From Sulfurimonas sp. HSL-1656 (GTDB lineage: Bacteria > Campylobacterota > Campylobacteria > Campylobacterales > Sulfurimonadaceae), in the NCBI RefSeq assembly GCF_039645585.1, contig NZ_CP147915.1:2046001-2110000 (forward strand): DNA of 64,000 bases. Reading direction: 5' to 3'. Both the position numbers and the translations under genes were made by a program. Numbering within the stretch: the first letter of the stretch is position 1; each line of letters opens with the position of its first letter. This document shows, piece after piece, positions 1-64,000 of this stretch. Under the pieces are notes generated by a model. The model did no database searches and was not told the origin of the DNA. It saw only the letters and a program-made list of their open reading frames with translations.

Positions 1-1
1 A

Positions 2-565
2 AAAGGAACGTTCCTCAAAAAGGCCTACCGCCACTATAATCTCGACGCGCGGGACGAGTACGCCCAGATGCGCGAAATGCTGACGCGGCGCATCGAGAGT
101 TTCGGCGCAAACCCGCCGCCGGACCTCTGGATCATCGACGGGGGCAGGACCCTCCTGCTGCTGGCAACGGACCTCCTCGCCTCGGCGGGGGTCAACCTCG
201 ACGTCATCGCCGTCAGCAAGGAGAAAATCGACGCCAAGGCACACCGCGCGAAAGGCAAGGCCGCCGACCTGATCCATACCGCTGAAGAGACCTTGCGGCT
301 GCCGACATCAGACCCCCGTCTGCACTGGGTACAGCGGCTGCGGGACGAAGCCCACCGATTCGCCATCACCTTTCACAAAAAGCAACGGGAAAAAGAAGCA
401 AAAAGCTCCAATCTGCTGCAGCTCAAGGGAATTTCAGAGGCCAAGATCAAAAAACTTCTCAACCACTACGGCACCTTTGAAGCCGTTTATGCTGCACCGG
501 AAGAGGAACTCGCCGCACTCCTCAACATCGCCGATGCAAAAATAATCAAAAATAGTTATCGATAA
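2..565 (+). CDS. uvrC: UvrABC excinuclease subunit C, C-terminal part (5' truncated by window edge)
   Basis: This is the 3' end of the nucleotide excision repair nuclease that makes the incisions beside a UvrB-bound lesion. The frame is already open at the window edge. The visible part holds the RNase H-like endonuclease region with the DGG motif (WIIDGG), the conserved VIAVSKEK stretch, the RDEAHRFAI motif typical of the UvrC family, and a C-terminal helix-hairpin-helix region ([20 protein letters not shown]). The next gene starts 60 bases downstream behind its own promoter-like sequence, so uvrC probably ends a transcription unit. The identity is secure; the N-terminal GIY-YIG domain lies outside the window. 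Confidence 0.95.
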
Positions 566-566
566 G

Positions 567-594
567 TTGCATTTTGCGGTTAATATGCTATATT
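567..594 (+). promoter_or_regulatory. Putative sigma-70 promoter of the signalling cluster
   Basis: TTGCAT (567-572) is followed after 16 bases by TATATT (589-594), about 30 bases before the PAS gene. The spacing is near ideal for a sigma-70 promoter. It is the only AT-rich stretch between uvrC and the signalling genes. Assigned by eye only. Confidence 0.4.
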
Positions 595-625
595 TATCCA
601 GACACAAATTAAAACAAGGCCGACT

Positions 626-1045
626 ATGCAGGTAGTAGAACCGATAGATGAAGAGTTTAAATTCGAAGGCCGTGCGATCGTCAGTGAAACCGATCTGAAT
701 GGGATCATTACCTTTGCGAACCGGAAATTCTGTGAAATTTCCGGCTATACCAAGGAGGAGCTGATCGGACAGCCGCACAATATTATCCGCCACCCGGATA
801 TGCCGAAAAAAGCGTTTGAAACCATGTGGAACACGATCAAACAGGGGAATGTGTGGAGCGGTCTCGTCAAGAACCTGCGTAAAGACGGGCGCTACTACTG
901 GGTCGAAACGACCATCACCCCGATCCAGGACGAGTCCGGAGCGATCACCAAATATGCCGCGGCGCGCAAAGGGGCCAGCGAAACGGCCATCGAAGAGGCC
1001 GAGGCGCTGTACGCGCGCCTGCGCAGCGAAGAAGCAGAATCATAA
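626..1045 (+). CDS. Single PAS-domain signalling protein
   Basis: A 139-residue soluble protein made almost entirely of one PAS domain. It carries the diagnostic runs TDLNGIITFANRKFCEISGYTKEELIG and HNIIRHPDMPKKAFETMW, like the sensor domain of Aer-type redox receptors, followed by a short acidic helical tail. There is no output domain, so it probably passes its signal by protein contact, perhaps to the kinase encoded two genes downstream. It is the first gene of a same-strand cluster (PAS, dual Hpt, hybrid kinase, receiver) with gaps of 12-20 bases. An AAGG ribosome site lies 6 bases before the ATG. The ligand or cofactor cannot be read from the sequence; FAD or haem would be guesses. Confidence 0.8.
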   Translation: MQVVEPIDEEFKFEGRAIVSETDLNGIITFANRKFCEISGYTKEELIGQPHNIIRHPDMPKKAFETMWNTIKQGNVWSGLVKNLRKDGRYYWVETTITPIQDESGAITKYAAARKGASETAIEEAEALYARLRSEEAES

Positions 1046-1060
1046 CGTGAAGGAGGCATT

Positions 1061-2830
1061 GTGCTAATCTACAACCACAACAAAAAACTGGTGGGCATCG
1101 ACGACGAAACGCTGCATCATCTCGGATACAAAACCCTGTCCGAATTCCTAGCGGAGCATAACGACGTCGCCGAAATGTTCGTCAAGAAACCGGGGTATAT
1201 CCACAATTTCCAGAACTTTCCCTGGATCGATTTCGTCCTCCATGCCGATGCCGAAGACACCCGTGCCATCATCCAAAACGGCAAGGTACAGTTCTCCTGT
1301 ACGCTGAGCCTTTCGCCGATCTTTATGACGGATGCCCCCGACAATGAGGGGTACGTCGTGCAGCTCAAGCAGATCAAGACCCTCAGCGGAACGATCGAAC
1401 CGTTTGAACGCTCCGAAAGCAGCGCGCCTTCCGCGCTCCCGGATATCCCGTTCGAGGCCTCGAAACCGGAAACCCCGGTCGCCCCTGCCGCACCCGCCGA
1501 GGAGGAGTTCGAGTTCAAAGAGCTGCCGGCCATCGACCTGCCCGACATCAACCTTGACGGTTCCTTGAGCGGCCTCGAAGATATCGAGCCCGAAAGCTTC
1601 GGACCGGATATCGAACCCGAACCGTTTACCTTCGATGAGGATTTCGAGCTGCCCGAAAGCTTTGAACCGGAACCCGCCCCGGCGAAAACCGAACGCCCGA
1701 TGCTCGGCGACTACATCAACCAGGAAGAGCAGGCCTACCTCGACAACCTTCAGACGGACAGCGATTACCGCTTCGATCCCCATGTCGCAGCCAATGAGCT
1801 CGGTCTGCCCGTCGAACTGATCGAAGAGTTCATCGGCGACTTCATCCAGCAGGCGCACGAGTTCAAAGCGGGCCTCTTCAATGCCAACCATGAAGAGGAT
1901 TTCGACGAGGTCCACCTTCTCTCGCACAAACTCAAAGGGGTCGCCGCCAACCTCCGGATCGAAGACGCCTTCGAGGTCCTGAGCATCGTCAACACGTCGC
2001 GCGACCAGGTCGAGATCGAGGCAAACCTGAAGCAGTTCTACCTGATCGTCGCCAAGATGGAGGGCAAACCGCTTCCGGAAATGATGGCCGCTACACCGCC
2101 GGAAAGTGAAACGGTCGAACCGGAAGCCCCGGCCGCCGAAGCCGACGTCCCGGCTGCAGCCGCCCCGACGGAAGAGGAGGAAGACGATCTCTATGACTTC
2201 GGCGACCTGCTCGGCACTTCCGCACCCGAGGAGTTCCCGGGCTTCAAGGAGGAGCTGAAAACACCGACCGTCGAAGAGGAACCGGCTTCCCTGGAACTGG
2301 GCAGCCTGACGGACGACGATATCGAACTCCCGCCGATCAAAGACGAAAACGCCCCGGCGATTGAAGAGGAGCCCCGCGAACCCGCCGAGGATGTCGAACC
2401 CTTCAGCCTCGATGTCATCCCCGAAACGGAACAGCACCTGATCGACGATGCCGAAGAGCATGAACGCTACAAGCAGGTCAGCGGTGACAGCGCAAAAGAC
2501 GCTGCACTGATGTCCGGTTCCGAAGAGAGCGAGCTCCATTACGACCTCACCCGGGCTGCCGCCGAGATCGGGCTTAGCGAATCGTTTGTCAAGAGCCTCG
2601 TGGAAGATTTCATCGATGACGCCAAAAAGAAAAAAGGTGAGATCCTGCAGGCCATCGATGACGGCGATCTGAAAAAAGTACGTGCCGCGGCCTTTGAATT
2701 CAAAGGTCTTTCGGATAACCTTCGTATCGAGGATGTCTCCCGGAGCCTGACCAAGCTGCTGCGTCAAGAGCAGCTGCCGGCACTGAAACGGGAAGCGGAA
2801 CACTTTTATTCACTTTTGAATCAACTCTAA
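1061..2830 (+). CDS. Large acidic protein with two Hpt-like domains, one lacking the phosphoacceptor His
   Basis: A 589-residue protein with a GTG start 5 bases after a strong AAGGAGG site. The first 130 residues look like a compact folded, possibly PAS-like, domain. Then come long acidic, proline-rich linkers. Two Hpt-like four-helix regions sit at about residues 240-340 and 500-589. The first has SHKLKG with His289, the expected phosphoacceptor. The second has AFEFKG at the same place, with Phe545 replacing His, so it cannot carry phosphate in the usual way. The gene lies between a PAS protein and a hybrid histidine kinase, which fits a phosphotransfer or scaffold role in a relay. No transmembrane segment is visible. 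The domain assignment is by motif; the function is inference. Confidence 0.7.
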   Translation: MLIYNHNKKLVGIDDETLHHLGYKTLSEFLAEHNDVAEMFVKKPGYIHNFQNFPWIDFVLHADAEDTRAIIQNGKVQFSCTLSLSPIFMTDAPDNEGYVVQLKQIKTLSGTIEPFERSESSAPSALPDIPFEASKPETPVAPAAPAEEEFEFKELPAIDLPDINLDGSLSGLEDIEPESFGPDIEPEPFTFDEDFELPESFEPEPAPAKTERPMLGDYINQEEQAYLDNLQTDSDYRFDPHVAANELGLPVELIEEFIGDFIQQAHEFKAGLFNANHEEDFDEVHLLSHKLKGVAANLRIEDAFEVLSIVNTSRDQVEIEANLKQFYLIVAKMEGKPLPEMMAATPPESETVEPEAPAAEADVPAAAAPTEEEEDDLYDFGDLLGTSAPEEFPGFKEELKTPTVEEEPASLELGSLTDDDIELPPIKDENAPAIEEEPREPAEDVEPFSLDVIPETEQHLIDDAEEHERYKQVSGDSAKDAALMSGSEESELHYDLTRAAAEIGLSESFVKSLVEDFIDDAKKKKGEILQAIDDGDLKKVRAAAFEFKGLSDNLRIEDVSRSLTKLLRQEQLPALKREAEHFYSLLNQL

Positions 2831-2842
2831 AAAGGAAGCTAT

Positions 2843-5800
2843 ATGAATTTGGGACTTAAAAGCCAGCTGCGCCTGATCAGCCTTTTGCCGATCCTCCTCC
2901 TGCTGAGCCTGGCCAGTTTCTACGTTTATACCTCGTTCAAGGACTACCAGTCTGCGGAAGTCCTGCAGACGAAGTTGGCCGAGAATAAATACCTCAACGG
3001 ATTGTTCACCAACATTTCCCGCGAACGCGGGATGACGGTTATGTACATGGGTAACCACTCCGAAGCGACCAAAAAATCGCTGCTCTCCCAGCGTGACATC
3101 GTCGACCAGTCGCTGGCGCAGCTTAGCAGCACTTTGAACGCCCAGGACGCCCTCTCGCTGAAAAACACGGCCAACACCATCGAAGAGGTCCGTAACGCCG
3201 TCGATACCGGCAGTGCGGAATTCGAAGCCGTCTACGCTGAGGCGTACGGGGTACTGCTGAACAACATCCTCGAGATTCTCGGCCATATTACCCAGATCTC
3301 CGACGACAAGGCGCTCTCTTCCAGTGCTTCCGCCTACTTCAACCTGCTCCAGGCCGAGTTCTATACCGCTTCCGAACGCGACTTCATCTCTTTCATTCTT
3401 GCCCGCTCCACCGCGCTGGAGACCGAAGAGGTCAACCGCTGGCTCTCGCTGATCGGCCGGGCTGACGCCATCAGCTACGATACGGCCCTCGATGCCGATC
3501 TCAAGGCCGCTATGGATGCCCTGTTCAAAGGAGAAGACAATACCGAGCTGTTCGAAGACATTACCGCCGAACGCGCCGAAATCATCCAGGCGATCAACGA
3601 CGGGCTCTACTCCACGCAGTCCGGTGTCTGGTTTGCGATGCTCTCGGAAAAGACCAACCTGCTCTCCGAAGCCGAAAACGTCCTGATCACAGCCATGGAC
3701 AAACGGGCGGCCATCGTCCAGACCCAGGCCCTCGAAATCCTGACGGCCGCCGTCGTCATCTGGGCGATCGCGATCATCATTGCACTGCTGGGCTACTTCC
3801 TCGCCAACGACATCGCCCGTAACATCAAGGACCTCGAATCGGTCCTCAAACGGGCGGCAGAGGGTATCGAGACCGAAAGTTCCGATATCAACCTCGAAAC
3901 GGCGAAGGGTACGGCACAGGCCTACGCCCTGCTTGAAAGCGTCATCGAACAGACCCGTATGGATAAGGTCTCCGCACAGGAGGCCAGCGAAGCGAAATCG
4001 ATGTTCCTGGCGAACATGTCGCATGAGATCCGTACGCCGCTCAACGGGATCGTCGGCTTTACCGAACTCCTCAAAGATACCGACCTCCAGGAAGAGCAGC
4101 GCGAATTCATCGATATTATCGAGAAGAGTTCCGAGAACCTGCTGGAAATTATCAACAACATCCTCGACCTCTCCAAGATCGAAAGCAACAAGCTCGAGAT
4201 CGAAGAGATCGCCTTCAACCCGCTCGAAGAGTTCGAAAGCGCTGTCGAAGTCTATGCCGTCCGCGCTTCCGAAAAACACATCGACCTCGGCTGTTTCATC
4301 GACCCGAGCCTGGAACGCCCGCTCAAAGGGGACCCGACCAAGATCAAAGAGGTTCTTATCAACCTCCTCTCCAACGCCGTCAAGTTCACCAACAGCGGCG
4401 GGGCGATCAACGTCAACGTCCGCCGCGAAGCGTGCGATACGCCGAACCGTGCCCGCGTGCGCTTTGAAGTCAAAGACAGCGGGATCGGCGTTACCGCCGA
4501 GCAGAAAGCCCGCATCTTCGAAGCCTTCGGCCAGGCGGATACCTCCATTACGCGTAAATACGGCGGTACCGGCCTTGGTCTGACGATCTCCAGCAGCTTC
4601 ATCGAGCTGATGGGCGGCAAGCTCGACCTCGAGAGCGAACCGGGACACGGTACGACCTTCTTCTTCGTTCTCGAACTCGAAGAGATCGAAACCCTCAACG
4701 AGTCGCTCCGTCACAGCTTCACCAACATCAACGCGCTCATCATGAACGATGAGACGCGCCAGAAAGCGCAGACGGAGTACCTGCTCGAGTACCTCAGCTA
4801 CTACGGGGTTAAGCACACCACCTTCAACGACCTGCGCCAGCTGCAGGCGCTCCAGGAAAAGGGAAGTTATGACATCCTGATCGCCGATTTCGACTACTGC
4901 GACGAAGAGGTCCTGCAGAAAGTCAGCGCCACACCGGAGGCAACGGTCCTCATTACGAAGTCCTACTACATGAAGAAGATCGAGAGCATGGAGCTCGACC
5001 TCTTCAAGGTCCTGTACGAACCGCTCAACGCCACCAAGCTGCAGAACGTGCTCGAGTCCTTCGATGCCGAAGACTACGTCGTCAAAAAAGCGCAGAAGAA
5101 GCGCAAAAAAGTCAGCGCCGACAGCCGCTTCAACGCCAAGGTCCTTGTCGCGGAAGACAATATCATCAACCAGAAACTGATCCGCCGTACCCTCGAGGAG
5201 CTCGGCCTGGAGATCACCATTGCGAACAACGGTCTCGAAGCCTTTGAAAAACGCAAAAACGGCGACTTCGACCTGATCTTCATGGATATCCAGATGCCGG
5301 TACTCGACGGGATGGAAGCGACCATGGAGATCCTCGATTTCGAAGAGGATGAGAACCAGCCGCACGTACCGATCATCGCCCTGACGGCCAATGCCCTCAA
5401 AGGGGACCGCGAACGCTTTATGGACGTCGGGATGGACGAATATACGACCAAACCGCTGGTCCGTACCGAAATTCTCAACCTGCTCAGCCAGTTCATCGGT
5501 GACAAGATCGTCGATACGCGCAGCACGGCGGCAGCCGAAGTAGAGACGGCAGCAGAGACTGCTGCCGTCGAAGAAGCCGTAGAGGAAACGGCGACCGAAG
5601 CAGCGCCGGAGATCGCCTATAACGCCGACATCCTGCTGGTGAAAAAAGGGGTGCTGGAGAACAAACTCTTCGGTCAGCTTCTCTCCGATCTCGGCTTCAG
5701 CTATGACAGTGTCAGCGGCGGCCGCAACATGATCGAGGCCCTCGAGGACAAAGCCTACAAACTCGTGCTGTTCGACCAGGAGATCGAAGGACTGGATCTG

Positions 5801-5968
5801 GAAATGCTGCAGACCACCCTGGGGAACAAAGCGCACAAAACCGCTACTGTCATGATGGTCGATCCGGGTGTCGAACCCGACGAGGCGACCCGCAAGCGCG
5901 TCAACGACGTCATCAAAAATGTCATCAACAAAGACCTGCTGCGCCTGATCTTTGAAAAATACGTATAA
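2843..5968 (+). CDS. NIT-type hybrid sensor histidine kinase with several receiver-like domains
   Basis: A 1041-residue inner-membrane hybrid kinase. A first membrane segment (about 12-30) is followed by a periplasmic helical region resembling the NIT (nitrate/nitrite-sensing) domain, with the [12 protein letters not shown] signature. A second membrane segment lies at about 297-322. The HisKA box is [10 protein letters not shown] with His394. The ATPase domain has [17 protein letters not shown] and [10 protein letters not shown]. Next come a receiver-like domain with a weakened acidic pocket (about 630-740), a canonical receiver with phosphoacceptor Asp815 ([11 protein letters not shown]), an Ala/Glu linker, and a C-terminal receiver-like domain in which the acidic pair is replaced by KK. 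The next gene is a stand-alone receiver 17 bases downstream. The sensed ligand is unknown; nitrate is only what the domain name suggests. Confidence 0.88.
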
Positions 5969-5985
5969 ACTCTAAAGGAAACTGA

Positions 5986-6363
5986 ATGCCGAACAAACAA
6001 CTGAAAGTACTTGCCGTAGACGACGACCTCATCAACCTGAAACTGCTGAAGTCCATGCTGATGAAAACGGGTTACGTCGCTGAAGTCATCGAAGCCAAGA
6101 ATGGCGCCGATGCCATCGGTGAGCTGAAAAATACACCGGACATCGACGTCGTACTGCTTGACATCATCATGCCGGTCATGGGCGGTCTGGATATGCTCCG
6201 CGTCCTGCGCGCCGACGAGAACCTCAAACAGCCTCCTGTCATCGTTCTGACGACGGATGAGACGAAAAAAGCCGAGGCCCTCGAAGCCGGTGCAAACGGT
6301 TTCCTCATGAAACCGGTGCGCGAAAAAGAACTGAGCGCAAAGATCTCCCAGCTGATCCTCTGA
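5986..6363 (+). CDS. Single-domain response regulator (CheY-like receiver)
   Basis: A 125-residue stand-alone receiver. It has the acidic pocket VDDD at residues 11-14, phosphoacceptor Asp59 in VVLLDIIMPVMGG, the switch residue region VLTTDE, and the conserved Lys in FLMKPV. It has no DNA-binding or enzymatic output domain. It lies 17 bases after the hybrid kinase with an AAAGGAA site before the ATG, so it is probably the terminal phosphoacceptor, or a phosphate sink, of the relay encoded by this cluster. The molecular target is unknown. Confidence 0.9.
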   Translation: MPNKQLKVLAVDDDLINLKLLKSMLMKTGYVAEVIEAKNGADAIGELKNTPDIDVVLLDIIMPVMGGLDMLRVLRADENLKQPPVIVLTTDETKKAEALEAGANGFLMKPVREKELSAKISQLIL

Positions 6364-6389
6364 TCAGCCGGGCTCCCCGCAATTCCCCT

Positions 6390-7139
6390 TTACACTCCCG
6401 ACAATACCCTGTTGATCGAATAGCGCATATCGTCGTCGAGACTCTCCATCTTCTCCACCATCCACTGCAGGTAGCCGCGATCATCCGCTGCAATTTCAAA
6501 GAGCGTTTTGCCCTTGTACTTGCCGAAACGCATCGGACCCTTGTAAAAGACGGGTTCCAGGGTCAGGGCGACCATCTTCTCCACAGGGTTTTCGCCGGGG
6601 AAGCGCTCCTGGACACGCGCACGCAGACGGCTTAAAAAGAGTTTGAGCGTCAGGACGTCGCCGATGGCATCATGCGCCTTGATCTCGACGCCGAGCTTCT
6701 GCGCTTCAGCCGCCTCCTCTTTGTAAAGCCCCATTTTGTAGCGGAAATACTGCAGCCGGTGCGCCTCCTCATCTTCGAAAACATGCCGTGCGCAGCGCAG
6801 GGTATCGATGAGCTTCATGCCGTTGGCAAACCCCTCTTTTTCAAGCATTCCCAGGTCGAAAGGCGCGTTGTGGATCACCAGGTAATTCGCATCATTGTTG
6901 AGGGCCATAAGTGCCCGGTAGGCCTCAGTCTCGGTGCAGAGCGGTTTGCCTTCGATCATCTCCGGAGTAATGTTGTGCACCTCCATCGCGCCATACGCGA
7001 TCGGCACATCCGACGAACAGAAGTCATTATAGACCTCCGTCTGCTGTCCCGCCTCCAGGACCATGAAGCCCAGCTGAATGATGCGGTCCGTCTCTCCCGC
7101 CCCTGTCGTTTCCGTGTCCAGCAGTACGAATTTCGCCAT
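6390..7139 (-). CDS. DEDDh 3'-5' exonuclease-like protein with C-terminal DUF3820 domain
   Basis: A 249-residue protein of the DnaQ-like exonuclease superfamily. Catalytic acidic residues are visible in LLDTETTG near the start, in HNAPFDLGML, and in HDAIGDVLTLKLFL. The C-terminal 60 residues (RFGKYKGKTLFEIA and YLQWMVEKM) match the small DUF3820 family, which is often found with exonuclease or nuclease domains. It may proofread or degrade nucleic acid; the substrate cannot be told. It is the second gene of a short minus-strand pair, starting 2 bases after the stop of the small membrane protein gene. It converges on the signalling cluster. Confidence 0.85.
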   Translation of the reverse strand: MAKFVLLDTETTGAGETDRIIQLGFMVLEAGQQTEVYNDFCSSDVPIAYGAMEVHNITPEMIEGKPLCTETEAYRALMALNNDANYLVIHNAPFDLGMLEKEGFANGMKLIDTLRCARHVFEDEEAHRLQYFRYKMGLYKEEAAEAQKLGVEIKAHDAIGDVLTLKLFLSRLRARVQERFPGENPVEKMVALTLEPVFYKGPMRFGKYKGKTLFEIAADDRGYLQWMVEKMESLDDDMRYSINRVLSGV

Positions 7140-7141
7140 GC

Positions 7142-7450
7142 CTAACGTTCCTCCTCGTCAAAAAGTTCTTGAAAAAGCCGTTCCATGTCAAAGGCCGCCT
7201 TGGGTGCCTTCCAAAGCAGATGCGGCAGAAGCTCCAGGAAAAAATAGCCCGCATAGATCATCGGGTAGAAGACTTTGACTTCGTAATAGAGCTGCTTGTA
7301 GGTGTGGTGTGCCCGGATCCATTTTTGGGCGATCTTCGATCCGCCCATGGCCAGGTTGACTTCGAACGATACGATAAAGCCCCAGACAAGGTAGGTGAGA
7401 ATCGTCCCGAAAAAGAGGTACCAAAAAGAGAACTGGAGCGAATAAAACAT
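7142..7450 (-). CDS. Small two-segment membrane protein, unknown function
   Basis: A 102-residue protein. The longer upstream reading frame is not used, because it would run into the oppositely transcribed permease gene; the ATG at 7450 opens a protein-like hydrophobic sequence (SFWYLFFGTILTYLVWGFIVSF). A second hydrophobic stretch lies near residues 65-82, and the C-terminus is charged and probably cytosolic. The stop codon is 2 bases from the start of the exonuclease gene, so the two are likely co-transcribed. No family was recognised. Confidence 0.65.
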   Translation of the reverse strand: MFYSLQFSFWYLFFGTILTYLVWGFIVSFEVNLAMGGSKIAQKWIRAHHTYKQLYYEVKVFYPMIYAGYFFLELLPHLLWKAPKAAFDMERLFQELFDEEER

Positions 7451-7507
7451 GCTGTCATTGTGCCATAGCAAACCCGTAACTAACCAAAAAGTGTCTACAA
7501 TGTCTCC

Positions 7508-8635
7508 ATGATTACTAGCGTCTTCGGATACCTCGGCATTGTCATCGCGCTCGGCGGCGGCCTCTGGTGGATCGAGATGCGCACCCCCCTCAAACTCTTT
7601 ACCTGGCTCCCCGCCATCGTCTTGATCTACCTGGTCGGCATCACACTGTCGCAAAGCGGCCTTTTTGCGCAGAATGCCGCGCAGGCTTCGGCGTACATGC
7701 AGGTGAAATCCTGGCTTTTGCCGATGATGCTCTTCACCATGCTGCTGCAGCTCGACCTGCGGGCGTTCGCGACGCTCGGCAAACCCCTACTGCTCGCCTA
7801 TGGCGGTGCCGTCCTCTCCATTACGGGAGCCTTCTTCGCCGTCTTTGCCCTCTTCGGTTTCGGACCGGAAGCTGCCGGCGTCTTCGGTGCACTCGGCGGG
7901 AGCTGGACCGGCGGTACGGCCAATATGCTTGCCGTCGCCGCCGCCCTGGAGATCTCCGAGAGCCAGCTCGGCCCCGCCCTCGTCATCGACTCGCTGCTCT
8001 ATACCCTCTGGGTCAGCGCCCTGCTGCTGGCCGTTCCCTTCGCCCGCCGCTTCGACCGATGGAGCCGTGCGGGGAGCATCGAGATCGCCTTCGCCGGCCC
8101 TTCGGAAACCCGGGGAAACCTGCGCATGTTCCTGATCCTTCTGGCCGCTGCACTCCTCATTGCCACCGCGGTCAAAACAGCAGCGCCGATGCTGCCCATC
8201 CTGCCCGAAAGCACCTGGAGCGTTCTGCTCGCAACCCTTGCCGGTGTTGCCGGCAGTTTTACCCCGATGCGGCGTCTGGGGGGCAGCAGCACGCTGGCCT
8301 CCTTTCTCCTCTACGTTCTGATCGCCCTGATAGGCTCCCATGCCCTGTTGCACGGCTTTGCCGATGTCCCCGTGTACCTTGCCGCAGGTGCGGCCATCCT
8401 GCTGCTGCATGCTCTGGTCATGCTCCTGCTCGCCCGGATCTTCAGGCTCTCGCTGTTCAGCATCGGTGTTGCTTCACTCGCCAATATCGGCGGGGTCGCC
8501 TCTGCTCCCATTCTCGCCGCCGCCTATAACCGTCTGCTTGTCGGTCCCGCCGTCATCATGGCCATTATGGGCTACCTCATCGGCACCCTCGTCGGCCTCA
8601 CCATCGCGACGGGCCTGCGGAGTGTAGCGGCATGA
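7508..8635 (+). CDS. DUF819 family integral membrane protein (putative permease)
   Basis: A 375-residue, highly hydrophobic protein with about ten membrane spans. It has the DUF819 signature GGSWTGGTANM around residue 135, followed by SQLGPALVIDSLLYTLW. Members resemble sodium-dependent carriers, but the substrate is not known. The stop overlaps the ATG of the dipeptide epimerase gene by 4 bases (ATGA). This suggests the permease could import peptides or their products for that enzyme, in line with murein peptide recycling; that link is inference from neighbourhood only. Confidence 0.85.
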   Translation: MITSVFGYLGIVIALGGGLWWIEMRTPLKLFTWLPAIVLIYLVGITLSQSGLFAQNAAQASAYMQVKSWLLPMMLFTMLLQLDLRAFATLGKPLLLAYGGAVLSITGAFFAVFALFGFGPEAAGVFGALGGSWTGGTANMLAVAAALEISESQLGPALVIDSLLYTLWVSALLLAVPFARRFDRWSRAGSIEIAFAGPSETRGNLRMFLILLAAALLIATAVKTAAPMLPILPESTWSVLLATLAGVAGSFTPMRRLGGSSTLASFLLYVLIALIGSHALLHGFADVPVYLAAGAAILLLHALVMLLLARIFRLSLFSIGVASLANIGGVASAPILAAAYNRLLVGPAVIMAIMGYLIGTLVGLTIATGLRSVAA

Positions 8636-9663
8636 CCATTGCCGACGCCAGGATTTACCGCGGATCGCTCCCTCTGGCCACCCCCTTTGTCACGGCCCTG
8701 CGGCGCGTCGATGACGTCGTCTTTGTCGTCCTTGAACTGCATACAGACAACGGTTATATCGCCTACGGCAGCGCCCCCGCGACCAAGGCGGTCACCGGCG
8801 AAACGCTCGAAAGCATCGAAGCATCCCTGCGGCACCATATCCTGCCCGTTCTGCTCGGCCGTCCTTTTGTATTCGAAACACTGCTTCATGCTGTCACCAC
8901 CGCCCTGCCGGGCAACAGCAGTGCCAAAGCCGCGGCCGACATGGCGCTCTACTCCCTGGCTGCCCAGGAACAAAACCTCCCGCTCTACCGCTACCTCGGT
9001 GCAAAAGAGCCCGTTCCCGTCACTACGGCCGTGACCGTCAGCCTCGGGGCACCGGACGCCATGCGGACCAAAGCCGCCGAGCTGTTGCGCAACGGGTACG
9101 ACATTCTCAAGGTCAAGGTCGGCGGCAGGGACGGGTTGGACGCGCAGCGCGTCAGGGCGATCGCCGAGGCCCTCCCCGACGCACAGCTGCTCGTCGACGC
9201 CAACCAGGCCTGGGATCTCCGCGAGAGCCTCGACTTTATCGAACAATGCAGCGATCTGCCCCTCGCCCTGATCGAGCAGCCCGTGCCCGCAGCCGATCTC
9301 GAAGCCCTCCGCCAGATCACGGAACGTTCCCCTTTCCCGATCCTGGCCGACGAAGCGGTCTTCGATGCCGAAGACGCCCGGCGCGTGCTCGGCAAGGGTG
9401 CCGCAAACCTCATCAATATCAAGCTGATGAAGTGCGGCGGGCTCGCCGGCGCCCTGGCGATCCTTGACGTCTGCCGGGTTCACGGCGTACAGTGCATGCT
9501 CGGCTCCATGCTCGAAGGCCCCGTCTCCATCACTGCCGCCCTGCACCTCGCCGCCGCCCACCCCGACCGTTTCGCCTGGGTCGATCTCGACAGCCCCCTG
9601 CTCTACCGTACCCTCCCAGCCGACCTCCCTTTTACCGTCGAGGGGAACCGCTATGTGCTATAG
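8632..9663 (+). CDS. Dipeptide epimerase, enolase superfamily (L-Ala-D/L-Glu epimerase type)
   Basis: A 343-residue enzyme of the muconate lactonising subgroup. The KxK catalytic motif is seen in ILKVKVGG, the metal ligands in LLVDANQAW, LIEQP and ILADEAV, and the second catalytic Lys in NIKLMKCGG. The C-terminal region (GSMLEGPVSITAALHLAAAH) is typical of dipeptide epimerases that racemise the Glu of L-Ala-D-Glu released from cell-wall turnover. Length is normal. It overlaps the DUF819 gene by 4 bases and the downstream GIY-YIG gene by 11 bases, giving a three-gene unit. Exact dipeptide preference cannot be predicted by eye. Confidence 0.9.
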   Translation: MTIADARIYRGSLPLATPFVTALRRVDDVVFVVLELHTDNGYIAYGSAPATKAVTGETLESIEASLRHHILPVLLGRPFVFETLLHAVTTALPGNSSAKAAADMALYSLAAQEQNLPLYRYLGAKEPVPVTTAVTVSLGAPDAMRTKAAELLRNGYDILKVKVGGRDGLDAQRVRAIAEALPDAQLLVDANQAWDLRESLDFIEQCSDLPLALIEQPVPAADLEALRQITERSPFPILADEAVFDAEDARRVLGKGAANLINIKLMKCGGLAGALAILDVCRVHGVQCMLGSMLEGPVSITAALHLAAAHPDRFAWVDLDSPLLYRTLPADLPFTVEGNRYVL

Positions 9664-9901
9664 CGTCTACATCGTCCGCTGCAGCGACGGGACCTACTAT
9701 ACGGGTATCGCCGTCGATACGGAAAGGCGCCTCCATGAGCACAACCACTCCCAGAAAGCTGCCCGTTATACCCGCGCCCGGCGCCCGGTCGTCCTCGTCT
9801 ATACGGAACTGCATCCCGACCGCAGCAGCGCCCAAAAACGCGAATACGCCATCAAACAGATGACGCGGGACGCCAAAGAGGCCCTGATCAAATGCGACTA
9901 G
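9653..9901 (+). CDS. GIY-YIG nuclease superfamily protein (UPF0213/YhbQ-like)
   Basis: An 82-residue single-domain GIY-YIG protein. The core reads VYIVRCSDGTYYTGIAVDTERRLHEHN, with the basic/aromatic continuation KAARYTRARRPVVLVY and a conserved Glu in QKREYAIKQMTRD. The start is set at the internal ATG at 9653, after a GAGGGG site, because upstream residues of the open frame are a shadow of the epimerase. It overlaps the epimerase by 11 bases. YhbQ-type proteins have nuclease activity in some species; the role here is unknown. Confidence 0.88.
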   Translation: MCYSVYIVRCSDGTYYTGIAVDTERRLHEHNHSQKAARYTRARRPVVLVYTELHPDRSSAQKREYAIKQMTRDAKEALIKCD

Positions 9902-9953
9902 GCTTCAAGCCGCCCTATGTTATAGTTTTACAAACATCATGCAAAGGGCTCTT

Positions 9954-10214
9954 ATGACCGAATCCGAAGACCTTATCGACCTGTTGGAAAACGACGTGAT
10001 CCCCGAGATCGAATCCTTCATCGACGACCTCTATGAGAAGATTGCCGAAACGAAAAACGCGACGGATGACGACAAGACGCAGCTCGCCGAACTGCAGGAG
10101 CTGAAAAAAGAGTTCGCCCTGCTCCTCGACGAAGTGAAAAACGGCGAACTCGACGAGGAAGAGTGCCGCGCCATCATCGACGAAATCGACATGATGCGCG
10201 AAGAGGAGGAGTAG
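9954..10214 (+). CDS. Small acidic helical protein, unknown function
   Basis: An 86-residue, very acidic protein, predicted almost all helical with coiled-coil character (ETKNATDDDKTQLAELQELKK). The ATG at 9954 is preferred over one at 9939, because an AAAGGG ribosome site lies 7 bases before it. A TATAGT-like -10 (about 9921-9926) precedes it, so the gene may start its own unit. The stop is 5 bases from the proC start, with AGAAGG between. No family was recognised. Confidence 0.7.
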   Translation: MTESEDLIDLLENDVIPEIESFIDDLYEKIAETKNATDDDKTQLAELQELKKEFALLLDEVKNGELDEEECRAIIDEIDMMREEEE

Positions 10215-10219
10215 AAGGC

Positions 10220-10981
10220 ATGAAAAAGACCATCACCTTCATCGGCAACGGCAATATGGCCACCTCCATGGCGAAGACCCTCAAAAACAACTATCTCATC
10301 GAAGTCGTCGGGCGGAACCTGGAAAACCTCGACACCTTCGAAGCTGCCGTCGGCACCGACGTCACCAAGCATCTGCTCAACGACTTCGACATCACCGGCA
10401 AGACCATTCTGCTGTGCGTCAAACCGGCCAATATCGCCGAAGTCGGCACGAAACTGCAGGGAAAGGCGGAAGCCCTTTACTCCGTCCTTGCCGGGACGAA
10501 AGTCGAAACCCTCAAAAGCCATATCGCCGCAGCAGGAACCGTCCGTGCGATGCCGAACCTTGCCGCAACGGTCGGCCGTTCCATGACAACGCTCACCGGC
10601 GACCGCCACCTCGAGGCCGAGGCGGTCTCCCTGTTTAACGCCATCGGTACGACACTCTGGCTCGGCAGCGAAAAAGAGCTCGACATCGCCACGGCGCTTG
10701 CGGGCAGCGGCCCCGCCTACCTCGCCCTCATTGCCGAAGCCCTCGCCGACGGCGCCGTCAAGCAGGGGCTCAGACGTGACGATGCCATGACCGTGATGCG
10801 CGGCCTCTTCGGCGGGTTCGGCGAACTGATTCAAAACGAACACCCCGCTCTTCTCAAAGACGGCGTCATGAGTCCCGGCGGGACAACGGCGGCGGGATAC
10901 AGCGCCCTGGAAGCGTCCGGGGTCCGCCACGGATGCATCGATGCCATCGAAAAAGCTTACAAAATAACACAAAAAAGTTAG
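10220..10981 (+). CDS. proC: Pyrroline-5-carboxylate reductase
   Basis: A 253-residue cytosolic enzyme that reduces pyrroline-5-carboxylate to proline with NAD(P)H, the last step of proline synthesis. The Rossmann motif is FIGNGNMATSMAKTL. The family signature follows: RAMPNLAATVGRSMTTL, then ALAGSGPAYLALIAEALADGAVKQGL, and MSPGGTTAAGYSALE near the end. The start is the ATG at 10220 after GTAGAAGG; the longer open frame would overlap the preceding gene. Length is normal for Campylobacterota. Confidence 0.96.
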   Translation: MKKTITFIGNGNMATSMAKTLKNNYLIEVVGRNLENLDTFEAAVGTDVTKHLLNDFDITGKTILLCVKPANIAEVGTKLQGKAEALYSVLAGTKVETLKSHIAAAGTVRAMPNLAATVGRSMTTLTGDRHLEAEAVSLFNAIGTTLWLGSEKELDIATALAGSGPAYLALIAEALADGAVKQGLRRDDAMTVMRGLFGGFGELIQNEHPALLKDGVMSPGGTTAAGYSALEASGVRHGCIDAIEKAYKITQKS

Positions 10982-11007
10982 CATAAAGTTATTTATTAAC
11001 AGCAATC

Positions 11008-11077
11008 AATAGCTATTAAATATTGTGGTTTTTGTTTAAGACTACATTTAGTCGAGCGGCAGTAATATAGATATTAT
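11008..11077 (+). promoter_or_regulatory. AT-rich upstream region of the MshQ-like/pilin operon with two perfect dyads
   Basis: The 149 bases between proC and the pilin operon are much more AT-rich than the surroundings. They contain the palindrome AATAGCTATT (11008-11017) and the dyad TAATAT-AG-ATATTA (11063-11076), whose right arm overlaps a possible -10 TATTAT (11072-11077). The dyad is about 55 bases before the start codon. This looks like a regulated promoter, but no regulator is identified. Confidence 0.4.
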
Positions 11078-11130
11078 GCATCAATACTGTCTACCGGAAC
11101 CCCCGATATTGTGAAGGAGAGGAGTAGTTT

Positions 11131-13938
11131 ATGAAACGGTTTTTATCCATTATCTTTCTGCAGAGCTTTTTGGTAGGAGGGGTTTTTATCTCGATCTCCG
11201 AAGCAGCGATAGAAGATCTCTGTTATGGTAATGTTCAGGGCATTGGTAACAAATGCGAGAAGAAAGGTTACTTCTACTACGGCCCGAATAATCCGCATAC
11301 CTGTGAAGCAACACAGGAGATCAGGAACAAGGACACGAATACCAGCCTTAGTTCCGTCTTCGTCTACAAAATGTACGATCCGACCATTGACAACGGAACC
11401 TGTGGCGTCGGTGGCTGTACAACGACCAACCCGGCACCTCTCTCCCTTGTTTCAGGGTTTGGCAGCGGTTATACCTACGATATCGGGACCCTGGCGCCGG
11501 AAACCAACGTCACTGTCAGTGATTTCAACTCCTGGTACAGCGGCGGTGAAATCGATGACATTATTCTCTATGCGACCTACACCAAAGACGGCCAAGACTA
11601 TGAAGGGATGATCCCTTCTTGTCCCGGTGCCGGCGGGACGATCGACATCAACGATTTCGCTTCGCAGGTCGACATCGTCGATACCGTCGTCAATACGGCA
11701 GATCCCTATACCGGGGTTATCCACACCAAGGTCTCCAATAAACCGAACTACCAGATGACCGCCGTTTTCCTCGGGGACAGCAATGAAACGCAAAGTGCAG
11801 ATAATACCTACGGCGGCCATATTACAGAAAATAAAACCGTCGATATGTATGTTGTCTACTATCTCAGCGATGAGACCTGTGACGAAACCGTCCGCCTGAT
11901 GACGGTCCCCGGCGGCAACGAACCCGTCGTATCCATCTTCCAGGCAGGCGCTTCCACGGCAGCGAGTAATGTCTTTACCATGGCCTATACAGACAGTTTG
12001 CGCGCGAAAAGAGCGGCCCGCTTCAAATACAAAGCCCTTGACCTCAGTAAACTGATCATCGATGCGGATATCGACTGCCCGAACTCCAGCACCTCCGGGA
12101 GTGCTTCGGGAACCGTCACCGGGATCCCGGCCTGTCTGACATCCACCTCTGCGGAGAGTACCCCGGCGGAGCGCTACAAGGAAGTCTTCGGCGACGTGGC
12201 GTTTGAGCGCTGCTGGGAAGCGATCGCCAACGGACAGCCGTGTAACAGCAGTGCCATCGCGGCCAATGTCCCCGAACCCTACAACACACAGTACGGATGT
12301 CTTGAATGCAGTCTCGGCGGCATCCCCTACACCTGTTCCTCTGATGCGTTTGCCATCCGCCCGGACCACTATGCCATCAGCACCATCGATCCCCACTACC
12401 CGGACCTGCTCCGTTCCGGCAGTGACCACAACATGACGGTCTATGCGCTCAACTACGACAGTGCTGTCGCGACGCTCGATTATAACCAGAGCGGGGGCAA
12501 TGGCGGAAATATCGAACTCCAACAGAGCATGTATCTCAAAACCGGTGTGCTTGACACCACCGGCCTCCTCCACGGTACACTGCAATGGAGCACCTGGGAA
12601 TTTGATATGAAAAATGGTTTGTCGATCTACCCCGCTACCGGTGCCACTGAAGTCGCCGGTGTGAAATTCGATGATGTCGGCAGGGTCGTCATCGGGGTAC
12701 AGGACCATGAATGGGCATCGGTTGACATTGCCAATGCCGACGACAGCACGCCTGAAGACTGCAGCCCTGACGGCGCCTATATCTGCGGCGACCAGAACGT
12801 CACCTATATCCCCCACCACTTCGACTTCAACGAGACCAACGTCACGAACAACAACGGCCTTCCGGGCAGCTTCACCTACCTCGCCAACCTCAACGAGGCC
12901 AATACATCCACCTATGTCATGGCGGCGCGTGTCGATACGCTGGTATCCGCCAAAAATGCCCTTGACGGTGTAACCCAGAACTTCCGTGACGGTGCCGAGT
13001 ACTACGAAAACAAAGTCTGGCTTGTCCAGGCCGCCCACGATACGCTGCACGGAGACGCAAACGTCACAAAAATCGGTGACCCCGCAGTAGACGGCGTCCT
13101 GCTCGGTTTCGGGAAAGACGGGGATGAAAACGGGACCAAGAGCATTACATGGGATGAAACAGACCTCACCCAGGTCCTGCGTTTCAACTTCCCACGCAAG
13201 AAGAATGCCCCGGTCAACCCGTTTATCATCGACGGGCCGGACTATAACGTCAGTATCGTTTCGCACTATACGCAGACAGCTCCGCCGGTACCGCCTGCCG
13301 TCGCGGGTGTCACCTATGATACCGATGCGTACCCGCGCGGGGACCGCAATGCGACTGCGGACGGACGTGTCCTCTTTGTTTATGGCCGTGCCCACTCACC
13401 GCGCTTCCGCGTCCCCTGTGACGTCGCCGGAACCGCACCCTGTTCAACAGAAGTCGCAAAACCGGTAAAAGTCTATTACGAGTTCTATTATTACGTACCG
13501 GGCTCCTACTCTCTCGATGCCAATACGTCCATTCCGGAAATGAATGCCCTTTCAGACGACAACCGGCGCAGTACCGATTCGATTAAATGGTATATCAATA
13601 CCCTTCACACGGCCACCGACGGTAACATTACGACAACGTCGCCTGCCGTCGGCGCCCTCGTCAGCGACGGCACCTATACAAATGTCAATGGCTGGACACA
13701 AATCCCTTATACCTACAACGGCAATGAGGGCTATCCTTACAAGGCAACGATCCGGGTGAACCCATACAATGGAAGCAACAGCTGGCTCATCTATAACAAG
13801 TACAATGCCAATGCGACCCGCAACGAGTTCGAACTCGAATTTAACAATAAGAGCGGCGCCAAAACCGGTACCGATGCAGCAGATGTTACTGTCGATTCCG
13901 AGGGGAATACAAATACCAATAGGAGAATCCAATGGTAG
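11131..13938 (+). CDS. Large secreted MshQ-like protein (DUF6701-like region)
   Basis: A 935-residue exported protein. A signal peptide (about residues 1-26) is followed by a Cys-rich N-terminal region, beta-rich Asn/Thr-rich sequence, the motif FAIRPDHYAI in the middle, and from about residue 555 a stretch (VTYIPHHFDF, then SFTYLANLN) that resembles the DUF6701 domain of MSHA pilus biogenesis protein MshQ. Its 3' end overlaps the first prepilin gene by 7 bases, and the next two pilin genes also overlap in series, so it is made with a pseudopilus. It may be a surface adhesin or tip protein displayed by that structure. The MshQ relation is by eye; low overall conservation is expected. A GAAGGAGAGG site precedes the ATG. 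Confidence 0.65.
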   Translation: MKRFLSIIFLQSFLVGGVFISISEAAIEDLCYGNVQGIGNKCEKKGYFYYGPNNPHTCEATQEIRNKDTNTSLSSVFVYKMYDPTIDNGTCGVGGCTTTNPAPLSLVSGFGSGYTYDIGTLAPETNVTVSDFNSWYSGGEIDDIILYATYTKDGQDYEGMIPSCPGAGGTIDINDFASQVDIVDTVVNTADPYTGVIHTKVSNKPNYQMTAVFLGDSNETQSADNTYGGHITENKTVDMYVVYYLSDETCDETVRLMTVPGGNEPVVSIFQAGASTAASNVFTMAYTDSLRAKRAARFKYKALDLSKLIIDADIDCPNSSTSGSASGTVTGIPACLTSTSAESTPAERYKEVFGDVAFERCWEAIANGQPCNSSAIAANVPEPYNTQYGCLECSLGGIPYTCSSDAFAIRPDHYAISTIDPHYPDLLRSGSDHNMTVYALNYDSAVATLDYNQSGGNGGNIELQQSMYLKTGVLDTTGLLHGTLQWSTWEFDMKNGLSIYPATGATEVAGVKFDDVGRVVIGVQDHEWASVDIANADDSTPEDCSPDGAYICGDQNVTYIPHHFDFNETNVTNNNGLPGSFTYLANLNEANTSTYVMAARVDTLVSAKNALDGVTQNFRDGAEYYENKVWLVQAAHDTLHGDANVTKIGDPAVDGVLLGFGKDGDENGTKSITWDETDLTQVLRFNFPRKKNAPVNPFIIDGPDYNVSIVSHYTQTAPPVPPAVAGVTYDTDAYPRGDRNATADGRVLFVYGRAHSPRFRVPCDVAGTAPCSTEVAKPVKVYYEFYYYVPGSYSLDANTSIPEMNALSDDNRRSTDSIKWYINTLHTATDGNITTTSPAVGALVSDGTYTNVNGWTQIPYTYNGNEGYPYKATIRVNPYNGSNSWLIYNKYNANATRNEFELEFNNKSGAKTGTDAADVTVDSEGNTNTNRRIQW

Positions 13939-14624
13939 TACGCCACGCAATGACCATGATCGAACTCATCTTTGCAATCGTACTGATCGGCATCGCGGTT
14001 GCCGGGGTGCCAAGGATGATTGAACGGAATAACAGATCACTCGAAAGCAATATCGTCGACGAGGCGGTCTTTGCCGTTTCTGCCAAAGCGGCACAGGTGC
14101 TCTCCTTCCGATGGGACGACAACTCGCAAAACGCGGGCGACCTGCTTTCGCACTCCAAGATACTGGATGTTGCCGGCAGCGGGGGTCTGAGCAGAACGAA
14201 CAGCATCTTCCGTATCGGGGGGATTGCAGAGAATGCGCACCGCCGTTTCCACTCCGCGGTTGCAGGCCCGGCCTCAAATGAACTGAGCGGCATGACGACA
14301 GGGAGCGCACTCACCTTTATTACAGGAGGAGACGCCACCAGTGCCACCGCCTATAAAAAGGACTACCAGCTCAATGTCGCTGCCAGTTTTGTGGGAGACG
14401 GAAATGCCGCTTATAACACCGGGGCTACAGCCTCTGCAACATACAATTTCCCCAACTTTCCCTCTCCGGTCTCCGGAACGGCAACCAATATGAAAATGGT
14501 GAAAATCGAACTCCAGCAAAACGATTCGGTGACAGCCACACCGTCATGGACCAATGTTGCGACCCTCTATGTATACGCTGCCAACATCGGTGAAATCGAC
14601 TACTTCAAAAGGACGATGCAATGA
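13932..14624 (+). CDS. Type IV prepilin-like protein (class III methylation motif)
   Basis: A 230-residue pseudopilin. The very short leader MVVRHA precedes the prepilin peptidase site, followed by MTMIEL with Glu at +5 and a hydrophobic helix to about residue 25. The rest is a polar Ala/Thr/Ser-rich globular domain. AGGAG lies 6 bases before the ATG, inside the 3' end of the MshQ-like gene. The stop overlaps the next prepilin gene by 4 bases. It is probably a minor or major subunit of a type II secretion-like or MSHA-like pseudopilus. The assembly ATPase, secretin and prepilin peptidase are not in this window. Confidence 0.85.
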   Translation: MVVRHAMTMIELIFAIVLIGIAVAGVPRMIERNNRSLESNIVDEAVFAVSAKAAQVLSFRWDDNSQNAGDLLSHSKILDVAGSGGLSRTNSIFRIGGIAENAHRRFHSAVAGPASNELSGMTTGSALTFITGGDATSATAYKKDYQLNVAASFVGDGNAAYNTGATASATYNFPNFPSPVSGTATNMKMVKIELQQNDSVTATPSWTNVATLYVYAANIGEIDYFKRTMQ

Positions 14625-15451
14625 TGCATAAACGCGCATTTACCATGATGGAGCTGATCTTTGTCATCGTTATCATGGGGGTCCTCGCCAAGTTCGGGGT
14701 AGATATTATGCAGCAGATCTACAACAACTTTGTCTACAGTCAACGTACCAACGTCCTGCAGGCCCAAAGCGAAGCCGCCGTGAACCAGATCGCCAACCGG
14801 CTCCAAAACCGTATCAAGGACTCCGTCATTGCCAGTACGCTTAACCACGGCGCCTACCAGCCCCTCGGAAGCAATACGGCTGCCGGTTCAACCGTTTTGG
14901 AGTGGGTCGGCATCGACTATGACGGCTGGCAGTCGCTCCCGCCGCTTTGGAGCGGGACTATCGACCTGACGGATTCAAATGGCACCAACCTGAAATCGCC
15001 GCGGACATCGTCACGTTCCGGTTTCTACAACGGCGGAACCGCAGCGGTCTATTTCCTCGGATCGAACGTTGATGTACTCTCCGGATTCGGCTGGCAGGCC
15101 GCCGCATTCGCGGACCAGTCCCATACGATGCACCCCGTCAATGTCGGGGCAGGACAACTCACCCCCGCCGTCGGCTCTTTCAGCGGCCGTGACGTCTATG
15201 AATTCTACCAACTGGCGAACAGCGCCTTTGCGGTCGAACTGAATGGACGTATTTTAACGCTTTATACGGATTATCAACCCTGGGACGGGGAGATCTATAC
15301 GGCCGGTACCGCGTCGATCCTGATGGAAAACGTCACGACGTTTACCTTCACGAAAGTGGGTGACATCATCAAGTTGCAGGTCTGTATCGGTGACAACGAT
15401 TTAACTGGGGAAGGAGAGTATTCGTTATGCAAAGAACGAACCGTCTTTTAA
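14621..15451 (+). CDS. Type IV prepilin-like protein
   Basis: A 276-residue pseudopilin. The leader MMHKRA is followed by FTMMEL (Phe +1, Glu +5) and the hydrophobic stretch IFVIVIMGVLAKFGVDIM. The globular part has the repeated aromatic/Gly character of minor pseudopilins of the GspJ or PilW kind (RLQNRIKDSVIAS and so on). It overlaps the preceding prepilin by 4 bases and the following PilX-like gene by 25 bases. Which pseudopilin class it belongs to is uncertain. Confidence 0.85.
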   Translation: MMHKRAFTMMELIFVIVIMGVLAKFGVDIMQQIYNNFVYSQRTNVLQAQSEAAVNQIANRLQNRIKDSVIASTLNHGAYQPLGSNTAAGSTVLEWVGIDYDGWQSLPPLWSGTIDLTDSNGTNLKSPRTSSRSGFYNGGTAAVYFLGSNVDVLSGFGWQAAAFADQSHTMHPVNVGAGQLTPAVGSFSGRDVYEFYQLANSAFAVELNGRILTLYTDYQPWDGEIYTAGTASILMENVTTFTFTKVGDIIKLQVCIGDNDLTGEGEYSLCKERTVF

Positions 15452-15945
15452 AAAAACGAAAAGGATTCGTCCTCATCGTCGCTGTCTTCATGATGCTGGC
15501 CATCAGCTTTCTGCTGCTTCGTATGATCGGCGAAACAGCTGAGGGGAGCCAACGCAGTATCAATAACTATATCCATCAGCAGGCCATCCTGCTGACCTAT
15601 GCTGCAACCGAAGAGGCCGTGCTGGCTGTTTCCGGCAGGGATCGCGAAGCCAATGGCTGTATCAGGACCATCACCGGGCAATTCCCGGCCAACAACCCAA
15701 TGCTGACGTACACGACGCAGATCAGCTACATCTGGTCCAATGATCAGACTGCCGCTCTTAACGTATCAGGCAGTGGCGGCGCCAACTGCTTCGGCTATAT
15801 CGATGGCAACCAGGCAGCAGCAAATCAGCTAATTACGAATGAAACCGGCGGTTCCATGCTGGTAGATGTCTATGTCAGCGACCACGTGGGAATAGGTCTT
15901 GCTGAGCCCATCCGATACCATCGCCGGACCCTGCAAAAACTGTAA
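15427..15945 (+). CDS. PilX/GspK-like minor pseudopilin
   Basis: A 172-residue protein with a basic leader ending in KRKG, then the hydrophobic helix FVLIVAVFMMLAISFLLLRM. Position +5 is Val rather than Glu, as in PilX and GspK tip pseudopilins. The remainder is a small exported domain with two cysteines (GCIRT, NCFGY). AAGGAGAG lies 8 bases before the ATG, inside the preceding gene. It is the last gene of the four-gene pilus unit, and a hairpin follows before the convergent hpf gene. Confidence 0.78.
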   Translation: MQRTNRLLKKRKGFVLIVAVFMMLAISFLLLRMIGETAEGSQRSINNYIHQQAILLTYAATEEAVLAVSGRDREANGCIRTITGQFPANNPMLTYTTQISYIWSNDQTAALNVSGSGGANCFGYIDGNQAAANQLITNETGGSMLVDVYVSDHVGIGLAEPIRYHRRTLQKL

Positions 15946-15966
15946 ATCGGGAAAGTCTTAAAGAAG

Positions 15967-15985
15967 AGACGGCTTCCCGCCGTCT
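15967..15985. terminator. Hairpin between convergent pilin operon and hpf
   Basis: A perfect 7-bp stem AGACGGC / GCCGTCT with loop TTCCC. It lies 21 bases after the PilX-like stop and 5 bases after the hpf stop on the other strand. The U-tract is weak on both sides (CTTCTTTAAG on the minus strand). It is a plausible bidirectional terminator. Confidence 0.45.
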
Positions 15986-15990
15986 TATGA

Positions 15991-16527
15991 TCAGTAGAGG
16001 CCGTAACGGCCGTCGTTTCGTTTGTAGAGGACACGCGTCTTCCCGTCGTTGTCCAGGAAGATCTCGAACTGCTTTTCACCCGCTTTCAACTCCTCGAGCA
16101 CATCGGCCACCTCTCTCGGTTTATAGCTGTCGAGTTCGACCGGGATCACATCATCTTCAAGGGCTTCTGCGGCGGCTTTCACATCTGCCGATTCGGTTTT
16201 GGCACTGTTCATCCCCTCGTGATGGTGATCGCTGATCTTGTCATGCATACGGCGAAGCGCCTTCTGGGCCCGTTCGATCGCAATGTCGATAGCGGCATAC
16301 ATGTCATCATCGCTCTGTTTGATGACGACGGTATTCTTGCCGGCAAGGTTGATGGTAAACTCTACCGAAACCCCCTGTTTTTTCCCGATGCTGCGCTTGG
16401 CACAGACCGCCTGTGCCGAAATGATGTCCAGGTTGAACTTCGAGAGTGATCCGATCGCGTTTTGCAGATACTCTTTGATGGGATCGGTCAGTTCGATCGC
16501 TCTTCCGGTCAGTGAGATATTCATCAT
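15991..16527 (-). CDS. hpf: Ribosome hibernation promoting factor, long form
   Basis: A 178-residue long-type HPF. The N-terminal ribosome-binding domain (residues 1-100) has ISLTGRAIELTDPIKEYLQ and the DDMYAAIDIAIERAQKALRR helix. A variable linker leads to a C-terminal dimerisation domain (EVADVLEELKAGEKQFEIFLD, ending YGLY). Long HPF dimerises 70S ribosomes into inactive 100S particles in stationary phase. It is a single gene facing the pilin operon, with its own -10 box. Confidence 0.94.
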   Translation of the reverse strand: MMNISLTGRAIELTDPIKEYLQNAIGSLSKFNLDIISAQAVCAKRSIGKKQGVSVEFTINLAGKNTVVIKQSDDDMYAAIDIAIERAQKALRRMHDKISDHHHEGMNSAKTESADVKAAAEALEDDVIPVELDSYKPREVADVLEELKAGEKQFEIFLDNDGKTRVLYKRNDGRYGLY

Positions 16528-16573
16528 GCAACCTTTCCGGGCAAGGCCCTCTGTGTAATTTGTCGTGGCAACG

Positions 16574-16579
16574 ATTATA
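16574..16579 (-). promoter_or_regulatory. -10 box of hpf
   Basis: TATAAT on the minus strand, 46 bases before the hpf start codon. A weak TTGAAT lies about 19 bases further upstream. The leader of roughly 40 bases contains the GGAAAGG ribosome site. It is back to back with the recG promoter. Confidence 0.5.
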
Positions 16580-16625
16580 ACACAGCAAACATGTCATTAT
16601 TCAAGCCGATCGGGCACAAACGCGT

Positions 16626-16631
16626 TAAAAT
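16626..16631 (+). promoter_or_regulatory. -10-like box immediately before recG
   Basis: TAAAAT ends only 5 bases before the recG ATG. No ribosome site lies between. If used, the transcript would start at or next to the start codon (leaderless). Confidence 0.35.
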
Positions 16632-16636
16632 ACCCC

Positions 16637-18427
16637 ATGCAAATTGAACAGGCCGATATCGAAAAATTCAAAAAGCTCGGAGTCTACTCGGCCGCAGAAC
16701 TGGCCATACTCGTCCCGGTCCGGTTCGAAGACCGCCGGCTCTATCCCAGGTTGACCGAGGGGCATGATCAGGCCATCGACGCCACCGTCGAATCTATCCA
16801 CCGTACCTCTCGCACCGTTACGATCACCCTCTTTGTCCACAATTTCGGTCACCGCATCGAAGGGGTCCTTTTCAATCCGAAACCCTATATGCTCCGTTTT
16901 TTCGTCGAAGGGGAGCGGGCCCTTTATTACGGCCGCATCGACTGCAGACAGGGACGCTGCCAGATGAGCCATCCACAGCGCATCCCCGAAGCGGGCTCGC
17001 TGACACCGAAGTACAAAACGGCGCTGCGGACTGACGTGATGGCGCGTCTGGCGGCGCGCTACATCACCCGGGAGAGCCTTTTGGAAGAAGGGCTGCCGCC
17101 GCATGTCTCCGATGCGCTGCTGGGGCTCCATTTCCCCCAAACCGCGCCACAGAAGGAGCCGACACCCGCAGAGCTCTATGCACTCAAATACGCCGAACTC
17201 TACAGCTACATGCGTTCGCTCCGGGGGAAACGGCGTTACTTCGATGCCCTGCAGAGACTCGGCAGTGATTGGCGCCGCTGGGCCATGCAGCTGCCGTTTC
17301 TGCTGACCGATGAACAGACGCGGGCCATCGAGGCGATCGAAGCGGATTTTAAAAAGCCCCATGCCGCCAAGCGGATGGTCGTCGGCGATGTCGGCGCCGG
17401 CAAGACGATGGTGATCCTTGCCGCCATGCAGATGGCCACACCGCACCGCAGCATCCTCATGGCCCCGACGACCATTCTCGCCAACCAGCTTTACGAGGAG
17501 GCACGGAAATTCCTCCCGGAAAAGAAGATATTACTCATCACCAATGCCACACCGAAAAAACTGCCGCTGGAGGAAGCCGATGTCCTCATCGGGACGCATG
17601 CCCTGCTTTACCGCGACCTGCCCGAAGCCGCGCTCATCATGGTGGATGAACAGCACCGTTTCGGCACCGCGCAGCGCCACCGGCTCGAGAAGCTGATCGC
17701 CGACGGTGCCCGTCACCCCCACTACCTTCAGTTCTCCGCCACGCCCATCCCCCGGACCCAGGCCATGATCGATTCCGCCCATATCGACGTCAGTCTCATC
17801 ACCAAGACCCCTTTTAAAAAGGACATTACGACCACGGTCATCCACAAACCCGATTTCCCCTCCCTGTTGGCACATATCCGCTCCGAAATCGCGCAATCGC
17901 ACCAGGTGCTCATCGTCTACCCGCTGGTGGAAGAGAGCGAGAATTTCGGCTACCAGAGCATTGAAGAGGCACGGGGTTACTGGGAGAAGCATTTTGCGAA
18001 CGTCTACGTCACCCACGGCAAGGACAGGGAGAAAGAGGTCATTCTTGAAACGTTCAGAGAGCGGGGGGATATCCTGCTTGCGACAACCGTCATCGAGGTC
18101 GGGATCTCCCTTCCGCGCCTGACAACTGTTGTCATCGTCGGCGCCGAACGGCTCGGGCTGGCGACCCTGCACCAGCTGCGCGGACGCGTCAGCCGCACCG
18201 GGCTCAAGGGATGGTGTTTTCTCTATACGAACCTGAACGAGAGCGAGCGACTCGACGCCTTCCGCCAAACGGATAACGGCTTCGACATTGCCGCACTTGA
18301 CCTCAAATACCGCAAAAGCGGTGATCTTCTCAAAGGGAGCATCCAGAGCGGGAAGAAGTTCCTCTGGGCCGATCTGGCCGAGGATGAGGGAATTGTGCGG
18401 GAAGTCAAAACGGCGCTATCGCCCTGA
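16637..18427 (+). CDS. recG: ATP-dependent DNA helicase RecG
   Basis: A 596-residue superfamily 2 helicase that regresses stalled forks and branch-migrates Holliday junctions. An N-terminal wedge/OB region (RFEDRRLY and so on) is followed by the helicase core: Walker A GDVGAGKT (about residue 256), motif II DEQH in MVDEQHRFGTAQRHRL, FSATPIPRT, and the TRG-region motif (VIEVGISLPRLTTVVI, HQLRGRVSRTG). It is about 90 residues shorter than the E. coli protein, with a compact N-terminus as in other Campylobacterota. The ATG at 16637 was chosen over an upstream one, because the upstream segment lies in the hpf promoter region and is not protein-like. Confidence 0.95.
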   Translation: MQIEQADIEKFKKLGVYSAAELAILVPVRFEDRRLYPRLTEGHDQAIDATVESIHRTSRTVTITLFVHNFGHRIEGVLFNPKPYMLRFFVEGERALYYGRIDCRQGRCQMSHPQRIPEAGSLTPKYKTALRTDVMARLAARYITRESLLEEGLPPHVSDALLGLHFPQTAPQKEPTPAELYALKYAELYSYMRSLRGKRRYFDALQRLGSDWRRWAMQLPFLLTDEQTRAIEAIEADFKKPHAAKRMVVGDVGAGKTMVILAAMQMATPHRSILMAPTTILANQLYEEARKFLPEKKILLITNATPKKLPLEEADVLIGTHALLYRDLPEAALIMVDEQHRFGTAQRHRLEKLIADGARHPHYLQFSATPIPRTQAMIDSAHIDVSLITKTPFKKDITTTVIHKPDFPSLLAHIRSEIAQSHQVLIVYPLVEESENFGYQSIEEARGYWEKHFANVYVTHGKDREKEVILETFRERGDILLATTVIEVGISLPRLTTVVIVGAERLGLATLHQLRGRVSRTGLKGWCFLYTNLNESERLDAFRQTDNGFDIAALDLKYRKSGDLLKGSIQSGKKFLWADLAEDEGIVREVKTALSP

Positions 18428-18463
18428 TGTGTAATGAGACAGCTTGACAATATCCGCTTCTAC

Positions 18464-18596
18464 TGTCAAAGCCGAAACGGTCGTTAGCGTCTCAGGCGGC
18501 TCACCGGGGAATGGAATGTCCCGAAGGCGTCAGCCCTTTGTGCTTTCTTCTTCCCGGTTCGGCTTCTGCTTTACACAAGTAAAGAAGAAGGGGAAC
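18464..18596 (+). repeat. Intergenic repeat, copy A (about 133 bp, hairpin at 3' end)
   Basis: This gene-free stretch between convergent recG and the M16-like gene matches 39755-39887 without gaps; I count 111 of 133 identical bases by hand. Long invariant blocks are TCACCGGGGAATGGAAT and TTTCTTCTTCCCGGTTCGGC. The 3' end forms a hairpin CTTTAC-ACAA-GTAAAG inside a longer TTCTTC/GAAGAA stem. Short open frames across it are not protein-like. It could act as a bidirectional terminator or be a small mobile repeat. Confidence 0.75.
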
Positions 18597-18607
18597 GAAA
18601 AAGCCTT

Positions 18608-19903
18608 TTACTCCTCCGTCACAATCGCGAAGGTAAGCTTCTCGATCTCCCCATGCTTTTTGATGAAGGCATTGAGCGTGGCAAGGTCGAGCGTTTCGAT
18701 CTGCGCGAGTTCGCGGGTGGAAGCACCGATGCCCTCCCCCTTGTAGTACTCCAGGAAGGTGCGCGAAAGGCGCTGGGAGAGTGTCTCGACACGCAGCGGT
18801 TCGGAACCGAGCAGGAAGCGCTTCGCCTGATCGAGCTCCTCCTGGGTCACCCCCTTCTCGATGAACGTTTCGATCACTTCCCGCACCGTTTCTACCGCCT
18901 CTTTCTGCGAAGCGATCTTGGTCTGTAGGTACCCGAAGAAGTAGCTGCTCGAACGGGCGATATTGGCGCGGCAGTATGCAGAGTAGGCCAACCCGCGCTT
19001 GACACGGATCTCCTCCATCATCCGGCTGCCGAAGCCGCCGCTGCCAAGGATGAACATCGCCACGCGGCTGATGTAATGCTCGGGGTCGCTGACTTTCATC
19101 TCAAAAGGTGCGCCGAAATAGACGTAGGCCTGTTCCGTCTTGCGTTTGAGCAGCTCCGTCTTTGCGGCTGCGCTGGCCGGGTAGAACCCGAGGCGCTCCA
19201 GTGAACCCTTCGGCAGGTGCCCCAGCAGACGGCGCGCGGCATCAGCGGCGTCCGCCTTGGAAATATCCCCGCCGATCACCACGATGGCACGTGACGTCTG
19301 GAGATGATTTTCGACAAACGATTTGATCTGTTTGAGTTCCATGGCCTTGACACTCTCAACCGTCCCGGAAGCCGGGGTAGCCAGCGGTGTTCCGGCAAAA
19401 AGTGCCGCTTTGAGCTCGCGGTTGGCAACATAGTCAAAGTCACTCTCTTTGCGGCTGAGCGCACCGACAGAAGTCGTCTTCACCTTCTGCAGGGCTTCCT
19501 TACTGAGGTTGGGAGAAGTGAGCAGCTCTTCGAGCAGACCGACCGCTTCGCCGAACTCCTCTTTGAGCGACCCCATTTCAAAGACCATCGTCTCTGTCCC
19601 GGCATGCACGCTGAGATGGATGGCCCGGGCGTCGAGCGCCTCTGCAAAACCGACGGCGCCGCGCTTCTGCGTCCCTTCGTTGAGCATTGAAGCCGTCACC
19701 TTCGCCAGGCCCGCACCGGCGCCGTCCTCGATCGAACCGCTCTGACGGAAGACCAACTGCATGGAGACGATCGGAAGCCGAGGGTCCTGCTCAAATATCA
19801 TCGGCACCTCGATGCCGTTTACTTCTACCTGTTCCACCGTCGTTTCAGCCATTACAATCTGTCCTGTGAAAAAAATGAATATTAATAGCGCTTTGAGGCT
19901 CAC
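18608..19903 (-). CDS. M16 peptidase-like exported protein without the HxxEH zinc motif
   Basis: A 431-residue protein with a signal peptide (residues 1-19). It has the two M16 halves: the N-terminal domain (VSMQLVFRQSGSIED, MLNEGT) and the PF05193-type C-terminal half (SGGFGSRMMEEIRVKRGLAYSAYC). Active M16 enzymes have HxxEH after the Gly-rich turn. Here the matching stretch is GLAKVTASMLNEGT, with none of the three residues, so it should be the non-catalytic type, possibly pairing with an active subunit elsewhere. Its ATG overlaps the mqnC stop by 4 bases. The expected location is the periplasm. Confidence 0.85.
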   Translation of the reverse strand: MSLKALLIFIFFTGQIVMAETTVEQVEVNGIEVPMIFEQDPRLPIVSMQLVFRQSGSIEDGAGAGLAKVTASMLNEGTQKRGAVGFAEALDARAIHLSVHAGTETMVFEMGSLKEEFGEAVGLLEELLTSPNLSKEALQKVKTTSVGALSRKESDFDYVANRELKAALFAGTPLATPASGTVESVKAMELKQIKSFVENHLQTSRAIVVIGGDISKADAADAARRLLGHLPKGSLERLGFYPASAAAKTELLKRKTEQAYVYFGAPFEMKVSDPEHYISRVAMFILGSGGFGSRMMEEIRVKRGLAYSAYCRANIARSSSYFFGYLQTKIASQKEAVETVREVIETFIEKGVTQEELDQAKRFLLGSEPLRVETLSQRLSRTFLEYYKGEGIGASTRELAQIETLDLATLNAFIKKHGEIEKLTFAIVTEE

Positions 19904-20949
19904 GCAAAAAGCTCCAGGGTTTCATACGCCGTGTTCCGGATCGCCGGGGTCTCGCCGATGTCACGGATGAGACGGACCATTTCGTCTTTGGCCATGCGGA
20001 AACCCGCCCCCGCACTGCGGACGACGTTCTCTTCCATCATCGTCGATCCCAGGTCGTTCGCACCGAACTGCAGTGCCATCTGCCCGATATAAGGTCCCTG
20101 GGTCACCCAGGAACTCTGCAGATTCGGGACATTGTCCAGGAAGAGGCGTGATACCGCCAGCAGGCGGAGATACCGGTTCGCCGAATGCTTTTTCATATCG
20201 GGGAACTCCGCCAGCAGCTTCGTATTCTCCCCCTGGAACGACCACATGATAAAGGCGCGGAAACCGCCCGTCTCGTCCTGAAGGCGGCGGACCATCTCCC
20301 AATGCTCGACGATCTCTTCGTCCGTCTCCATCGTGCCGTACATCATCGTCGCCGTGGACTTGATGCCGAGCTTGTGCGCCTTGCGGTGGATATCGATCCA
20401 GACGTCGGCATCGATCTTGCGCGGTGCGATGATGTCGCGGACGCGGTCGTTGAGGATCTCCGCCCCTGCACCGGGAATGGAAGAGAGCCCCTTTGCCTTG
20501 AGACGGGTCAGCACCTCCTCGACGCTGATACGCGACACCTTGGCGATAAAGTCGATCTCGATGGCTGAAAATCCGTGAATGGTGATCTGCGGATATTTCG
20601 TATGGATATGCTCGACAAGATCCTCATACCATTCGATCTTCAGTTTCGGGTGGACGCCGCCCTGGAAAAGGATCTGCGTTCCGCCGATTTCCAGCAGCTC
20701 TTCGATCTTGGCATCAATCTCGTCGTAGGTGAGGACATACGCATCTTCATCCTTCTCATGACGGTAGAAGGCGCAGAATTTGCAGTCGACCCAGCAGATG
20801 TTCGTATAGTTGATATTGCGGTCGACGACGAAGGTCGTCACCCCTTTGGGATGCAGCTCCTTTTTACGGGCAGTTGCAAGCTTTCCGAGGGTTTTGAGAT
20901 CGGCATTGCGGATCAGATCAACCGCTTCTTCTTTTGTGAGTCTGCTCAT
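19900..20949 (-). CDS. mqnC: Cyclic dehypoxanthine futalosine synthase (radical SAM, menaquinone pathway)
   Basis: A 349-residue radical SAM enzyme. The iron-sulfur motif is CWVDCKFC (CX3CX2C) after NYTNI, followed by AFYRHEKDEDAY, as in MqnC. It cyclises dehypoxanthine futalosine in the futalosine route to menaquinone, the only menaquinone route of Campylobacterota. Later motifs are QGGVHPKL, GLSSIPGAGAEIL and STATMMYGTMET, all typical of MqnC rather than MqnE. It is first of a two-gene unit with the M16-like gene. A possible -10 TATACT lies about 40 bases upstream. Confidence 0.93.
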   Translation of the reverse strand: MSRLTKEEAVDLIRNADLKTLGKLATARKKELHPKGVTTFVVDRNINYTNICWVDCKFCAFYRHEKDEDAYVLTYDEIDAKIEELLEIGGTQILFQGGVHPKLKIEWYEDLVEHIHTKYPQITIHGFSAIEIDFIAKVSRISVEEVLTRLKAKGLSSIPGAGAEILNDRVRDIIAPRKIDADVWIDIHRKAHKLGIKSTATMMYGTMETDEEIVEHWEMVRRLQDETGGFRAFIMWSFQGENTKLLAEFPDMKKHSANRYLRLLAVSRLFLDNVPNLQSSWVTQGPYIGQMALQFGANDLGSTMMEENVVRSAGAGFRMAKDEMVRLIRDIGETPAIRNTAYETLELFA

Positions 20950-21010
20950 GATGGTTCCATTCTCTCGTACGTTTTTTCCTTGGGCGCAGTATAACCGCCC
21001 CAGGATTCAG

Positions 21011-21036
21011 TTCCGCCCCCGGCTCCGGAGGCGGAA
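21011..21036. terminator. Strong GC-rich hairpin downstream of nusB
   Basis: A 10-bp stem (TTCCGCCCCC with GGAGGCGGAA, one G-U pair on the minus-strand RNA) with a 6-base loop. It lies 36 bases after the nusB stop on the minus strand and about 60 bases before mqnC. There is no clear U-tract after it, so termination is uncertain; it may only isolate mqnC from the nusB operon. Confidence 0.4.
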
Positions 21037-21071
21037 AACTTTAAAAAGATTGTTTTAAGCGCGGGCGGGAC

Positions 21072-21479
21072 TTAGGAAGCGGCTTTTTCTCTGGCGATCG
21101 CATCGAGCACGCCGTTGATGAATTTGGGAGACTGCTCCGTACCGAACGCTTTGGCGACTTCGATCGCCTCGTTGATCACGACGGCGGAGTCCAGGTCGCT
21201 GTAGAGCGTCTCATAGGCACCCAGGCGGAGTGTCGCACGCTCGATGGAGCCGAGGCGGTCAAAATCCCACTCTTTAAGGTGTTTGACAATCGCCGTGTCC
21301 ACCTCTTCGAGATGGGCCATCACCCCGTCAAAAAGCGTCAGTGCGAAATCCTTCTGCTTGTTGCGGATCTTTTTCTCCTCGAGGATCTCGTCGGTGTGAT
21401 CGGCAATCGCCCCGTTTCCAAGGTCATAGGCATACAGCAGACTGACGACGGCCATACGGGCGTGGTGACGTGTCGCCAT
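21072..21479 (-). CDS. nusB: Transcription antitermination factor NusB
   Basis: A 135-residue all-helical RNA-binding protein of rRNA antitermination. The family pattern is clear: RHHARMAVVSLLYAYDLG at the start, and SIERATLRLGAYETLY, VVINEAIEVAKAFGTEQSPKFINGVLDAI at the end. The last bases of ribH overlap its ATG by one base. The order kdsA-ribH-nusB is conserved in Campylobacter and Helicobacter relatives. Confidence 0.96.
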   Translation of the reverse strand: MATRHHARMAVVSLLYAYDLGNGAIADHTDEILEEKKIRNKQKDFALTLFDGVMAHLEEVDTAIVKHLKEWDFDRLGSIERATLRLGAYETLYSDLDSAVVINEAIEVAKAFGTEQSPKFINGVLDAIAREKAAS

Positions 21480-21949
21480 TACGCTTCGATCTCCGCGTAG
21501 AGGTTGAGCATTTCGATGACCGTCGTCATGGCTTCGAAACCTTTGTTCCCCGCCTTCGTACCGGCACGTTCGATCGCCTGTTCGATGGTATCGGTCGTCA
21601 GCAGACCGAAGGCGACCGGTTTGGCGTATTTCAGTGACACCGTCGCAATCCCTTTGGTTGCTTCCGCCGAGACATAATCAAAGTGCGGTGTGGCGCCGCG
21701 GATGACGGCACCGAGCGCACAGACGGCGTCGTACCGGCCGCTGGCGAGCAGGCGTTCCGTTGCCATCGGCAGTTCAAACGCGCCCGGGACCAGGACGAGG
21801 TCCAGCTCCGCTTCGTCGCCGCCGTGGCGGGCATAGGCATCTTTCGCCCCTTCGACCAGGCGGTCCGTGATGAGATGGTTGAAACGTGCCGCGATAATGG
21901 CGACTTTCTTGCCCGGACGTACCTGCAGATTTCCTTCGATGATTTTCAT
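21479..21949 (-). CDS. ribH: 6,7-dimethyl-8-ribityllumazine synthase
   Basis: A 156-residue enzyme that forms the penultimate intermediate of riboflavin. Motifs are [43 protein letters not shown] (with the catalytic His of the family), and [24 protein letters not shown]. It should assemble into the usual pentamer or icosahedral shell. It lies 40 bases after kdsA and overlaps nusB by one base. Confidence 0.97.
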
Positions 21950-21989
21950 CTTTCATTCTCCTTCATTTACTGTAAATATCCCGTCGGGC

Positions 21990-22787
21990 CTAACGGCTGC
22001 AGGCCTCGATCGCCAGCAGACTCTCCGTCAGCTGTTTCAGGCCCTCGAGCGTAATCATATTGGGACCGTCGCTCAGGGCACAAGAGGGGTCGAAATGGGT
22101 TTCGAAAAAGAACCCGTCGACACCGACGGCCGCGGCCGCCTTCGCCAGGTACGGCACCATCGAACTGTCGCCGCCGGTCTTGCCGCCGCCGCTGCCGGGC
22201 ATCTGGACCGAATGCGTCGCATCAAAGACGACGGGCGCGAATTCGCGCATGATGACCGGTGAACGCATGTCGACGACAAGGTTGCCGTATCCGAAACTCG
22301 AACCGCGTTCGGTGAGAAGGACCTTGTGCTTTTGCGCATTCTCGTAACTCACCTCATCGCAGCCGCGGGTTTTGAGGACTTTGAGCACCGAATAGCGCAT
22401 ATCCGAGGGGTTCATGAACTGCCCCTTCTTGATGTTGACGATCCGGTCCGTATTGGCTGCGGCCACGAGCAGATCGGTCTGGCGGCAGAGGAAAGCGGGG
22501 ATCTGGATGATATCGGCCACTTCCGCCGTCGGTGCCACCTGATACGATTCGTGCACGTCGGTGACGATCTTGTAGCCGAAGGTATCTTTTACCTTCTGCA
22601 GGAGACGAAGTCCCTCCTCGAGCCCCGGTCCGCGGTAGCTTTCAAGCGAGGTACGGTTCGCCTTGTCAAAGCTCGCCTTGAAGTAGAAGTCGAAGCGTGC
22701 ATCCTCATGATAGGGCTGCAGCGCCTCGGCGATGCGGAAAAGCGATGCTTCGCTTTCGATAACGCAGGGGCCCGACATCAAAATCAT
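21990..22787 (-). CDS. kdsA: 2-dehydro-3-deoxyphosphooctonate aldolase (KDO-8-phosphate synthase)
   Basis: A 265-residue cytosolic enzyme condensing arabinose-5-phosphate with PEP for lipopolysaccharide KDO. Family motifs are SGPCVIES at the start, [42 protein letters not shown], and [11 protein letters not shown]. The ATG lies within the end of the small upstream membrane protein gene (ATGA overlap). Length is normal. Confidence 0.97.
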
Positions 22788-23074
22788 TCTGTTGCACTCC
22801 CGTTCCCGTCGAACATCTCTTGCGCTTCGACAGGCCGCATCTGCGGGGTGACCACCCGCTCTTTGTACTTGCTGTTGCCGACGGCCTCGTCAAAGTCGTC
22901 GACTGCCTGTTCACGGAATTCCGTCAACGAATGCCCCGTTTCGTGCGAATAGATAATATAGCCCAAAACAACGAGGATCAGGATCATCGTTTTCTTTGCG
23001 TTGATCTGCCACTGCATGTACGCCAGAATCAACAGGACGACGATGGTCGCCGGATAAAGCCATGATTCATCCAT
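22784..23074 (-). CDS. Small membrane protein, unknown function
   Basis: A 96-residue protein with two adjacent hydrophobic segments (residues 6-22 and 28-44) and a charged C-terminal tail. GGAG lies 5 bases before the ATG. Its stop overlaps the kdsA start by 4 bases, making it the first gene of the kdsA-ribH-nusB unit. No family was recognised; it is probably inner-membrane with the tail in the cytosol. Confidence 0.72.
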
Positions 23075-23121
23075 GATTTCTCCTTTCGCGTGTCACGGCC
23101 GAGCCGCCGAAAATAAATAGG

Positions 23122-23127
23122 ATTATA
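23122..23127 (-). promoter_or_regulatory. -10 box for the kdsA operon
   Basis: TATAAT on the minus strand, about 48 bases before the first gene of the unit, in the only non-coding stretch between the TerB-DnaJ gene and this operon. No clear -35 is seen, as is usual in Campylobacterota. Confidence 0.45.
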
Positions 23128-23178
23128 CCAGAGGTTGTTAACAAACCCGGCATCGTGTTGCCGTAACAGACCCCATCT

Positions 23179-23925
23179 CTAGCGGGAGGCCTTGATCGTT
23201 TCATAGGCAGCATTGATCTGCTGCATCTTCTGCGTTGCTTCCGCCATATACGCCTCGTCCGCGCCTTTGGCTTTCATGAGATCGGGGTGGTACTGTTTCA
23301 CCAGCGCACGGTACTTTTTCTTGATGCTCTCCATCGATTCACCCTCTGCTGCGCCCAGCAGGGCATAGGCCTCTTTCAGTCCGGTACGGGTCGGGCCCGT
23401 TTTGTAGATCTGCGCGAACTGCGCCATGATCGTCTCGACCTGCTCCGGCGCAATCTTCAGAAAGGCCGCAATCTTGATCAGCAGATTCTCTTCGCTGTGG
23501 CTGAGCTCGCCGTCGACGAAGGCAAGATTGACGAGGAAAGAGAACATCCCGAGCCGCTGCTGCGGATGGTGCACCGTAGCATAGGCGAGCCGCTGTGCGA
23601 TCGCATCGGCATTGAAGCGCTGCTCCTTTTCACGGTTGAATATCGCTTTGAGTTCCTCGCGAACCGCTTCGGCATTTGGAAAAGTGTTGGCGATATCCGT
23701 AAAGGTGTTACCGACCAGTTCCGCCTCAAGGGTATCGACCCGCCCATCGGCCTTGGCCACCTTCGCCATCAGCGCGACAAAAAGCCCCAGCTCGGAGTTA
23801 CGCAGCGCCTCGGAATGCAGGGGAGCATGCCCCGCCGCGTTCGTGCGGTACTGATAGCGACCGTAACTACGGAAAACCCACATCAAGAAGAGGCCGACAC
23901 CCAGGTAAAAGATCAGTGATCCCAA
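23179..23925 (-). CDS. TerB-like plus J-domain membrane-anchored co-chaperone (DjlA-like)
   Basis: A 248-residue protein. An N-terminal membrane segment (residues 3-17) is followed by a TerB-like helical domain (about 45-160, with AKADGRVDTLEAELV and AFVDGELSHSEENLL, two acidic loops of the kind that may bind metal). The C-terminal J domain (about 180-248) carries the HPD motif in QYHPDLM. This is the layout of DjlA, which stimulates DnaK at the inner membrane. It overlaps the upstream gene by 13 bases. Confidence 0.88.
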   Translation of the reverse strand: MGSLIFYLGVGLFLMWVFRSYGRYQYRTNAAGHAPLHSEALRNSELGLFVALMAKVAKADGRVDTLEAELVGNTFTDIANTFPNAEAVREELKAIFNREKEQRFNADAIAQRLAYATVHHPQQRLGMFSFLVNLAFVDGELSHSEENLLIKIAAFLKIAPEQVETIMAQFAQIYKTGPTRTGLKEAYALLGAAEGESMESIKKKYRALVKQYHPDLMKAKGADEAYMAEATQKMQQINAAYETIKASR

Positions 23926-24404
23926 CGCGCTTCCTCCGTATCGATTTCAATGGAAACGATCCGCTCACACGGCACGATGAGCGTTTTTTCAGGTGCAGTG
24001 ACTACAAAAAACCATCGGTTCCCCGCCATCAGCTCCGCATCGTATTCACCGGTCCGTTTGACATCGTCCACGTCCAACCGGCGCAGGACCACCCCGGTGC
24101 TGAACCCCTGCCGGTAATCATCGTCCGCCGTGTCCAAATCCGCAAACTCCACCCGGTCGGCCGTGCGGATCAGCCGGTAGCGGTTTCGGCGGGCCCAACC
24201 GCGTACGGCGAACCAGAGCGCCCCCATGCCTGAAAGGGCCGCGGCCCCTGCCACCGTGGAAAGCACAAAGCACAGGAGCGTGACGAACAGCGTCAACGCT
24301 CCCCACATAATCAGGGCCGCTTCATCGGTCTTTTCAAACGCGATTACGCGAAACGCCAGCGAGAGCGTCCGCAGATACTGCAGCCACGCCAGAACCCTAC
24401 TCAC
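23913..24404 (-). CDS. Membrane protein with two N-terminal spans, unknown function
   Basis: A protein of about 163 residues. Two hydrophobic segments (about residues 29-45 and 48-63 from the proposed start) are followed by a soluble domain rich in beta strands (RYRLIRTADRVEF, RWFFVVTAPEKTLIVPCERIVSIEI). The start is uncertain: I chose a GTG at 24404, which overlaps the phosphoribosyltransferase stop by 8 bases; the longer open frame upstream is only a shadow of that gene. No ribosome site is clear. It overlaps the TerB-DnaJ gene by 13 bases. No family was recognised. Confidence 0.6.
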   Translation of the reverse strand: MSRVLAWLQYLRTLSLAFRVIAFEKTDEAALIMWGALTLFVTLLCFVLSTVAGAAALSGMGALWFAVRGWARRNRYRLIRTADRVEFADLDTADDDYRQGFSTGVVLRRLDVDDVKRTGEYDAELMAGNRWFFVVTAPEKTLIVPCERIVSIEIDTEEARWDH

Positions 24405-24837
24405 TGAAACGGTCCCAGAAGAACTCGATCCACTCCGTCGCTTCCCGGCAGGTGAAGTCGGGCTGTTCACAGGCGGCGGGTTTATACCACGGTGCAGCAC
24501 ATTTGATCGTGCTGACGGGGAAGCGTTCCTGCAGATACGCTTTGACCTGCTGCAGCGTTTTGCCCGAATCAACAATATCGTCGACGATCAGGATGCGCTG
24601 GGCCGCCTCCTCGGGACAATCCCCCTCGATGGTGACTCCTTCACGCTGGGAATCATCGTCGTATGACGCCACCCGCAGCAGGGCGATGTTCCGAACATCC
24701 AGACCATAGCCGAGCAGTTGCGCCCCCATCATGCCGCCGCGGGCAAGCGCCACGATCAGATCCGGTGCATACGCGCGACACTCCGGCAGCAGGGAACGCA
24801 TATCCGCCTCGAAAGCCTCATAGCTGTAATAATACAT
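24397..24837 (-). CDS. Phosphoribosyltransferase, purine-salvage type
   Basis: A 146-residue class I phosphoribosyltransferase. The PRPP loop is ILIVDDIVDSGKTL, preceded by a flexible-loop region (ASYDDDSQREG) and a substrate-side motif LIVALARGGMMGA. The size and the C-terminal WIEFFWDRF (like WVVFPWE) match xanthine/hypoxanthine-guanine type enzymes. It would convert a free purine base and PRPP to the nucleotide. It is the first gene of a three-gene minus unit, with a -10 box 6 bases before its ATG. Confidence 0.85.
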   Translation of the reverse strand: MYYYSYEAFEADMRSLLPECRAYAPDLIVALARGGMMGAQLLGYGLDVRNIALLRVASYDDDSQREGVTIEGDCPEEAAQRILIVDDIVDSGKTLQQVKAYLQERFPVSTIKCAAPWYKPAACEQPDFTCREATEWIEFFWDRFSE

Positions 24838-24843
24838 GGCCGC

Positions 24844-24849
24844 ATTATA
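24844..24849 (-). promoter_or_regulatory. -10 box directly before the phosphoribosyltransferase start codon
   Basis: A perfect TATAAT on the minus strand separated from the ATG by only 6 bases (GCGGCC). There is no ribosome site in between. It predicts a transcript starting at or next to the start codon. Confidence 0.5.
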
Positions 24850-24904
24850 CCACTAAAGCCCCCCTTTACCCTTCCGTTGATACCATGACACAAAAGGGAG
24901 TTTC

Positions 24905-25852
24905 ATGCGTTTGAACTTACTGACTCTGCTGTTTGCCACTATCATGTTTTCAGGCTGCCTCACGCCACAGACCCCTGAAGTCCCTGGCTGGGTCGAGCAT
25001 CCTCCGGCTCCGACGACGACAGAACTGTACGGCGTCTCGGTGGCCAAAAGCAAAGAGGAGGCGTTTCTTTCCGCCATCGGCAATATTGCGGCAACGATGC
25101 TCAAAGGCGCCCAGCTCCCCCTCGGTCGGCACATCCGCGACGTCAACGAGCGCCAAGCGATTACAAAGGCAATGGAGCAGGCCCTTCAGGAGATCGACTA
25201 TCCCGACGTCGTCCTCAAGCAGGAGGCGGAAATGGGCGAGGAGTACGCGGTCTTGATCACGATGCCGCGGGCCGTATTCGCGGCACAGATCGATGCCCGG
25301 CTGAGAGCGCACCGCCAGACGCTCGAACAGCAGGCCAAGAGCGATGAATACGCCCCCCTCTTCCAGAAACTGGGGAAACTGGGGGCCACGCATGAGGAGA
25401 AACCGATGCTGCTCGCAGAGATGTTCCTCCTCGAAACGGCCGATCCCGGCAGCGATACGAAACCCTATCATGCTTTTGCCGAGCAGATGGATTCAGCTTA
25501 TAACACCCTCAAATTCGGCGTCGCCGTCAATGTGATCAGCGATGCGGAAGGCATCGTCTACGTCGATACCATGGAGAAGGCCCTTCGTGCCGAGGGGATG
25601 CTGCCGACCGGCAACCGCATCGGCCTGCTCCTGATGCATGCCGACAGTCAGCAGGAACGGCGAAACGGGCTTTTCCACGTCACCGTGCGGCTTCGGCTGG
25701 AATCTGTTGCCAAAGGGGAGCGGCTCGCCCAGAACGAGCTGTTCCTTGAAGCCGTGTCATCCCACAGCTTCGCAGACGCCAGACGACAGACGGCAGAGGG
25801 GTTGAAAAAGCGCATCCGGGATGAGGGTATCTTCCATACGCTCGGTTTCTGA
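24905..25852 (+). CDS. LPP20-family lipoprotein-like protein
   Basis: A 315-residue predicted lipoprotein: signal peptide with lipobox FSGC, lipid-bearing Cys18. The first mature part, PGWVEHPP then LYGVSVAKSKEEAFLSAIGNIAATM, matches the LPP20 outer-membrane lipoprotein family common in Campylobacterota. A second half (about residues 210-315, LRAEGMLPTGNRIGLLLM and AEGLKKRIRDEGIF) is less familiar. AAGGGAG lies 5 bases before the ATG. It is a single gene divergent from the phosphoribosyltransferase and converges on the next small gene. Confidence 0.78.
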   Translation: MRLNLLTLLFATIMFSGCLTPQTPEVPGWVEHPPAPTTTELYGVSVAKSKEEAFLSAIGNIAATMLKGAQLPLGRHIRDVNERQAITKAMEQALQEIDYPDVVLKQEAEMGEEYAVLITMPRAVFAAQIDARLRAHRQTLEQQAKSDEYAPLFQKLGKLGATHEEKPMLLAEMFLLETADPGSDTKPYHAFAEQMDSAYNTLKFGVAVNVISDAEGIVYVDTMEKALRAEGMLPTGNRIGLLLMHADSQQERRNGLFHVTVRLRLESVAKGERLAQNELFLEAVSSHSFADARRQTAEGLKKRIRDEGIFHTLGF

Positions 25853-25872
25853 TACTTCGTCCGACGGATATC

Positions 25873-26277
25873 TTACTCCTGCGCATACCCGTTATCCCGA
25901 ACGGGTTCCTGCGCCTTGATACGCCTCAGCGCCTCCGTGTCGCCGCTGTCCCTTGCCGCATTCAGGGCTCTGCGCCATTCACGCCGGGCCTCGATATAGG
26001 CAACCCGTGCGCGTTGACGCTCGATGCGCTGCTCGGAAGCGACAAGACGGTTATAGGCTTTCTGCTCATCGGAAAGTGCAGGCACCTCAGGAGGTAAAGC
26101 CGTCATCACCTCTCCATCCGAGGGAGCCTCTACCGCCGGAACGGGTTTCACCGCCATTTCCAGCATGGTCGGCACACTCAGTACCCCGTCAACCGGTCGG
26201 TTCGGATGCCCCTCCATCCTCCCCGCGGCCAAAAAGGCAAGTGCCATTACCCCCGTCCCGAGAATGATCCACCGCAT
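25873..26277 (-). CDS. Small exported or membrane-anchored coiled-coil protein, unknown function
   Basis: A 134-residue protein with an N-terminal hydrophobic segment (residues 3-18), a Pro/Ala-rich spacer, and a basic/acidic helical region (ASEQRIERQRARVAYIEARRE) likely to form a coiled coil. It starts 13 bases after the stop of the PPC lipoprotein gene and probably shares its transcript. No family was recognised. Confidence 0.6.
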   Translation of the reverse strand: MRWIILGTGVMALAFLAAGRMEGHPNRPVDGVLSVPTMLEMAVKPVPAVEAPSDGEVMTALPPEVPALSDEQKAYNRLVASEQRIERQRARVAYIEARREWRRALNAARDSGDTEALRRIKAQEPVRDNGYAQE

Positions 26278-26290
26278 CGCTCATACCTGC

Positions 26291-27478
26291 CTATGAGGTC
26301 GGGTCCCCGTCGCAGTCCCAGTCTTTCGGGTCCAGCGGGCGTTCCGTTGCACCGGGGAAGATCTGATCGTTCGTGTCGTCGCAGTCGGGAGACCAGTCTT
26401 TCGTATAAAACCCGTCACCGTCACTGTCCGTCCCGATGGGGATCATTGCCGGGGCATACCAGGTCGTCGACGTCCCGTCTCCGGATACGACTTCAAGATA
26501 GTAGGTCTGGGCGGCCGCAATCGCTCCGGCATCAGGCGTACTCATCTCAATATAACCGCCGGCTGCCTTCACGCCTGAGATCCCTGTAGATGCGCCGCCG
26601 TCATCAAGCAGCGCCATCGCTATCCCGGCGGGTCCCTGTGAGTAATCCACGATATAGGCGGCGCCATACGGCGGAAGTGTCACTTTGTAATAATCGGTGT
26701 CACTGCCGGGATTGATCGTATGGGCCAGGGAATAGAGGGTATGGTGGTAGATGATCTCGCCGACCGCACCTTCGGTGCTGTAGATCGTTGTCGCGCCCCC
26801 AAGCGTGCCGTCAGGCTCAAAACCGTCACTCCCCGAGGGGGCATCCGCCCCCGAACAATCCTCATCAATCCCGTTGCCGGCGATTTCTGCTGCATAAGGG
26901 TAGACGGCATTGTTGCTGTCGTTGCAGTCATACGTCGCGGAGTAGCCGTCATTGTCGCCGTCGACAAACACCCTCACCCCGAGTTGGTAGCTGGCCGTAT
27001 CGTACGGGTAAAAGGAGTAGACGCGGATCAGATAATTGCCCGTTTGCGTAATCGGTACCTGTTCGATGTTGCTGTCAAAGTCAAGAAAATTATCATTCGA
27101 AGCCACCAACGTCGTCCCGTCAGATTTGTAGAGTTCGATAACGGTATCGGCCGTATAGTTCAGGTTGGTGGCAAAAATTTCGTAGGTCTTGCCGACTTCC
27201 AGGGCCACCTGTACCCAGTCCTCATCCCCCTGCGGATAGATGGTGCGCGTCTGCAGCCCCTGATCAACGAGCATACTGCTGGGATGGTCCGGGGCATTAT
27301 CGCCGGAGCTGCCTTCAAAGCCGTCGACGGCTGTCGGGAAGGCGGCGATGACAACGGTGCCGCCCCCGCCGCCGCCACCGCCTGTCCCTGTATCCGTTTC
27401 ACTCTCGACCTTGCAGCCCCCGGTCAACAGTGCAATCGCGGCCAGCAGTACGATGCCTTTCTCTTTCATCCTTTGCAT
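26291..27478 (-). CDS. Secreted lipoprotein with PPC-like domains and MopE-type metal-binding motifs
   Basis: A 395-residue predicted lipoprotein: lipobox TGGC, Cys22, then an eight-Gly linker. Residues about 45-170 resemble a bacterial pre-peptidase C-terminal (PPC) domain (DEDWVQVALEVGKTYEIFATNL, GNYLIRVY). Next is the MopE-like putative metal-binding motif DGDNDGYSATYDCNDSNNAVYP with EIAGNGIDEDCSG. A second PPC-like domain and a second, shorter Asp-rich motif (DSDGDGF, DCDDTNDQIFPGATE) follow at the C-terminus. No catalytic domain is present, so it is probably a calcium-stabilised surface protein. AGGAGG lies 6 bases before the ATG. Confidence 0.78.
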   Translation of the reverse strand: MQRMKEKGIVLLAAIALLTGGCKVESETDTGTGGGGGGGGTVVIAAFPTAVDGFEGSSGDNAPDHPSSMLVDQGLQTRTIYPQGDEDWVQVALEVGKTYEIFATNLNYTADTVIELYKSDGTTLVASNDNFLDFDSNIEQVPITQTGNYLIRVYSFYPYDTASYQLGVRVFVDGDNDGYSATYDCNDSNNAVYPYAAEIAGNGIDEDCSGADAPSGSDGFEPDGTLGGATTIYSTEGAVGEIIYHHTLYSLAHTINPGSDTDYYKVTLPPYGAAYIVDYSQGPAGIAMALLDDGGASTGISGVKAAGGYIEMSTPDAGAIAAAQTYYLEVVSGDGTSTTWYAPAMIPIGTDSDGDGFYTKDWSPDCDDTNDQIFPGATERPLDPKDWDCDGDPTS

Positions 27479-27515
27479 TGTCCCCTCCTTTACAATTAAC
27501 AGGGAATAACGTCCA

Positions 27516-27530
27516 GTAAGACCATCTTAC
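27516..27530. repeat. Perfect inverted repeat in the leader of the PPC lipoprotein gene
   Basis: GTAAGA-CCA-TCTTAC, a 6-bp perfect dyad 38 bases before the start codon. It sits between two AGGAGG-like sequences in an AT-rich 146-base intergenic region that also holds TATATAATG near 27590. It may be an operator or a leader hairpin. Confidence 0.35.
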
Positions 27531-27624
27531 TATCTGCCTCCTTTCGCATAACTGCGCAGAAAACAACTAGCTGTTAAAATTCAATTACATTATATAATCA
27601 AAAATAATAGTTTATTTTGAAAAA

Positions 27625-28881
27625 TCAGGCACTGACAAAGGCCAGTGCTTTGGGGTGCACAAAAGCGAGGTTTGCCCAGTTGACACGAGGCTGTTTCAGA
27701 ATAAGGGTATGGGGGGAGACGGCGCGTGAAAGGGCGACATAGAACTGCGACGGGGCGAAGATCTCCGTGGTATCGATGACAAGGTCGGGAATGCTCATCC
27801 CCTGTGATTTGTGGATGGTGATGGCAAACGCTAGCACGATAGGGAACTGGTAGAGCGTGATAAGGGGCACTTCGACCATCTGCTTCTCCTGCTCCACGGT
27901 GCGTTCTTCCCATCGGCTTTTCTCCGTACCGACGCGTTCGAGCTTGACCACGATACCGTCACTTTTACGGACAGAGACCGCATCCTGCTCGAGCTTGACG
28001 ATACTTCCCCGCTCGCCGTTGACGTAATTCCAGCTGTTGCGCGTAAAGAGGACCGGCGCCCCGATTTTCAGCTCCAGGATCTCGGGGATACGGGCATCTT
28101 CCATAAAACGCTGCACTTCCCGCGGCTGGGTCTTGGTGTCATGGCAGACACTCTGGGTTTCAAAGGCATAGAGATCCCCCTCCACCGCATCCAGCTGCTC
28201 ACGGTTATGTTCGAAGGCCGAACGGTTCGTACCGTAGAGGAAGGTATAACTTGACAGGTCCTCGCCCGTCGGCTTGATCAGCTCATGCAGATAAAGGTGT
28301 TCCTCCTCGCCGACACGGGCATGCCGCACGGCGTTCAGGATGCCGTTGAATTCGGTATCCTCGCTGCGCCAGTTGTGCGTCAGTGTGACGGTCTCGAATG
28401 CAAACGCACTCCAGCTGGGGGCCTCGAACGCGAAACGGATCGTGCCCCTGGTCACCGGCGGCAGCTGCAGGAAATCCCCCACGGCCAGAAGCACGCCGTC
28501 AAACCCGCACTGCAGCAACCGGAGCCGGACCATATCAAGTACCTCCGCGCTCACCATCGAAATCTCGTCGATGACTATGAGGTCCATGGCACGCACCAGC
28601 TTCACGATCTTCTTCTTGGGGATCAGCTTGCCCCGCCGCTCCAGGTCCGTTTCACTGTCGGCGATGCCGAGGTCGAAAAAACTGTGCAGGGTCTGGCCGC
28701 CGATCAGGGCTGCCGCCATGCCCGTCGAAGCGAGCTTGGCGACTTTTTTCCCTTCGACGCCGTACGCGGCGATGATCTGGCGTGTCAGGGTCGTTTTCCC
28801 GGTGCCGGCCCCGCCGGTGAGAAAAAGGTTCTGTCCGGATTGCAATGCAGAAAGCAGTGTAGAGAGTGAAGTATTTTCCAT
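27625..28881 (-). CDS. PIF1-like superfamily 1B helicase
   Basis: A 418-residue helicase of the PIF1/RecD family. Walker A is GGAGTGKTTL (about residues 19-28), followed by STGMAAALIGGQTLHSF (motif Ia of PIF1), Walker B VIDEISMV, and GDFLQLPPV (motif III). Near the C-terminus are HKSQGMS and FYVALSRAV. It would unwind DNA 5' to 3' and act on stalled forks or G-quadruplexes, by analogy. It lies 29 bases after pnp on the same strand. Confidence 0.9.
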   Translation of the reverse strand: MENTSLSTLLSALQSGQNLFLTGGAGTGKTTLTRQIIAAYGVEGKKVAKLASTGMAAALIGGQTLHSFFDLGIADSETDLERRGKLIPKKKIVKLVRAMDLIVIDEISMVSAEVLDMVRLRLLQCGFDGVLLAVGDFLQLPPVTRGTIRFAFEAPSWSAFAFETVTLTHNWRSEDTEFNGILNAVRHARVGEEEHLYLHELIKPTGEDLSSYTFLYGTNRSAFEHNREQLDAVEGDLYAFETQSVCHDTKTQPREVQRFMEDARIPEILELKIGAPVLFTRNSWNYVNGERGSIVKLEQDAVSVRKSDGIVVKLERVGTEKSRWEERTVEQEKQMVEVPLITLYQFPIVLAFAITIHKSQGMSIPDLVIDTTEIFAPSQFYVALSRAVSPHTLILKQPRVNWANLAFVHPKALAFVSA

Positions 28882-28910
28882 ACGTTCGGGCCGCGCAGCC
28901 CTGAGGGGGT

Positions 28911-31088
28911 TTAGAGAACCGGTGCGCGGCCGAGGCTGATCTTGCTGCCCTTGAATTCGAGGATCTCGACATCGATGTCATCCCCCTCGCTCAGGACATC
29001 GGAAACGTTACGGACGTGCGAGTCGGAGATCTTGGAAATGTGCAGCAGCCCGTCGACGCCGCCGGGCAGTTCGATGAAGGCACCGAAATCGACGATCTTC
29101 TTGACACGCCCCTTGACGATATCGCCGACATGGTATTCGGGTTTTTCCATCTTCGGCACGGAGACGATCTGCTCGATATGCTCGCGCGCCCCCTTGACCC
29201 CTTCACGGTTCTTGCCGGTGACCTTTACGTTGCCGGCTTTCTTGTCGATGTCGATCGCGACCTCGAACTTCTCGATGATCTCTCTGATCGTCTTGCCCGC
29301 CTGGCCGATGACGTCGGCGACACGTTCGGGGTCGATGCTGAAGAAGTCGCTGCCGGGCAGTTCGTCGCTCAGTTCGATCTTGCTCTCGGCGTCGGCCATG
29401 ATATCGATAATGTGGGCACGCCCCGCTTTTGCCTGGTAGAGCGCGGTTTTGAGCAGCTCAAGCGAGATACCGCCGAGCTTGATATCCATCTGCAGCGCCG
29501 TGATCCCCTCTTTGGAACCCGCGACCTTGAAGTCCATATCCCCGTCGTGGTCCTCAAGTCCGGTAATGTCGGTCAGGACCATGTGCAGGTCGCCCTCGCT
29601 GACCAGGCCCATCGCCACACCGGCGATCGGGTCGGTCGTCTCCAGGTCCGCCGCTTTGAGCGCCATATAGCCGCCGCAGACGGTCGCCATGGAGGAGGAA
29701 CCGTTGGATTCCAGGATCTCGGAGACAAGGCGCACCGTCTGGCCCGGGGTTTCCAGGACCGGTTCGAGGGCCCGCTTGGCGAGGTTGCCGTGTCCCAGCT
29801 CCCGGCGGCGCGGCGGCTGGACCGGTGAAGCTTCCCCGACGCTGAAGCCCGGGAAGTTGTAATGCACCATGAAACTTTCATACTGCGCAGCGCTGTCCGT
29901 GAGCTCCTCGTACATCTGGGCGTCTTTGTTGCCGCCGATCGTCAGTGTCACCAGCGCCTGGGTCTGGCCCCGGGTAAAGAGACAGGAGGAGTGGACGGAG
30001 GGCAGAACGTTCGTCAGAATGCTGATCGGGCGGACCTCATCGAGTTTCCGGCCGTCGGCACGGCTCTGCGTCTGCAGGATCTGCGCGCGGACCGTCTCGC
30101 GCTTGACCGCTTCGATCGCTTTTTTGAGGGCATGCTCATCATATTCCGGCTCGGCATCGAGAATCTTTTTGCGCAGGTTGCGCAGGGCCGTGGAACGCTC
30201 CGTGCGCGCCATTTGAGCGATGGCCGCAGCGATGTCGCCGCTGTGCTGTTCCTTGACATACGCCATCAGATGCTCATCCGGCTCCGCGGCAATGCAGGTC
30301 AGTTTGAAGGTCTCTTTCTTGAACGGGGCAAAGGCTTTTGCATAAGAGCCGTTCGCCGTCGCCAGCAGCTGCTGCGCTTCGGAGAGCATGACGATGAAAT
30401 CATCCTCGCCCATCGCGTTGCTGCGGTAGCGGGCGATCGTCTCGGCGGCCAGCGCCGGATCGACAAGGGGGTCGACCATCATCGTATCAAGCAGTTCCGT
30501 CTCCACCGAACCCTGGACCCGCATCTCGATCATCAGCAGGTCCGATTCCGTCCCCGCGAGAAAGAGGTCAAGCGTGCTGTTTTTGAGCTGCGGCAGCGTG
30601 GGATTGAAGACGACCTCTCCGTCGACTTTCGCGACACGGACGGCGCTGACGGGGATGTCAATATCGATGTCGGAGACATACAGGGCCGCCGATGCCGCAT
30701 TGAGACCGAGCACCTGGAGGTCGGCATCTTCATCCGCGCTGAGGACCATCACGGTGATCTGGACGGGGTTGGCGAACCCTTTGGGGAAGAGCGGACGCAG
30801 GGAACGGTCGATAATGCGCGAAGTCAGCGTTTCGAAATCGCTCGGTTTGCCCTCGCGTTTGATGAAGCCGCCCGGGATCTTGCCCGCGGCATACGACTTC
30901 TCGATGTACTGCACCGTCAGCGGCAGGAATCCCTCTTCGACGAATTCCGTCTCGTCGATGACGACGGTGGCCAGGACAACCGTGTTGCCGGCCTTGAGCC
31001 ATGCGCTTCCGTTTGCCTGACGGGCCACGCTTGTAAGCGCATACTCTTCCGTTCTGTTCTCGACGGCTACCAGTACATCATAATCCAT
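28911..31088 (-). CDS. pnp: Polynucleotide phosphorylase
   Basis: A 725-residue phosphorolytic 3'-5' exoribonuclease. Two RNase PH domains (residues about 10-230 and 330-550, with the second-core signature FPGFSVGEASPVQPPRRRELGHGNLAKRAL), then a KH domain (VIGQAGKTIREI, a variant of the GxxG loop) and a C-terminal S1 domain (GDIVKGRVKKIVDFGAFIELPGGVDGLLHIS). All domains are present and length is normal. The ATG follows the stop of the phosphoribosyltransferase-like gene with no gap, so the two are coupled. Confidence 0.97.
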   Translation of the reverse strand: MDYDVLVAVENRTEEYALTSVARQANGSAWLKAGNTVVLATVVIDETEFVEEGFLPLTVQYIEKSYAAGKIPGGFIKREGKPSDFETLTSRIIDRSLRPLFPKGFANPVQITVMVLSADEDADLQVLGLNAASAALYVSDIDIDIPVSAVRVAKVDGEVVFNPTLPQLKNSTLDLFLAGTESDLLMIEMRVQGSVETELLDTMMVDPLVDPALAAETIARYRSNAMGEDDFIVMLSEAQQLLATANGSYAKAFAPFKKETFKLTCIAAEPDEHLMAYVKEQHSGDIAAAIAQMARTERSTALRNLRKKILDAEPEYDEHALKKAIEAVKRETVRAQILQTQSRADGRKLDEVRPISILTNVLPSVHSSCLFTRGQTQALVTLTIGGNKDAQMYEELTDSAAQYESFMVHYNFPGFSVGEASPVQPPRRRELGHGNLAKRALEPVLETPGQTVRLVSEILESNGSSSMATVCGGYMALKAADLETTDPIAGVAMGLVSEGDLHMVLTDITGLEDHDGDMDFKVAGSKEGITALQMDIKLGGISLELLKTALYQAKAGRAHIIDIMADAESKIELSDELPGSDFFSIDPERVADVIGQAGKTIREIIEKFEVAIDIDKKAGNVKVTGKNREGVKGAREHIEQIVSVPKMEKPEYHVGDIVKGRVKKIVDFGAFIELPGGVDGLLHISKISDSHVRNVSDVLSEGDDIDVEILEFKGSKISLGRAPVL

Positions 31089-31727
31089 TTATTCCCCTAA
31101 TATCTTGATAATCATTTCATCCGAAACATCTTCTAATTGTGAATAATAACATGATGTTTCTATATAATCCTCCAGCACGTGCGGGCAGAAGAGCGCGTCG
31201 CAGAGCGGTTCGATGGCCGCATAGACCTCTTTGGGCAGCACCGGCGCGCAGGCAAAGAGCGCATCGGGCGAGCGCGAAAGCACCGTTTTGATCGCGCAGA
31301 TCAGTTTCAGCCCGCTCTCCGACCCCTGGTCGACCAGCAGGACGTTTTTGCCCCGAAGGCTCGTGAGCGGGCGCCCTTTGCGATAGTGGTAGATCTTCGA
31401 GAGAATCCTCTCCTCATGCTTGCGGCGCGCCTCGCCGTAGACATAGTCGTACTGCACGCCGAACGCTTTGACGAGGTCGTCATTGATGACGATCTCCTCC
31501 ATCTCGCTCACCCGTCCGAGTTCGCACTGCGGATTGTGGGGGGCCATGATCGATTCGCCCATCAGCCAGTCGATCTTCAGTTTCATCCGGCCGTTGAGCT
31601 CCTGGCAGAGTGCGACACCGCCTTCGGAGACGGCAATGAGTATCCACGACTCGCGCTGCATCTGTGCCAGCGGCAGGAGTTCTTTTAGCGCCGAAGCGGC
31701 CGCTTTTCTATCTTCAAACAGTATCAT
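31089..31727 (-). CDS. Phosphoribosyltransferase-like protein with an altered PRPP loop
   Basis: A 212-residue class I phosphoribosyltransferase-like protein. The loop reads NVLLVDQGSESGLKL where active enzymes usually have VDDxxxTG, so the second Asp and the Thr are changed. Other family features are present (ILIAVSEGGVALCQEL, then RVSEMEEIVINDDLV). The start is either GTG 31730 or ATG 31727; the ATG overlaps the lptD stop by one base (TGATG). Its stop abuts pnp. Enzymatic activity is uncertain; regulatory or RNA-related roles are possible. Confidence 0.75.
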   Translation of the reverse strand: MILFEDRKAAASALKELLPLAQMQRESWILIAVSEGGVALCQELNGRMKLKIDWLMGESIMAPHNPQCELGRVSEMEEIVINDDLVKAFGVQYDYVYGEARRKHEERILSKIYHYRKGRPLTSLRGKNVLLVDQGSESGLKLICAIKTVLSRSPDALFACAPVLPKEVYAAIEPLCDALFCPHVLEDYIETSCYYSQLEDVSDEMIIKILGE

Positions 31728-33886
31728 CACGAACCATCCAGTACATCGCTGAGTTTATAGTTCACCTCCGTGCCGCCGATCGGACGGAGCTCAACGGTAA
31801 AATAGACATACTTCTCGAGCACCGAATCGGTCTGGGCATTGGTGAGGATCGGCCGGTTGTTCTCGACGTAGCGCATCCCGAACTTCCAGCAGCGCTTCGT
31901 ATAGTCGAACCCGATCTCGGAAAGCTTCTTGACGTGCTCCTCCAGATCATAGGCGTAACGCCCGAAATAACGGTAGTGGTCATTATAGCGGTAGACGGCA
32001 TCAAACGTCAGGTAATTCACCCGGTTGGTGCCGTTGACGTCGGGCTGGTCTTCATAAAGGTCCGTCACACCGACGTTGAACGCATCATCGCTGTAGCGGA
32101 CCCCGTTGAGCGTCTTGGAGACGCGGTGGTAATCATAGTTGTAAAAGACATCGGAATAGAGCGAGATTTCCGGCGTGACCTGCCAGTCCAGCTCGTTCTC
32201 CAGTTCACTGAGCTGATCCTGGTAACGGTCAAAGGAGAAGCGCTGCGAGATGCGGTGGTAGAGGACCTGTTCTCCCTCGTCATTGACAAAGAACTGGCTG
32301 AACTTCAGATCCAGCGCCTCTTCGATCTCATTGACGGCGTAAAAATCGCACTCGGGGTAAAGCGCCGCATCACTCCCGGTACAGAGCGACTGCTGGGTCT
32401 CGTAATAGCCCGTTGCATCGTCAACACCGGCCTTGGTATAGGCAAGGTCAAGCCCCGCGGTGTGACTGAATCCGTCAAAGGCTTTTGTCACCTGCGTCCC
32501 CGCGTCGAAGACGTGGTAGATCCGGCCAAAAAGCCCCGATTCGTACATCCCGCCCGTCGGGATCGCCGACACGCTCGTCGGTTCGTTCCCGAAGGTGATA
32601 TATTTCCCGTTGAGACGGGCGCTGTAGGAGAGCAGCAGGTAATCTTCGAGCGCCGAGGTCTGCAGCGTTACCGGAAGGTCCACTTCGCCCTCGACCGCAC
32701 GCATCCCCGTTTCGCGGAAAATATTGTTCCCGCGGAGGTTGAAGGTGTAATAAACGTGCTCATCCAGGAAGGTGTCGATATAGCGGTGGTAACGCAGGAT
32801 CGGCAGGTTCTGCGGCGTATCGGCATTGCTCTTTTTGTTCAGGTCGAGGTAGTAGCGCAGGTTCATACCGTAGTAGGCATTCTCCTCGTTGTAAAAGAGG
32901 TTCACCCGGGAAAGAACCTGGTTTGACGTCGCGTAGTTGACGGTATCGTTGGAGGAGAGGTTGATGTAGTCGATATCGTTCATCCACTTGATATCGGCAT
33001 AGAGCCCCGACTGTCCGTGAAGGTCGAGGCCGAGCCAGCGCTGCAGCACCGCCGTGTTGGTATAGAAAAAGTCGAACCCGTAATGGTTCGAGTTGGCCAG
33101 GTCATAGGTATCGACATAGGAGGATTTCTCCTGGAAGTAGCCCGCGTTGATCGACCCCTTGGAGACGTTCGAATCGACAAAACGGAACTTCCCGTAAAGC
33201 CCCTCGCCCCGCTCCGTGCGGATCTGCGGCCGCAGTTCCACGTCCCAGGAGGGGTCGATCGCGATGTAGACGGGCTGTTCGACGAAGAAACCTTCCGTAC
33301 TGGAGACCCCGAAAGAGGGGACCAGCAGACCGCTGCGCCGGCGGTTGTCCAGCGAGTAGCCGAAATAGGGAAAGTAGAAGACAGGAATACCGTAGATCTT
33401 GAGGTAGGCGTTGTAGACGTTCATCCAGCGTGATTCGCTGTCGAAATCGGCGCTGGAGAAGTAAAGCACCCAGAAGGGGTCGTTGGGGTCGCATCCCGAC
33501 ACCATCCCCTTCTCTACCGTAAAGTCCTTGTCTTCCGCCCCCGAACGCGAGGAGCTCATCCAGACGTTCGTATGGCGGTCGAGCATAAAAAACGGGGAAA
33601 ACTCCCGGCTCTTCTTCGCGACATCGAGCTTGGCATAGTCCCCCATCGCGAAATAGTCCGACCCCTGCATCGCGACGATATTGCCGAAGAGCTCCAGCGT
33701 GCTGCTGTTGCGGTCGAAGTAGGCCTCGTTGGCACTGAGGTAGTAGCTCTTATAGAGGACGAGCACATCCCCGCTGGCATGGACGACGCTCAGGTTCGAA
33801 TCGAGCCGGGTCGCAAAAAATTCAATCTGGTTTTCCGCCCGCAGGGCGGTCAGCACAAGCGTAAGAAGGAGAAAGAACCTAAGCAT
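31727..33886 (-). CDS. lptD: LPS-assembly protein LptD
   Basis: A 719-residue outer-membrane protein that inserts lipopolysaccharide into the outer leaflet. A signal peptide (residues 1-17, FFLLLTLVLTALRA) precedes a short OstA/LptA-like beta-jellyroll domain (SGDVLVLYKSYYLSANEAYFD). The large C-terminal beta barrel begins around residue 190 with alternating aromatic strands and ends VYFTVELRPIGG. The start is set at the ATG at 33886, which overlaps the RDD gene by 8 bases and opens the signal peptide directly. Length is normal for Campylobacterota. Confidence 0.92.
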   Translation of the reverse strand: MLRFFLLLTLVLTALRAENQIEFFATRLDSNLSVVHASGDVLVLYKSYYLSANEAYFDRNSSTLELFGNIVAMQGSDYFAMGDYAKLDVAKKSREFSPFFMLDRHTNVWMSSSRSGAEDKDFTVEKGMVSGCDPNDPFWVLYFSSADFDSESRWMNVYNAYLKIYGIPVFYFPYFGYSLDNRRRSGLLVPSFGVSSTEGFFVEQPVYIAIDPSWDVELRPQIRTERGEGLYGKFRFVDSNVSKGSINAGYFQEKSSYVDTYDLANSNHYGFDFFYTNTAVLQRWLGLDLHGQSGLYADIKWMNDIDYINLSSNDTVNYATSNQVLSRVNLFYNEENAYYGMNLRYYLDLNKKSNADTPQNLPILRYHRYIDTFLDEHVYYTFNLRGNNIFRETGMRAVEGEVDLPVTLQTSALEDYLLLSYSARLNGKYITFGNEPTSVSAIPTGGMYESGLFGRIYHVFDAGTQVTKAFDGFSHTAGLDLAYTKAGVDDATGYYETQQSLCTGSDAALYPECDFYAVNEIEEALDLKFSQFFVNDEGEQVLYHRISQRFSFDRYQDQLSELENELDWQVTPEISLYSDVFYNYDYHRVSKTLNGVRYSDDAFNVGVTDLYEDQPDVNGTNRVNYLTFDAVYRYNDHYRYFGRYAYDLEEHVKKLSEIGFDYTKRCWKFGMRYVENNRPILTNAQTDSVLEKYVYFTVELRPIGGTEVNYKLSDVLDGS

Positions 33887-34328
33887 CGACAACGACGGTG
33901 CGGGCGGTGCGGTCATGCCACGCCTGGTTGTTGGGGTCGAACATCGCCCAGATAAAGCCGAGGTAGAAGATGATCTCGCTGAGAATTCGGAAGACGGCGC
34001 GGTTGAATGCCGGCAGCCAGCCCGGGACCCCGCCGTCCTCCACGGCCACGACGCGGATGCGCATCGCCATCTTCCCCAGCGATGCCCCGTAAAGGGCGAC
34101 GAAGAGCGTCTGGTAGAAGACCTTCATCCCCAGGTACTCCAGGGCGTAAGCGTTGGTGATAAAGAGGAAGGTCTCCATATCTTCCGCCTTGGAGATTGGA
34201 CCCCAGAGCATGATCGTGAACAGGAGGCTCAGCAGGAGCTCGTCGATCAGGAACGCCACGGCACGCTTCGGGATGGAAGCAAGGTGCAGTTCGTACCGGT
34301 GCAGCAGCGTTTCGATCGTCTCGTTCAC
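33879..34328 (-). CDS. RDD family membrane protein
   Basis: A 149-residue integral membrane protein with the RDD pattern: an Arg/Asp-containing first helix (RAVAFLIDELLLSLLFTIML), a second span, and a third (LGKMAMRIRVVAVEDG then a hydrophobic run), ending WHDRTARTVVV. RDD proteins have been linked to ion or small-molecule transport, but the role is not settled. It lies 3 bases after purD and overlaps lptD by 8 bases. Confidence 0.88.
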   Translation of the reverse strand: MNETIETLLHRYELHLASIPKRAVAFLIDELLLSLLFTIMLWGPISKAEDMETFLFITNAYALEYLGMKVFYQTLFVALYGASLGKMAMRIRVVAVEDGGVPGWLPAFNRAVFRILSEIIFYLGFIWAMFDPNNQAWHDRTARTVVVDA

Positions 34329-34331
34329 GGG

Positions 34332-35597
34332 TTAGAGGGCCTGGTATGCGATATCGGTGCGCAGTTTCTTGCCGGCGAAATGGACCTGGCCGCAGAGCAG
34401 GTAGGCGCGGTCGCGGGCCTCGCGGATGCTTGCTCCCGTTCCGACACAGACGAGGACGCGCCCGCCTGTCGCAAAGAGCTTTCCGTCCTCTTCACTGACG
34501 CCGGCATAGGCGATGTGCGAATGCTCTGCCAGCTCCGTATGCACGATCTCGTCGACAACGATCTCCGCCGGTTCGCTGCTGCTGTAGGGGTAGTCACGGC
34601 TCGCCATCACGACACCGACAGCGTATTCGTTTTTGAACTTCACGTCCAGGGTATCGAGCTGCTTCGTCGCGGCCTTGTAGAAGAGTTCGCTTGCCGGGGA
34701 GCTCAGCAGCGGCATCAGGATCTCGCACTCCGGGTCGCCGAAACGGACGTTGAATTCCAGGGTGATCGGTTCGCCGTTTACGATCATCAGTCCGATGAAG
34801 AGGACCCCCTCGAAGGGCGCCCCCTCCGCCTGCATCCCGTCGAGTGTCGGGCGGACGATACGCTCTTTGACTTTGTCATAGATCTCGTCGTTGACGAGCG
34901 GGGTCGGCGCATAGGCCCCCATACCGCCCGTGTTCGGCCCCTGGTCGCCGTCCTGGAGGCGCTTATGGTCCTGCGCCGCCTGCAGGAGGATAAAGTCCTC
35001 GCCGTCACAGATGGCGAACATGGAGAGTTCGTAGCCGTCGAGGAACTCCTCGATAACGACCTTTTTGCCCGCGTCGCCGAAGGATTTTCCGCTGAGCATC
35101 TCCGAGGCCGCTTTTTTCGCCTCGTCGTGGGTCGTTGCGATGATAACGCCCTTGCCCGCGCAGAGGCCGTCGGCTTTGACGACGACCGGCGTCGGCAGGG
35201 TCTCGATGAACTTGAAGGCCGTCTCGATATGGTCCGTTTCGATGTAACGGGCCGTGGGGATGCCGTACTTGGCGAGGAAGTTCTTCATGTAGACCTTGGA
35301 GCCCTCGAGCTGGGCCGCCGCCTTGGAGGGGCCGAAGATCGTCAGCCCCTTCGCCTTGAAGATGTCGACGACGCCTTCGGTGAGCGGCGCTTCCGGACCG
35401 ACGATGGTCAGCTCGATATTGTTCGCAATCGCAAAATCCGCCAGCGCGTCGTAATCCTGGATCGCGACGTTCTCGCCCAGCATCGGCGTCGCGCCGTTGC
35501 CCGGTGCGAAATAGAGCTTCTCTACCGCTTCGTCCTGTGCCAGAACACGCCCGATCGCAAATTCGCGTCCGCCGCTGCCGATTACCATTACATTCAT
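34332..35597 (-). CDS. purD: Phosphoribosylamine-glycine ligase (GAR synthetase)
   Basis: A 421-residue ATP-grasp enzyme for the second step of purine synthesis. N-terminal GSGGREFAI, then [24 protein letters not shown], the ATP-binding [13 protein letters not shown], and DGYELSM. The metal-binding region [18 protein letters not shown] is intact. AAGGA lies about 10 bases before the ATG. It has an unusual 324-base gene-free leader upstream (see that entry). Confidence 0.97.
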
Positions 35598-35921
35598 ATT
35601 CTGCCGATCCTTATCTGTCTGTTTTCATTCAAAAAGACGGCATCTTCTTGAATGAGAACGGAGAGAGAAACCCGAGTGGCCGTTCCGCAAGATAGCTTTG
35701 GTTCTCAAAGCCAAAAAAATACGGATTGAGCGCTTCATCAGGCGGCGGTCTCTCGGGCTTGCGCCCTCCAGCGAGATCACCGGCACACAAAAGCGACTAC
35801 TCCATCCATAGTATAGATATGTAGAACCCCCTGAAATGCGAGAGCTCGCACCACCCAGGCTGCTAGTCAAATTATAGCCGATGCGCCATAAAGAGGGGCT
35901 AAAAAACGGGAGGTGATTTCC
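35598..35921 (-). other. Gene-free 324-bp region upstream of purD with several hairpins
   Basis: There is no supported gene here. On the minus strand, reading toward purD, it has: a long-range complement between CTCGGG (35752-35757) and CCCGAG (35671-35676); a hairpin GCTTTG-GTTCT-CAAAGC (35695-35711, plus-strand letters); and a hairpin with 8-bp outer arms TCATTCAA/TTGAATGA (35625-35655) ending 27 bases before the purD ATG. A short protein-like frame ending at PFSFKKMPSF crosses it but has no ATG. It may be a structured leader or an intergenic repeat remnant. Base composition is less GC-rich than in the flanking genes. Confidence 0.5.
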
Positions 35922-36665
35922 CTATTCGTTGATGCGGGTTTTGATCGTTTTCGCGATCGCGCAGCAGTGGTTGATCTTTTCGGAAAAGGAGAGGTCCTCG
36001 CGCAGCAGCACATTGATAAACGCAGAGCCGACGATGACGCCGTCGACGCCCTCCGCCTTCGCCTTTGCCGTCTGCTCGTTGACGCCGAAACCGACGTAGA
36101 CGGGGGTCTGCGTGTGGCGGCGGATCGAAGCGACGACCCCGCCGAGCTCTTCGCTCTTGCCCGCCCCGGTGATCCCGGCGTAGGCGACAAGGTAGATGAA
36201 CTTCTGCGCCGCACCGACGACCGTTTTGATCCGCTCATCCGTATCCGTCGGCGCGACGAAGGCGATGTTGCTGATGCGGTGTTTGGCGAAGGCGTCGGCA
36301 TACAGGGACGCCTCTTCGTGCGGCAGGTCCGGGACGATCAGGCCGGTGACGCCGAGATCGTTCGCCTCGCGCAGGACGTTCTCCATCCCGAACTGGTAGA
36401 AGGGGTTGAAGTAGCCCATCCAGAGCGTATCGACACGCGGTGCCACGGCCCGGGAGACGTCCAGGACGTCTTTGAAACGGAACCCGTTCTCCAGGGCGAC
36501 GTAGTTCGCCGCCTCGATCACCGGGCCGTCGGCGACGGGGTCGGAAAAGGGGATCCCCAGTTCCAGCGAATCGACGCCGTTCTCTCCCAGGGAGAGTGCA
36601 AGGTCGATCGTAAAATCTTTGTCGGGATAGCCCGTCGTAATGTAGCCCACCAGTTGTTTTTCCAC
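35922..36665 (-). CDS. trpA: Tryptophan synthase alpha chain
   Basis: A 247-residue TIM-barrel subunit that cleaves indole-3-glycerol phosphate. Family motifs are GYITTGYPD, LELGIPFSDPVADGPVI (with the catalytic Glu), FNPFYQFG, GLIVPDLPHEE, and YAGITGAG. It stands alone; trpB is not in the window. About 80 bases upstream is a TACAAT -10 back to back with the panB promoter. Confidence 0.96.
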   Translation of the reverse strand: MEKQLVGYITTGYPDKDFTIDLALSLGENGVDSLELGIPFSDPVADGPVIEAANYVALENGFRFKDVLDVSRAVAPRVDTLWMGYFNPFYQFGMENVLREANDLGVTGLIVPDLPHEEASLYADAFAKHRISNIAFVAPTDTDERIKTVVGAAQKFIYLVAYAGITGAGKSEELGGVVASIRRHTQTPVYVGFGVNEQTAKAKAEGVDGVIVGSAFINVLLREDLSFSEKINHCCAIAKTIKTRINE

Positions 36666-36747
36666 CGATTACCCTTTTGCCGTATCGCCCGTACCCGGGC
36701 GCTTCCGCCCCCTGCAACGGGGCGGCGGCCTGCCATATTTATCCGCA

Positions 36748-36770
36748 ATTGTAGCATTTTTGGATAAAAT
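36748..36770. promoter_or_regulatory. Divergent trpA/panB promoter region
   Basis: Two -10-like boxes face away from each other in an AT-rich core: TACAAT on the minus strand (36748-36753) for trpA and TAAAAT on the plus strand (36765-36770) for panB. The trpA leader of roughly 75 bases can fold GCCCG-GGTA-CGGGC. Confidence 0.45.
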
Positions 36771-36839
36771 CGCTCTCAATTGACTAGGGCGCCGGAGAGG
36801 GGAATTCCCCCTATTCCGGCATGCCCGCAGGAGCAATCA

Positions 36840-37631
36840 ATGGCCAAAAAGCTGAGCGTCGGTGCCATCCGAAATGCCAAAGGCGGCACGCCGCTGATGA
36901 TGATCACCGCGTATGACGCCCTCTTCGCACGCCTCTTCGATCCCATCGCCGACATTCTGCTGGTGGGGGATTCGCTCAATATGAGCTTTGCCGGGAAACC
37001 GGACACCCTGAGCGCAACGCTCGAACAGATGATCTACCACACCCAGGCCGTCTGCAGCGGGGCACCGGGCACCTTCGTCATCTGCGACATGCCCTTCGGT
37101 ACCTATACAACGGCCGAGCGCGCCCTGGACAACGCCATCGCCGTCTACCAGCAGAGCGGCGCCGACGCCGTCAAGATCGAAGGGGGCCGGGACAAAGCCG
37201 GCATCATCGCCCACCTCACGGCCAACGGCATCGCCGTCTGCGGCCACATCGGCCTGCTGCCGCAGGCGGTCCGCGGCGAGGGGGGCTACAAGGTCAAGGG
37301 GAAAGACGAGGCCAACGCCCTCTCCCTGATCGAGGATGCCAAAGCCGTCGAAGCGGCCGGGGCGTTCTGTATGGTCGTCGAAGGGGTCAAGGCCGAGGTC
37401 GCGACGCGGATCGCGGAAGTCGTATCGGTCCCCGTCATCGGTATCGGAGCGGGCAGCGGCGTCGACGGGCAGGTGCTCGTCTTCTCCGATATGCTCGGCC
37501 TCTACGAGCCCTTCGTACCGAAGTTCGTCAAGCAGTACATGCAGGGCGCCGACGCGGTCAAAGCCGCGGTCGCGCAGTACAAAGAGGAGGTCGCGGCGCG
37601 CACCTTCCCGGCCGAGGAGCACACCTACTGA
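36840..37631 (+). CDS. panB: 3-methyl-2-oxobutanoate hydroxymethyltransferase (ketopantoate hydroxymethyltransferase)
   Basis: A 263-residue enzyme that makes ketopantoate for pantothenate and coenzyme A. Motifs are [53 protein letters not shown], and [22 protein letters not shown]. The start is the ATG at 36840 with AGGAG 6 bases before; an upstream ATG in frame is not protein-like. Its stop shares one base with the ruvB start. Confidence 0.97.
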
Positions 37632-38641
37632 TGGAACGCATCGTCGAGATCGAAAAATTCAGCGCCGAGGAGACGGTTGAGACCTCCCTGCGCCCCGAAG
37701 GGTGGAAGGATTACATCGGCCAGGAACAGATCAAAAAGAATCTCGGCGTCTTCATCGAGGCGAGCAAAAAGCGCGGCGAAGCCCTGGACCACACCCTCTT
37801 CTTCGGCCCTCCGGGCCTGGGGAAAACGACCCTCGCGCTGATCATCGCCAACGAGATGGGCAGCAGTATCAAGGTCACCGCCGCCCCGATGATCGAGAAA
37901 AGCGGCGACCTGGCCGCCATCCTGACCAACCTCGAGGAGGGGGACATCCTCTTTATCGACGAGATCCACCGCCTCTCCCCCGCCGTCGAGGAGATCCTCT
38001 ACCCCAGCATGGAGGATTTCCGCCTCGACATCATCATCGGCAGCGGCCCGGCGGCCCAGACGGTCAAGATCGACCTGCCCCGCTTCACCCTGATCGGGGC
38101 GACCACGCGGGCCGGGATGCTCTCGAACCCCCTGCGCGACCGCTTCGGCATGAACTTCCGCATGAACTTCTACCACCCCGAAGAGCTCTCCCGCATCATT
38201 ATGCAGGCCGCGGAGAAGCTGGGCAAGCCGATCAAACACGACGCCGCACTGGAGATCGCCCGCCGCTCCCGGGGGACGCCGCGGATCGCCCTGCGGCTGC
38301 TGCGCCGGGTCCGCGACTTTGCCGATGTCGCGGATGAAGCGACCATCACGCATGAACGCACCGTCTATGCCCTGAACGAACTGGGCATCAACGCCCACGG
38401 CTTCGACGAGATGGACCTGCGGCTGCTGGAGCTCCTTGTCCAGGCCAAAGGGCGCGCCATGGGACTCAGCACCATCGCCGCGGCGCTCAGCGAGGATGAG
38501 GGGACCATCGAGGATGTCCTAGAGCCCTACCTGCTCGCCAACGGCTACCTGGAGCGTACCGCCCGGGGCCGCGTCGCCACCCCCAAGTGCTACGACGTGC
38601 TCCGGCTCACCCCGCCCGCCGAACAGAGCGGGCTCTTCTAG
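37631..38641 (+). CDS. ruvB: Holliday junction branch migration DNA helicase RuvB
   Basis: A 336-residue AAA+ motor. [18 protein letters not shown] opens the family domain. Walker A is [10 protein letters not shown], Walker [10 protein letters not shown], sensor 1/arginine finger region [19 protein letters not shown], and the C-terminal winged helix ([37 protein letters not shown]). It works with RuvA, which is not in the window. Translation is coupled to panB by a one-base overlap (TGATGG). Confidence 0.98.
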
Positions 38642-38650
38642 GATCGCGCC

Positions 38651-39703
38651 GTGAAGCCGCAGACGATCTTCGCCATCCTGCTCGCGGCATCGCTCTACTG
38701 GATGTACCTGCTCTACAGCCCCTACCTGATGAGCATCCTGATCGCCTCCCTGCTGGCTGTTTCGACCTTCTCGTTCAAACGGCGTCTGCGGGAGTGGTCC
38801 GGATCGGTTCTCACGGCGGCGGCCCTCTCGACACTCGTGATGGCCCTGCTCTTTTTCGCACCGCTGGGCTACTTTCTCGCCAAGATCACCATCTACCTTC
38901 AGCACTTCGACCCGGCGACCCTGGAATCGGTCATGGACTACCTGCAGGAACTCATAGAGCGCGCGCCGGGATTCTCCGGGCGCTCCAGGTCCCACATCTC
39001 GGACTTTATTGCCTCGTATGACCCCGCCGAACTGACGAAGAGAGCCCTCGCCTACGCCGGCACCATCGGCAGCATCAGCGCCTCCTTCGTCAAGAACGCG
39101 TTTATGATCATCGTCTTCTACTTCTTCGCCCACCTCTACGGCCAGCGGCTGGCGGCCTACTTCAAACACGTCATCAATCTTCCCCCCGACGATGCGGCCC
39201 TGCTGGGCTCGGAGGTCTCTTCGGTGATGAGCATCGTCTTCTACTCGATTCTGCTCACCGCAGCCCTGGAGGGGGCCCTCTTCGGAATCGCCGTCAGTTT
39301 CATGGGCTATAACGGGCTGCTTTTCGGCATCCTGTTCGGATTTGCCTCGCTCATCCCCGTCGTCGGCGGCGCGCTGATGTGGGTCCCCTTTTCCCTCTAC
39401 GAACTCTCCGTCGGCCATACGGGCAGCGCCGTTTTCATCGCGCTCTATACGATCGTCGTCATCTCGGTAATCGCGGACACCTTCATCAAACCGGTGATCA
39501 TCAAAAGCATCGACAGCAAGCTCTCCACCACCGAGACCAAGCGTAACGAGCTGATCATCTTCTTTGCCATCATCGCGGGGCTGACAAGCTTCGGTTTCTG
39601 GGGCATGATCCTCGGTCCCGCCATCACCGCCTTCTTTATGGCGCTGCTGACCCTGGTGGAACGCAAAAACGCAATCAGCGAACGGGTCACGGATATCAGT
39701 TGA
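38651..39703 (+). CDS. AI-2E family transporter (PerM-like permease)
   Basis: A 350-residue membrane protein with about eight spans. It has the family pattern: paired N-terminal helices (ILLAASLYWMYLLYSPYLMSILIASLL), a soluble middle domain, and C-terminal GLLFGILFGFASLIPVVGGALMWVP and VIKPVIIKS-like motifs (here FIKPVIIKSIDSK). Family members export AI-2 in some species or act as sodium/proton carriers in others, so the substrate is open. A GTG start is used, 9 bases after ruvB. It is last of the panB-ruvB unit, followed by repeat copy B. Confidence 0.88.
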   Translation: MKPQTIFAILLAASLYWMYLLYSPYLMSILIASLLAVSTFSFKRRLREWSGSVLTAAALSTLVMALLFFAPLGYFLAKITIYLQHFDPATLESVMDYLQELIERAPGFSGRSRSHISDFIASYDPAELTKRALAYAGTIGSISASFVKNAFMIIVFYFFAHLYGQRLAAYFKHVINLPPDDAALLGSEVSSVMSIVFYSILLTAALEGALFGIAVSFMGYNGLLFGILFGFASLIPVVGGALMWVPFSLYELSVGHTGSAVFIALYTIVVISVIADTFIKPVIIKSIDSKLSTTETKRNELIIFFAIIAGLTSFGFWGMILGPAITAFFMALLTLVERKNAISERVTDIS

Positions 39704-39754
39704 ATAGCAGTCAGAGTTAAGAGTTAAGAGCAGCCTGTGACAATCCGTCCATTC

Positions 39755-39887
39755 TGTCAAGGCCGAAACGATCATTAGCGTGTCAGCCGGATCACCGGGG
39801 AATGGAATATCCCGAAAGCGGCAGCTTGTTGCCCTTTCTTCTTCCCGGTTCGGCTTCTTCTTTGGGCACACAAAGAAGAAAGGGAAC
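39755..39887 (+). repeat. Intergenic repeat, copy B (about 133 bp, hairpin at 3' end)
   Basis: This is the second copy of the element at 18464-18596, again in plus orientation and again between convergent genes (the AI-2E transporter and dut). About 83 percent identity without gaps, counted by hand. The 3' hairpin is TTCTTCTTTG / CAAAGAAGAA with loop GGCACA. One stem pair is A-T in copy A and G-C here, which suggests the structure is kept. The element ends 14 bases before the dut stop codon. Confidence 0.75.
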
Positions 39888-39900
39888 AAACAATTGCAAA

Positions 39901-40581
39901 TTACGCTGCCGGGTAGACGCTTTCCAAAGCGGCATAAAGTTGCTCAGGCGTCATATCGCCTTTCTCTTCCCAAAGCCGCTTCATCACAACGTTGTCCTCT
40001 TCCCCGTTCCACACCTTGACGTAGTGCCCCTCTTTATAACCGTGGTCCTGGCGGAACTGGTTGAGGATGTTCTTGCCGACATAGAGGCGGTAAAGCGACG
40101 TGAGGTCGAGGTTGCTCATGCGGACCAGTTCAAAGAAGTCCGCCAGCAGCTTGGTGAGGTCAGGCTTGCTGTCGAGGGCATCTTTCATCACCGACTCCAC
40201 CTGGGCCATCACGAGCTTCTCGACGGCGAACCCTTCTGCATCATCGTTGAGCATCTCGTAAAAGGGCATGATCGCGATCGCCTTCGCCGCGTCATCGAGG
40301 CTGCCGAGATCGCGCTGCTTGTACTCCTGCAGCACCAGGCTCATCACGAAGTGCCAGACATCGATGACTTCGATCTGCAGGTTGGCCCAGTCCGGCTCGG
40401 CCGCGATGTTTTTCCAGTGCTTCCAGGCGAACGAATCGATCATCTCCGCGCACTCCATGTAGATGCAGCGCTTCCAGTTGATCGCCTTGCCGTTCTTGGT
40501 CGTACCCGCTTCCCAGTCTGCTCCGTTTGTGGCATCGTTGAGCTGCTGTTGCAGCTGCAGCATCTGTAAAGCTCTGTTCAT
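39901..40581 (-). CDS. dut: Dimeric dUTPase (dUTP diphosphatase)
   Basis: A 226-residue all-helical dUTPase of the MazG-like superfamily used by Campylobacterota in place of the trimeric enzyme. It has NWKRCIYMECAEMIDSFAWKHWK and IEVIDVWHFVMSL, which provide the acidic magnesium ligands. A later YVGKNILNQFRQDHGY matches Campylobacter Dut. It hydrolyses dUTP to dUMP, keeping uracil out of DNA. GGAG lies 8 bases before the ATG, and it is a single gene. Confidence 0.93.
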   Translation of the reverse strand: MNRALQMLQLQQQLNDATNGADWEAGTTKNGKAINWKRCIYMECAEMIDSFAWKHWKNIAAEPDWANLQIEVIDVWHFVMSLVLQEYKQRDLGSLDDAAKAIAIMPFYEMLNDDAEGFAVEKLVMAQVESVMKDALDSKPDLTKLLADFFELVRMSNLDLTSLYRLYVGKNILNQFRQDHGYKEGHYVKVWNGEEDNVVMKRLWEEKGDMTPEQLYAALESVYPAA

Positions 40582-40677
40582 AGGTACGCTCCGTTTTTTG
40601 ACGACATTTTAGCGGGAATTGTATTCAGCCCCCCTTCCGTCCGGGGCCATGGGGAAAACTGGAACGTGCCAGTGCGG

Positions 40678-41106
40678 CTACTCGACCGCCGCTGCGGCTT
40701 CCCAGACCAGTTTCTTGCCGAAACCGAGCCGGTTGTCGGTCAGTTTCATCCAGGAGGGCTCCAGCCGCCACAGGGTGGGAAGCAGCGCGCGGGCATAGGG
40801 GAAACGGGCGTAGTAGCAGCGCGCATCCGCCGCATCGGAAGCGACGACCCGGCCGCGGCACTGCAGCCCCTGGATCTTTCCGACCGCATCCGTTTCCAGG
40901 GCGATGCCCGCCGCCACCGAAGGATTTGCTTTCATCTGGGCGGTGTGCTCCGTCTCCTCCGCGGAGGCGAATACAAAGCAGTTGCGCGTATCGTCATAGG
41001 CGTAAAACAGGGGCGTCGCATAGGGGGAGTCGTCCCGGCTCGTCGCAAGGGTCAGGACATGGTGCTCCCGCACGAATGCGGCGATCGATTCAAGTGTGGA
41101 CCGCAT
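40678..41106 (-). CDS. Pyridoxamine 5'-phosphate oxidase-family (FMN-binding split barrel) protein
   Basis: A 142-residue small flavin-binding-type protein (split beta barrel). Features are HVLTLATSRDDSPYATPLFYAYDDTRNCFVFASAEETEHTAQMKANPSVAAGI and the C-terminal LEPSWMKLTDNRLGFGKKLVW, which match the YhbP-like and HugZ-related proteins. The reaction is unknown; FMN or haem binding is likely by family. A -10 TATAAT lies about 40 bases upstream. Confidence 0.82.
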   Translation of the reverse strand: MRSTLESIAAFVREHHVLTLATSRDDSPYATPLFYAYDDTRNCFVFASAEETEHTAQMKANPSVAAGIALETDAVGKIQGLQCRGRVVASDAADARCYYARFPYARALLPTLWRLEPSWMKLTDNRLGFGKKLVWEAAAAVE

Positions 41107-41143
41107 GGCGACGGCCGAAGAAGGGATGTAATAGCATGGAAGG

Positions 41144-41149
41144 ATTATA
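41144..41149 (-). promoter_or_regulatory. -10 box upstream of the flavin-binding protein gene
   Basis: TATAAT on the minus strand, 37 bases before the ATG. Just upstream is the hairpin GCGCG-AAAA-CGCGC (41150-41163), which lies 8 bases after the stop of the preceding minus-strand gene and may be its terminator. Confidence 0.45.
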
Positions 41150-41171
41150 GCGCGAAAACGCGCCGTATCCC

Positions 41172-41396
41172 TCAGGCGCAGCGCATCAGATTGACGTACC
41201 AGTCATCGCGCATATAGCCGCGGTCGGGAATGAGGGAAAGCTGCATCGTTCCCTCGCCGCAATGTACCTCGTTGATCAGCTCTTCGGGGATCTCGAGCTC
41301 TTCACACAGGTACTCCACCGCGACTTCATCGCAGTCGATATCGGGCCAGCCCCAACCGTTTTCCAGATGATGGATCACAAAGGTCGTCTCTTTCAT
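41172..41396 (-). CDS. Small acidic protein, unknown function
   Basis: A 74-residue acidic cytosolic protein with a high share of aromatic residues and Cys (ENGWGWPDIDCDEVAVEYLCEEL, ending DDWYVNLMRCA). No motif was recognised. It lies 87 bases after the sirtuin gene on the same strand, and a GC hairpin follows. The reading frame has typical codon use, so it looks real. Confidence 0.6.
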   Translation of the reverse strand: MKETTFVIHHLENGWGWPDIDCDEVAVEYLCEELEIPEELINEVHCGEGTMQLSLIPDRGYMRDDWYVNLMRCA

Positions 41397-41483
41397 TGCT
41401 CACTCCGGATGCAAGATGGCGAAATGATAATGGCGTTTCATCTCCTTCCAGTTACGGCAACGTCTCATTTCCATTTCAGAACG

Positions 41484-42215
41484 CTATACATCTTCATGCA
41501 TAAACCGTTCTACTATGTCCGTCAGCGGTACGGCGGCCGCCACGGCACCCATCTGGAGAAAGTCGGTGAAGAACGCGTCGATGTTCTGCTCAAAAGAACC
41601 GAACATCGTCACATACTCCTCCCGCTTCGGGTTGACCAGGACGGAACGTGCGAACTCCCGGGCGATAGGAACGATATCGATCACCTGGCCGCTGGTGCCG
41701 ATGGCGATGAAGAGCTCCGCATCGTTTACCGCTTCGTAAATTTTGCGGTACATCGGCGCGCTTTCGCCGAACATGACGACATTGTGGCGGACAACGGCGC
41801 TCTCGCAGCGCGGGCAGCAGTCCGCTTCGGTCTGTTCCGTATAGCCGATGTCCCAGACATGCCCGCAGCTTTCGCACCGCAGGTCCCGAAGCGTTCCGTG
41901 CAGGTGCAGCACCTCGTTGCATCCCGCCCGCTCCAACAGGTCATCGACGTTCTGCGTCAGGTTCCAGATCTGTCCGGGGTAGCGCCGCTGCAGTTCGGCG
42001 ATGGCGCGGTGCATCACGTTGGGTTCTTTATCCTCCAGATCGAGACGGCGGGCGTTGTAAAAGCGGGTCACCAGGCCGCGGTCCGCTTCCCAGCCTCCGG
42101 TCGAGCAGACCTGCATGACGTCGTACTCTTCCCACATCCCGTCATGGTCGCGGAACGTCCGCAGACCGCTCTCCGCACTGAGACCGGCGCCGCTCAGGAT
42201 CATCACTTTTTTCAT
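41484..42215 (-). CDS. cobB: NAD-dependent protein deacylase (sirtuin)
   Basis: A 243-residue class III sirtuin. NAD motifs are SGAGLSAESGLRTFRD near the start, TQNVDDLLERAG with LHGTL (catalytic His), and IGTSGQV and VLVNP at the C-terminus. Four Cys in CESCGHVWD and CCPRC form the zinc site. The RTF(R)D-W region suggests a deacetylase, desuccinylase or both. The ATG follows GAAGGAG. It is a monocistronic or two-gene unit with the small acidic protein. Confidence 0.94.
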   Translation of the reverse strand: MKKVMILSGAGLSAESGLRTFRDHDGMWEEYDVMQVCSTGGWEADRGLVTRFYNARRLDLEDKEPNVMHRAIAELQRRYPGQIWNLTQNVDDLLERAGCNEVLHLHGTLRDLRCESCGHVWDIGYTEQTEADCCPRCESAVVRHNVVMFGESAPMYRKIYEAVNDAELFIAIGTSGQVIDIVPIAREFARSVLVNPKREEYVTMFGSFEQNIDAFFTDFLQMGAVAAAVPLTDIVERFMHEDV

Positions 42216-42301
42216 GGCTTCTCCTTCGAAAGCATTCCCGGGAAGCGCCCCGGTGCATGCCGTCAGGATACCATGTCTGCCGTAAATGAAAGTGCCGGAT
42301 T

Positions 42302-43021
42302 TCAGTGCCGATCGGCCAGGCGGGGGGCCATCATCTCGAACTGCATCTTGATCTTGTAGGTCAGCGGTTTCAGACTGCCTACATCGGCATAGCCGACCGC
42401 GCGGTAGGCAGTGTTCATTTCATCGAAACAGGCTTTGTAGGCATCCAGGTACTCAAAAAGGGGCTGTTCCATCTCCTCGTCGAGGTAGAGTTCCGAAATC
42501 GTCACGGTCACCCGGGTCCACGCCCCCTCGAAGGCTTTGGCCAGCCGCGCGTCCGGCTGTTTGACGAAGCGCCCTTTGATACGGCTGAGTTCCCGCCAGC
42601 TGTGGAGAAGTTCCCGCAGACCGATACTGCCGAGGCGGCTGTTAAACGCCCCCAGCCCCTCAAGAAGCCGGCGGTAGTGCCGATGAAGATCCGGCGCGCT
42701 TTTTTGCAGCTGTGCGCCGATCTCACTGACGGTCGTTTTATACGTATCCAGATCGTGCAGCAGCGCTTCGCGCTCCGTATCCGGCAGCCCCAGTCTAAGC
42801 ACTTCCGAACGGATACGGGCAATGCCCTGCGTCTGTTCGTTTATCAGCGAATATTCGCCGCGCTTCGTAATCGCGCTGGCATCGCTTGCATTCGCTTTGA
42901 ACTGCTTCAGAAGCCCCATTTGGCGCGACGCCTTCTCATGCACGTCCCCGTCGAAAAGTGCCGCCTGCAAACCTACAAACGTACAAACTGCCACTACAAC
43001 CAATCTCATCATGCCTCTCAC
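42302..43021 (-). CDS. Exported helical protein, unknown function
   Basis: A 239-residue protein with an N-terminal signal peptide (about residues 5-19, LVVVAVCTFVGLQA). The remainder is almost all helical with many charged residues (ITKRGEYSLINEQTQGIARIRSEVLRLG), so it is probably a periplasmic helical-bundle protein. It may start at the first or the fourth/fifth codon (MRGMM). It stands alone between the sirtuin and malY-type genes. No family was recognised. Confidence 0.65.
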   Translation of the reverse strand: MRGMMRLVVVAVCTFVGLQAALFDGDVHEKASRQMGLLKQFKANASDASAITKRGEYSLINEQTQGIARIRSEVLRLGLPDTEREALLHDLDTYKTTVSEIGAQLQKSAPDLHRHYRRLLEGLGAFNSRLGSIGLRELLHSWRELSRIKGRFVKQPDARLAKAFEGAWTRVTVTISELYLDEEMEQPLFEYLDAYKACFDEMNTAYRAVGYADVGSLKPLTYKIKMQFEMMAPRLADRH

Positions 43022-43107
43022 ACCCCCCGGAGCACGCGGATGCGCCCCCGATTTTTTCGCGAAGTGTAGGCAAAACAGATTACGTACCCGTTACAATAAC
43101 TAGGGTT

Positions 43108-44280
43108 CTAAAGGCGTTGCAGAGCACCTTCCAAACGATTCAGCGCCTCGTCCATCGTCGGCGTCGGGACGGCGAAATTAAGGCGCATGAAACCGCTCCC
43201 TTCCCGCCCGAAAGAGATCCCCGGGCTGAGGCCGAGGCGTGCTTCCCTGATAAAAAACTCCCGCAGGGCCTTATCGGAATCAAAACCCATCTGCCGGCAG
43301 TCCAGCCAGGCGAGGTAGGTCCCCTCCGGCGGCCGGAAAGCGATCGTATCAAAACGCCCCGCCAGATCGGCGAGCCTGTCGACGTTGCCCTGCAGGTGCA
43401 CCAGCAGCGCTTCCAGCCACGCTGCTCCCTCCCGGTAGGCCGCTTCGAAACCGGCATGACCGAACACCGTTCCCTGGGCAAAATGGATCGTGTCGTAAAC
43501 CGCTTTGAACCGTGTGCGCATCGCCGTATCCGTAATGGCCACGGTCGACACGGCCAGGCCCGCGACGTTGAAGGTCTTGCCCGGTCCGAGCGCCGTCATC
43601 GTCATCGCCCGGACCGCATCGCCCAGCGCGACAAAGGGCGTATGCTTATGCCCGGCAAAGATCAGGTCCGAATGGATCTCGTCGGCAAAGACCGTGATGC
43701 CGTGGCGCAGACAGATCGCGGCAAGCGCTTCGAGCTCCGCCCGTTCCCAGACCCGTCCCACGGGGTTATGGGGTGAGCAAAGCAGCAGCAGCTTCGTCTT
43801 CGGCGTGATCTGCTTCTCAAGCCCCTCCAGGTCAAATCGGTAGATCCCCTCTTCGTCCTGCCGCAGCGGGTTGGAAAGCACCCTGCGGCCGCTGTGGCGC
43901 ACCGTACTGACGAAGGGAGGGTAGATCGGGGGCTGCACGACGACCTCGTCCCCGGGCTCGGTAAACGCGGCGATGGCAGCAGAGATGGATGCGACGACGG
44001 AGTGCGAAAAGAAAAGCTCCTCCGGCGCCATGGTCACACCGTGGCGGGCTGCCATCCATGCACACTGGGCTTCAAAAGCGCTGCGGGGCATCTCTTCGTA
44101 CCCGTAAACGGGGTGCTCCGCCCGCTTCATCACGGCAGTACGGACGCACAGGGGGGTCTCGATATCCATATCGGCCACCCACATCGGCAGGACGTCTTCC
44201 GTCCCGAAAAGCTTTTGGCGCAGGGCGTACTTCTCGGCGTTACCGCCGCTGCGCTCCGTGACGCGGTCAAAGATCGACAT
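43108..44280 (-). CDS. MalY/PatB-type pyridoxal phosphate aminotransferase (cystathionine beta-lyase-like)
   Basis: A 390-residue fold-type I PLP enzyme. Motifs are LPMWVADMDIETPLCV at the start, YGYEEMP, SHSVVASISAAI, CSPHNPVGRVW, VFADEIHSDL, and the PLP Lys in ALGPGKTFNVAGL. The WVADMD signature points to MalY/PatB, which cleave cystathionine or other C-S substrates. The ATG at 44280 is preferred to 44292 because the latter lies deeper in the upstream lipoprotein gene. It is the last gene of the long greA-mla unit, so co-expression is likely. The reaction is predicted by family only. Confidence 0.9.
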   Translation of the reverse strand: MSIFDRVTERSGGNAEKYALRQKLFGTEDVLPMWVADMDIETPLCVRTAVMKRAEHPVYGYEEMPRSAFEAQCAWMAARHGVTMAPEELFFSHSVVASISAAIAAFTEPGDEVVVQPPIYPPFVSTVRHSGRRVLSNPLRQDEEGIYRFDLEGLEKQITPKTKLLLLCSPHNPVGRVWERAELEALAAICLRHGITVFADEIHSDLIFAGHKHTPFVALGDAVRAMTMTALGPGKTFNVAGLAVSTVAITDTAMRTRFKAVYDTIHFAQGTVFGHAGFEAAYREGAAWLEALLVHLQGNVDRLADLAGRFDTIAFRPPEGTYLAWLDCRQMGFDSDKALREFFIREARLGLSPGISFGREGSGFMRLNFAVPTPTMDEALNRLEGALQRL

Positions 44281-44902
44281 CGCTGCGGTCAATCCCTGCC
44301 TGTGTCTCGCACTGTTCTGCCAGCCACGCTATCAGTGCCGATTTGAAGGCGGTGACACCCTCGCTCCATCCGCGTACCGCACTCTGTGCACCGGCATCGG
44401 CATTCTGCTGCCGGTAGCTGAACGTCTTTTGCGCGAGGATCCGCCGGCTGTACTGGTCCACCAGGACCGCATAGAGCATCAGCTCTGTTTCACCCGCCCC
44501 CTTACTGTCGATCGTCTGCAGCATCTGTTCAATACGGACTTCCAGAAGCCAGTCGTTCTTGGCCAGGGATTTGTACGGAACCACCCCCTTGAACAGGCCG
44601 CTTTCGATGACGCTCTTTTCGATCAGCTGCTGGATCTGCTGCACCGGGGACTGCTCCCAGCGCGAAAGGGTATAGCGGTAGAAACGGTGGTCCGTCCCGG
44701 CGTAATGGATCGCGGTGCCTTCCAGCCACTGCGGGGCCTCGATAAGAGCGATGCGTATGACACGTTCCCTGCACCCTTCCGTGCTCTCCGTGCCGATCAT
44801 CTCCCCGCCGTCAAGCCGGTAGCTCTGCACCGGCGGCGCCTCCCGCGTCAGGCTGCAGCCGCCGATCAATGCTGCGATGATTATCGCTGTTACCCATTTC
44901 AT
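44267..44902 (-). CDS. ABC-type transport auxiliary lipoprotein
   Basis: A 211-residue predicted lipoprotein of the LptE-like PqiC/ABC auxiliary type: lipobox IGGC, Cys16, then VQSYRLDG, RIALIEAPQWLEG, and IHYAGTDHRFYRYTLSRWEQSP, as in the auxiliary lipoprotein of Mla-like transporters. It overlaps mlaD by 4 bases and the MalY-type gene by 14 bases. It should work in the periplasm with the MCE protein; it may replace the soluble MlaC carrier, which is absent here. Confidence 0.85.
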   Translation of the reverse strand: MKWVTAIIIAALIGGCSLTREAPPVQSYRLDGGEMIGTESTEGCRERVIRIALIEAPQWLEGTAIHYAGTDHRFYRYTLSRWEQSPVQQIQQLIEKSVIESGLFKGVVPYKSLAKNDWLLEVRIEQMLQTIDSKGAGETELMLYAVLVDQYSRRILAQKTFSYRQQNADAGAQSAVRGWSEGVTAFKSALIAWLAEQCETQAGIDRSDVDL

Positions 44903-45864
44903 TTCGCTTCTCCCGGTCCCACCTGCGGCGGTTGATGTTCAAAGAGCATATCCGAGGGGTTCTCGCCGTAGCGCAGCAGCATCTGGTTGAGCAGCACGAG
45001 GCTCTGCTCCATCTGCCGCATCGTCACCTCAAACTGTGCCATCCCCGGCCCCATCGTCTCTTTGATACTGTAATCGCCGTTCTTGTTGCGGGCGTTGATC
45101 ACCCGCAGCGTTTCAGCCATGGAGGCGAAACTCTCCTGCAGGGAAGCAAGCGAGACCTTGGCCTGCCCCATCGCGGCATCGCCGTTTTGCAGCAGCTGCG
45201 GGAGTCCCTTTGTGCGGGCATCCAGGTCCGCCGCCAGCCGGCCCAGCTTCCGGACCGTATCGTCCAGGTGTGCGAACCGTTCCGGTGTCAGCCCCGCATC
45301 AAGCTTCTCCGCGACATTGGCGCTGTGATGGAGCAGGCGGGAGACCTCCCCCTGGTTCTGCTCTCCGATCAGCTCTTTGAGGCGCAGCAGAAGCTCGGAA
45401 ATGTTATCGGATGCCGATCCGAACGTACGCTCCAGCGTCACAAAGAATGAGGGCTCAAACGGGATCGTCGGGACCGTCTCTTTGCCTTTGGGCTGCAGCA
45501 GCGGGGCCGAATCGCTGCCGCGGCTCAGGTCGACGTAGCTCAGCCCCGTGATCCCCTGCGATTTGAGCATGGCGATCGTATCCGTTTTCACCGGCGTCGT
45601 TTTCCACACGTCGATCAGGACCTCGATCTTCTCGATATTGTTGGGACTGATCCGGATGGCACGCACCTTGCCCACCGTGACGCCGCGGAACTTGACGGGC
45701 GAATCGACGTTAAGCCCTGAAACCGATTCACCGAACTCGATGCGGTAGCTCTGCAGCTCATCCTTCTTGGCCGGCTGCAGCATCCAGATGACAAAGAAGG
45801 CCATCAGCGCCAAGGAGAGTAGGACAAAGATACCGACGATCGTCTCGTTCGTTTTGGCGTTCAC
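44899..45864 (-). CDS. mlaD: MlaD/MCE-family phospholipid transport protein
   Basis: A 321-residue inner-membrane protein with one N-terminal span (residues about 11-28), then an MCE domain (VSGLNVDSPVKFRGVTVGKVRAIRI, and ITGLSYVDLS). The C-terminal half (residues about 150-300) is helical, with repeated Leu-rich heptads, typical of long MlaD proteins that form a tunnel across the periplasm. It overlaps mlaF and the auxiliary lipoprotein by 4 bases each. Confidence 0.92.
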   Translation of the reverse strand: MNAKTNETIVGIFVLLSLALMAFFVIWMLQPAKKDELQSYRIEFGESVSGLNVDSPVKFRGVTVGKVRAIRISPNNIEKIEVLIDVWKTTPVKTDTIAMLKSQGITGLSYVDLSRGSDSAPLLQPKGKETVPTIPFEPSFFVTLERTFGSASDNISELLLRLKELIGEQNQGEVSRLLHHSANVAEKLDAGLTPERFAHLDDTVRKLGRLAADLDARTKGLPQLLQNGDAAMGQAKVSLASLQESFASMAETLRVINARNKNGDYSIKETMGPGMAQFEVTMRQMEQSLVLLNQMLLRYGENPSDMLFEHQPPQVGPGEAK

Positions 45865-46601
45865 GACACGTCACCTCCAAAAAATGTACGTATAAACGGG
45901 CTCGGCACCTCTTTGACCTCCGAAAGTGTTCCTTCGGCGGCAATGCGACGCTCATCGATGATCGCCATGCGGTCAAGGGTCGTTTCGATCGAGGCGAGGT
46001 CGTGGGTCACCATTACTACGGTTAATTGTAGCATGTCCCGCAGCCGCATGATCAGGGCATCGAACTCCCGGGCCGAAACGGGGTCGAGTCCCGAGGTCGG
46101 TTCGTCCAGGAACAGCAGCGGCGGGTCGAGGGCCAGGGCGCGGGCCAGGGCCACCTTCTTTTTCATCCCGCCGCTGAGCTGGGAGGGGTAGAGCTGCCCC
46201 TCTTTGGGCGTCAGCCCCACAATATCCAGTTTGAAAGCCACGATCTCATCGATCACCCCCGCGGGCAGCGCCGTATACTCTCTGAGCATGACGGAGATGT
46301 TTTCGGCCACGTTGAGCGAGGTAAAGAGGGCGTTGGACTGGAACAGCACCCCCCATTTGCGCCGCAGGGCCTGTGCCGCCTCGAAAGAGAGCGTGTTCAA
46401 AGGTTCGCCGAAGAGGCGGATGCTCCCGCTCTGGACCGGTTCCAGCAGAATGATCTCGCGCATCAGCGTCGATTTACCGCAGCCGCTGGGACCGAGAAAA
46501 CCGTAGATCTCGCCCGCGTTGATATGCAGTGAGACCCCGTCATGCACCAGGCGATCCCCGAAACGCGTGACAACCTTTTCAACCTCGATCACCGGCCGCA
46601 T
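45861..46601 (-). CDS. mlaF: Mla-type ABC transporter ATP-binding protein
   Basis: A 246-residue ABC ATPase. Walker A is GPSGCGKSTL, signature LSGGMKKKVALARAL, Walker B LLFLDEPTSGLD, and the switch His in VTHD. IEVEKVVTRFGDRLVHDGVSL is typical of the MlaF/Ttg2A branch. The start is the ATG at 46601, directly after the mlaE stop (TGAGATG); an upstream frame is the shadow of mlaE. It powers lipid transport between the membranes. Confidence 0.94.
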   Translation of the reverse strand: MRPVIEVEKVVTRFGDRLVHDGVSLHINAGEIYGFLGPSGCGKSTLMREIILLEPVQSGSIRLFGEPLNTLSFEAAQALRRKWGVLFQSNALFTSLNVAENISVMLREYTALPAGVIDEIVAFKLDIVGLTPKEGQLYPSQLSGGMKKKVALARALALDPPLLFLDEPTSGLDPVSAREFDALIMRLRDMLQLTVVMVTHDLASIETTLDRMAIIDERRIAAEGTLSEVKEVPSPFIRTFFGGDVS

Positions 46602-46602
46602 C

Positions 46603-47718
46603 TCAGAACCCCAGCTTTGTGAAGACGATGGAGAAGAGCGCATCGCAGATGATCACGGCAAAGATCGCCTCGACGACGCTCTTGGTCGTGTTGATCCCGA
46701 TACTCTCCGTGTCGTTTCTGACCTGCATCCCGCGGTAGATCCCGATCGAGGCGATGAGGACCGCGAAGAAAGGCCCCTTGACCAACCCGACCCAGAAGTG
46801 CTTGAGGGCCACGGCTTCGGTGAAACGGTCGGTAAAGAGCGTCACGGAGAGGTCCAGCTCCGTATGGGCGATCAGCATGCCCCCGAGCATGCCGAAGGCA
46901 TCGGCGAAGAAGATGAGGATGGGCATCATGATGATCAGGGCGAAAAGCCGCGGCAGGACCAGGAAGGCAAAGGGGTCGAAGCCCATGGTCCGCATCGCGT
47001 CGATCTCCTCGGTCATCTTCATGACCCCGATCTGCGCGGCATAGGAGGAACCGCTTCGGCCGGCGACGACGATGGCCGTCAGCATCGGGGCGAGTTCGCG
47101 CAGGATCGAGATCCCCAGCGCGTCGACGATGAAGATGTTCGCCCCGTAGGTTTTAAGCTGCACCGCCGATTGGTAGGCGACGACAACCCCCACCAGGAAC
47201 ATCGTCAGCGCGATAATGCCCAGGGCCTTGATGGCGCTCTCCATCATCTGGTAGCCGGTCTCTTTGTAACGGAACCCCACCCGCAGGAAAAGCAGGTTCA
47301 CAAATGCCTTGAACGTCCGCCCGACAAAGGCGGTAATGCCCATGCCGTTCGCAAAGACCTCGGCCGCCTCCCTCCCGGTCTGCGCCAGGAAGCCCGGGGA
47401 GGCTACCGCGAAATCCGTCCCGGGGTGGCCGTACTGGCGCACCATCTCCAGCATCCGGGCGCTGTCGTCATCGGCCCCCTGAATCTTGACCAGGTTACCC
47501 CCGGCTTCCAGTCGGCGCTGCATATGCTGCAGCAGCAACGCCCCCGCCGAATCGATCCGTTCGACCCCCGAAAGCTCAAAAGTGATTTCGTAACTCCGGA
47601 GAGGGGCAAGCGTCTCCCGGACGCTTCCGGCGACTTCATCGAGCGCCGTGGCCTGCCACAGGCCGCTGCAGTATACCGTCATCCCGTGTCCGGTCTCTTC
47701 GATCCGCAGCTGCGCCAT
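46603..47718 (-). CDS. mlaE: MlaE-type permease with fused N-terminal STAS domain
   Basis: A 371-residue permease. Residues about 1-95 form a STAS-like domain (ELSGVERIDSAGALLLQHMQRRLEAGG), the equivalent of the separate MlaB subunit. The rest is the MlaE core with six spans, the conserved GRSGSSYAAQIGVMKMTEEIDAMRTMGFDP and RLFALIIMMPILIFFADAFGMLGG. The fused STAS domain makes a separate mlaB gene unnecessary. The ATG at 47718 is the proposed start; an in-frame GTG at 47739 is within the lpxH gene. Confidence 0.92.
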   Translation of the reverse strand: MAQLRIEETGHGMTVYCSGLWQATALDEVAGSVRETLAPLRSYEITFELSGVERIDSAGALLLQHMQRRLEAGGNLVKIQGADDDSARMLEMVRQYGHPGTDFAVASPGFLAQTGREAAEVFANGMGITAFVGRTFKAFVNLLFLRVGFRYKETGYQMMESAIKALGIIALTMFLVGVVVAYQSAVQLKTYGANIFIVDALGISILRELAPMLTAIVVAGRSGSSYAAQIGVMKMTEEIDAMRTMGFDPFAFLVLPRLFALIIMMPILIFFADAFGMLGGMLIAHTELDLSVTLFTDRFTEAVALKHFWVGLVKGPFFAVLIASIGIYRGMQVRNDTESIGINTTKSVVEAIFAVIICDALFSIVFTKLGF

Positions 47719-47723
47719 TGCCT

Positions 47724-48467
47724 TTAACCGTCCTTCCACTCCCGCGTCTGCAGGGTAAACCCGTTTTGGTCGTCTCTAACGATAGCATAGCGAAGATTAC
47801 AGGCAAATGCATCGGGATTGAAATAACGCAGGCCCTCAAAGTCGAAGGCCATCCCCTGGTGGTAGTGTCCTTCGATCAAGACATCGGTGCCCGCAAGCGC
47901 CAGCGGGGCGAGATGGCGCCGTACGAACCCTTCGTAGTCCGTCATGGCGTGGCAGTGGTTTTTCCTGTTCAGGTGCGCCTCGAGTTTCGCGATGATACCG
48001 TTCCCGGTCAGGCGGTTGATCCAGCCCAGCAGGTGCAGAATGACGCCGTTGCGGATCAGTGCCGTATAGAGGTTGTACTGCCACGGCTGGTTGAAGTCCC
48101 CGTGTGCCAGCAGCAGTGTGCGTTCCCCGCATCGGCACGCAAAGGGCTGACGCGACAGTGGTACGACGGTGGCATCCGGAAAAAGTCCGGCGAGGTTGTA
48201 GTCATGGTTGCCTTCAAGGTAGAGAACGGGTATGCGCCGGCTGATGCGCTGCAGCGTTGCAACCGCTTCGGCATTCATGGCATGGGTCACCGCGATCTGC
48301 CCGAAAAGCAGGTCGAAGATGTCCCCCATCAGCAGCAGCTGCGGTGTGTCCAGCTCTCCCGTGTCGATCGCCTGCAGCAAAGCGAGCAGCTGCGGGCGCG
48401 TTTCGGCGTAGTGGGCGTCGCTGATCAGCAGCGCGCCGGGCAGCACCTCGTAGGGGTCACGGGACAT
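47724..48467 (-). CDS. lpxH: UDP-2,3-diacylglucosamine diphosphatase LpxH
   Basis: A 247-residue calcineurin-like metallophosphatase. Metal-binding motifs are LLISDAHY, LLMGDIFDLLFG, LYLEGNHDYNL, and LLAHGDF. It removes UMP from UDP-2,3-diacylglucosamine in lipid A synthesis. The 5' end overlaps argC by 11 bases. It is placed in the same unit as the lipid transporter genes, which suits an outer-membrane role. Confidence 0.87.
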   Translation of the reverse strand: MSRDPYEVLPGALLISDAHYAETRPQLLALLQAIDTGELDTPQLLLMGDIFDLLFGQIAVTHAMNAEAVATLQRISRRIPVLYLEGNHDYNLAGLFPDATVVPLSRQPFACRCGERTLLLAHGDFNQPWQYNLYTALIRNGVILHLLGWINRLTGNGIIAKLEAHLNRKNHCHAMTDYEGFVRRHLAPLALAGTDVLIEGHYHQGMAFDFEGLRYFNPDAFACNLRYAIVRDDQNGFTLQTREWKDG

Positions 48468-49455
48468 AGGCGATATTCGGGATTCCCGTGTTTTCGTCCA
48501 GCCCCATCATCAGGTTGGCATTGACGACGGCCTGCGAACTCGCCCCCCGGAGGAGGTTGTCGATGGCCGAGGTGATAAAGAGCGTATCGCCGCTGCGCTT
48601 GGCGAAGACGTCGCAGAAGTTGGTCCCGGCCACCTGTTTCATCGAAACCGGTTCGGTCCGGACACGCACGTTCGGTTCGTCCGCATAGTAGGCCTGAAGC
48701 ACTTCCAGCGGCTCGAAACTCCCCGTAACCTGCATGTAGACGGAGCTGAGCATCCCCCGCGTCACCCCGAGCAGGTGGGGCACGAAATGGACCTGTCCCT
48801 CCTCGAGGGCAAGCTTCTCGGCGATCTCCGGCCCGTGGCGGTGCCCCAGCGGATTATAGGCGAAGGCGTTGTCGTTGATCGCCACGAAGTGGGTACTCTC
48901 CGTGCACTTCTTACCGGCGCCGCTGACCCCGCTCTTGGCATCCACGATCAGCGGCGAACCCGGCTGCATGTAGCGCATAAAAGGGAGTGCCCCGAGGATC
49001 GTCGCCGTCGGGTAGCATCCCGGGTTCGCCACGAGGTCGGCCTTTTTGATCGCGCTGCGGAAAAGTTCCGGCAGTCCGTACACGGCATGCGCAAGGTTCT
49101 CCGGATCGATATGGGGAACATAGTGCGCCTCATAGGTCTCGCGCTTGAGGCGGTAGTCGGCAGAGAGGTCGACGACTTTGACACCGCGCTCCCGCAGCGC
49201 TTTCACGAAGCCCATCGCCGTTTTGTGCGGGAGGGCCAGGAAGGCCAGCTCCGCCGCGTCGGCAACGGCGTCGGCATCGGCCTTGAGCACATCGCACTCG
49301 TAGACGCCCGCCAGAGAGGGGTGCAGTTCGGTCAGACTCACGCCGCCTTCGCTGGTGGCGACATAGGCCAGCTCGAAACGCGGGTGCGTGATGAGCATTT
49401 TGATCAGTTCAATCCCGGTATAGCCGCTGGCCCCGATGACCGCGACTTTAATCAT
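48457..49455 (-). CDS. argC: N-acetyl-gamma-glutamyl-phosphate reductase
   Basis: A 332-residue enzyme for the third step of arginine synthesis. The NADP motif is VAVIGASGYTGIELIKML, the catalytic Cys is in ANPGCYPTATILGALPF, and SGAGKK and GHRHGPEI follow. The ATG at 49455 overlaps the greA stop by 8 bases; a further upstream ATG is less likely. It is the only arginine gene here and sits between greA and lpxH, so its expression may follow that operon. Confidence 0.96.
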   Translation of the reverse strand: MIKVAVIGASGYTGIELIKMLITHPRFELAYVATSEGGVSLTELHPSLAGVYECDVLKADADAVADAAELAFLALPHKTAMGFVKALRERGVKVVDLSADYRLKRETYEAHYVPHIDPENLAHAVYGLPELFRSAIKKADLVANPGCYPTATILGALPFMRYMQPGSPLIVDAKSGVSGAGKKCTESTHFVAINDNAFAYNPLGHRHGPEIAEKLALEEGQVHFVPHLLGVTRGMLSSVYMQVTGSFEPLEVLQAYYADEPNVRVRTEPVSMKQVAGTNFCDVFAKRSGDTLFITSAIDNLLRGASSQAVVNANLMMGLDENTGIPNIAYVP

Positions 49456-49954
49456 GGCACTCAAAAACAATCTCCTGGTATTTTACTTCGATGACTTCGA
49501 ACGCTTTCATCCCGCCGGGCAGCTTCGCCTTGAGCTCGTCGCCCTCCTCTTTGCCCAGCAGCTGCTTGGCCAGCGGCGACGCGAACGAGATCAGCCCCAG
49601 CTGCGGGTTGCTTTCGCAGCCGCCGACGATGGTATAGGTCACCTCTTCATCCGTATCCATGTCGCACAGTACGACCGTCGAGCCGAAACTGACGCGGCTG
49701 TGTTCCAGGGTGGAAGGGTCAACGATCTGCGCATTGCCCAGCAGCGCTGACAGTTCGTTCAGGCGGTCGTCGATCTGACCCTGGCGCTCCTTGGCGGCAT
49801 GGTACTCCGCATTCTCCTTCAGGTCCCCCAGGGCCACGGCCTCCTCGATCGCCTTGACGATCGTCGGGCGTTCGACCGTTTTGAGATGATTGACCTCCGC
49901 TTGCAGTTTTTCGTATCCGAAACGGGTCATCGGTTGTGCCTGGCTCAAAATCAT
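49448..49954 (-). CDS. greA: Transcription elongation factor GreA
   Basis: A 168-residue factor that rescues backtracked RNA polymerase by stimulating its cleavage activity. The N-terminal coiled coil carries GDLKENAEYHAAKERQG with the acidic tip residues (D, E), and the C-terminal FKBP-like domain has VSFGSTVVLCDMDTDEEVTYTIVG, SPLAKQLLGKEEGDE. The first ATG is adjacent to GAGGA; an in-frame TTG two codons later and an ATG at codon 9 are alternatives. It is the first gene of a long minus-strand operon. Confidence 0.95.
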   Translation of the reverse strand: MILSQAQPMTRFGYEKLQAEVNHLKTVERPTIVKAIEEAVALGDLKENAEYHAAKERQGQIDDRLNELSALLGNAQIVDPSTLEHSRVSFGSTVVLCDMDTDEEVTYTIVGGCESNPQLGLISFASPLAKQLLGKEEGDELKAKLPGGMKAFEVIEVKYQEIVFECHD

Positions 49955-49971
49955 TCCTCGTTTTTAGATGA

Positions 49972-49977
49972 ATTATA
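49972..49977 (-). promoter_or_regulatory. -10 box of the greA-argC-lpxH-mla operon
   Basis: TATAAT on the minus strand, 17 bases before the greA ATG, in CGCTATAATTC. The leader would be about 10 bases and contains GAGGA. No -35 is evident. Confidence 0.5.
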
Positions 49978-50123
49978 GCGCACAATCGGCATCCGCCGCC
50001 AGAAATACCGCCAAAGGCGAAACGGCGGGTTAACCGATTTTATCCTACTATGCTGCTTTCAAGCGTATTCAAAACGTCCAACAGAAGGTCCCCACCCGAC
50101 CCCACTATACCGGAGCCATCATC

Positions 50124-51473
50124 ATGAAATTTTCCCGCAGAGATATCCTGAAATTCGGCGGAGCCCTCGCCGCCGCCGTTGCAGCCGCCGGAGTCGCCGA
50201 AGCCGCCGATACCGTCCCGAAAAACCGGCCAACCGACAGCCCGGCCACGCTGCCGAAGCCCAAAGGTCCCCGTGTCGTCGTCGTCGGCGGCGGCTGGTCC
50301 GGGCTCAGCCTGGCCAAGTACACCAAGCTCTTCGCCCCCACGGCCGACGTCGTCCTCGTCGAACAGCGCGACGTCTTCATCTCCTGCCCCGTCAGCAACA
50401 TGTGGCTGGTGGACAAGGTCGACCTGGAGTTCATCACCCATGATTATTACCAGGCGGCCCAGCAGCACGGCTACACCTATTTCCATGCCGCCGCGACGGG
50501 CGTGGACAAAGCCCGCAACACCCTGCACACCACCATGGGCGACATTACCTACGACTACCTCGTGCTCGCCCCCGGCATCGACTACGACTACTCCTTCTGG
50601 ACCAATGACCCGCAATTGGAGAACCGCCTGCGCCAGGAGTACCCGGCCGCTTTCCGTCCCGGTTCGGAGCATATGACCCTCAAGCGCAAGATCCACGCCT
50701 TCGAGGGAGGGACTTTCCTCATGACCGTCCCCGGCGGCAACTACCGCTGCCTGCCCGCGCCCTACGAACGCGCCTGCCTCATTGCGGATTACTTCAAACA
50801 CAACGGGATCAAGGGCAAAGTCCTTCTGCTCGACGAGAACAACGACATCACGATCAAGGCCCACGGTTTCCACACGGCGTTCGAAGAGCTCTACAAGGAG
50901 TACATCGTCTACGAACCCAACGCCGTCATCGAGGAGATCGACCTTGACAAAAAAGTCGTCAAAACGGAGTTCGACACCTTCGCGTTCGACGACGCCTCCT
51001 TCTACCCCCATGTGCGGGGTGGGAAGCTCCTGGAGGTGTGCGGGGTCGCCAAAGACACCGTCTACAACCGGCTCGAGGGGGACATCGACCCGATGACCTA
51101 CGAGGTCCGCGGCCATTCCAACATCTACGTCACCGGCGACGCCCGGCCCACCGGCTTCTCAAAGTCGGGGAACACGTCGCTCAGCGAGGGGCAGAATGTC
51201 GCGAAGATGCTCGCCGCGAAGATCAACAAACAGGCCCCCCTGAAGTGGATGTCGCCGGTGACGCTCTGCATCTCCGCCGTCTCCGCCTTTCCCGAACACG
51301 GGATCTTCATCCACTCCGAATACGCCTATAACGCGAAGCAAAAACAGTTCGAGTTCGCCACCCCTGTTACCGATGAGCACTGGAAAGGCGAAGAGGGGCT
51401 GGAGAATGCCCGTAACATCTACGGCTGGGCAGAGGCCTGCTACATCGATATGTTCGGGGCCGCCAAGAGCTGA
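50124..51473 (+). CDS. Tat-exported FccB-like flavoprotein (flavocytochrome c sulfide dehydrogenase family)
   Basis: A 449-residue FAD protein. A twin-arginine signal (SRRDILKFGG, residues 4-13) sends it to the periplasm. The FAD-binding Rossmann motif is VVVVGGGWSGLSLAKY. NYRCLPAPYERACL matches the FCSD motif with the first redox-active Cys. The region IDPMTYE...IYVTGDARPTGF matches the second part of the fold, but the second usual Cys (in the known enzyme, CPVD) is replaced (DIDP). A nearby CGVAKDT might compensate. Sulfide oxidation with a haem partner is the family role; no cytochrome gene is adjacent. Divergent from greA. Confidence 0.82.
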   Translation: MKFSRRDILKFGGALAAAVAAAGVAEAADTVPKNRPTDSPATLPKPKGPRVVVVGGGWSGLSLAKYTKLFAPTADVVLVEQRDVFISCPVSNMWLVDKVDLEFITHDYYQAAQQHGYTYFHAAATGVDKARNTLHTTMGDITYDYLVLAPGIDYDYSFWTNDPQLENRLRQEYPAAFRPGSEHMTLKRKIHAFEGGTFLMTVPGGNYRCLPAPYERACLIADYFKHNGIKGKVLLLDENNDITIKAHGFHTAFEELYKEYIVYEPNAVIEEIDLDKKVVKTEFDTFAFDDASFYPHVRGGKLLEVCGVAKDTVYNRLEGDIDPMTYEVRGHSNIYVTGDARPTGFSKSGNTSLSEGQNVAKMLAAKINKQAPLKWMSPVTLCISAVSAFPEHGIFIHSEYAYNAKQKQFEFATPVTDEHWKGEEGLENARNIYGWAEACYIDMFGAAKS

Positions 51474-51494
51474 TGCCCGACCAGTGAGGTACGC

Positions 51495-51511
51495 CCTCGG
51501 CATCACCGAGG
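51495..51511 (+). terminator. Hairpin downstream of the FccB-like gene
   Basis: A perfect 6-bp stem CCTCGG / CCGAGG with loop CATCA, about 20 bases after the stop codon. No U-tract follows directly. The remaining 190 bases before the next gene hold an AT-rich promoter-like tract (about 51600-51660) and an AAGGAAA ribosome site. Confidence 0.4.
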
Positions 51512-51703
51512 TGCAAAGCCTCCCCCCGCTTCTTTCCCTTTTCAACCCCTACCGGCACCCGCTTTCCCGCAACCGTCATCTTCATCCGCAGCTGCAAATA
51601 ACGCCGTATCACAGTAGTTTGAAAAAATTAAAATCGATGAAATTAAAACTCATTTAACGGAAGTTGCAGGACAATAGACATAGAAACCAAACAAGGAAAA
51701 ACA

Positions 51704-54565
51704 ATGCGATTCAATACTCTTTTCCGCGGGGGATTCGGCCTCCTGTTCGCCGTCGCCGTCATCTTTACCGGCTGCGGCTCCTCTTCGGACGGGCGGGACC
51801 GCGACGTTGTCTGGGCCGTCGGCAATGCCGACAGCAACGGTTACGCCGCGCTCTACCGCTCCGACGACGGCGGAACGCACTGGTACCGTCCCGATGCCAA
51901 CGCCACGATGCTCGAAGGGTTCGATGCACAGAACCTCCACGTCACCGCTGTAGACGACGTCTGGGTCGTCGGGACGGTTCAAACCCTGGTGCATACCGAT
52001 GACGGCGGGCAGACCTGGGCAAAATACGCGACCTTTCCCGATGAAAACAGCTCGATCGACCTGTACGGCATCTCTGCCCTCTCCCCCGACGAGTTCTGGG
52101 TCAGCGGCAGTAACGGCAGCGTCTACCATACAAAAGACGGCGCACGCCACTGGGAAAAGATGGATCCCGCCGCCTTTCATAACGGTCTTGTACAGGGGAT
52201 CAAGGCGATCGATGCCCTGACGATCTACGCCGTCGGCAAGCCCGCCGACAGCACGGGCGGCTTTGTCTCCCGTTCGCTGGACGGAGGTGAGAACTGGGAA
52301 GCGATCACCCTGCCGGACAACTACAATGCCAACGAGTGGATCGGGGTCAAGGCGACCGATAAAGACCACATCGTCGTCTACGGGGGAAGGGGGCACTACA
52401 GCGCGACCGCCGACGGCGGCACGACCTGGATCAACGGCCTTATCAACGTCAGCGGTGGGGTCGACGGTGCCGACATCAACGACCTCATCATGCTTGACAC
52501 TGTACGGTGGTGGAGCGCCATGGACCTTGACAACATCTTCCTGACCACGGACGCCGGAGTGCATTGGAACGAACAGAACAGCAGCGGCGCGAGCAATATG
52601 TTCCTGGTGGGAATAGACGCCGCCGATGCCCAGCACGCCGTCATCGCCGGGATGGCCGCGGGCTCTCCGCAGATCGGGAAGCTCCTACTGACCCGCGACG
52701 GCGGTACGAGCTGGACGCAGCAGCTCCTGACGGAGATGCCGATGCAAAAAGTGATGTTCGCCCCCGCTGAAGATGTCAATGCGACCGAAGAGGAGGGAGG
52801 CTCGATGTTCGCCTCCATCATCCGGACATCGGTCGAAGGATTCGTCGGCGGGGCGACGGGGGACATCGGCGGGGTGGTCATGGGGTTGATTCTCGAGAAG
52901 ATCGGCTGGGGCAGCCAGGGGGATGACGAAGCGAACAAACTCCTTCAAAGCATGAACGCCAAACTCGACGATATCCTCAATGATCTCCAGGCGATCAAGG
53001 AGAGCCTCGACTCCCTCAAGGTACAGCTCAACCTCGATATGGAGATCATCAACAAAAACATCCTCGACCCCACCGATGCCATCACCGATATCGGCACGAC
53101 GCACGACGAATTCGACGCGACTTTCGGCGGCGTGAAATCGGGCGAAGGGAATCAGACGGAGATCCATGCGTTTATCGACAATCACATCGTCAATGATTTT
53201 CACATCGAGAACGATGTGAATACCATCCACGACGCCATCGTCCCTCCCGATATCGCCAAAACACCGGCGCTGACCAACTTCACCAATTTCGTCAACGACA
53301 GCTATACCCAGGGCTACGGCACGCTGACCGATGCCTATAAGGCTATGGAGCTCTACACCTCCCAGCTTATCGTCAACCAGCTCAAGGGGGTGAACCTCGT
53401 TGTCGAAGCCAAACACGTCGAAGAGGGGAACGCGTCCGTGACACAGTACATGGGGAGCTACCAGACGAAGTTGCACGAGATGCTCGGCGATCCCGGCAAC
53501 GGCGAAAGCTTCATCTACAATGCCTACCGCCTGGCCCTGATGCATGCCAACCCGCTGCCCTACCAGTCCGGCGACGACTACTTCACGGACGAAGCGGCCG
53601 CCCTGCTCAAACGCGCCGAATTCTACCGACTGCTGGCCTCCGGCAGCAAAACGTTCGGACCGCGCATCCTCGTGTTCCAGACGCAGGACACCCCCAGCGA
53701 CAACAGCTTCTACATTGCCAATCCCGATACCATCTTAAAGAATTCGCAGTTCGGCTGTGTCCAGGCCGACGGATCGGTACCCGGCGCCACCTATGTCTAC
53801 TGGGACGGCAACAGTATCAAGCCCGAAACCGCATACGACGTCTACGAGTGCGGCATTACCGATCCGATCGAGCCCCGTACCTACGATATCCTCGATCAGA
53901 ACCCCAACCCCTACATCATTGCCCTGAGCACTGCGAAGACCATTGGACAGATCACCGTACAGCGTTACGATGAAAACTATAGCGTCCAGCCCGACGGGAA
54001 CTACACCTACGGCCATACGACCTTTTTCCGCCGCAGCGCCCTGAACCACTTCGCACAAGATTCGGAATACTGGAGCGCGCACACCGATGGCATGTACCTC
54101 TCGGATACCTACGGCAGTGCACCGTGGGGCACCGGGATCCTCGGACAGGCCGACGGGGAATACGAATACACCGGCCACTATGAAATCGACGGCAGTTTCC
54201 GTTACGACGGGACGCAGGAGCGCACGCTCTATGTCGACTACGACGCGACGTACCATATGGTCACGAACAGCTACTACACCGGCGCCGGTTCAAGCGAAGC
54301 CCACGCCTATGTCCATTTCGGCGTCTGGGATGCGACGGCGGGCCAGGCGGCCACCGTCTTCCACAGCCATCACCAGGATACCGTCGGCGACACGAAAGAC
54401 ACCCTTCAGCACCCCACAGGTGTCGCACACTTCACCGCAAAACCGGGACACAGCTACTACGTCTATTTCAGTATGCATGTAAGCGGCATCAGCGGCATGC
54501 CGGACGACGGCACCCACTCGCGGGTCTATCTCGAAGAGATCAACTACATCTATCTGCACTTCTGA
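51704..54565 (+). CDS. Large lipoprotein: YCF48/BNR-like propeller, hydrophobic Gly-rich segment, coiled coil and unknown C-terminus
   Basis: A 953-residue predicted lipoprotein: lipobox FTGC, Cys24. Residues about 35-355 contain seven or so BNR/YCF48-type repeats, each with an Asp-box-like core (SDDGGTHW, TDDGGQTW, TKDGARHW, SLDGGENW, TADGGTTW, TTDAGVHW, TRDGGTSW). At about 367-395 a Gly-rich hydrophobic stretch (FVGGATGDIGGVVMGLILEKIGW) precedes a long coiled coil (about 408-452, LLQSMNAKLDDILNDLQAIKESL). The remaining 500 residues are unrecognised, beta-rich at the end. AAGGAAA lies 6 bases before the ATG. The function is unknown; surface display or membrane interaction is inference. Confidence 0.7.
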   Translation: MRFNTLFRGGFGLLFAVAVIFTGCGSSSDGRDRDVVWAVGNADSNGYAALYRSDDGGTHWYRPDANATMLEGFDAQNLHVTAVDDVWVVGTVQTLVHTDDGGQTWAKYATFPDENSSIDLYGISALSPDEFWVSGSNGSVYHTKDGARHWEKMDPAAFHNGLVQGIKAIDALTIYAVGKPADSTGGFVSRSLDGGENWEAITLPDNYNANEWIGVKATDKDHIVVYGGRGHYSATADGGTTWINGLINVSGGVDGADINDLIMLDTVRWWSAMDLDNIFLTTDAGVHWNEQNSSGASNMFLVGIDAADAQHAVIAGMAAGSPQIGKLLLTRDGGTSWTQQLLTEMPMQKVMFAPAEDVNATEEEGGSMFASIIRTSVEGFVGGATGDIGGVVMGLILEKIGWGSQGDDEANKLLQSMNAKLDDILNDLQAIKESLDSLKVQLNLDMEIINKNILDPTDAITDIGTTHDEFDATFGGVKSGEGNQTEIHAFIDNHIVNDFHIENDVNTIHDAIVPPDIAKTPALTNFTNFVNDSYTQGYGTLTDAYKAMELYTSQLIVNQLKGVNLVVEAKHVEEGNASVTQYMGSYQTKLHEMLGDPGNGESFIYNAYRLALMHANPLPYQSGDDYFTDEAAALLKRAEFYRLLASGSKTFGPRILVFQTQDTPSDNSFYIANPDTILKNSQFGCVQADGSVPGATYVYWDGNSIKPETAYDVYECGITDPIEPRTYDILDQNPNPYIIALSTAKTIGQITVQRYDENYSVQPDGNYTYGHTTFFRRSALNHFAQDSEYWSAHTDGMYLSDTYGSAPWGTGILGQADGEYEYTGHYEIDGSFRYDGTQERTLYVDYDATYHMVTNSYYTGAGSSEAHAYVHFGVWDATAGQAATVFHSHHQDTVGDTKDTLQHPTGVAHFTAKPGHSYYVYFSMHVSGISGMPDDGTHSRVYLEEINYIYLHF

Positions 54566-54577
54566 CGGTGCAGGTGC

Positions 54578-55524
54578 CTATCCCAGCAGACGCATCATGA
54601 CCGTTACCGTCGCCATGCTGCCCAGCAGGGTGGCGAACACCAGCTGTGAGGCGAGCCGAACGTCGCAGCCGTAGCGCTTGGCGAAGGCGACGCTCAACAT
54701 CGCCGAGGGCATGGCGGACTCAATCACCAGCACCTGGAGCTGCCACGCTTCAAGCGCCATATAATGGGCCGGCAAAGCAATGAGGAGGGGGGAAACGACC
54801 AGCTTCAGGAGCAGCACGGCCGCAGCGATACCGGCGATCTCCCTGAGGCGGTCGAAACCGAGCGTGACCCCGACGAGCAAAGTGACCAGCAGGGTATTGG
54901 CTTTCGCGACGATCTGCACCGCGTCGAAGAGCGGTGCGACCACCATGCCCGTCACGGGCAGCCCGGCAACGCTCCAGGCACTCCCCGCTACAATGGCGAT
55001 GAACATCGGCGAGCGGAAGAAGGCCGCTGCCCCCGCCCCGCCGGATCCCGGTTCTTTTTTGCTGCCGTAGTGCTGGCGATCATCGCCCCCAGCGTAAACA
55101 GCGGCAATCCCACGCCCAGCTCCGAGACCAGCGACGCTTCGGCCATTGCGGCCGCATTTTTCCCAAAGACCTCGGCCACCAGGGCGTATCCCAGCAGCGC
55201 GGAGCTCCCGAAGACGGACGCCAGGATAAAGCTGCCCATTTTCGGGGCGGAGAGTCCCATCACTCTGCCCGCACCCCACGCCAGCACGAAAAGGAGCAGT
55301 TCCCCCGCCAGCATCAGGCCCGTGACAAGCAGGTATTTCCACTCCAGCGCGGCATGCGAAAGCGCATAGAAGATCAGGGCCGGCAGGGTCAGCTGCGTGA
55401 TAAGAGAAGCGAACAGCGTGCCGTTATCTGAGGTGAACATGCCCGAACGGCGCAAGTAAGTTACGAGCAGAATGATAGCGGTGAGCACCAGCATCGAGCT
55501 CAACGTATGCAGATAAATATCCAT
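54578..55524 (-). CDS. AEC-family transporter (auxin efflux carrier type), frame split at an A_AAA_AAG site
   Basis: The protein is complete only if the ribosome shifts by -1. The first frame (ATG at 55524) gives five spans and reads to LGAMIASTTAAKK at 55054. The downstream frame continues EPGSGG, then five more spans to 54578. The join is the heptamer A AAA AAG (55060-55054), in the exact phase of the dnaX frameshift site. Joined, the product is 315 residues, normal for the family. Without a shift the first frame continues only 22 codons to a stop at 54988. It may be programmed, or an indel in the six-A run, or a sequencing error. The substrate is unknown. Confidence 0.75.
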
Positions 55525-55541
55525 ACTCTCCTCCCCGTCTT

Positions 55542-56831
55542 TCAGGCGATATAAGTCTCGAAAGACATGGACGACAGATCATACCTGATAACGCGGTGCG
55601 CCCCGCTCTCGGCGATATAGAGGCTGCACCCCTGCTTGCACACGCCTGCGGGTTCCTGCAGACCCTCCATCAGTGTCATCATCCGTCCGCTTTGAGGGTC
55701 GTAGACCTTGAGCTTGCCGTTATAGGTATCGGCGACAAAAAGCCGCCCGCCGCCGCAGCCGTCCCCGATCCGTCCGCAGGCGATGCCCTGGGGGTGCTGC
55801 AGCAGGATCGGGTCGCTGTCCGAATCCCCCCAAGTGAACAGTCCCTCACCGACGACAGTATGCACGTGTCCGTTCTCTATATAGCGCAGCGCGGAGCTCT
55901 CCGCGTCGACAAACCAGAGGGTCCCGTCGTCGCAGCGTGCCATCCCCATCGGCTGGGCCAGCTGCGCCCCCTCCCCCGCCCCGTCGCGCAGCGCTTCGAA
56001 GCGGTTGCCGTAAGTCTGCAGCGGACGCAGCGAGGCCTTGTCATAGACGGTCACGGTGTGCGCCCCCGCCTCGGCGATCGTGATCGTCTCCTCCTCCACT
56101 ATGAGTGCCGAGGGGGAACGAAGCTGTTCGAACAGGACCGTCCGCTCTTCCGTACGTAGATCGATGCAGCAGACGCTGCCGGCGGCGCGGTCGGCGACAT
56201 AGAGCATCCCTTCCCAGAGGGCCAGGGCTGCAGGGGTCCGGAAGGGGGTAAAACGGCGGACAAGCTGCCCGGCCGCGTTGTATTCGCGGACATCCCCGCC
56301 CCCGCTGTTGGCTATGAACGTTTGTTCATCAGAGCGAACGACAGCCTCGGGAAAACGCAGCGGACCCGGCAGGGCCGCACTTTCGGCCGTTCCCTCCCGC
56401 GGGAGCAGGTCCAGCTTTTGCAGCGCCAGGTCGATGGCGACGCCCTGTGCCTCGCCCCGGAATGTCGCCGCGATATAGCCGTTCCCGTCGATCAGCACCA
56501 TCGTCGGCCAGGCCTTGACCGCGTATTGGTCGACCAGCCTCCCCTCCGGGTCGTTGAGGACGGGGTAGCTGATCCGCAGCCGCGCAACGGCGGCACGGAC
56601 GGCATCGGCCTCTTTCTCATGGGCGAATTTGCCGCTGTGCACCCCGACGACCTGGAGGCTGTCGCCGTAGCGGGACTGCAGACGTTCCAGCATGGGGAGG
56701 TTGTTCATGCAGTTGATGCAGCCGAAGGTGAAAAAGTCGAGCAGTACGGCCCGCGGGCGCAGCGCTCGTAAACTCAGCGGCCCTCCGGTGACCCAGTCGC
56801 CGCTGAGAAGCTCGGGGGCGCGGACTGTCAT
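55542..56831 (-). CDS. Thioredoxin-fold plus NHL-repeat protein (NHLRC2-like)
   Basis: A 429-residue fusion. The N-terminal TlpA-like thioredoxin domain has CINC (Cys38, Cys41) in DFFTFGCINCMNNLPML and a cis-Pro region AWPTMVLID. The C-terminal part (about residues 150-429) is a six-bladed NHL/beta propeller (ALALWEGMLYVADRAAGSVCCIDL, HPQGIACGRIGDG). The same order of domains is found in eukaryotic NHLRC2 and in various bacteria. No signal peptide is evident, so it may be cytosolic. The ATG at 56831 overlaps the tcdA stop by 4 bases. The redox partner is unknown. Confidence 0.85.
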   Translation of the reverse strand: MTVRAPELLSGDWVTGGPLSLRALRPRAVLLDFFTFGCINCMNNLPMLERLQSRYGDSLQVVGVHSGKFAHEKEADAVRAAVARLRISYPVLNDPEGRLVDQYAVKAWPTMVLIDGNGYIAATFRGEAQGVAIDLALQKLDLLPREGTAESAALPGPLRFPEAVVRSDEQTFIANSGGGDVREYNAAGQLVRRFTPFRTPAALALWEGMLYVADRAAGSVCCIDLRTEERTVLFEQLRSPSALIVEEETITIAEAGAHTVTVYDKASLRPLQTYGNRFEALRDGAGEGAQLAQPMGMARCDDGTLWFVDAESSALRYIENGHVHTVVGEGLFTWGDSDSDPILLQHPQGIACGRIGDGCGGGRLFVADTYNGKLKVYDPQSGRMMTLMEGLQEPAGVCKQGCSLYIAESGAHRVIRYDLSSMSFETYIA

Positions 56832-57469
56832 TTCGACCCTATGAGCCGCCGTACCGCCAGCGAGCACATGGTCAGGCCGAAAGCGGCGGTCACGCCCATG
56901 AAGCTCCCCTTGACCTTCACCCGCGGCGGTTCGCTGCTGAAAATGACCGGGTATTTCTTACTGAAACGGCGTTTTTTAAGCTCGTAGCGCAGTTTGGAGG
57001 CAAAGCGGTCGCCGTGTGCCGTCCAGATGGTCCCCACTTCGATCTTGCTGGGGTCCAGCCGCTTGGCGGACCCCGTCGCACTGATGAGTTTCGCGTAGCA
57101 CTTCTGTGCCAGGGCCAGTTTCGCCTTCGTGTCGTCGATAGCGTCGAGGACCAGGTCGTAGGGTTCGAAATCGAAGGCTTCCACCCATGCCTCGTCAATA
57201 CGCGTTTCGATCACGGTGATCTGCGGATAGTGCGTCTTCAGCGCTTTGACCTTCGACTCCCCGACATGGTGTTCGCTCCAGAGCTGGCGGTTCTGGTTGC
57301 TTTCGTCGTAGGTGTCGAAATCGACGATGGTGATGTCGTTCACGCCGGAGCGGATCAGGCAGTCGAGGCAGAAACTCCCGACACCGCCGACGCCCAGCAG
57401 CAGCACTCTGGCCCCCTGCAGCTTTTCGAAATCCTCCCCCAGCAGCATGCGGGAACGTTCATAGCGCAT
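56828..57469 (-). CDS. tcdA: ThiF-family protein, tRNA threonylcarbamoyladenosine dehydratase type
   Basis: A 213-residue E1-like adenylating enzyme of the ThiF/MoeB/HesA superfamily. Motifs are RVLLLGVGGVGSFCLDCLIRSGV (ATP site), IVDFDTYDESNQNRQLW, and DAIDDTKAKL. The RSRMLLGEDFEKL start and ATGSAKRLDPSKIEVG are typical of TcdA, which cyclises the t6A modification of tRNA. It starts 2 bases after surE and overlaps the thioredoxin-NHL gene. Confidence 0.88.
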   Translation of the reverse strand: MRYERSRMLLGEDFEKLQGARVLLLGVGGVGSFCLDCLIRSGVNDITIVDFDTYDESNQNRQLWSEHHVGESKVKALKTHYPQITVIETRIDEAWVEAFDFEPYDLVLDAIDDTKAKLALAQKCYAKLISATGSAKRLDPSKIEVGTIWTAHGDRFASKLRYELKKRRFSKKYPVIFSSEPPRVKVKGSFMGVTAAFGLTMCSLAVRRLIGSK

Positions 57470-57471
57470 CC

Positions 57472-58245
57472 TTACGCCCCCAGCCAGTCGTCGAGCGTGC
57501 GTATGGAAGCGTACGCACTCAGGTCCAGCATGATCGGCGAGACGGAGATGTGCCCCTGCATCACCGCTTCGAAGTCGCAGAGCTCCTCGCGCCCCTCCCG
57601 CGCTTTGTACTCCAGGGGGTGCAGCCCCAGCCAGTAGTACTCTTTGCCCCGGGGATTGCGGTGCAGGTGGGCGTCGTTGGCGTAGAAGCGGTGCCCCGCG
57701 TAGGTCACTTTCGTCGCAGCAGAAGTGACGTCGGCGGGGATGTTGACGTTGAGGAACTGGCGCGGCGGGAGGGGAAACTCGGAGGCAAATATCTTTTCGA
57801 CCAGCGTGGAGACCGTCTGCTTCGCCAGGGCAAAATCCGGCAGGGGCTTTTCAAAATCCATCACCTGCGAAACGGCGATGGCCGGCACGCCGTGCAAGAC
57901 CGCCTCCATCGCCCCGGCCGCCGTCCCGGAGTAGGTGATGTCTTCGCCCATGTTCGAGCCCTTGTTGATGCCGCTGACGACGAGGTCCGGTTTGCGCCCC
58001 TCGAACATCGAGTGCAGGGCCAGGTAGATACAGTCGCTCGGCGTCCCGTCGTCAAGCTTGTAAAAATCGTCACCGACACTGATGAAGCTGAGCGGGTGCG
58101 ACAGGGTCAGGGAGTGGCCGCAGGCCGATTTTTCGCTCGAAGGCGCGACCACCGTCACCTGCCCGTGGGGCTGCAGCGCCTCCACCAGTGCCAGCAGCCC
58201 TTCCGATTCGTACCCGTCGTCGTTGGTGACAAGAATTTGCTTCAC
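57472..58245 (-). CDS. surE: 5'/3'-nucleotidase SurE
   Basis: A 257-residue metal-dependent nucleotidase. The metal motif is LVTNDDGYESEGLLAL; GINKGSNMGEDITYSGTAAGAMEAVLHGVPAIAVSQ is a family hallmark, and LNVNIP follows. The start is a GTG at 58245, with AAGGA 8 bases before it. It hydrolyses nucleoside monophosphates, often linked to stationary survival. First gene of the surE-tcdA-thioredoxin unit; the AEC gene lies 17 bases beyond. Confidence 0.95.
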   Translation of the reverse strand: MKQILVTNDDGYESEGLLALVEALQPHGQVTVVAPSSEKSACGHSLTLSHPLSFISVGDDFYKLDDGTPSDCIYLALHSMFEGRKPDLVVSGINKGSNMGEDITYSGTAAGAMEAVLHGVPAIAVSQVMDFEKPLPDFALAKQTVSTLVEKIFASEFPLPPRQFLNVNIPADVTSAATKVTYAGHRFYANDAHLHRNPRGKEYYWLGLHPLEYKAREGREELCDFEAVMQGHISVSPIMLDLSAYASIRTLDDWLGA

Positions 58246-58318
58246 GTTGTATTTCCTTACTCTTTGTGATATTATGGTTTGCTATAAATCAATGGTAATC
58301 AATACCGGAGTTCGTTCC

Positions 58319-58699
58319 ATGATTCATACACATCCCCCGCATGAGGGTCTAGACGACCCGAAACCATTTTCACAGCAACAAGTTGACCTTGCCAAGGTCT
58401 TCCCGTTACCCGAGGGGTATGAGCGTCTGTTTCTCGGACTCTATTTTATCATTATCCCCTACGTCACCGGCCTGATCTTTCTGTTTATCTTTATCGCCAA
58501 GGGCAGTTTCAACAATTTCCTTGCACTCGATATCGCGATGTTCGCCGCCGTCTGGGCGATCGGGTATGAGATCTGTGCTTCCGTCGCCCTGACCATCATC
58601 TTTTACATGATGATCAAGTACAACCGGACCCATAAAAGCGTTGTACGGAAGAAAAGACGAAAGGTCAAGCCTCTCCACGAGGTGCACAACCTCTCATAA
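58319..58699 (+). CDS. Small two-span membrane protein, unknown function
   Basis: A 126-residue protein: a soluble 40-residue N-terminus with DLAKVFPLPEGYERL, then two hydrophobic segments (about residues 40-62 and 70-97), and a strongly basic tail (VVRKKRRKVK). The ATG at 58319 follows GGAG; upstream ATGs are possible but the intervening codons are less protein-like. It is divergent from surE and overlaps the stop of the convergent kinase gene by 6 bases. No family was recognised. Confidence 0.68.
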   Translation: MIHTHPPHEGLDDPKPFSQQQVDLAKVFPLPEGYERLFLGLYFIIIPYVTGLIFLFIFIAKGSFNNFLALDIAMFAAVWAIGYEICASVALTIIFYMMIKYNRTHKSVVRKKRRKVKPLHEVHNLS

Positions 58700-59974
58700 G
58701 GCGGTGATGTAGAAGCGGTTGACCCCGTCACTGTACGCATACGCCAGCTGCAGGCCGTGGGCATGCAGGATCGCGTCGACCAGGTAAAGCCCCAGCCCGA
58801 AGCTGTTGCGCGCCGGGTGCTCTTTGGTAAAGGGCTCCACGTAATAGCGCAGCGGGTGGCGCAGTTTCTCCCCCCGGTTCTCAAAAACGAGTTCCTTGCC
58901 CTCCATCCTTATGGCCACCCTTTTATCAGGCGAATACTTCACCCCGTTATCGATCATGTTCTTGATGACCGTCGCCATCATCGTGAAATCACACTCTATC
59001 CGCTCGCTGCTGTCGATATCGACAGTGATCATCTCCGGTTCCAGCATCGACTGGTCGATCGCCTCATCGATCAGATCGACCAGCCGGTAGGTCCCGATGT
59101 TCTTGTTGCCGAACCCGGAAGAGGCCTCCTCGATCATCGCGAACTCGTTGATAAGCTGCTCCAGGCGCAGGAAGATATTGTTGAAACGCGATTTCTGTTT
59201 AGGGTCGGCCAGCAGTTCCGCGCTGATGCGCCCCTTGGCAATGGGCGTTTTGAGTTCATGCATAACGTTGCGAAGGAATAGGGTCCGCGATTCGATCAGG
59301 GTGTTGATGTTCTTGCGCGCCTGTTCGAGTTCGTTGGCAAGAATGGCGATCTCGTTGTTGCCCTTCATCCGGAAGACGACATTCCGGTCCCCCTCGGCAT
59401 AGCGGATCACCCGCTTCGTCAGCAGGCGCAGCGGACGGATCCGGCGCCAGATAATGAAAACCGCCCAGACGATGACGAAGACGATCGTCAGGTATGCACT
59501 GAGCAGATGGGTCGGAAAGTAGGGGCGGAGCTGTTCATCCAGCAGCAGGAACCTTCCCTGGGGGGTCTCGAGGAAAAAATAGATCTTCCCCTGCGACTCC
59601 AGCATCGTCGCGCGGAGATCGCTGACCCGGTCAAGGGCGTGCATCTCCTCGTTGGAGAAATGCATGGTACGCACCACTTCCTGGAAGCCGACGCGTTTGA
59701 GGACATCGGCCTTGTCGAAAACGGCGCGGACCGCTTTGTCCCCCTGGATGTTCGACAGTCCGTAGACGGCGAGGTTCGCCTCCAGGATCGCCTCGGAGGT
59801 GTGCTTCATCATATGCTCGCGGTAGATCTGCGTGATAACGGTGTACTTGTTGAAAATGTTGTCGATATACTGGGCGCGGTTGTTCTTGTAGAACTCCCAG
59901 AAGACAAAGGTGACGCTCGTAAGCGTCACCGCGAAAGCGAAAAGGATGGTCAGTAAGACGGCATTGCGCCTCAT
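58694..59974 (-). CDS. Sensor histidine kinase, ArsS-like
   Basis: A 426-residue membrane histidine kinase. One span near residues 8-27, a periplasmic domain to about 155, a second span (LTIVFVIVWAVFIIWRRI), HAMP-like linker, then HisKA with FLRNVMHELKTPIAKGRI (phospho-His in HELKTP), and a HATPase domain in which the N box is IKNMIDNGVKY. The compact layout and HAMP sequence match the Campylobacterota ArsS/HP0165 acid-response family. Its ATG overlaps the regulator gene stop by 4 bases. The sensed signal is inferred, not shown. Confidence 0.88.
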   Translation of the reverse strand: MRRNAVLLTILFAFAVTLTSVTFVFWEFYKNNRAQYIDNIFNKYTVITQIYREHMMKHTSEAILEANLAVYGLSNIQGDKAVRAVFDKADVLKRVGFQEVVRTMHFSNEEMHALDRVSDLRATMLESQGKIYFFLETPQGRFLLLDEQLRPYFPTHLLSAYLTIVFVIVWAVFIIWRRIRPLRLLTKRVIRYAEGDRNVVFRMKGNNEIAILANELEQARKNINTLIESRTLFLRNVMHELKTPIAKGRISAELLADPKQKSRFNNIFLRLEQLINEFAMIEEASSGFGNKNIGTYRLVDLIDEAIDQSMLEPEMITVDIDSSERIECDFTMMATVIKNMIDNGVKYSPDKRVAIRMEGKELVFENRGEKLRHPLRYYVEPFTKEHPARNSFGLGLYLVDAILHAHGLQLAYAYSDGVNRFYITAL

Positions 59975-60639
59975 TTGATCAGCTTGTAGCCGATGCCCCG
60001 CACCGATTCGATCAGGGATTTGTCTCCGAGCTTGTTGCGGATCCGGCCGACCATGACATCGATGCTCTTGTTCGAGGAGTCTTCATTGATGGCGTTGACG
60101 TTGAGGATGATATCCTCCCGGGAGACGACCATCCCCTCTTTTTTGATCATGAAGGCGAGGATACCGTACTCCGCATTGGTGAGGTCAAGCGCCCGCCCCT
60201 TGTAGCTGATCTGCATCGCCCCTTCATCGAGTTTGAAGTCGCTGTGGTGCTCCTCGGCCTGTCTCGCCTCCGTTTTGGCGGCGTAGCGGCGCAGAACCGA
60301 GCTGATACGGGCTTCGAGTTCGCGGGGGTCATAGGGTTTGGGGAGGTAGTCATCCGCACCCAGTTCCAGGGCGTTGACCTTGTCGGTGACGTCCGAACGG
60401 GCCGACGAGATGATGATGGGAATGTCCTGGCGCTCGCGGATCGCTTCGCAGACCTCAAGCCCGTCCATCCCCGGCAGCGTCAGGTCAAGGATCACCAGAT
60501 CGTAGGGCTTGAGCTTGAGAATGCTCAGCGCTTTGAAGGGGTCGTCTTCCGTTTCGATCTCGTACCCGAACTGTTCAAGGTACTCTGTCAGGATCTCCGC
60601 CAGCTCCAGATCGTCTTCAATCATCAGTATCTTTTTCAT
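59971..60639 (-). CDS. OmpR-family response regulator, ArsR/HP0166-like
   Basis: A 222-residue regulator. Receiver: ILMIEDDLELAEIL, phosphoacceptor in LVILDLTLPGMDG, switch in IIISSARSDVTDK, and Lys in YLPKPYDPREL. C-terminal winged helix: AEYGILAFMIKKEGMVVSREDI, SNKSIDVMVGRIRNKLGDKSLIESVRGIGYKL. It is first gene of a two-gene pair with its kinase. A likely ATP-binding partner set in Campylobacterota is the ArsRS type; the targets here are unknown. Confidence 0.9.
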   Translation of the reverse strand: MKKILMIEDDLELAEILTEYLEQFGYEIETEDDPFKALSILKLKPYDLVILDLTLPGMDGLEVCEAIRERQDIPIIISSARSDVTDKVNALELGADDYLPKPYDPRELEARISSVLRRYAAKTEARQAEEHHSDFKLDEGAMQISYKGRALDLTNAEYGILAFMIKKEGMVVSREDIILNVNAINEDSSNKSIDVMVGRIRNKLGDKSLIESVRGIGYKLIK

Positions 60640-60682
60640 GCGAGCATTCTATCCCAGCAGCGTTAACTTTTAGCTAACGGTG

Positions 60683-62851
60683 CTAGTGCGGCAGGAGGGC
60701 CGGAGCGCCCGTCAGCATGAGGGTGAGACGGTAGGCAAGGAAGGCCAGCGTATAGGCTGTCGCCGTCGTAAAAAGAAACAGGTAGATAAAGTATTTGATT
60801 CCGCCCGCTTCGCGGGTAAAGACGACCGACGCGGCCAGACACGGGAGGTAGAGCATGATGACGACGATAAATGCGACGGCCGACGCAAAGGGGATATGTG
60901 TGCGGATGGCGCTGATGAGGGTTTTGTCCGTCTCCGTCACCCCCTCGCCGACGGCGTAGAGGACACCCAGGGTCGAAACGACCACCTCTTTGGCCGCCAG
61001 TCCCGTCTGCAGGGCGATGGCCATTTTCCAGTCCAGCCCGATCGGCGTAAAGAGCGGTTCGATCGTCTTCCCGATGCGCCCAAGGTAGCTCTGTTCGAGC
61101 TGGGCGGCATCCTTCTCGACGATCAGGTGCGACGCCGCGTGCTCGTCTGCGGCCTGTTCGATCTTCGCGCTGTAAACCGCTTCGATCTCCCGCGAGTGGG
61201 GATAGCTGCTCAGGAACCAGACAAGCATCGACGCACCGGCAATGAAGGTCCCCGCCTTTTTGAGGTACATCAATGTTTTGGTCAGCACCGTGTGCCAGAT
61301 CAGTTTGACCGACGGCAGGCGGTATTTGGGCATCTCCATGACGAAGGGTTCGTCCTGCCCACGGAACGCCGTCATCTTGAGGATCTTCGCCGCAATCAGC
61401 CCGATCAGCGCCCCGGCGATGTAGATGGCAAAAAGAACGTTGCCCGCCACGCTCGGCGCGAAAAAGGCCCCGGTAAAGAGGACGTAGACCGGCAGACGTG
61501 CGCCGCAGCTCATGAAGCCGATGATAAAGAGCGTCAGCAGACGGTCGCTGTCATTTTTGAGGATCCGCGCCGACATGTAGGCGGGAATGGAGCAGCCGAA
61601 TCCGGTGACGAGCGGAATGAACGACTGGCCGTGCAGGCCGAACTTATGGAAGATGCCGTCGAGCAGGAAAGCGACCCGCGACATATACCCCGTCGCTTCG
61701 AGCAGGGCGATCCCGATAAAAAGAATAATGATGTTCGGGGTGAAGAGGACGACGGCCCCGACCCCGGCGATGACCCCGTCGACGACGAGGGAGCGGATAT
61801 CCGCGTTGGGGATCGTCGCGCCTACCGTTTCGCCGAACCAGCCGAAGAAGGCATCGATCCACTCCATCGGGATGTTCCCGATCTCGAAGGTGAGCTGGAA
61901 AAGCCCCCACATCAAAAAGAGGAAAATAGGGATCCCCAGCACCGGGTGGATGAGCAGATCGTCCACCCGCTCGGTGAGGCTCTTCTTTTCGACGGGCTGT
62001 TCGGTGTAGCGCACCGTTTCGGTGATGACCCCCCGGATGAACGCCGCGTACTCTTCGGCAAAGACCTCTTTGACGTCGTCGGTATCGTGGTGCATCTCGA
62101 TATGCTTGTCCGCCTCGATCAGCAGCGGCTGCAGCTCCGTCCAGAGGGGCAGGTCGTGCAGGGTGCGGTAGGTCTTTTTCTCGTTCTGAAGCAGGTTGAT
62201 CGCGATGTTGCGGTTGGAGATCGCCGCGCTGAACCGGTGCTCGTCCAGGTAGGAGGCGATCAGGCCGATCTCCTCCTCAACCGCCTCGGAGAAGATCAGC
62301 TTCGGCTCCTGGTAGGGGGCCTCGTGCACGGCGATCACGGACTCGATCAGTGTTTCGATCCCCGACTTGGCTGCCGCGGAGACCCGTACGGCCGTCAACC
62401 CCAGCAGTTGCGAGAGGTACTCGTAGTCGATCCGGATCCCTTCGCGGTCCGCCTCGTCGCTCATATTGAGCGCGAGCACCATCTTCTTGTTCATCGTCAT
62501 CAGTTCGGCGGTGAGCTGGAGGTTCTTCTCCAGGTTTGTCGAATCGACGACGTTGATCATCAGATCGTACGCTTCGTTGCAGAGAAAATCGTGGGTGACG
62601 CGCTCCTCGATGGAGTAGTCGGTGAAAGCGTAGGTGCCCGGAAGGTCTACGATGGTGAAATGGAAATCCTTATAGTCGAAGAAGACCTCGGATTTCTCGA
62701 CGGTGACACCGCTGAAGTTGCCCACGTGCAGACGGGCGTCGCTGATGGCGTTGATGAGCATGCTTTTACCGACGTTGGGCTGGCCGACGAGGGCGATGCG
62801 GATATGCTTTTCGGTGACGGGGCAGACAGGCGTGTTACTGGGCATCGGCAT
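60683..62851 (-). CDS. feoB: Ferrous iron transport protein B
   Basis: A 722-residue inner-membrane iron transporter. N-terminal G domain: GQPNVGKSMLINAIS (G1), DLPGTYAF (G3), NMSD (G4). Then a helical insertion and the membrane domain with the Gate motifs (VTGFGCSIPAYMSARIL and MSCGARLPVYVLFTGAFF). FeoB imports Fe2+ under anoxic or microaerobic conditions. It starts inside feoA (17-base overlap). The reading frame has no disruption. Confidence 0.97.
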   Translation of the reverse strand: MPMPSNTPVCPVTEKHIRIALVGQPNVGKSMLINAISDARLHVGNFSGVTVEKSEVFFDYKDFHFTIVDLPGTYAFTDYSIEERVTHDFLCNEAYDLMINVVDSTNLEKNLQLTAELMTMNKKMVLALNMSDEADREGIRIDYEYLSQLLGLTAVRVSAAAKSGIETLIESVIAVHEAPYQEPKLIFSEAVEEEIGLIASYLDEHRFSAAISNRNIAINLLQNEKKTYRTLHDLPLWTELQPLLIEADKHIEMHHDTDDVKEVFAEEYAAFIRGVITETVRYTEQPVEKKSLTERVDDLLIHPVLGIPIFLFLMWGLFQLTFEIGNIPMEWIDAFFGWFGETVGATIPNADIRSLVVDGVIAGVGAVVLFTPNIIILFIGIALLEATGYMSRVAFLLDGIFHKFGLHGQSFIPLVTGFGCSIPAYMSARILKNDSDRLLTLFIIGFMSCGARLPVYVLFTGAFFAPSVAGNVLFAIYIAGALIGLIAAKILKMTAFRGQDEPFVMEMPKYRLPSVKLIWHTVLTKTLMYLKKAGTFIAGASMLVWFLSSYPHSREIEAVYSAKIEQAADEHAASHLIVEKDAAQLEQSYLGRIGKTIEPLFTPIGLDWKMAIALQTGLAAKEVVVSTLGVLYAVGEGVTETDKTLISAIRTHIPFASAVAFIVVIMLYLPCLAASVVFTREAGGIKYFIYLFLFTTATAYTLAFLAYRLTLMLTGAPALLPH

Positions 62852-63065
62852 TGACCTCGATCAGTTCGGCTTCCTCTTTGCGCAGGGCGAGGCGCATCCG
62901 GCCCACCTTGATCTCCACGGTACTTTTGGCCGGGGCAAAGCCCATCAGCTCGACCCGTGCCCCTTTCATCACGCCGAAGGAGACAAGACGCTGTTTCAAA
63001 GGCCCCTGGGCATGCAGCTTGACGATCGTGGCGCTGCACCCTTTCATACACTCTGTCAATTTCAC
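62835..63065 (-). CDS. feoA: Ferrous iron transport protein A
   Basis: A 76-residue SH3-like accessory protein of FeoB. Pattern: LKQRLVSFGVMKGARVELMGFAPAKSTVEIKVGRMRLALRKEEAELI, typical of FeoA. A GTG start at 63065 is used by the longest frame; an ATG 6 codons later is the alternative. The promoter region upstream contains two dyads that look like a metal-regulator operator. Confidence 0.92.
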   Translation of the reverse strand: MKLTECMKGCSATIVKLHAQGPLKQRLVSFGVMKGARVELMGFAPAKSTVEIKVGRMRLALRKEEAELIEVNADAQ

Positions 63066-63117
63066 TGTTACCCGAGTCCCGTCCTGATTGGTTTCTAAAT
63101 GATAATAAAAATCAAAT

Positions 63118-63145
63118 TAATTTAGACTAAATTAGCGGTGCTAAT
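63118..63145. promoter_or_regulatory. Double dyad operator-like site upstream of feoAB
   Basis: Two overlapping perfect inverted repeats: TAATTTAG-A-CTAAATTA (63118-63134) and ATTAGC-GGT-GCTAAT (63131-63145). They lie 12-39 bases downstream of the feoA -10 box, over the expected transcription start. The first resembles DtxR/MntR-type operators (TTAG...CTAA arms) more than a Fur box. The binding protein is not known. Confidence 0.55.
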
Positions 63146-63156
63146 CCTTTGGCCGT

Positions 63157-63162
63157 ATTATA
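63157..63162 (-). promoter_or_regulatory. -10 box of feoAB
   Basis: TATAAT on the minus strand, 92 bases before the feoA start. Transcription should begin near 63150, just at the edge of the dyad pair. Confidence 0.5.
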
Positions 63163-63196
63163 CCTGCCCCGCCGCCGATTTTTCCGCTTCGTTTGC

Positions 63197-63202
63197 TATA
63201 AT
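63197..63202 (+). promoter_or_regulatory. -10 box directly before pssA
   Basis: TATAAT followed after 6 bases (GGCGCC) by the pssA ATG. There is no ribosome site between. It implies transcription starting at about the ATG, giving a leaderless mRNA. Confidence 0.5.
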
Positions 63203-63208
63203 GGCGCC

Positions 63209-63763
63209 ATGAAATTTCTTTACCGTGCCGACAACCATTTCAACCTGGCCAACCTCTTTACGATGGTCAATATCGCCAGCGGGCTCCTCGCTGTCTATTT
63301 CATCAGCCAGAACAACTTCTTCACCGCGATCATCTTCGCCTGGATCGGCGGGGCCTTCGACATTTTCGACGGCAAAATCGCCCGGAAGTATGCCCTTTCG
63401 AACGAGTTCGGCATCCAGCTCGACTCTTTCGCAGACTTCCTCTCGTTCGTCCTCGTCCCCGTTTTCCTGATCTTCCAGGCCGTTTACTCGGGCCTCGACG
63501 GCGCCGCGCTGCTCGTCGCGGGTGCAGTCAGCATCTACTACGTCGTCAGCGGCCTGCGCCGGCTGATCCAGTTCAACATCAACGCCGAAGAGGGGACGGT
63601 CGAAAAGTACTTTACCGGCGTCCCCACCCCGCTGGGGGCCATTCTGCTCTGGCTTGCCTATCTTACGGCGGCCTATGACGTGACCAATGCCACCATCGTC
63701 ATGGGGGCGATGCTGCTGATCGGATGGCTGCTCAACTCGAAGGTGAAGGTTCCCCACCCGTAA
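63209..63763 (+). CDS. pssA: CDP-diacylglycerol-serine O-phosphatidyltransferase
   Basis: A 184-residue membrane enzyme of the CDP-alcohol phosphatidyltransferase family. The catalytic motif (DGx2ARx8Gx3Dx3D) is FDGKIARKYALSNEFGIQLDSFAD, complete. The N-terminal NLFTMVNIASGLLAVYFI and C-terminal LGAILLWLAYLTAAYD are typical of PssA. It makes phosphatidylserine for phosphatidylethanolamine. The ATG at 63209 is chosen; its 3' end overlaps the convergent small gene by 32 bases. Confidence 0.93.
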   Translation: MKFLYRADNHFNLANLFTMVNIASGLLAVYFISQNNFFTAIIFAWIGGAFDIFDGKIARKYALSNEFGIQLDSFADFLSFVLVPVFLIFQAVYSGLDGAALLVAGAVSIYYVVSGLRRLIQFNINAEEGTVEKYFTGVPTPLGAILLWLAYLTAAYDVTNATIVMGAMLLIGWLLNSKVKVPHP

Positions 63764-63956
63764 GCTCCTGGCGGAACCGGCATTCGCCCACGGTCACCGT
63801 TTTGCCCGTTTTCGTCGCTTCCAGCACGTAGGCGAGCAGCCCTTCCGGGTCCGCCCCGTCCATCTCCTCACTTAGAATGCGCAACGCATCCTCCCGCCGG
63901 GTCGGGACCCAGCGCGTCTCTTTGATGAAACAGGTCAGCAGTGTCGGCCTCTTCAT
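63732..63956 (-). CDS. Small protein, unknown function
   Basis: A 74-residue protein with Cys at residues 9 and 59 (TLLTCFIKETRW, VGECRFRQEL). It overlaps the 3' end of pssA by 32 bases on the other strand, and its ATG overlaps the stop of a truncated upstream gene by 4 bases, with GGAGGAG before it. This translational coupling supports a real gene. No family was recognised. Confidence 0.6.
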   Translation of the reverse strand: MKRPTLLTCFIKETRWVPTRREDALRILSEEMDGADPEGLLAYVLEATKTGKTVTVGECRFRQELTGGEPSPSS

Positions 63957-64000
63957 TCCGTCTCCTCCGCCTGGTGTTTACCGATCTTCAGATAGAAACA
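63953..64000 (-). CDS. C-terminal end of an unknown protein (5' part outside the window)
   Basis: The minus strand enters the window in an open frame of 15 codons (CFYLKIGKHQAEETE) that stops at 63953, overlapping the next ATG by 4 bases (ATGA). The overlap suggests a real coding end in an operon with the small gene. Too short to identify. Confidence 0.5.
   Translation of the reverse strand, partial: CFYLKIGKHQAEETE

Follow-up and report, generated by a model that had tools for sequence, protein, structure and literature searches.

We found that two similar intergenic stretches in the window, a 64,000-nucleotide segment of a Sulfurimonas sp. HSL-1656 contig, belong to a repeat family. The family itself, covariation among three strands of its 3′ module, fixed sites at which modules have been exchanged, and an orientation locked to replication are all established computationally. 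A role in polar pausing where convergent genes end is inferred as the most likely function.

A family of mosaic intergenic repeats

An earlier note had described two intergenic copies, A and B, about 83% identical over 133 ungapped bases, in the same orientation, between convergent genes and lacking coding capacity. This description proved accurate. Positions 18464–18596 and 39755–39887 agree at 111 of 133 bases (83.5%), and both copies lie on one strand; the next best place for copy A in the window matches at 54/133 bases and the best on the opposite strand at 55/133. Copy A is flanked by converging genes at 16565–18427 (+) and 18608–19903 (−), a DEAD-box helicase gene and an M16 peptidase gene, and copy B by converging genes at 38651–39703 (+) and 39901–40581 (−), an AI-2E-family transporter gene and a dUTPase_2 gene. 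A composition-based gene picker kept no listed open reading frame across either copy, and a coding function was rejected, as no gene is retained across copies. The repeat is longer than the 133 bases noted: BLAST aligns 140, and copy A, judged against other copies, spans about 18438–18600 (Table 1).

Table 1. Parts of copies A and B of the repeat, in window coordinates
Feature	Position	Strand	Basis or remark
Copy A, heptamer array upstream of spacer			none recognisable left in own genome
Copy A, spacer/core module	18438..18526	+	alignment with 11 other copies
Copy A, predicted 3′ triplex-pseudoknot module	18527..18600	+	covariance model R1, 91.3 bits
Copy A, S1 5′ strand TTGTGC	18538..18543	+	5/6 pairs with 18573–18578, one C-A mismatch
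Copy A, predicted pyrimidine third strand TTTCTTCTTC	18544..18553	+	parallel to purine strand 18581–18590
Copy A, S2 pyrimidine strand CTTCTGCTTT	18563..18572	+	one mismatch
Copy A, S1 3′ strand ACACAA	18573..18578	+	inside S2 loop
Copy A, S2 purine strand AAAGAAGAAG	18581..18590	+	
Copy B, remnant heptamer array AGTTAAG	39715..39730	+	slightly more than 2 units
Copy B, spacer/core module	39731..39817	+	array end 87 nt ahead of module
Copy B, predicted 3′ triplex-pseudoknot module	39818..39891	+	covariance model R1, 93.9 bits
Copy B, S1 5′ strand TTGCCC	39829..39834	+	5/6 pairs with 39864–39869
Copy B, predicted pyrimidine third strand TTTCTTCTTC	39835..39844	+	
Copy B, S2 pyrimidine strand CTTCTTCTTT	39854..39863	+	
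Copy B, S2 purine strand AAAGAAGAAA	39872..39881	+	outermost pair lost

The earlier note had left open whether the two copies were a lone duplication or members of an intergenic family under selection. A search of the whole genome (G000) returned 16 BLAST matches, and a covariance model of the 3′ module found 18 separate places together with 2 weaker opposite-strand echoes at those same places; each of three closed relatives holds 16–17 copies. The copies in this genome and its relatives dispose of the lone duplication and support a family under selection. Among 60 genomes, this one included, the module was matched in 10: 7/8 in its own genus (g1), 2/2 in sister genus g8 and one in genus g15, where there is a single weak match. 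In a sample of the phylum, at least 11 of 397 genomes matched, in g1 and in genera g23 and g71 of another family (f6); at least 8 of 41 f6 genomes matched a model built from that family and at least 8 of 347 a mixed model, the large searches having scored only some candidates per genome. An overly strict pattern search in f6 matched 1/60 genomes. Viral contigs and plasmids gave no match in a search restricted by low-complexity filters and exact patterns.

Read 5′ to 3′, a full copy consists of a variable tandem-heptamer array, a spacer of about 85 nt and a 3′ module of about 65 nt, and some copies have fewer of these parts. The module is preceded by GCGRCAGCC and ends in GGGAACAAA. A degenerate heptamer pattern has 83 overlapping matches at 13 loci of the genome, and the reversed pattern, used as a control, has none. 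In g1 the array ends 83–89 nt ahead of the module in copies with the usual spacer and 52–113 nt ahead of it across all copies. The heptamer unit itself varies among loci and among orthologues (AAGTGCT, AAGAGTT, AAGCGTT, AAGCGTG, AGGTAGT and AAAAGCG are among the g1 units), while the position of the array about 87 nt ahead of the module is kept; the orthologue of copy B in G005, for instance, carries an AAGCGTT array of 4.1 units. Some f6 modules also have heptamers upstream (GAAATTA, GTAGCAG, GGAATTA and others), and many modules in both g1 and f6 have no array. Conversely, five array loci of the genome have no module, and these array-only loci are not polar with respect to replication (3/5). 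At three of them, L103, L105 and L106, the heptamers start close to gene ends; at L103 and L106 the stop codon of the gene apparently lies inside the array, and the arrays of L103 and L105 lead into a terminator-like hairpin and T-run. Repeat addition of the telomerase or retron kind was considered as a source of the arrays and rejected: a reverse transcriptase (PF00078) is found neither in this genome nor in 15 of the 18 genomes examined, and by eye there is no template for the varying heptamers.

The mosaic has further parts. A minority of copies, among them L014, L126, L150 and L177, which come from several species and different sites, carry an insert of about 47 nt with two small hairpins that separates the 3′ strand of S1 from the purine strand of S2, a position at which the pseudoknot described below can absorb extra sequence. 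A second, G/C-rich palindromic repeat of the TCCCCCGAGGGGACTTCCTCCGGGGCG type stands directly upstream of the arrays at L002, L003 and L008 and takes the place of the element at L252 and L253. In the g8 genome G031, modules are clustered in groups of 2–4 (L181, G031:C1:1847000-1852000; also L183, L184 and L185), with their own conserved core of about 170 nt and a conserved CTACTATC tail, and these are not replication-polar. Integron attC-like arrays were considered in view of four G031 modules within 1.5 kb and discarded, since the intervening open reading frames are short and mostly overlap the repeats.

Structured RNAs of known families were sought as well. The Rfam scan of the window returned the purD RNA alone at gathering score (RF01069, 35670–35800 on the minus strand, 85.5 bits), a motif linked to the phylum Campylobacterota; at four copy-bearing loci scanned up to an E-value of 5, every match fell below gathering score. 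The earlier note had also suggested a small RNA, which the element may yet prove to be; no sigma-70-like site was seen in the two stretches scanned for a promoter.

A predicted three-stranded fold of the 3′ module

For this module a pseudoknot is predicted, with a pyrimidine strand lying as the third strand on a homopurine helix. Helix S1 (6 bp) pairs the sequence ahead of a pyrimidine run with the loop of helix S2 (10 bp), and each letter of the run between S1 and S2, read in parallel, is complementary to its counterpart in the S2 purine strand, the register in which T.A-T and C+.G-C triples would form. Triples of the latter kind require protonation.

The two helices are supported by covariation. 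In an alignment of 14 of the 16 BLAST copies, L011 and L014 being omitted because of their inserts, 95.5% of the S1 and S2 cells are paired compared with 88.1% after shuffling, and 23 cells are changed on both sides compared with 7.2 after shuffling and at most 2 in slid controls. Six pairs have changed on both sides, and 0/500 shuffles match the observed values. S1 and S2 are the predicted crossing helices of an H-type pseudoknot, with compensatory changes at 4/6 pairs of S1 and 2/10 pairs of S2. An exact descriptor recovered 17 distinct perfect combinations of S1 and third strand, and across g1 and g8 (53 distinct rows) the third strand matches in 409/424 cells, in a register that was itself chosen with the triple included.

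A test free of any register was also applied to the third strand. The mean longest parallel run is 10.37 in g1 (27 rows; 8.08 shuffled, 7.67 in the antiparallel control), 10.50 in g8 (14 rows; 8.25 and 8.50) and 11.96 in f6 (24 rows; 9.59 and 10.62), 1/35 f6 sequences having yielded no region. In each of the three groups 0/1000 shuffles reach the observed value, a significance that the shuffles overstate because the rows share kinship; that three clades with different letters agree carries more weight. An earlier parser with a fixed register, based on S1, S2 and pyrimidine content, gave 0.817 in g1 and 0.875 in g8, above shuffles, and 0.647 in f6, not above shuffles; it probably missed the f6 effect because its register departs from the bulged f6 helix. 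S1 is weaker in f6, where it holds at 0.836 of positions.

Such covariation bears directly on the possibility that the element is a neutral repeat homogenised by gene conversion, its mirror symmetry and heptamers being products of polymerase slippage in pyrimidine-rich DNA. Module types do shift between sites, chimeras exist, and heptameric repeats are over-represented in bacteria (PMC4692102). However, S1 covaries although it is not pyrimidine-only (24 types in g1, 19 in f6), the third strand covaries too, and the polarity described below recurs in two families, so that we consider a neutral origin highly improbable.

Which strand folds is indicated by g8. By hand count, the outer extension of S2 occurs there as GTTA/TAAC, GTCA/TGAC and GCTA/TAGC and, about seven times, as the wobble form GTTA/TGAC, while the C-A counterpart of the wobble never occurs, which suggests that it is the pyrimidine strand that folds. 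The S1 mismatches of g1 and g8 are about balanced (10 of G-T type and 7 of C-A type). A nearest-neighbour calculation for copy B, which takes no account of pseudoknots or triples, favours a different, long hairpin (−24.5 kcal/mol).

Orientation, gene ends and inheritance of the sites

The genome has dnaA at the start of contig 1 and a skew change near 1.28 Mb, and all 18 copies follow this layout: those in the first half are on the minus strand, those in the second half on the plus strand. The same holds for 17/17 copies in G004, 17/17 in G005 and 16/16 in G007, where the assignment rests on collinearity of the sites with our genome rather than on dnaA at the contig start; the counts leave out opposite-strand echoes (2 in our genome, 4 in G004, 6 in G005 and 4 in G007), and by orthology the copies of the four genomes represent 19 distinct sites. 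In f6, where dnaA and skew were checked, 8/8 copies in G104 and 5/6 in G261 agree, two opposite-strand echoes being omitted and the one exception being a weak match (E 7e-4). Over six closed genomes of three genera, orientation thus tracks replication at 32 of 33 distinct sites, and every polar copy has its purine-rich strand as the template for lagging-strand synthesis. The terminus is avoided, its third of the chromosome holding 2/32 strong sites (hand count; binomial 3e-4). In the closed g8 genome G031, with the same dnaA and skew layout, 6/19 modules obey the polarity; these modules have a different core, and no heptamers were seen with them. Hence the fold alone does not impose polarity, which belongs to the g1 and f6 forms.

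Placement relative to genes is similarly biased. Convergent genes flank 13/18 copies, compared with 34/184 adjacent pairs in sampled DNA of the same genome (binomial 1e-6, with a rough gene picker). The gene 3′ of the module points toward it in 16/18 cases, and its stop codon is often 5–10 nt away.

The purine strand on the lagging template and the convergent placement make a polar road-block our first choice, held with modest confidence. Specifically, we tentatively favour, at slightly less than even chances, a vertically inherited mosaic intergenic repeat that acts as a polar road-block through its 3′ module. The module of about 65 nt would be the working part. On a single pyrimidine strand, either RNA or single-stranded DNA, S2 (about 10 bp and its outer extension) would close a loop, the loop would pair with the sequence immediately upstream to form S1, and the pyrimidine run would enter the major groove, running parallel to the purine strand as a Hoogsteen third strand. 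Given the orientation of the element, a head-on transcript would carry the knot, and the element would slow or halt the fork and/or a head-on RNA polymerase at convergent gene ends, while slippage would have produced the heptamer arrays, their unit drifting freely. A mirror repeat studied in mammalian cells was found to stall forks more when its purine strand is the lagging template (PMC5295012). The idea that the polarity is a harmless tolerance was rejected: more stalling has been reported for this orientation than for its reverse, and G031 disregards polarity. A still broader picture, in which triplex-locked pseudoknots form chromosome-wide polar pause sites for replication or transcription at origin-proximal convergent ends, with heptamers as a self-renewing by-product, is speculative and on the whole doubtful.

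The same placement would also suit an element acting in RNA, a pseudoknot that, from the 3′ UTR of the gene read head-on, stabilises the transcript or terminates it, in the manner of a triple-helix stability element or a factor-dependent terminator. The G-U-type exchanges in the g8 outer helix favour the pyrimidine strand, pyrimidine-motif triplexes form in RNA (PMC4666352), and two array-only loci end in a hairpin and T-run. The earlier note had suggested a terminator-type repeat, and one part of that suggestion survives: in both window copies, short, weak matches to a stem and pyrimidine tail occur at the 5′ edge of the module, which may yet be a weak or factor-dependent terminator. A T-run after the module, on the other hand, is lacking in 85 of 86 copies (1/86 have one on the pyrimidine strand and 0/86 on the purine strand), 4/18 sites have no co-directional upstream gene, and at convergent pairs, where either strand would serve, the replication-linked orientation is left unexplained. 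We regard an RNA-level role as rather doubtful.

The 18 sites of our genome have orthologues in other g1 species, and at 16 of them the module type differs among species (hand count); it follows that the places are inherited and the sequences swapped between copies. L007 and L149 are chimera-like, with breakpoints inside the module and a weakened S1, yet they persist and look like products of exchange between copies. At the place of copy B, G004 and G007 have about 1.2 kb of other sequence.

The earlier note had also proposed a REP- or MITE-like element, and a more elaborate version of that proposal is a fossil of a non-autonomous mobile element, once moved at forks by an extinct single-strand transposase of IS200/IS605, REP/RAYT or PATE type, whose orientation bias would date from the time of insertion. 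Strict replication polarity, a hairpin-like end and a patchy distribution over two families are what such a fossil would leave, and IS200/IS605 elements are known to target the lagging template (PMC6006769). A Y1 transposase gene is present in 10 of 18 genomes examined, including G104, G261 and G031. The Y1 domain was, however, found zero times in our genome and in G003, G005, G006 and G007, and at a borderline score in G004; moreover, contig 1 of G104 has seven equal-scoring, IS200-like Y1 genes of 143 aa that themselves lie on both strands. Copies number 18, not hundreds, and their sites are common to several species. The one usable empty site, in G005 (the remaining absent sites contain other sequence), differs from L002, L128 and L161 over the whole intergenic stretch, with no clean joint and no target-site duplication. 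These observations speak against the REP/MITE-like element, and the fossil, too, appears unlikely.

Relation to known systems

Two ingredients of the element are already known, namely intrastrand triplex motifs in bacteria (PMC4666352) and intergenic heptamers (PMC4679880, PMC2700814, PMC4692102). In literature coverage that leaves out most subscription journals, we found no report of a pseudoknot-locked pyrimidine form or its three-strand covariation, nor of the polarity of the element or its association with heptamer arrays. Evidence for selection on a triplex fold is rare in bacteria, and three-strand covariation supplies such evidence; an orientation locked to replication in two families makes an in vivo role of intrastrand triplex repeats, at forks or in RNA, testable.

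Pseudoknots with a triple helix are well known in RNA: in telomerase RNA and SAM-II, as in the MALAT1/ENE triple helix, a pyrimidine strand in the major groove is locked by a second helix or loop. The present element resembles them in that a pyrimidine strand is predicted to occupy the major groove of a helix, but it is present many times per genome, is not known to have a host gene or ligand, and occurs in a genome that lacks a reverse transcriptase. With REP/BIME and RAYT-linked repeats it shares the character of short, structured extragenic repeats at gene ends; unlike them, it has no Y1 transposase, few copies and a single orientation.

Intergenic tandem 7-mers at many loci have been described as TAACTGA in Beggiatoaceae, as Geobacter elements and as GGGAATC in Xanthomonas (PMC4679880, PMC2700814, PMC4692102). 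In contrast to those, the heptamers found here differ in unit by locus and orthologue and keep their position at about 87 nt.

The element also resembles the intrastrand triplex motifs of the ITxF database (PIT/BoxC, TMECO), in which a strand folds twice on itself and which are likewise intergenic, repeated and patchy among relatives. TMECO, the best-studied of these in bacteria, is concentrated in the origin-proximal half in E. coli K-12 and showed no triplex footprint in vivo (PMC4666352); the word pseudoknot is absent from that paper. The predicted module agrees with the intrastrand-triplex (ITxF) definition in having three consecutive, potentially triplex-forming strands and stems of 6–15 nt. 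However, TMECO is a G/C-rich purine motif of 37 nt (PMC4666352), whereas the present element is an A/T-rich pyrimidine motif. Furthermore, unlike ITxF motifs as defined in PMC4666352, it has a helix between loop and flank that would make a pseudoknot, its loops (about 9–13 and 8 nt in copies A and B) exceed 1–6 nt, and it is distinguished by an orientation tied to replication and by a larger mosaic.
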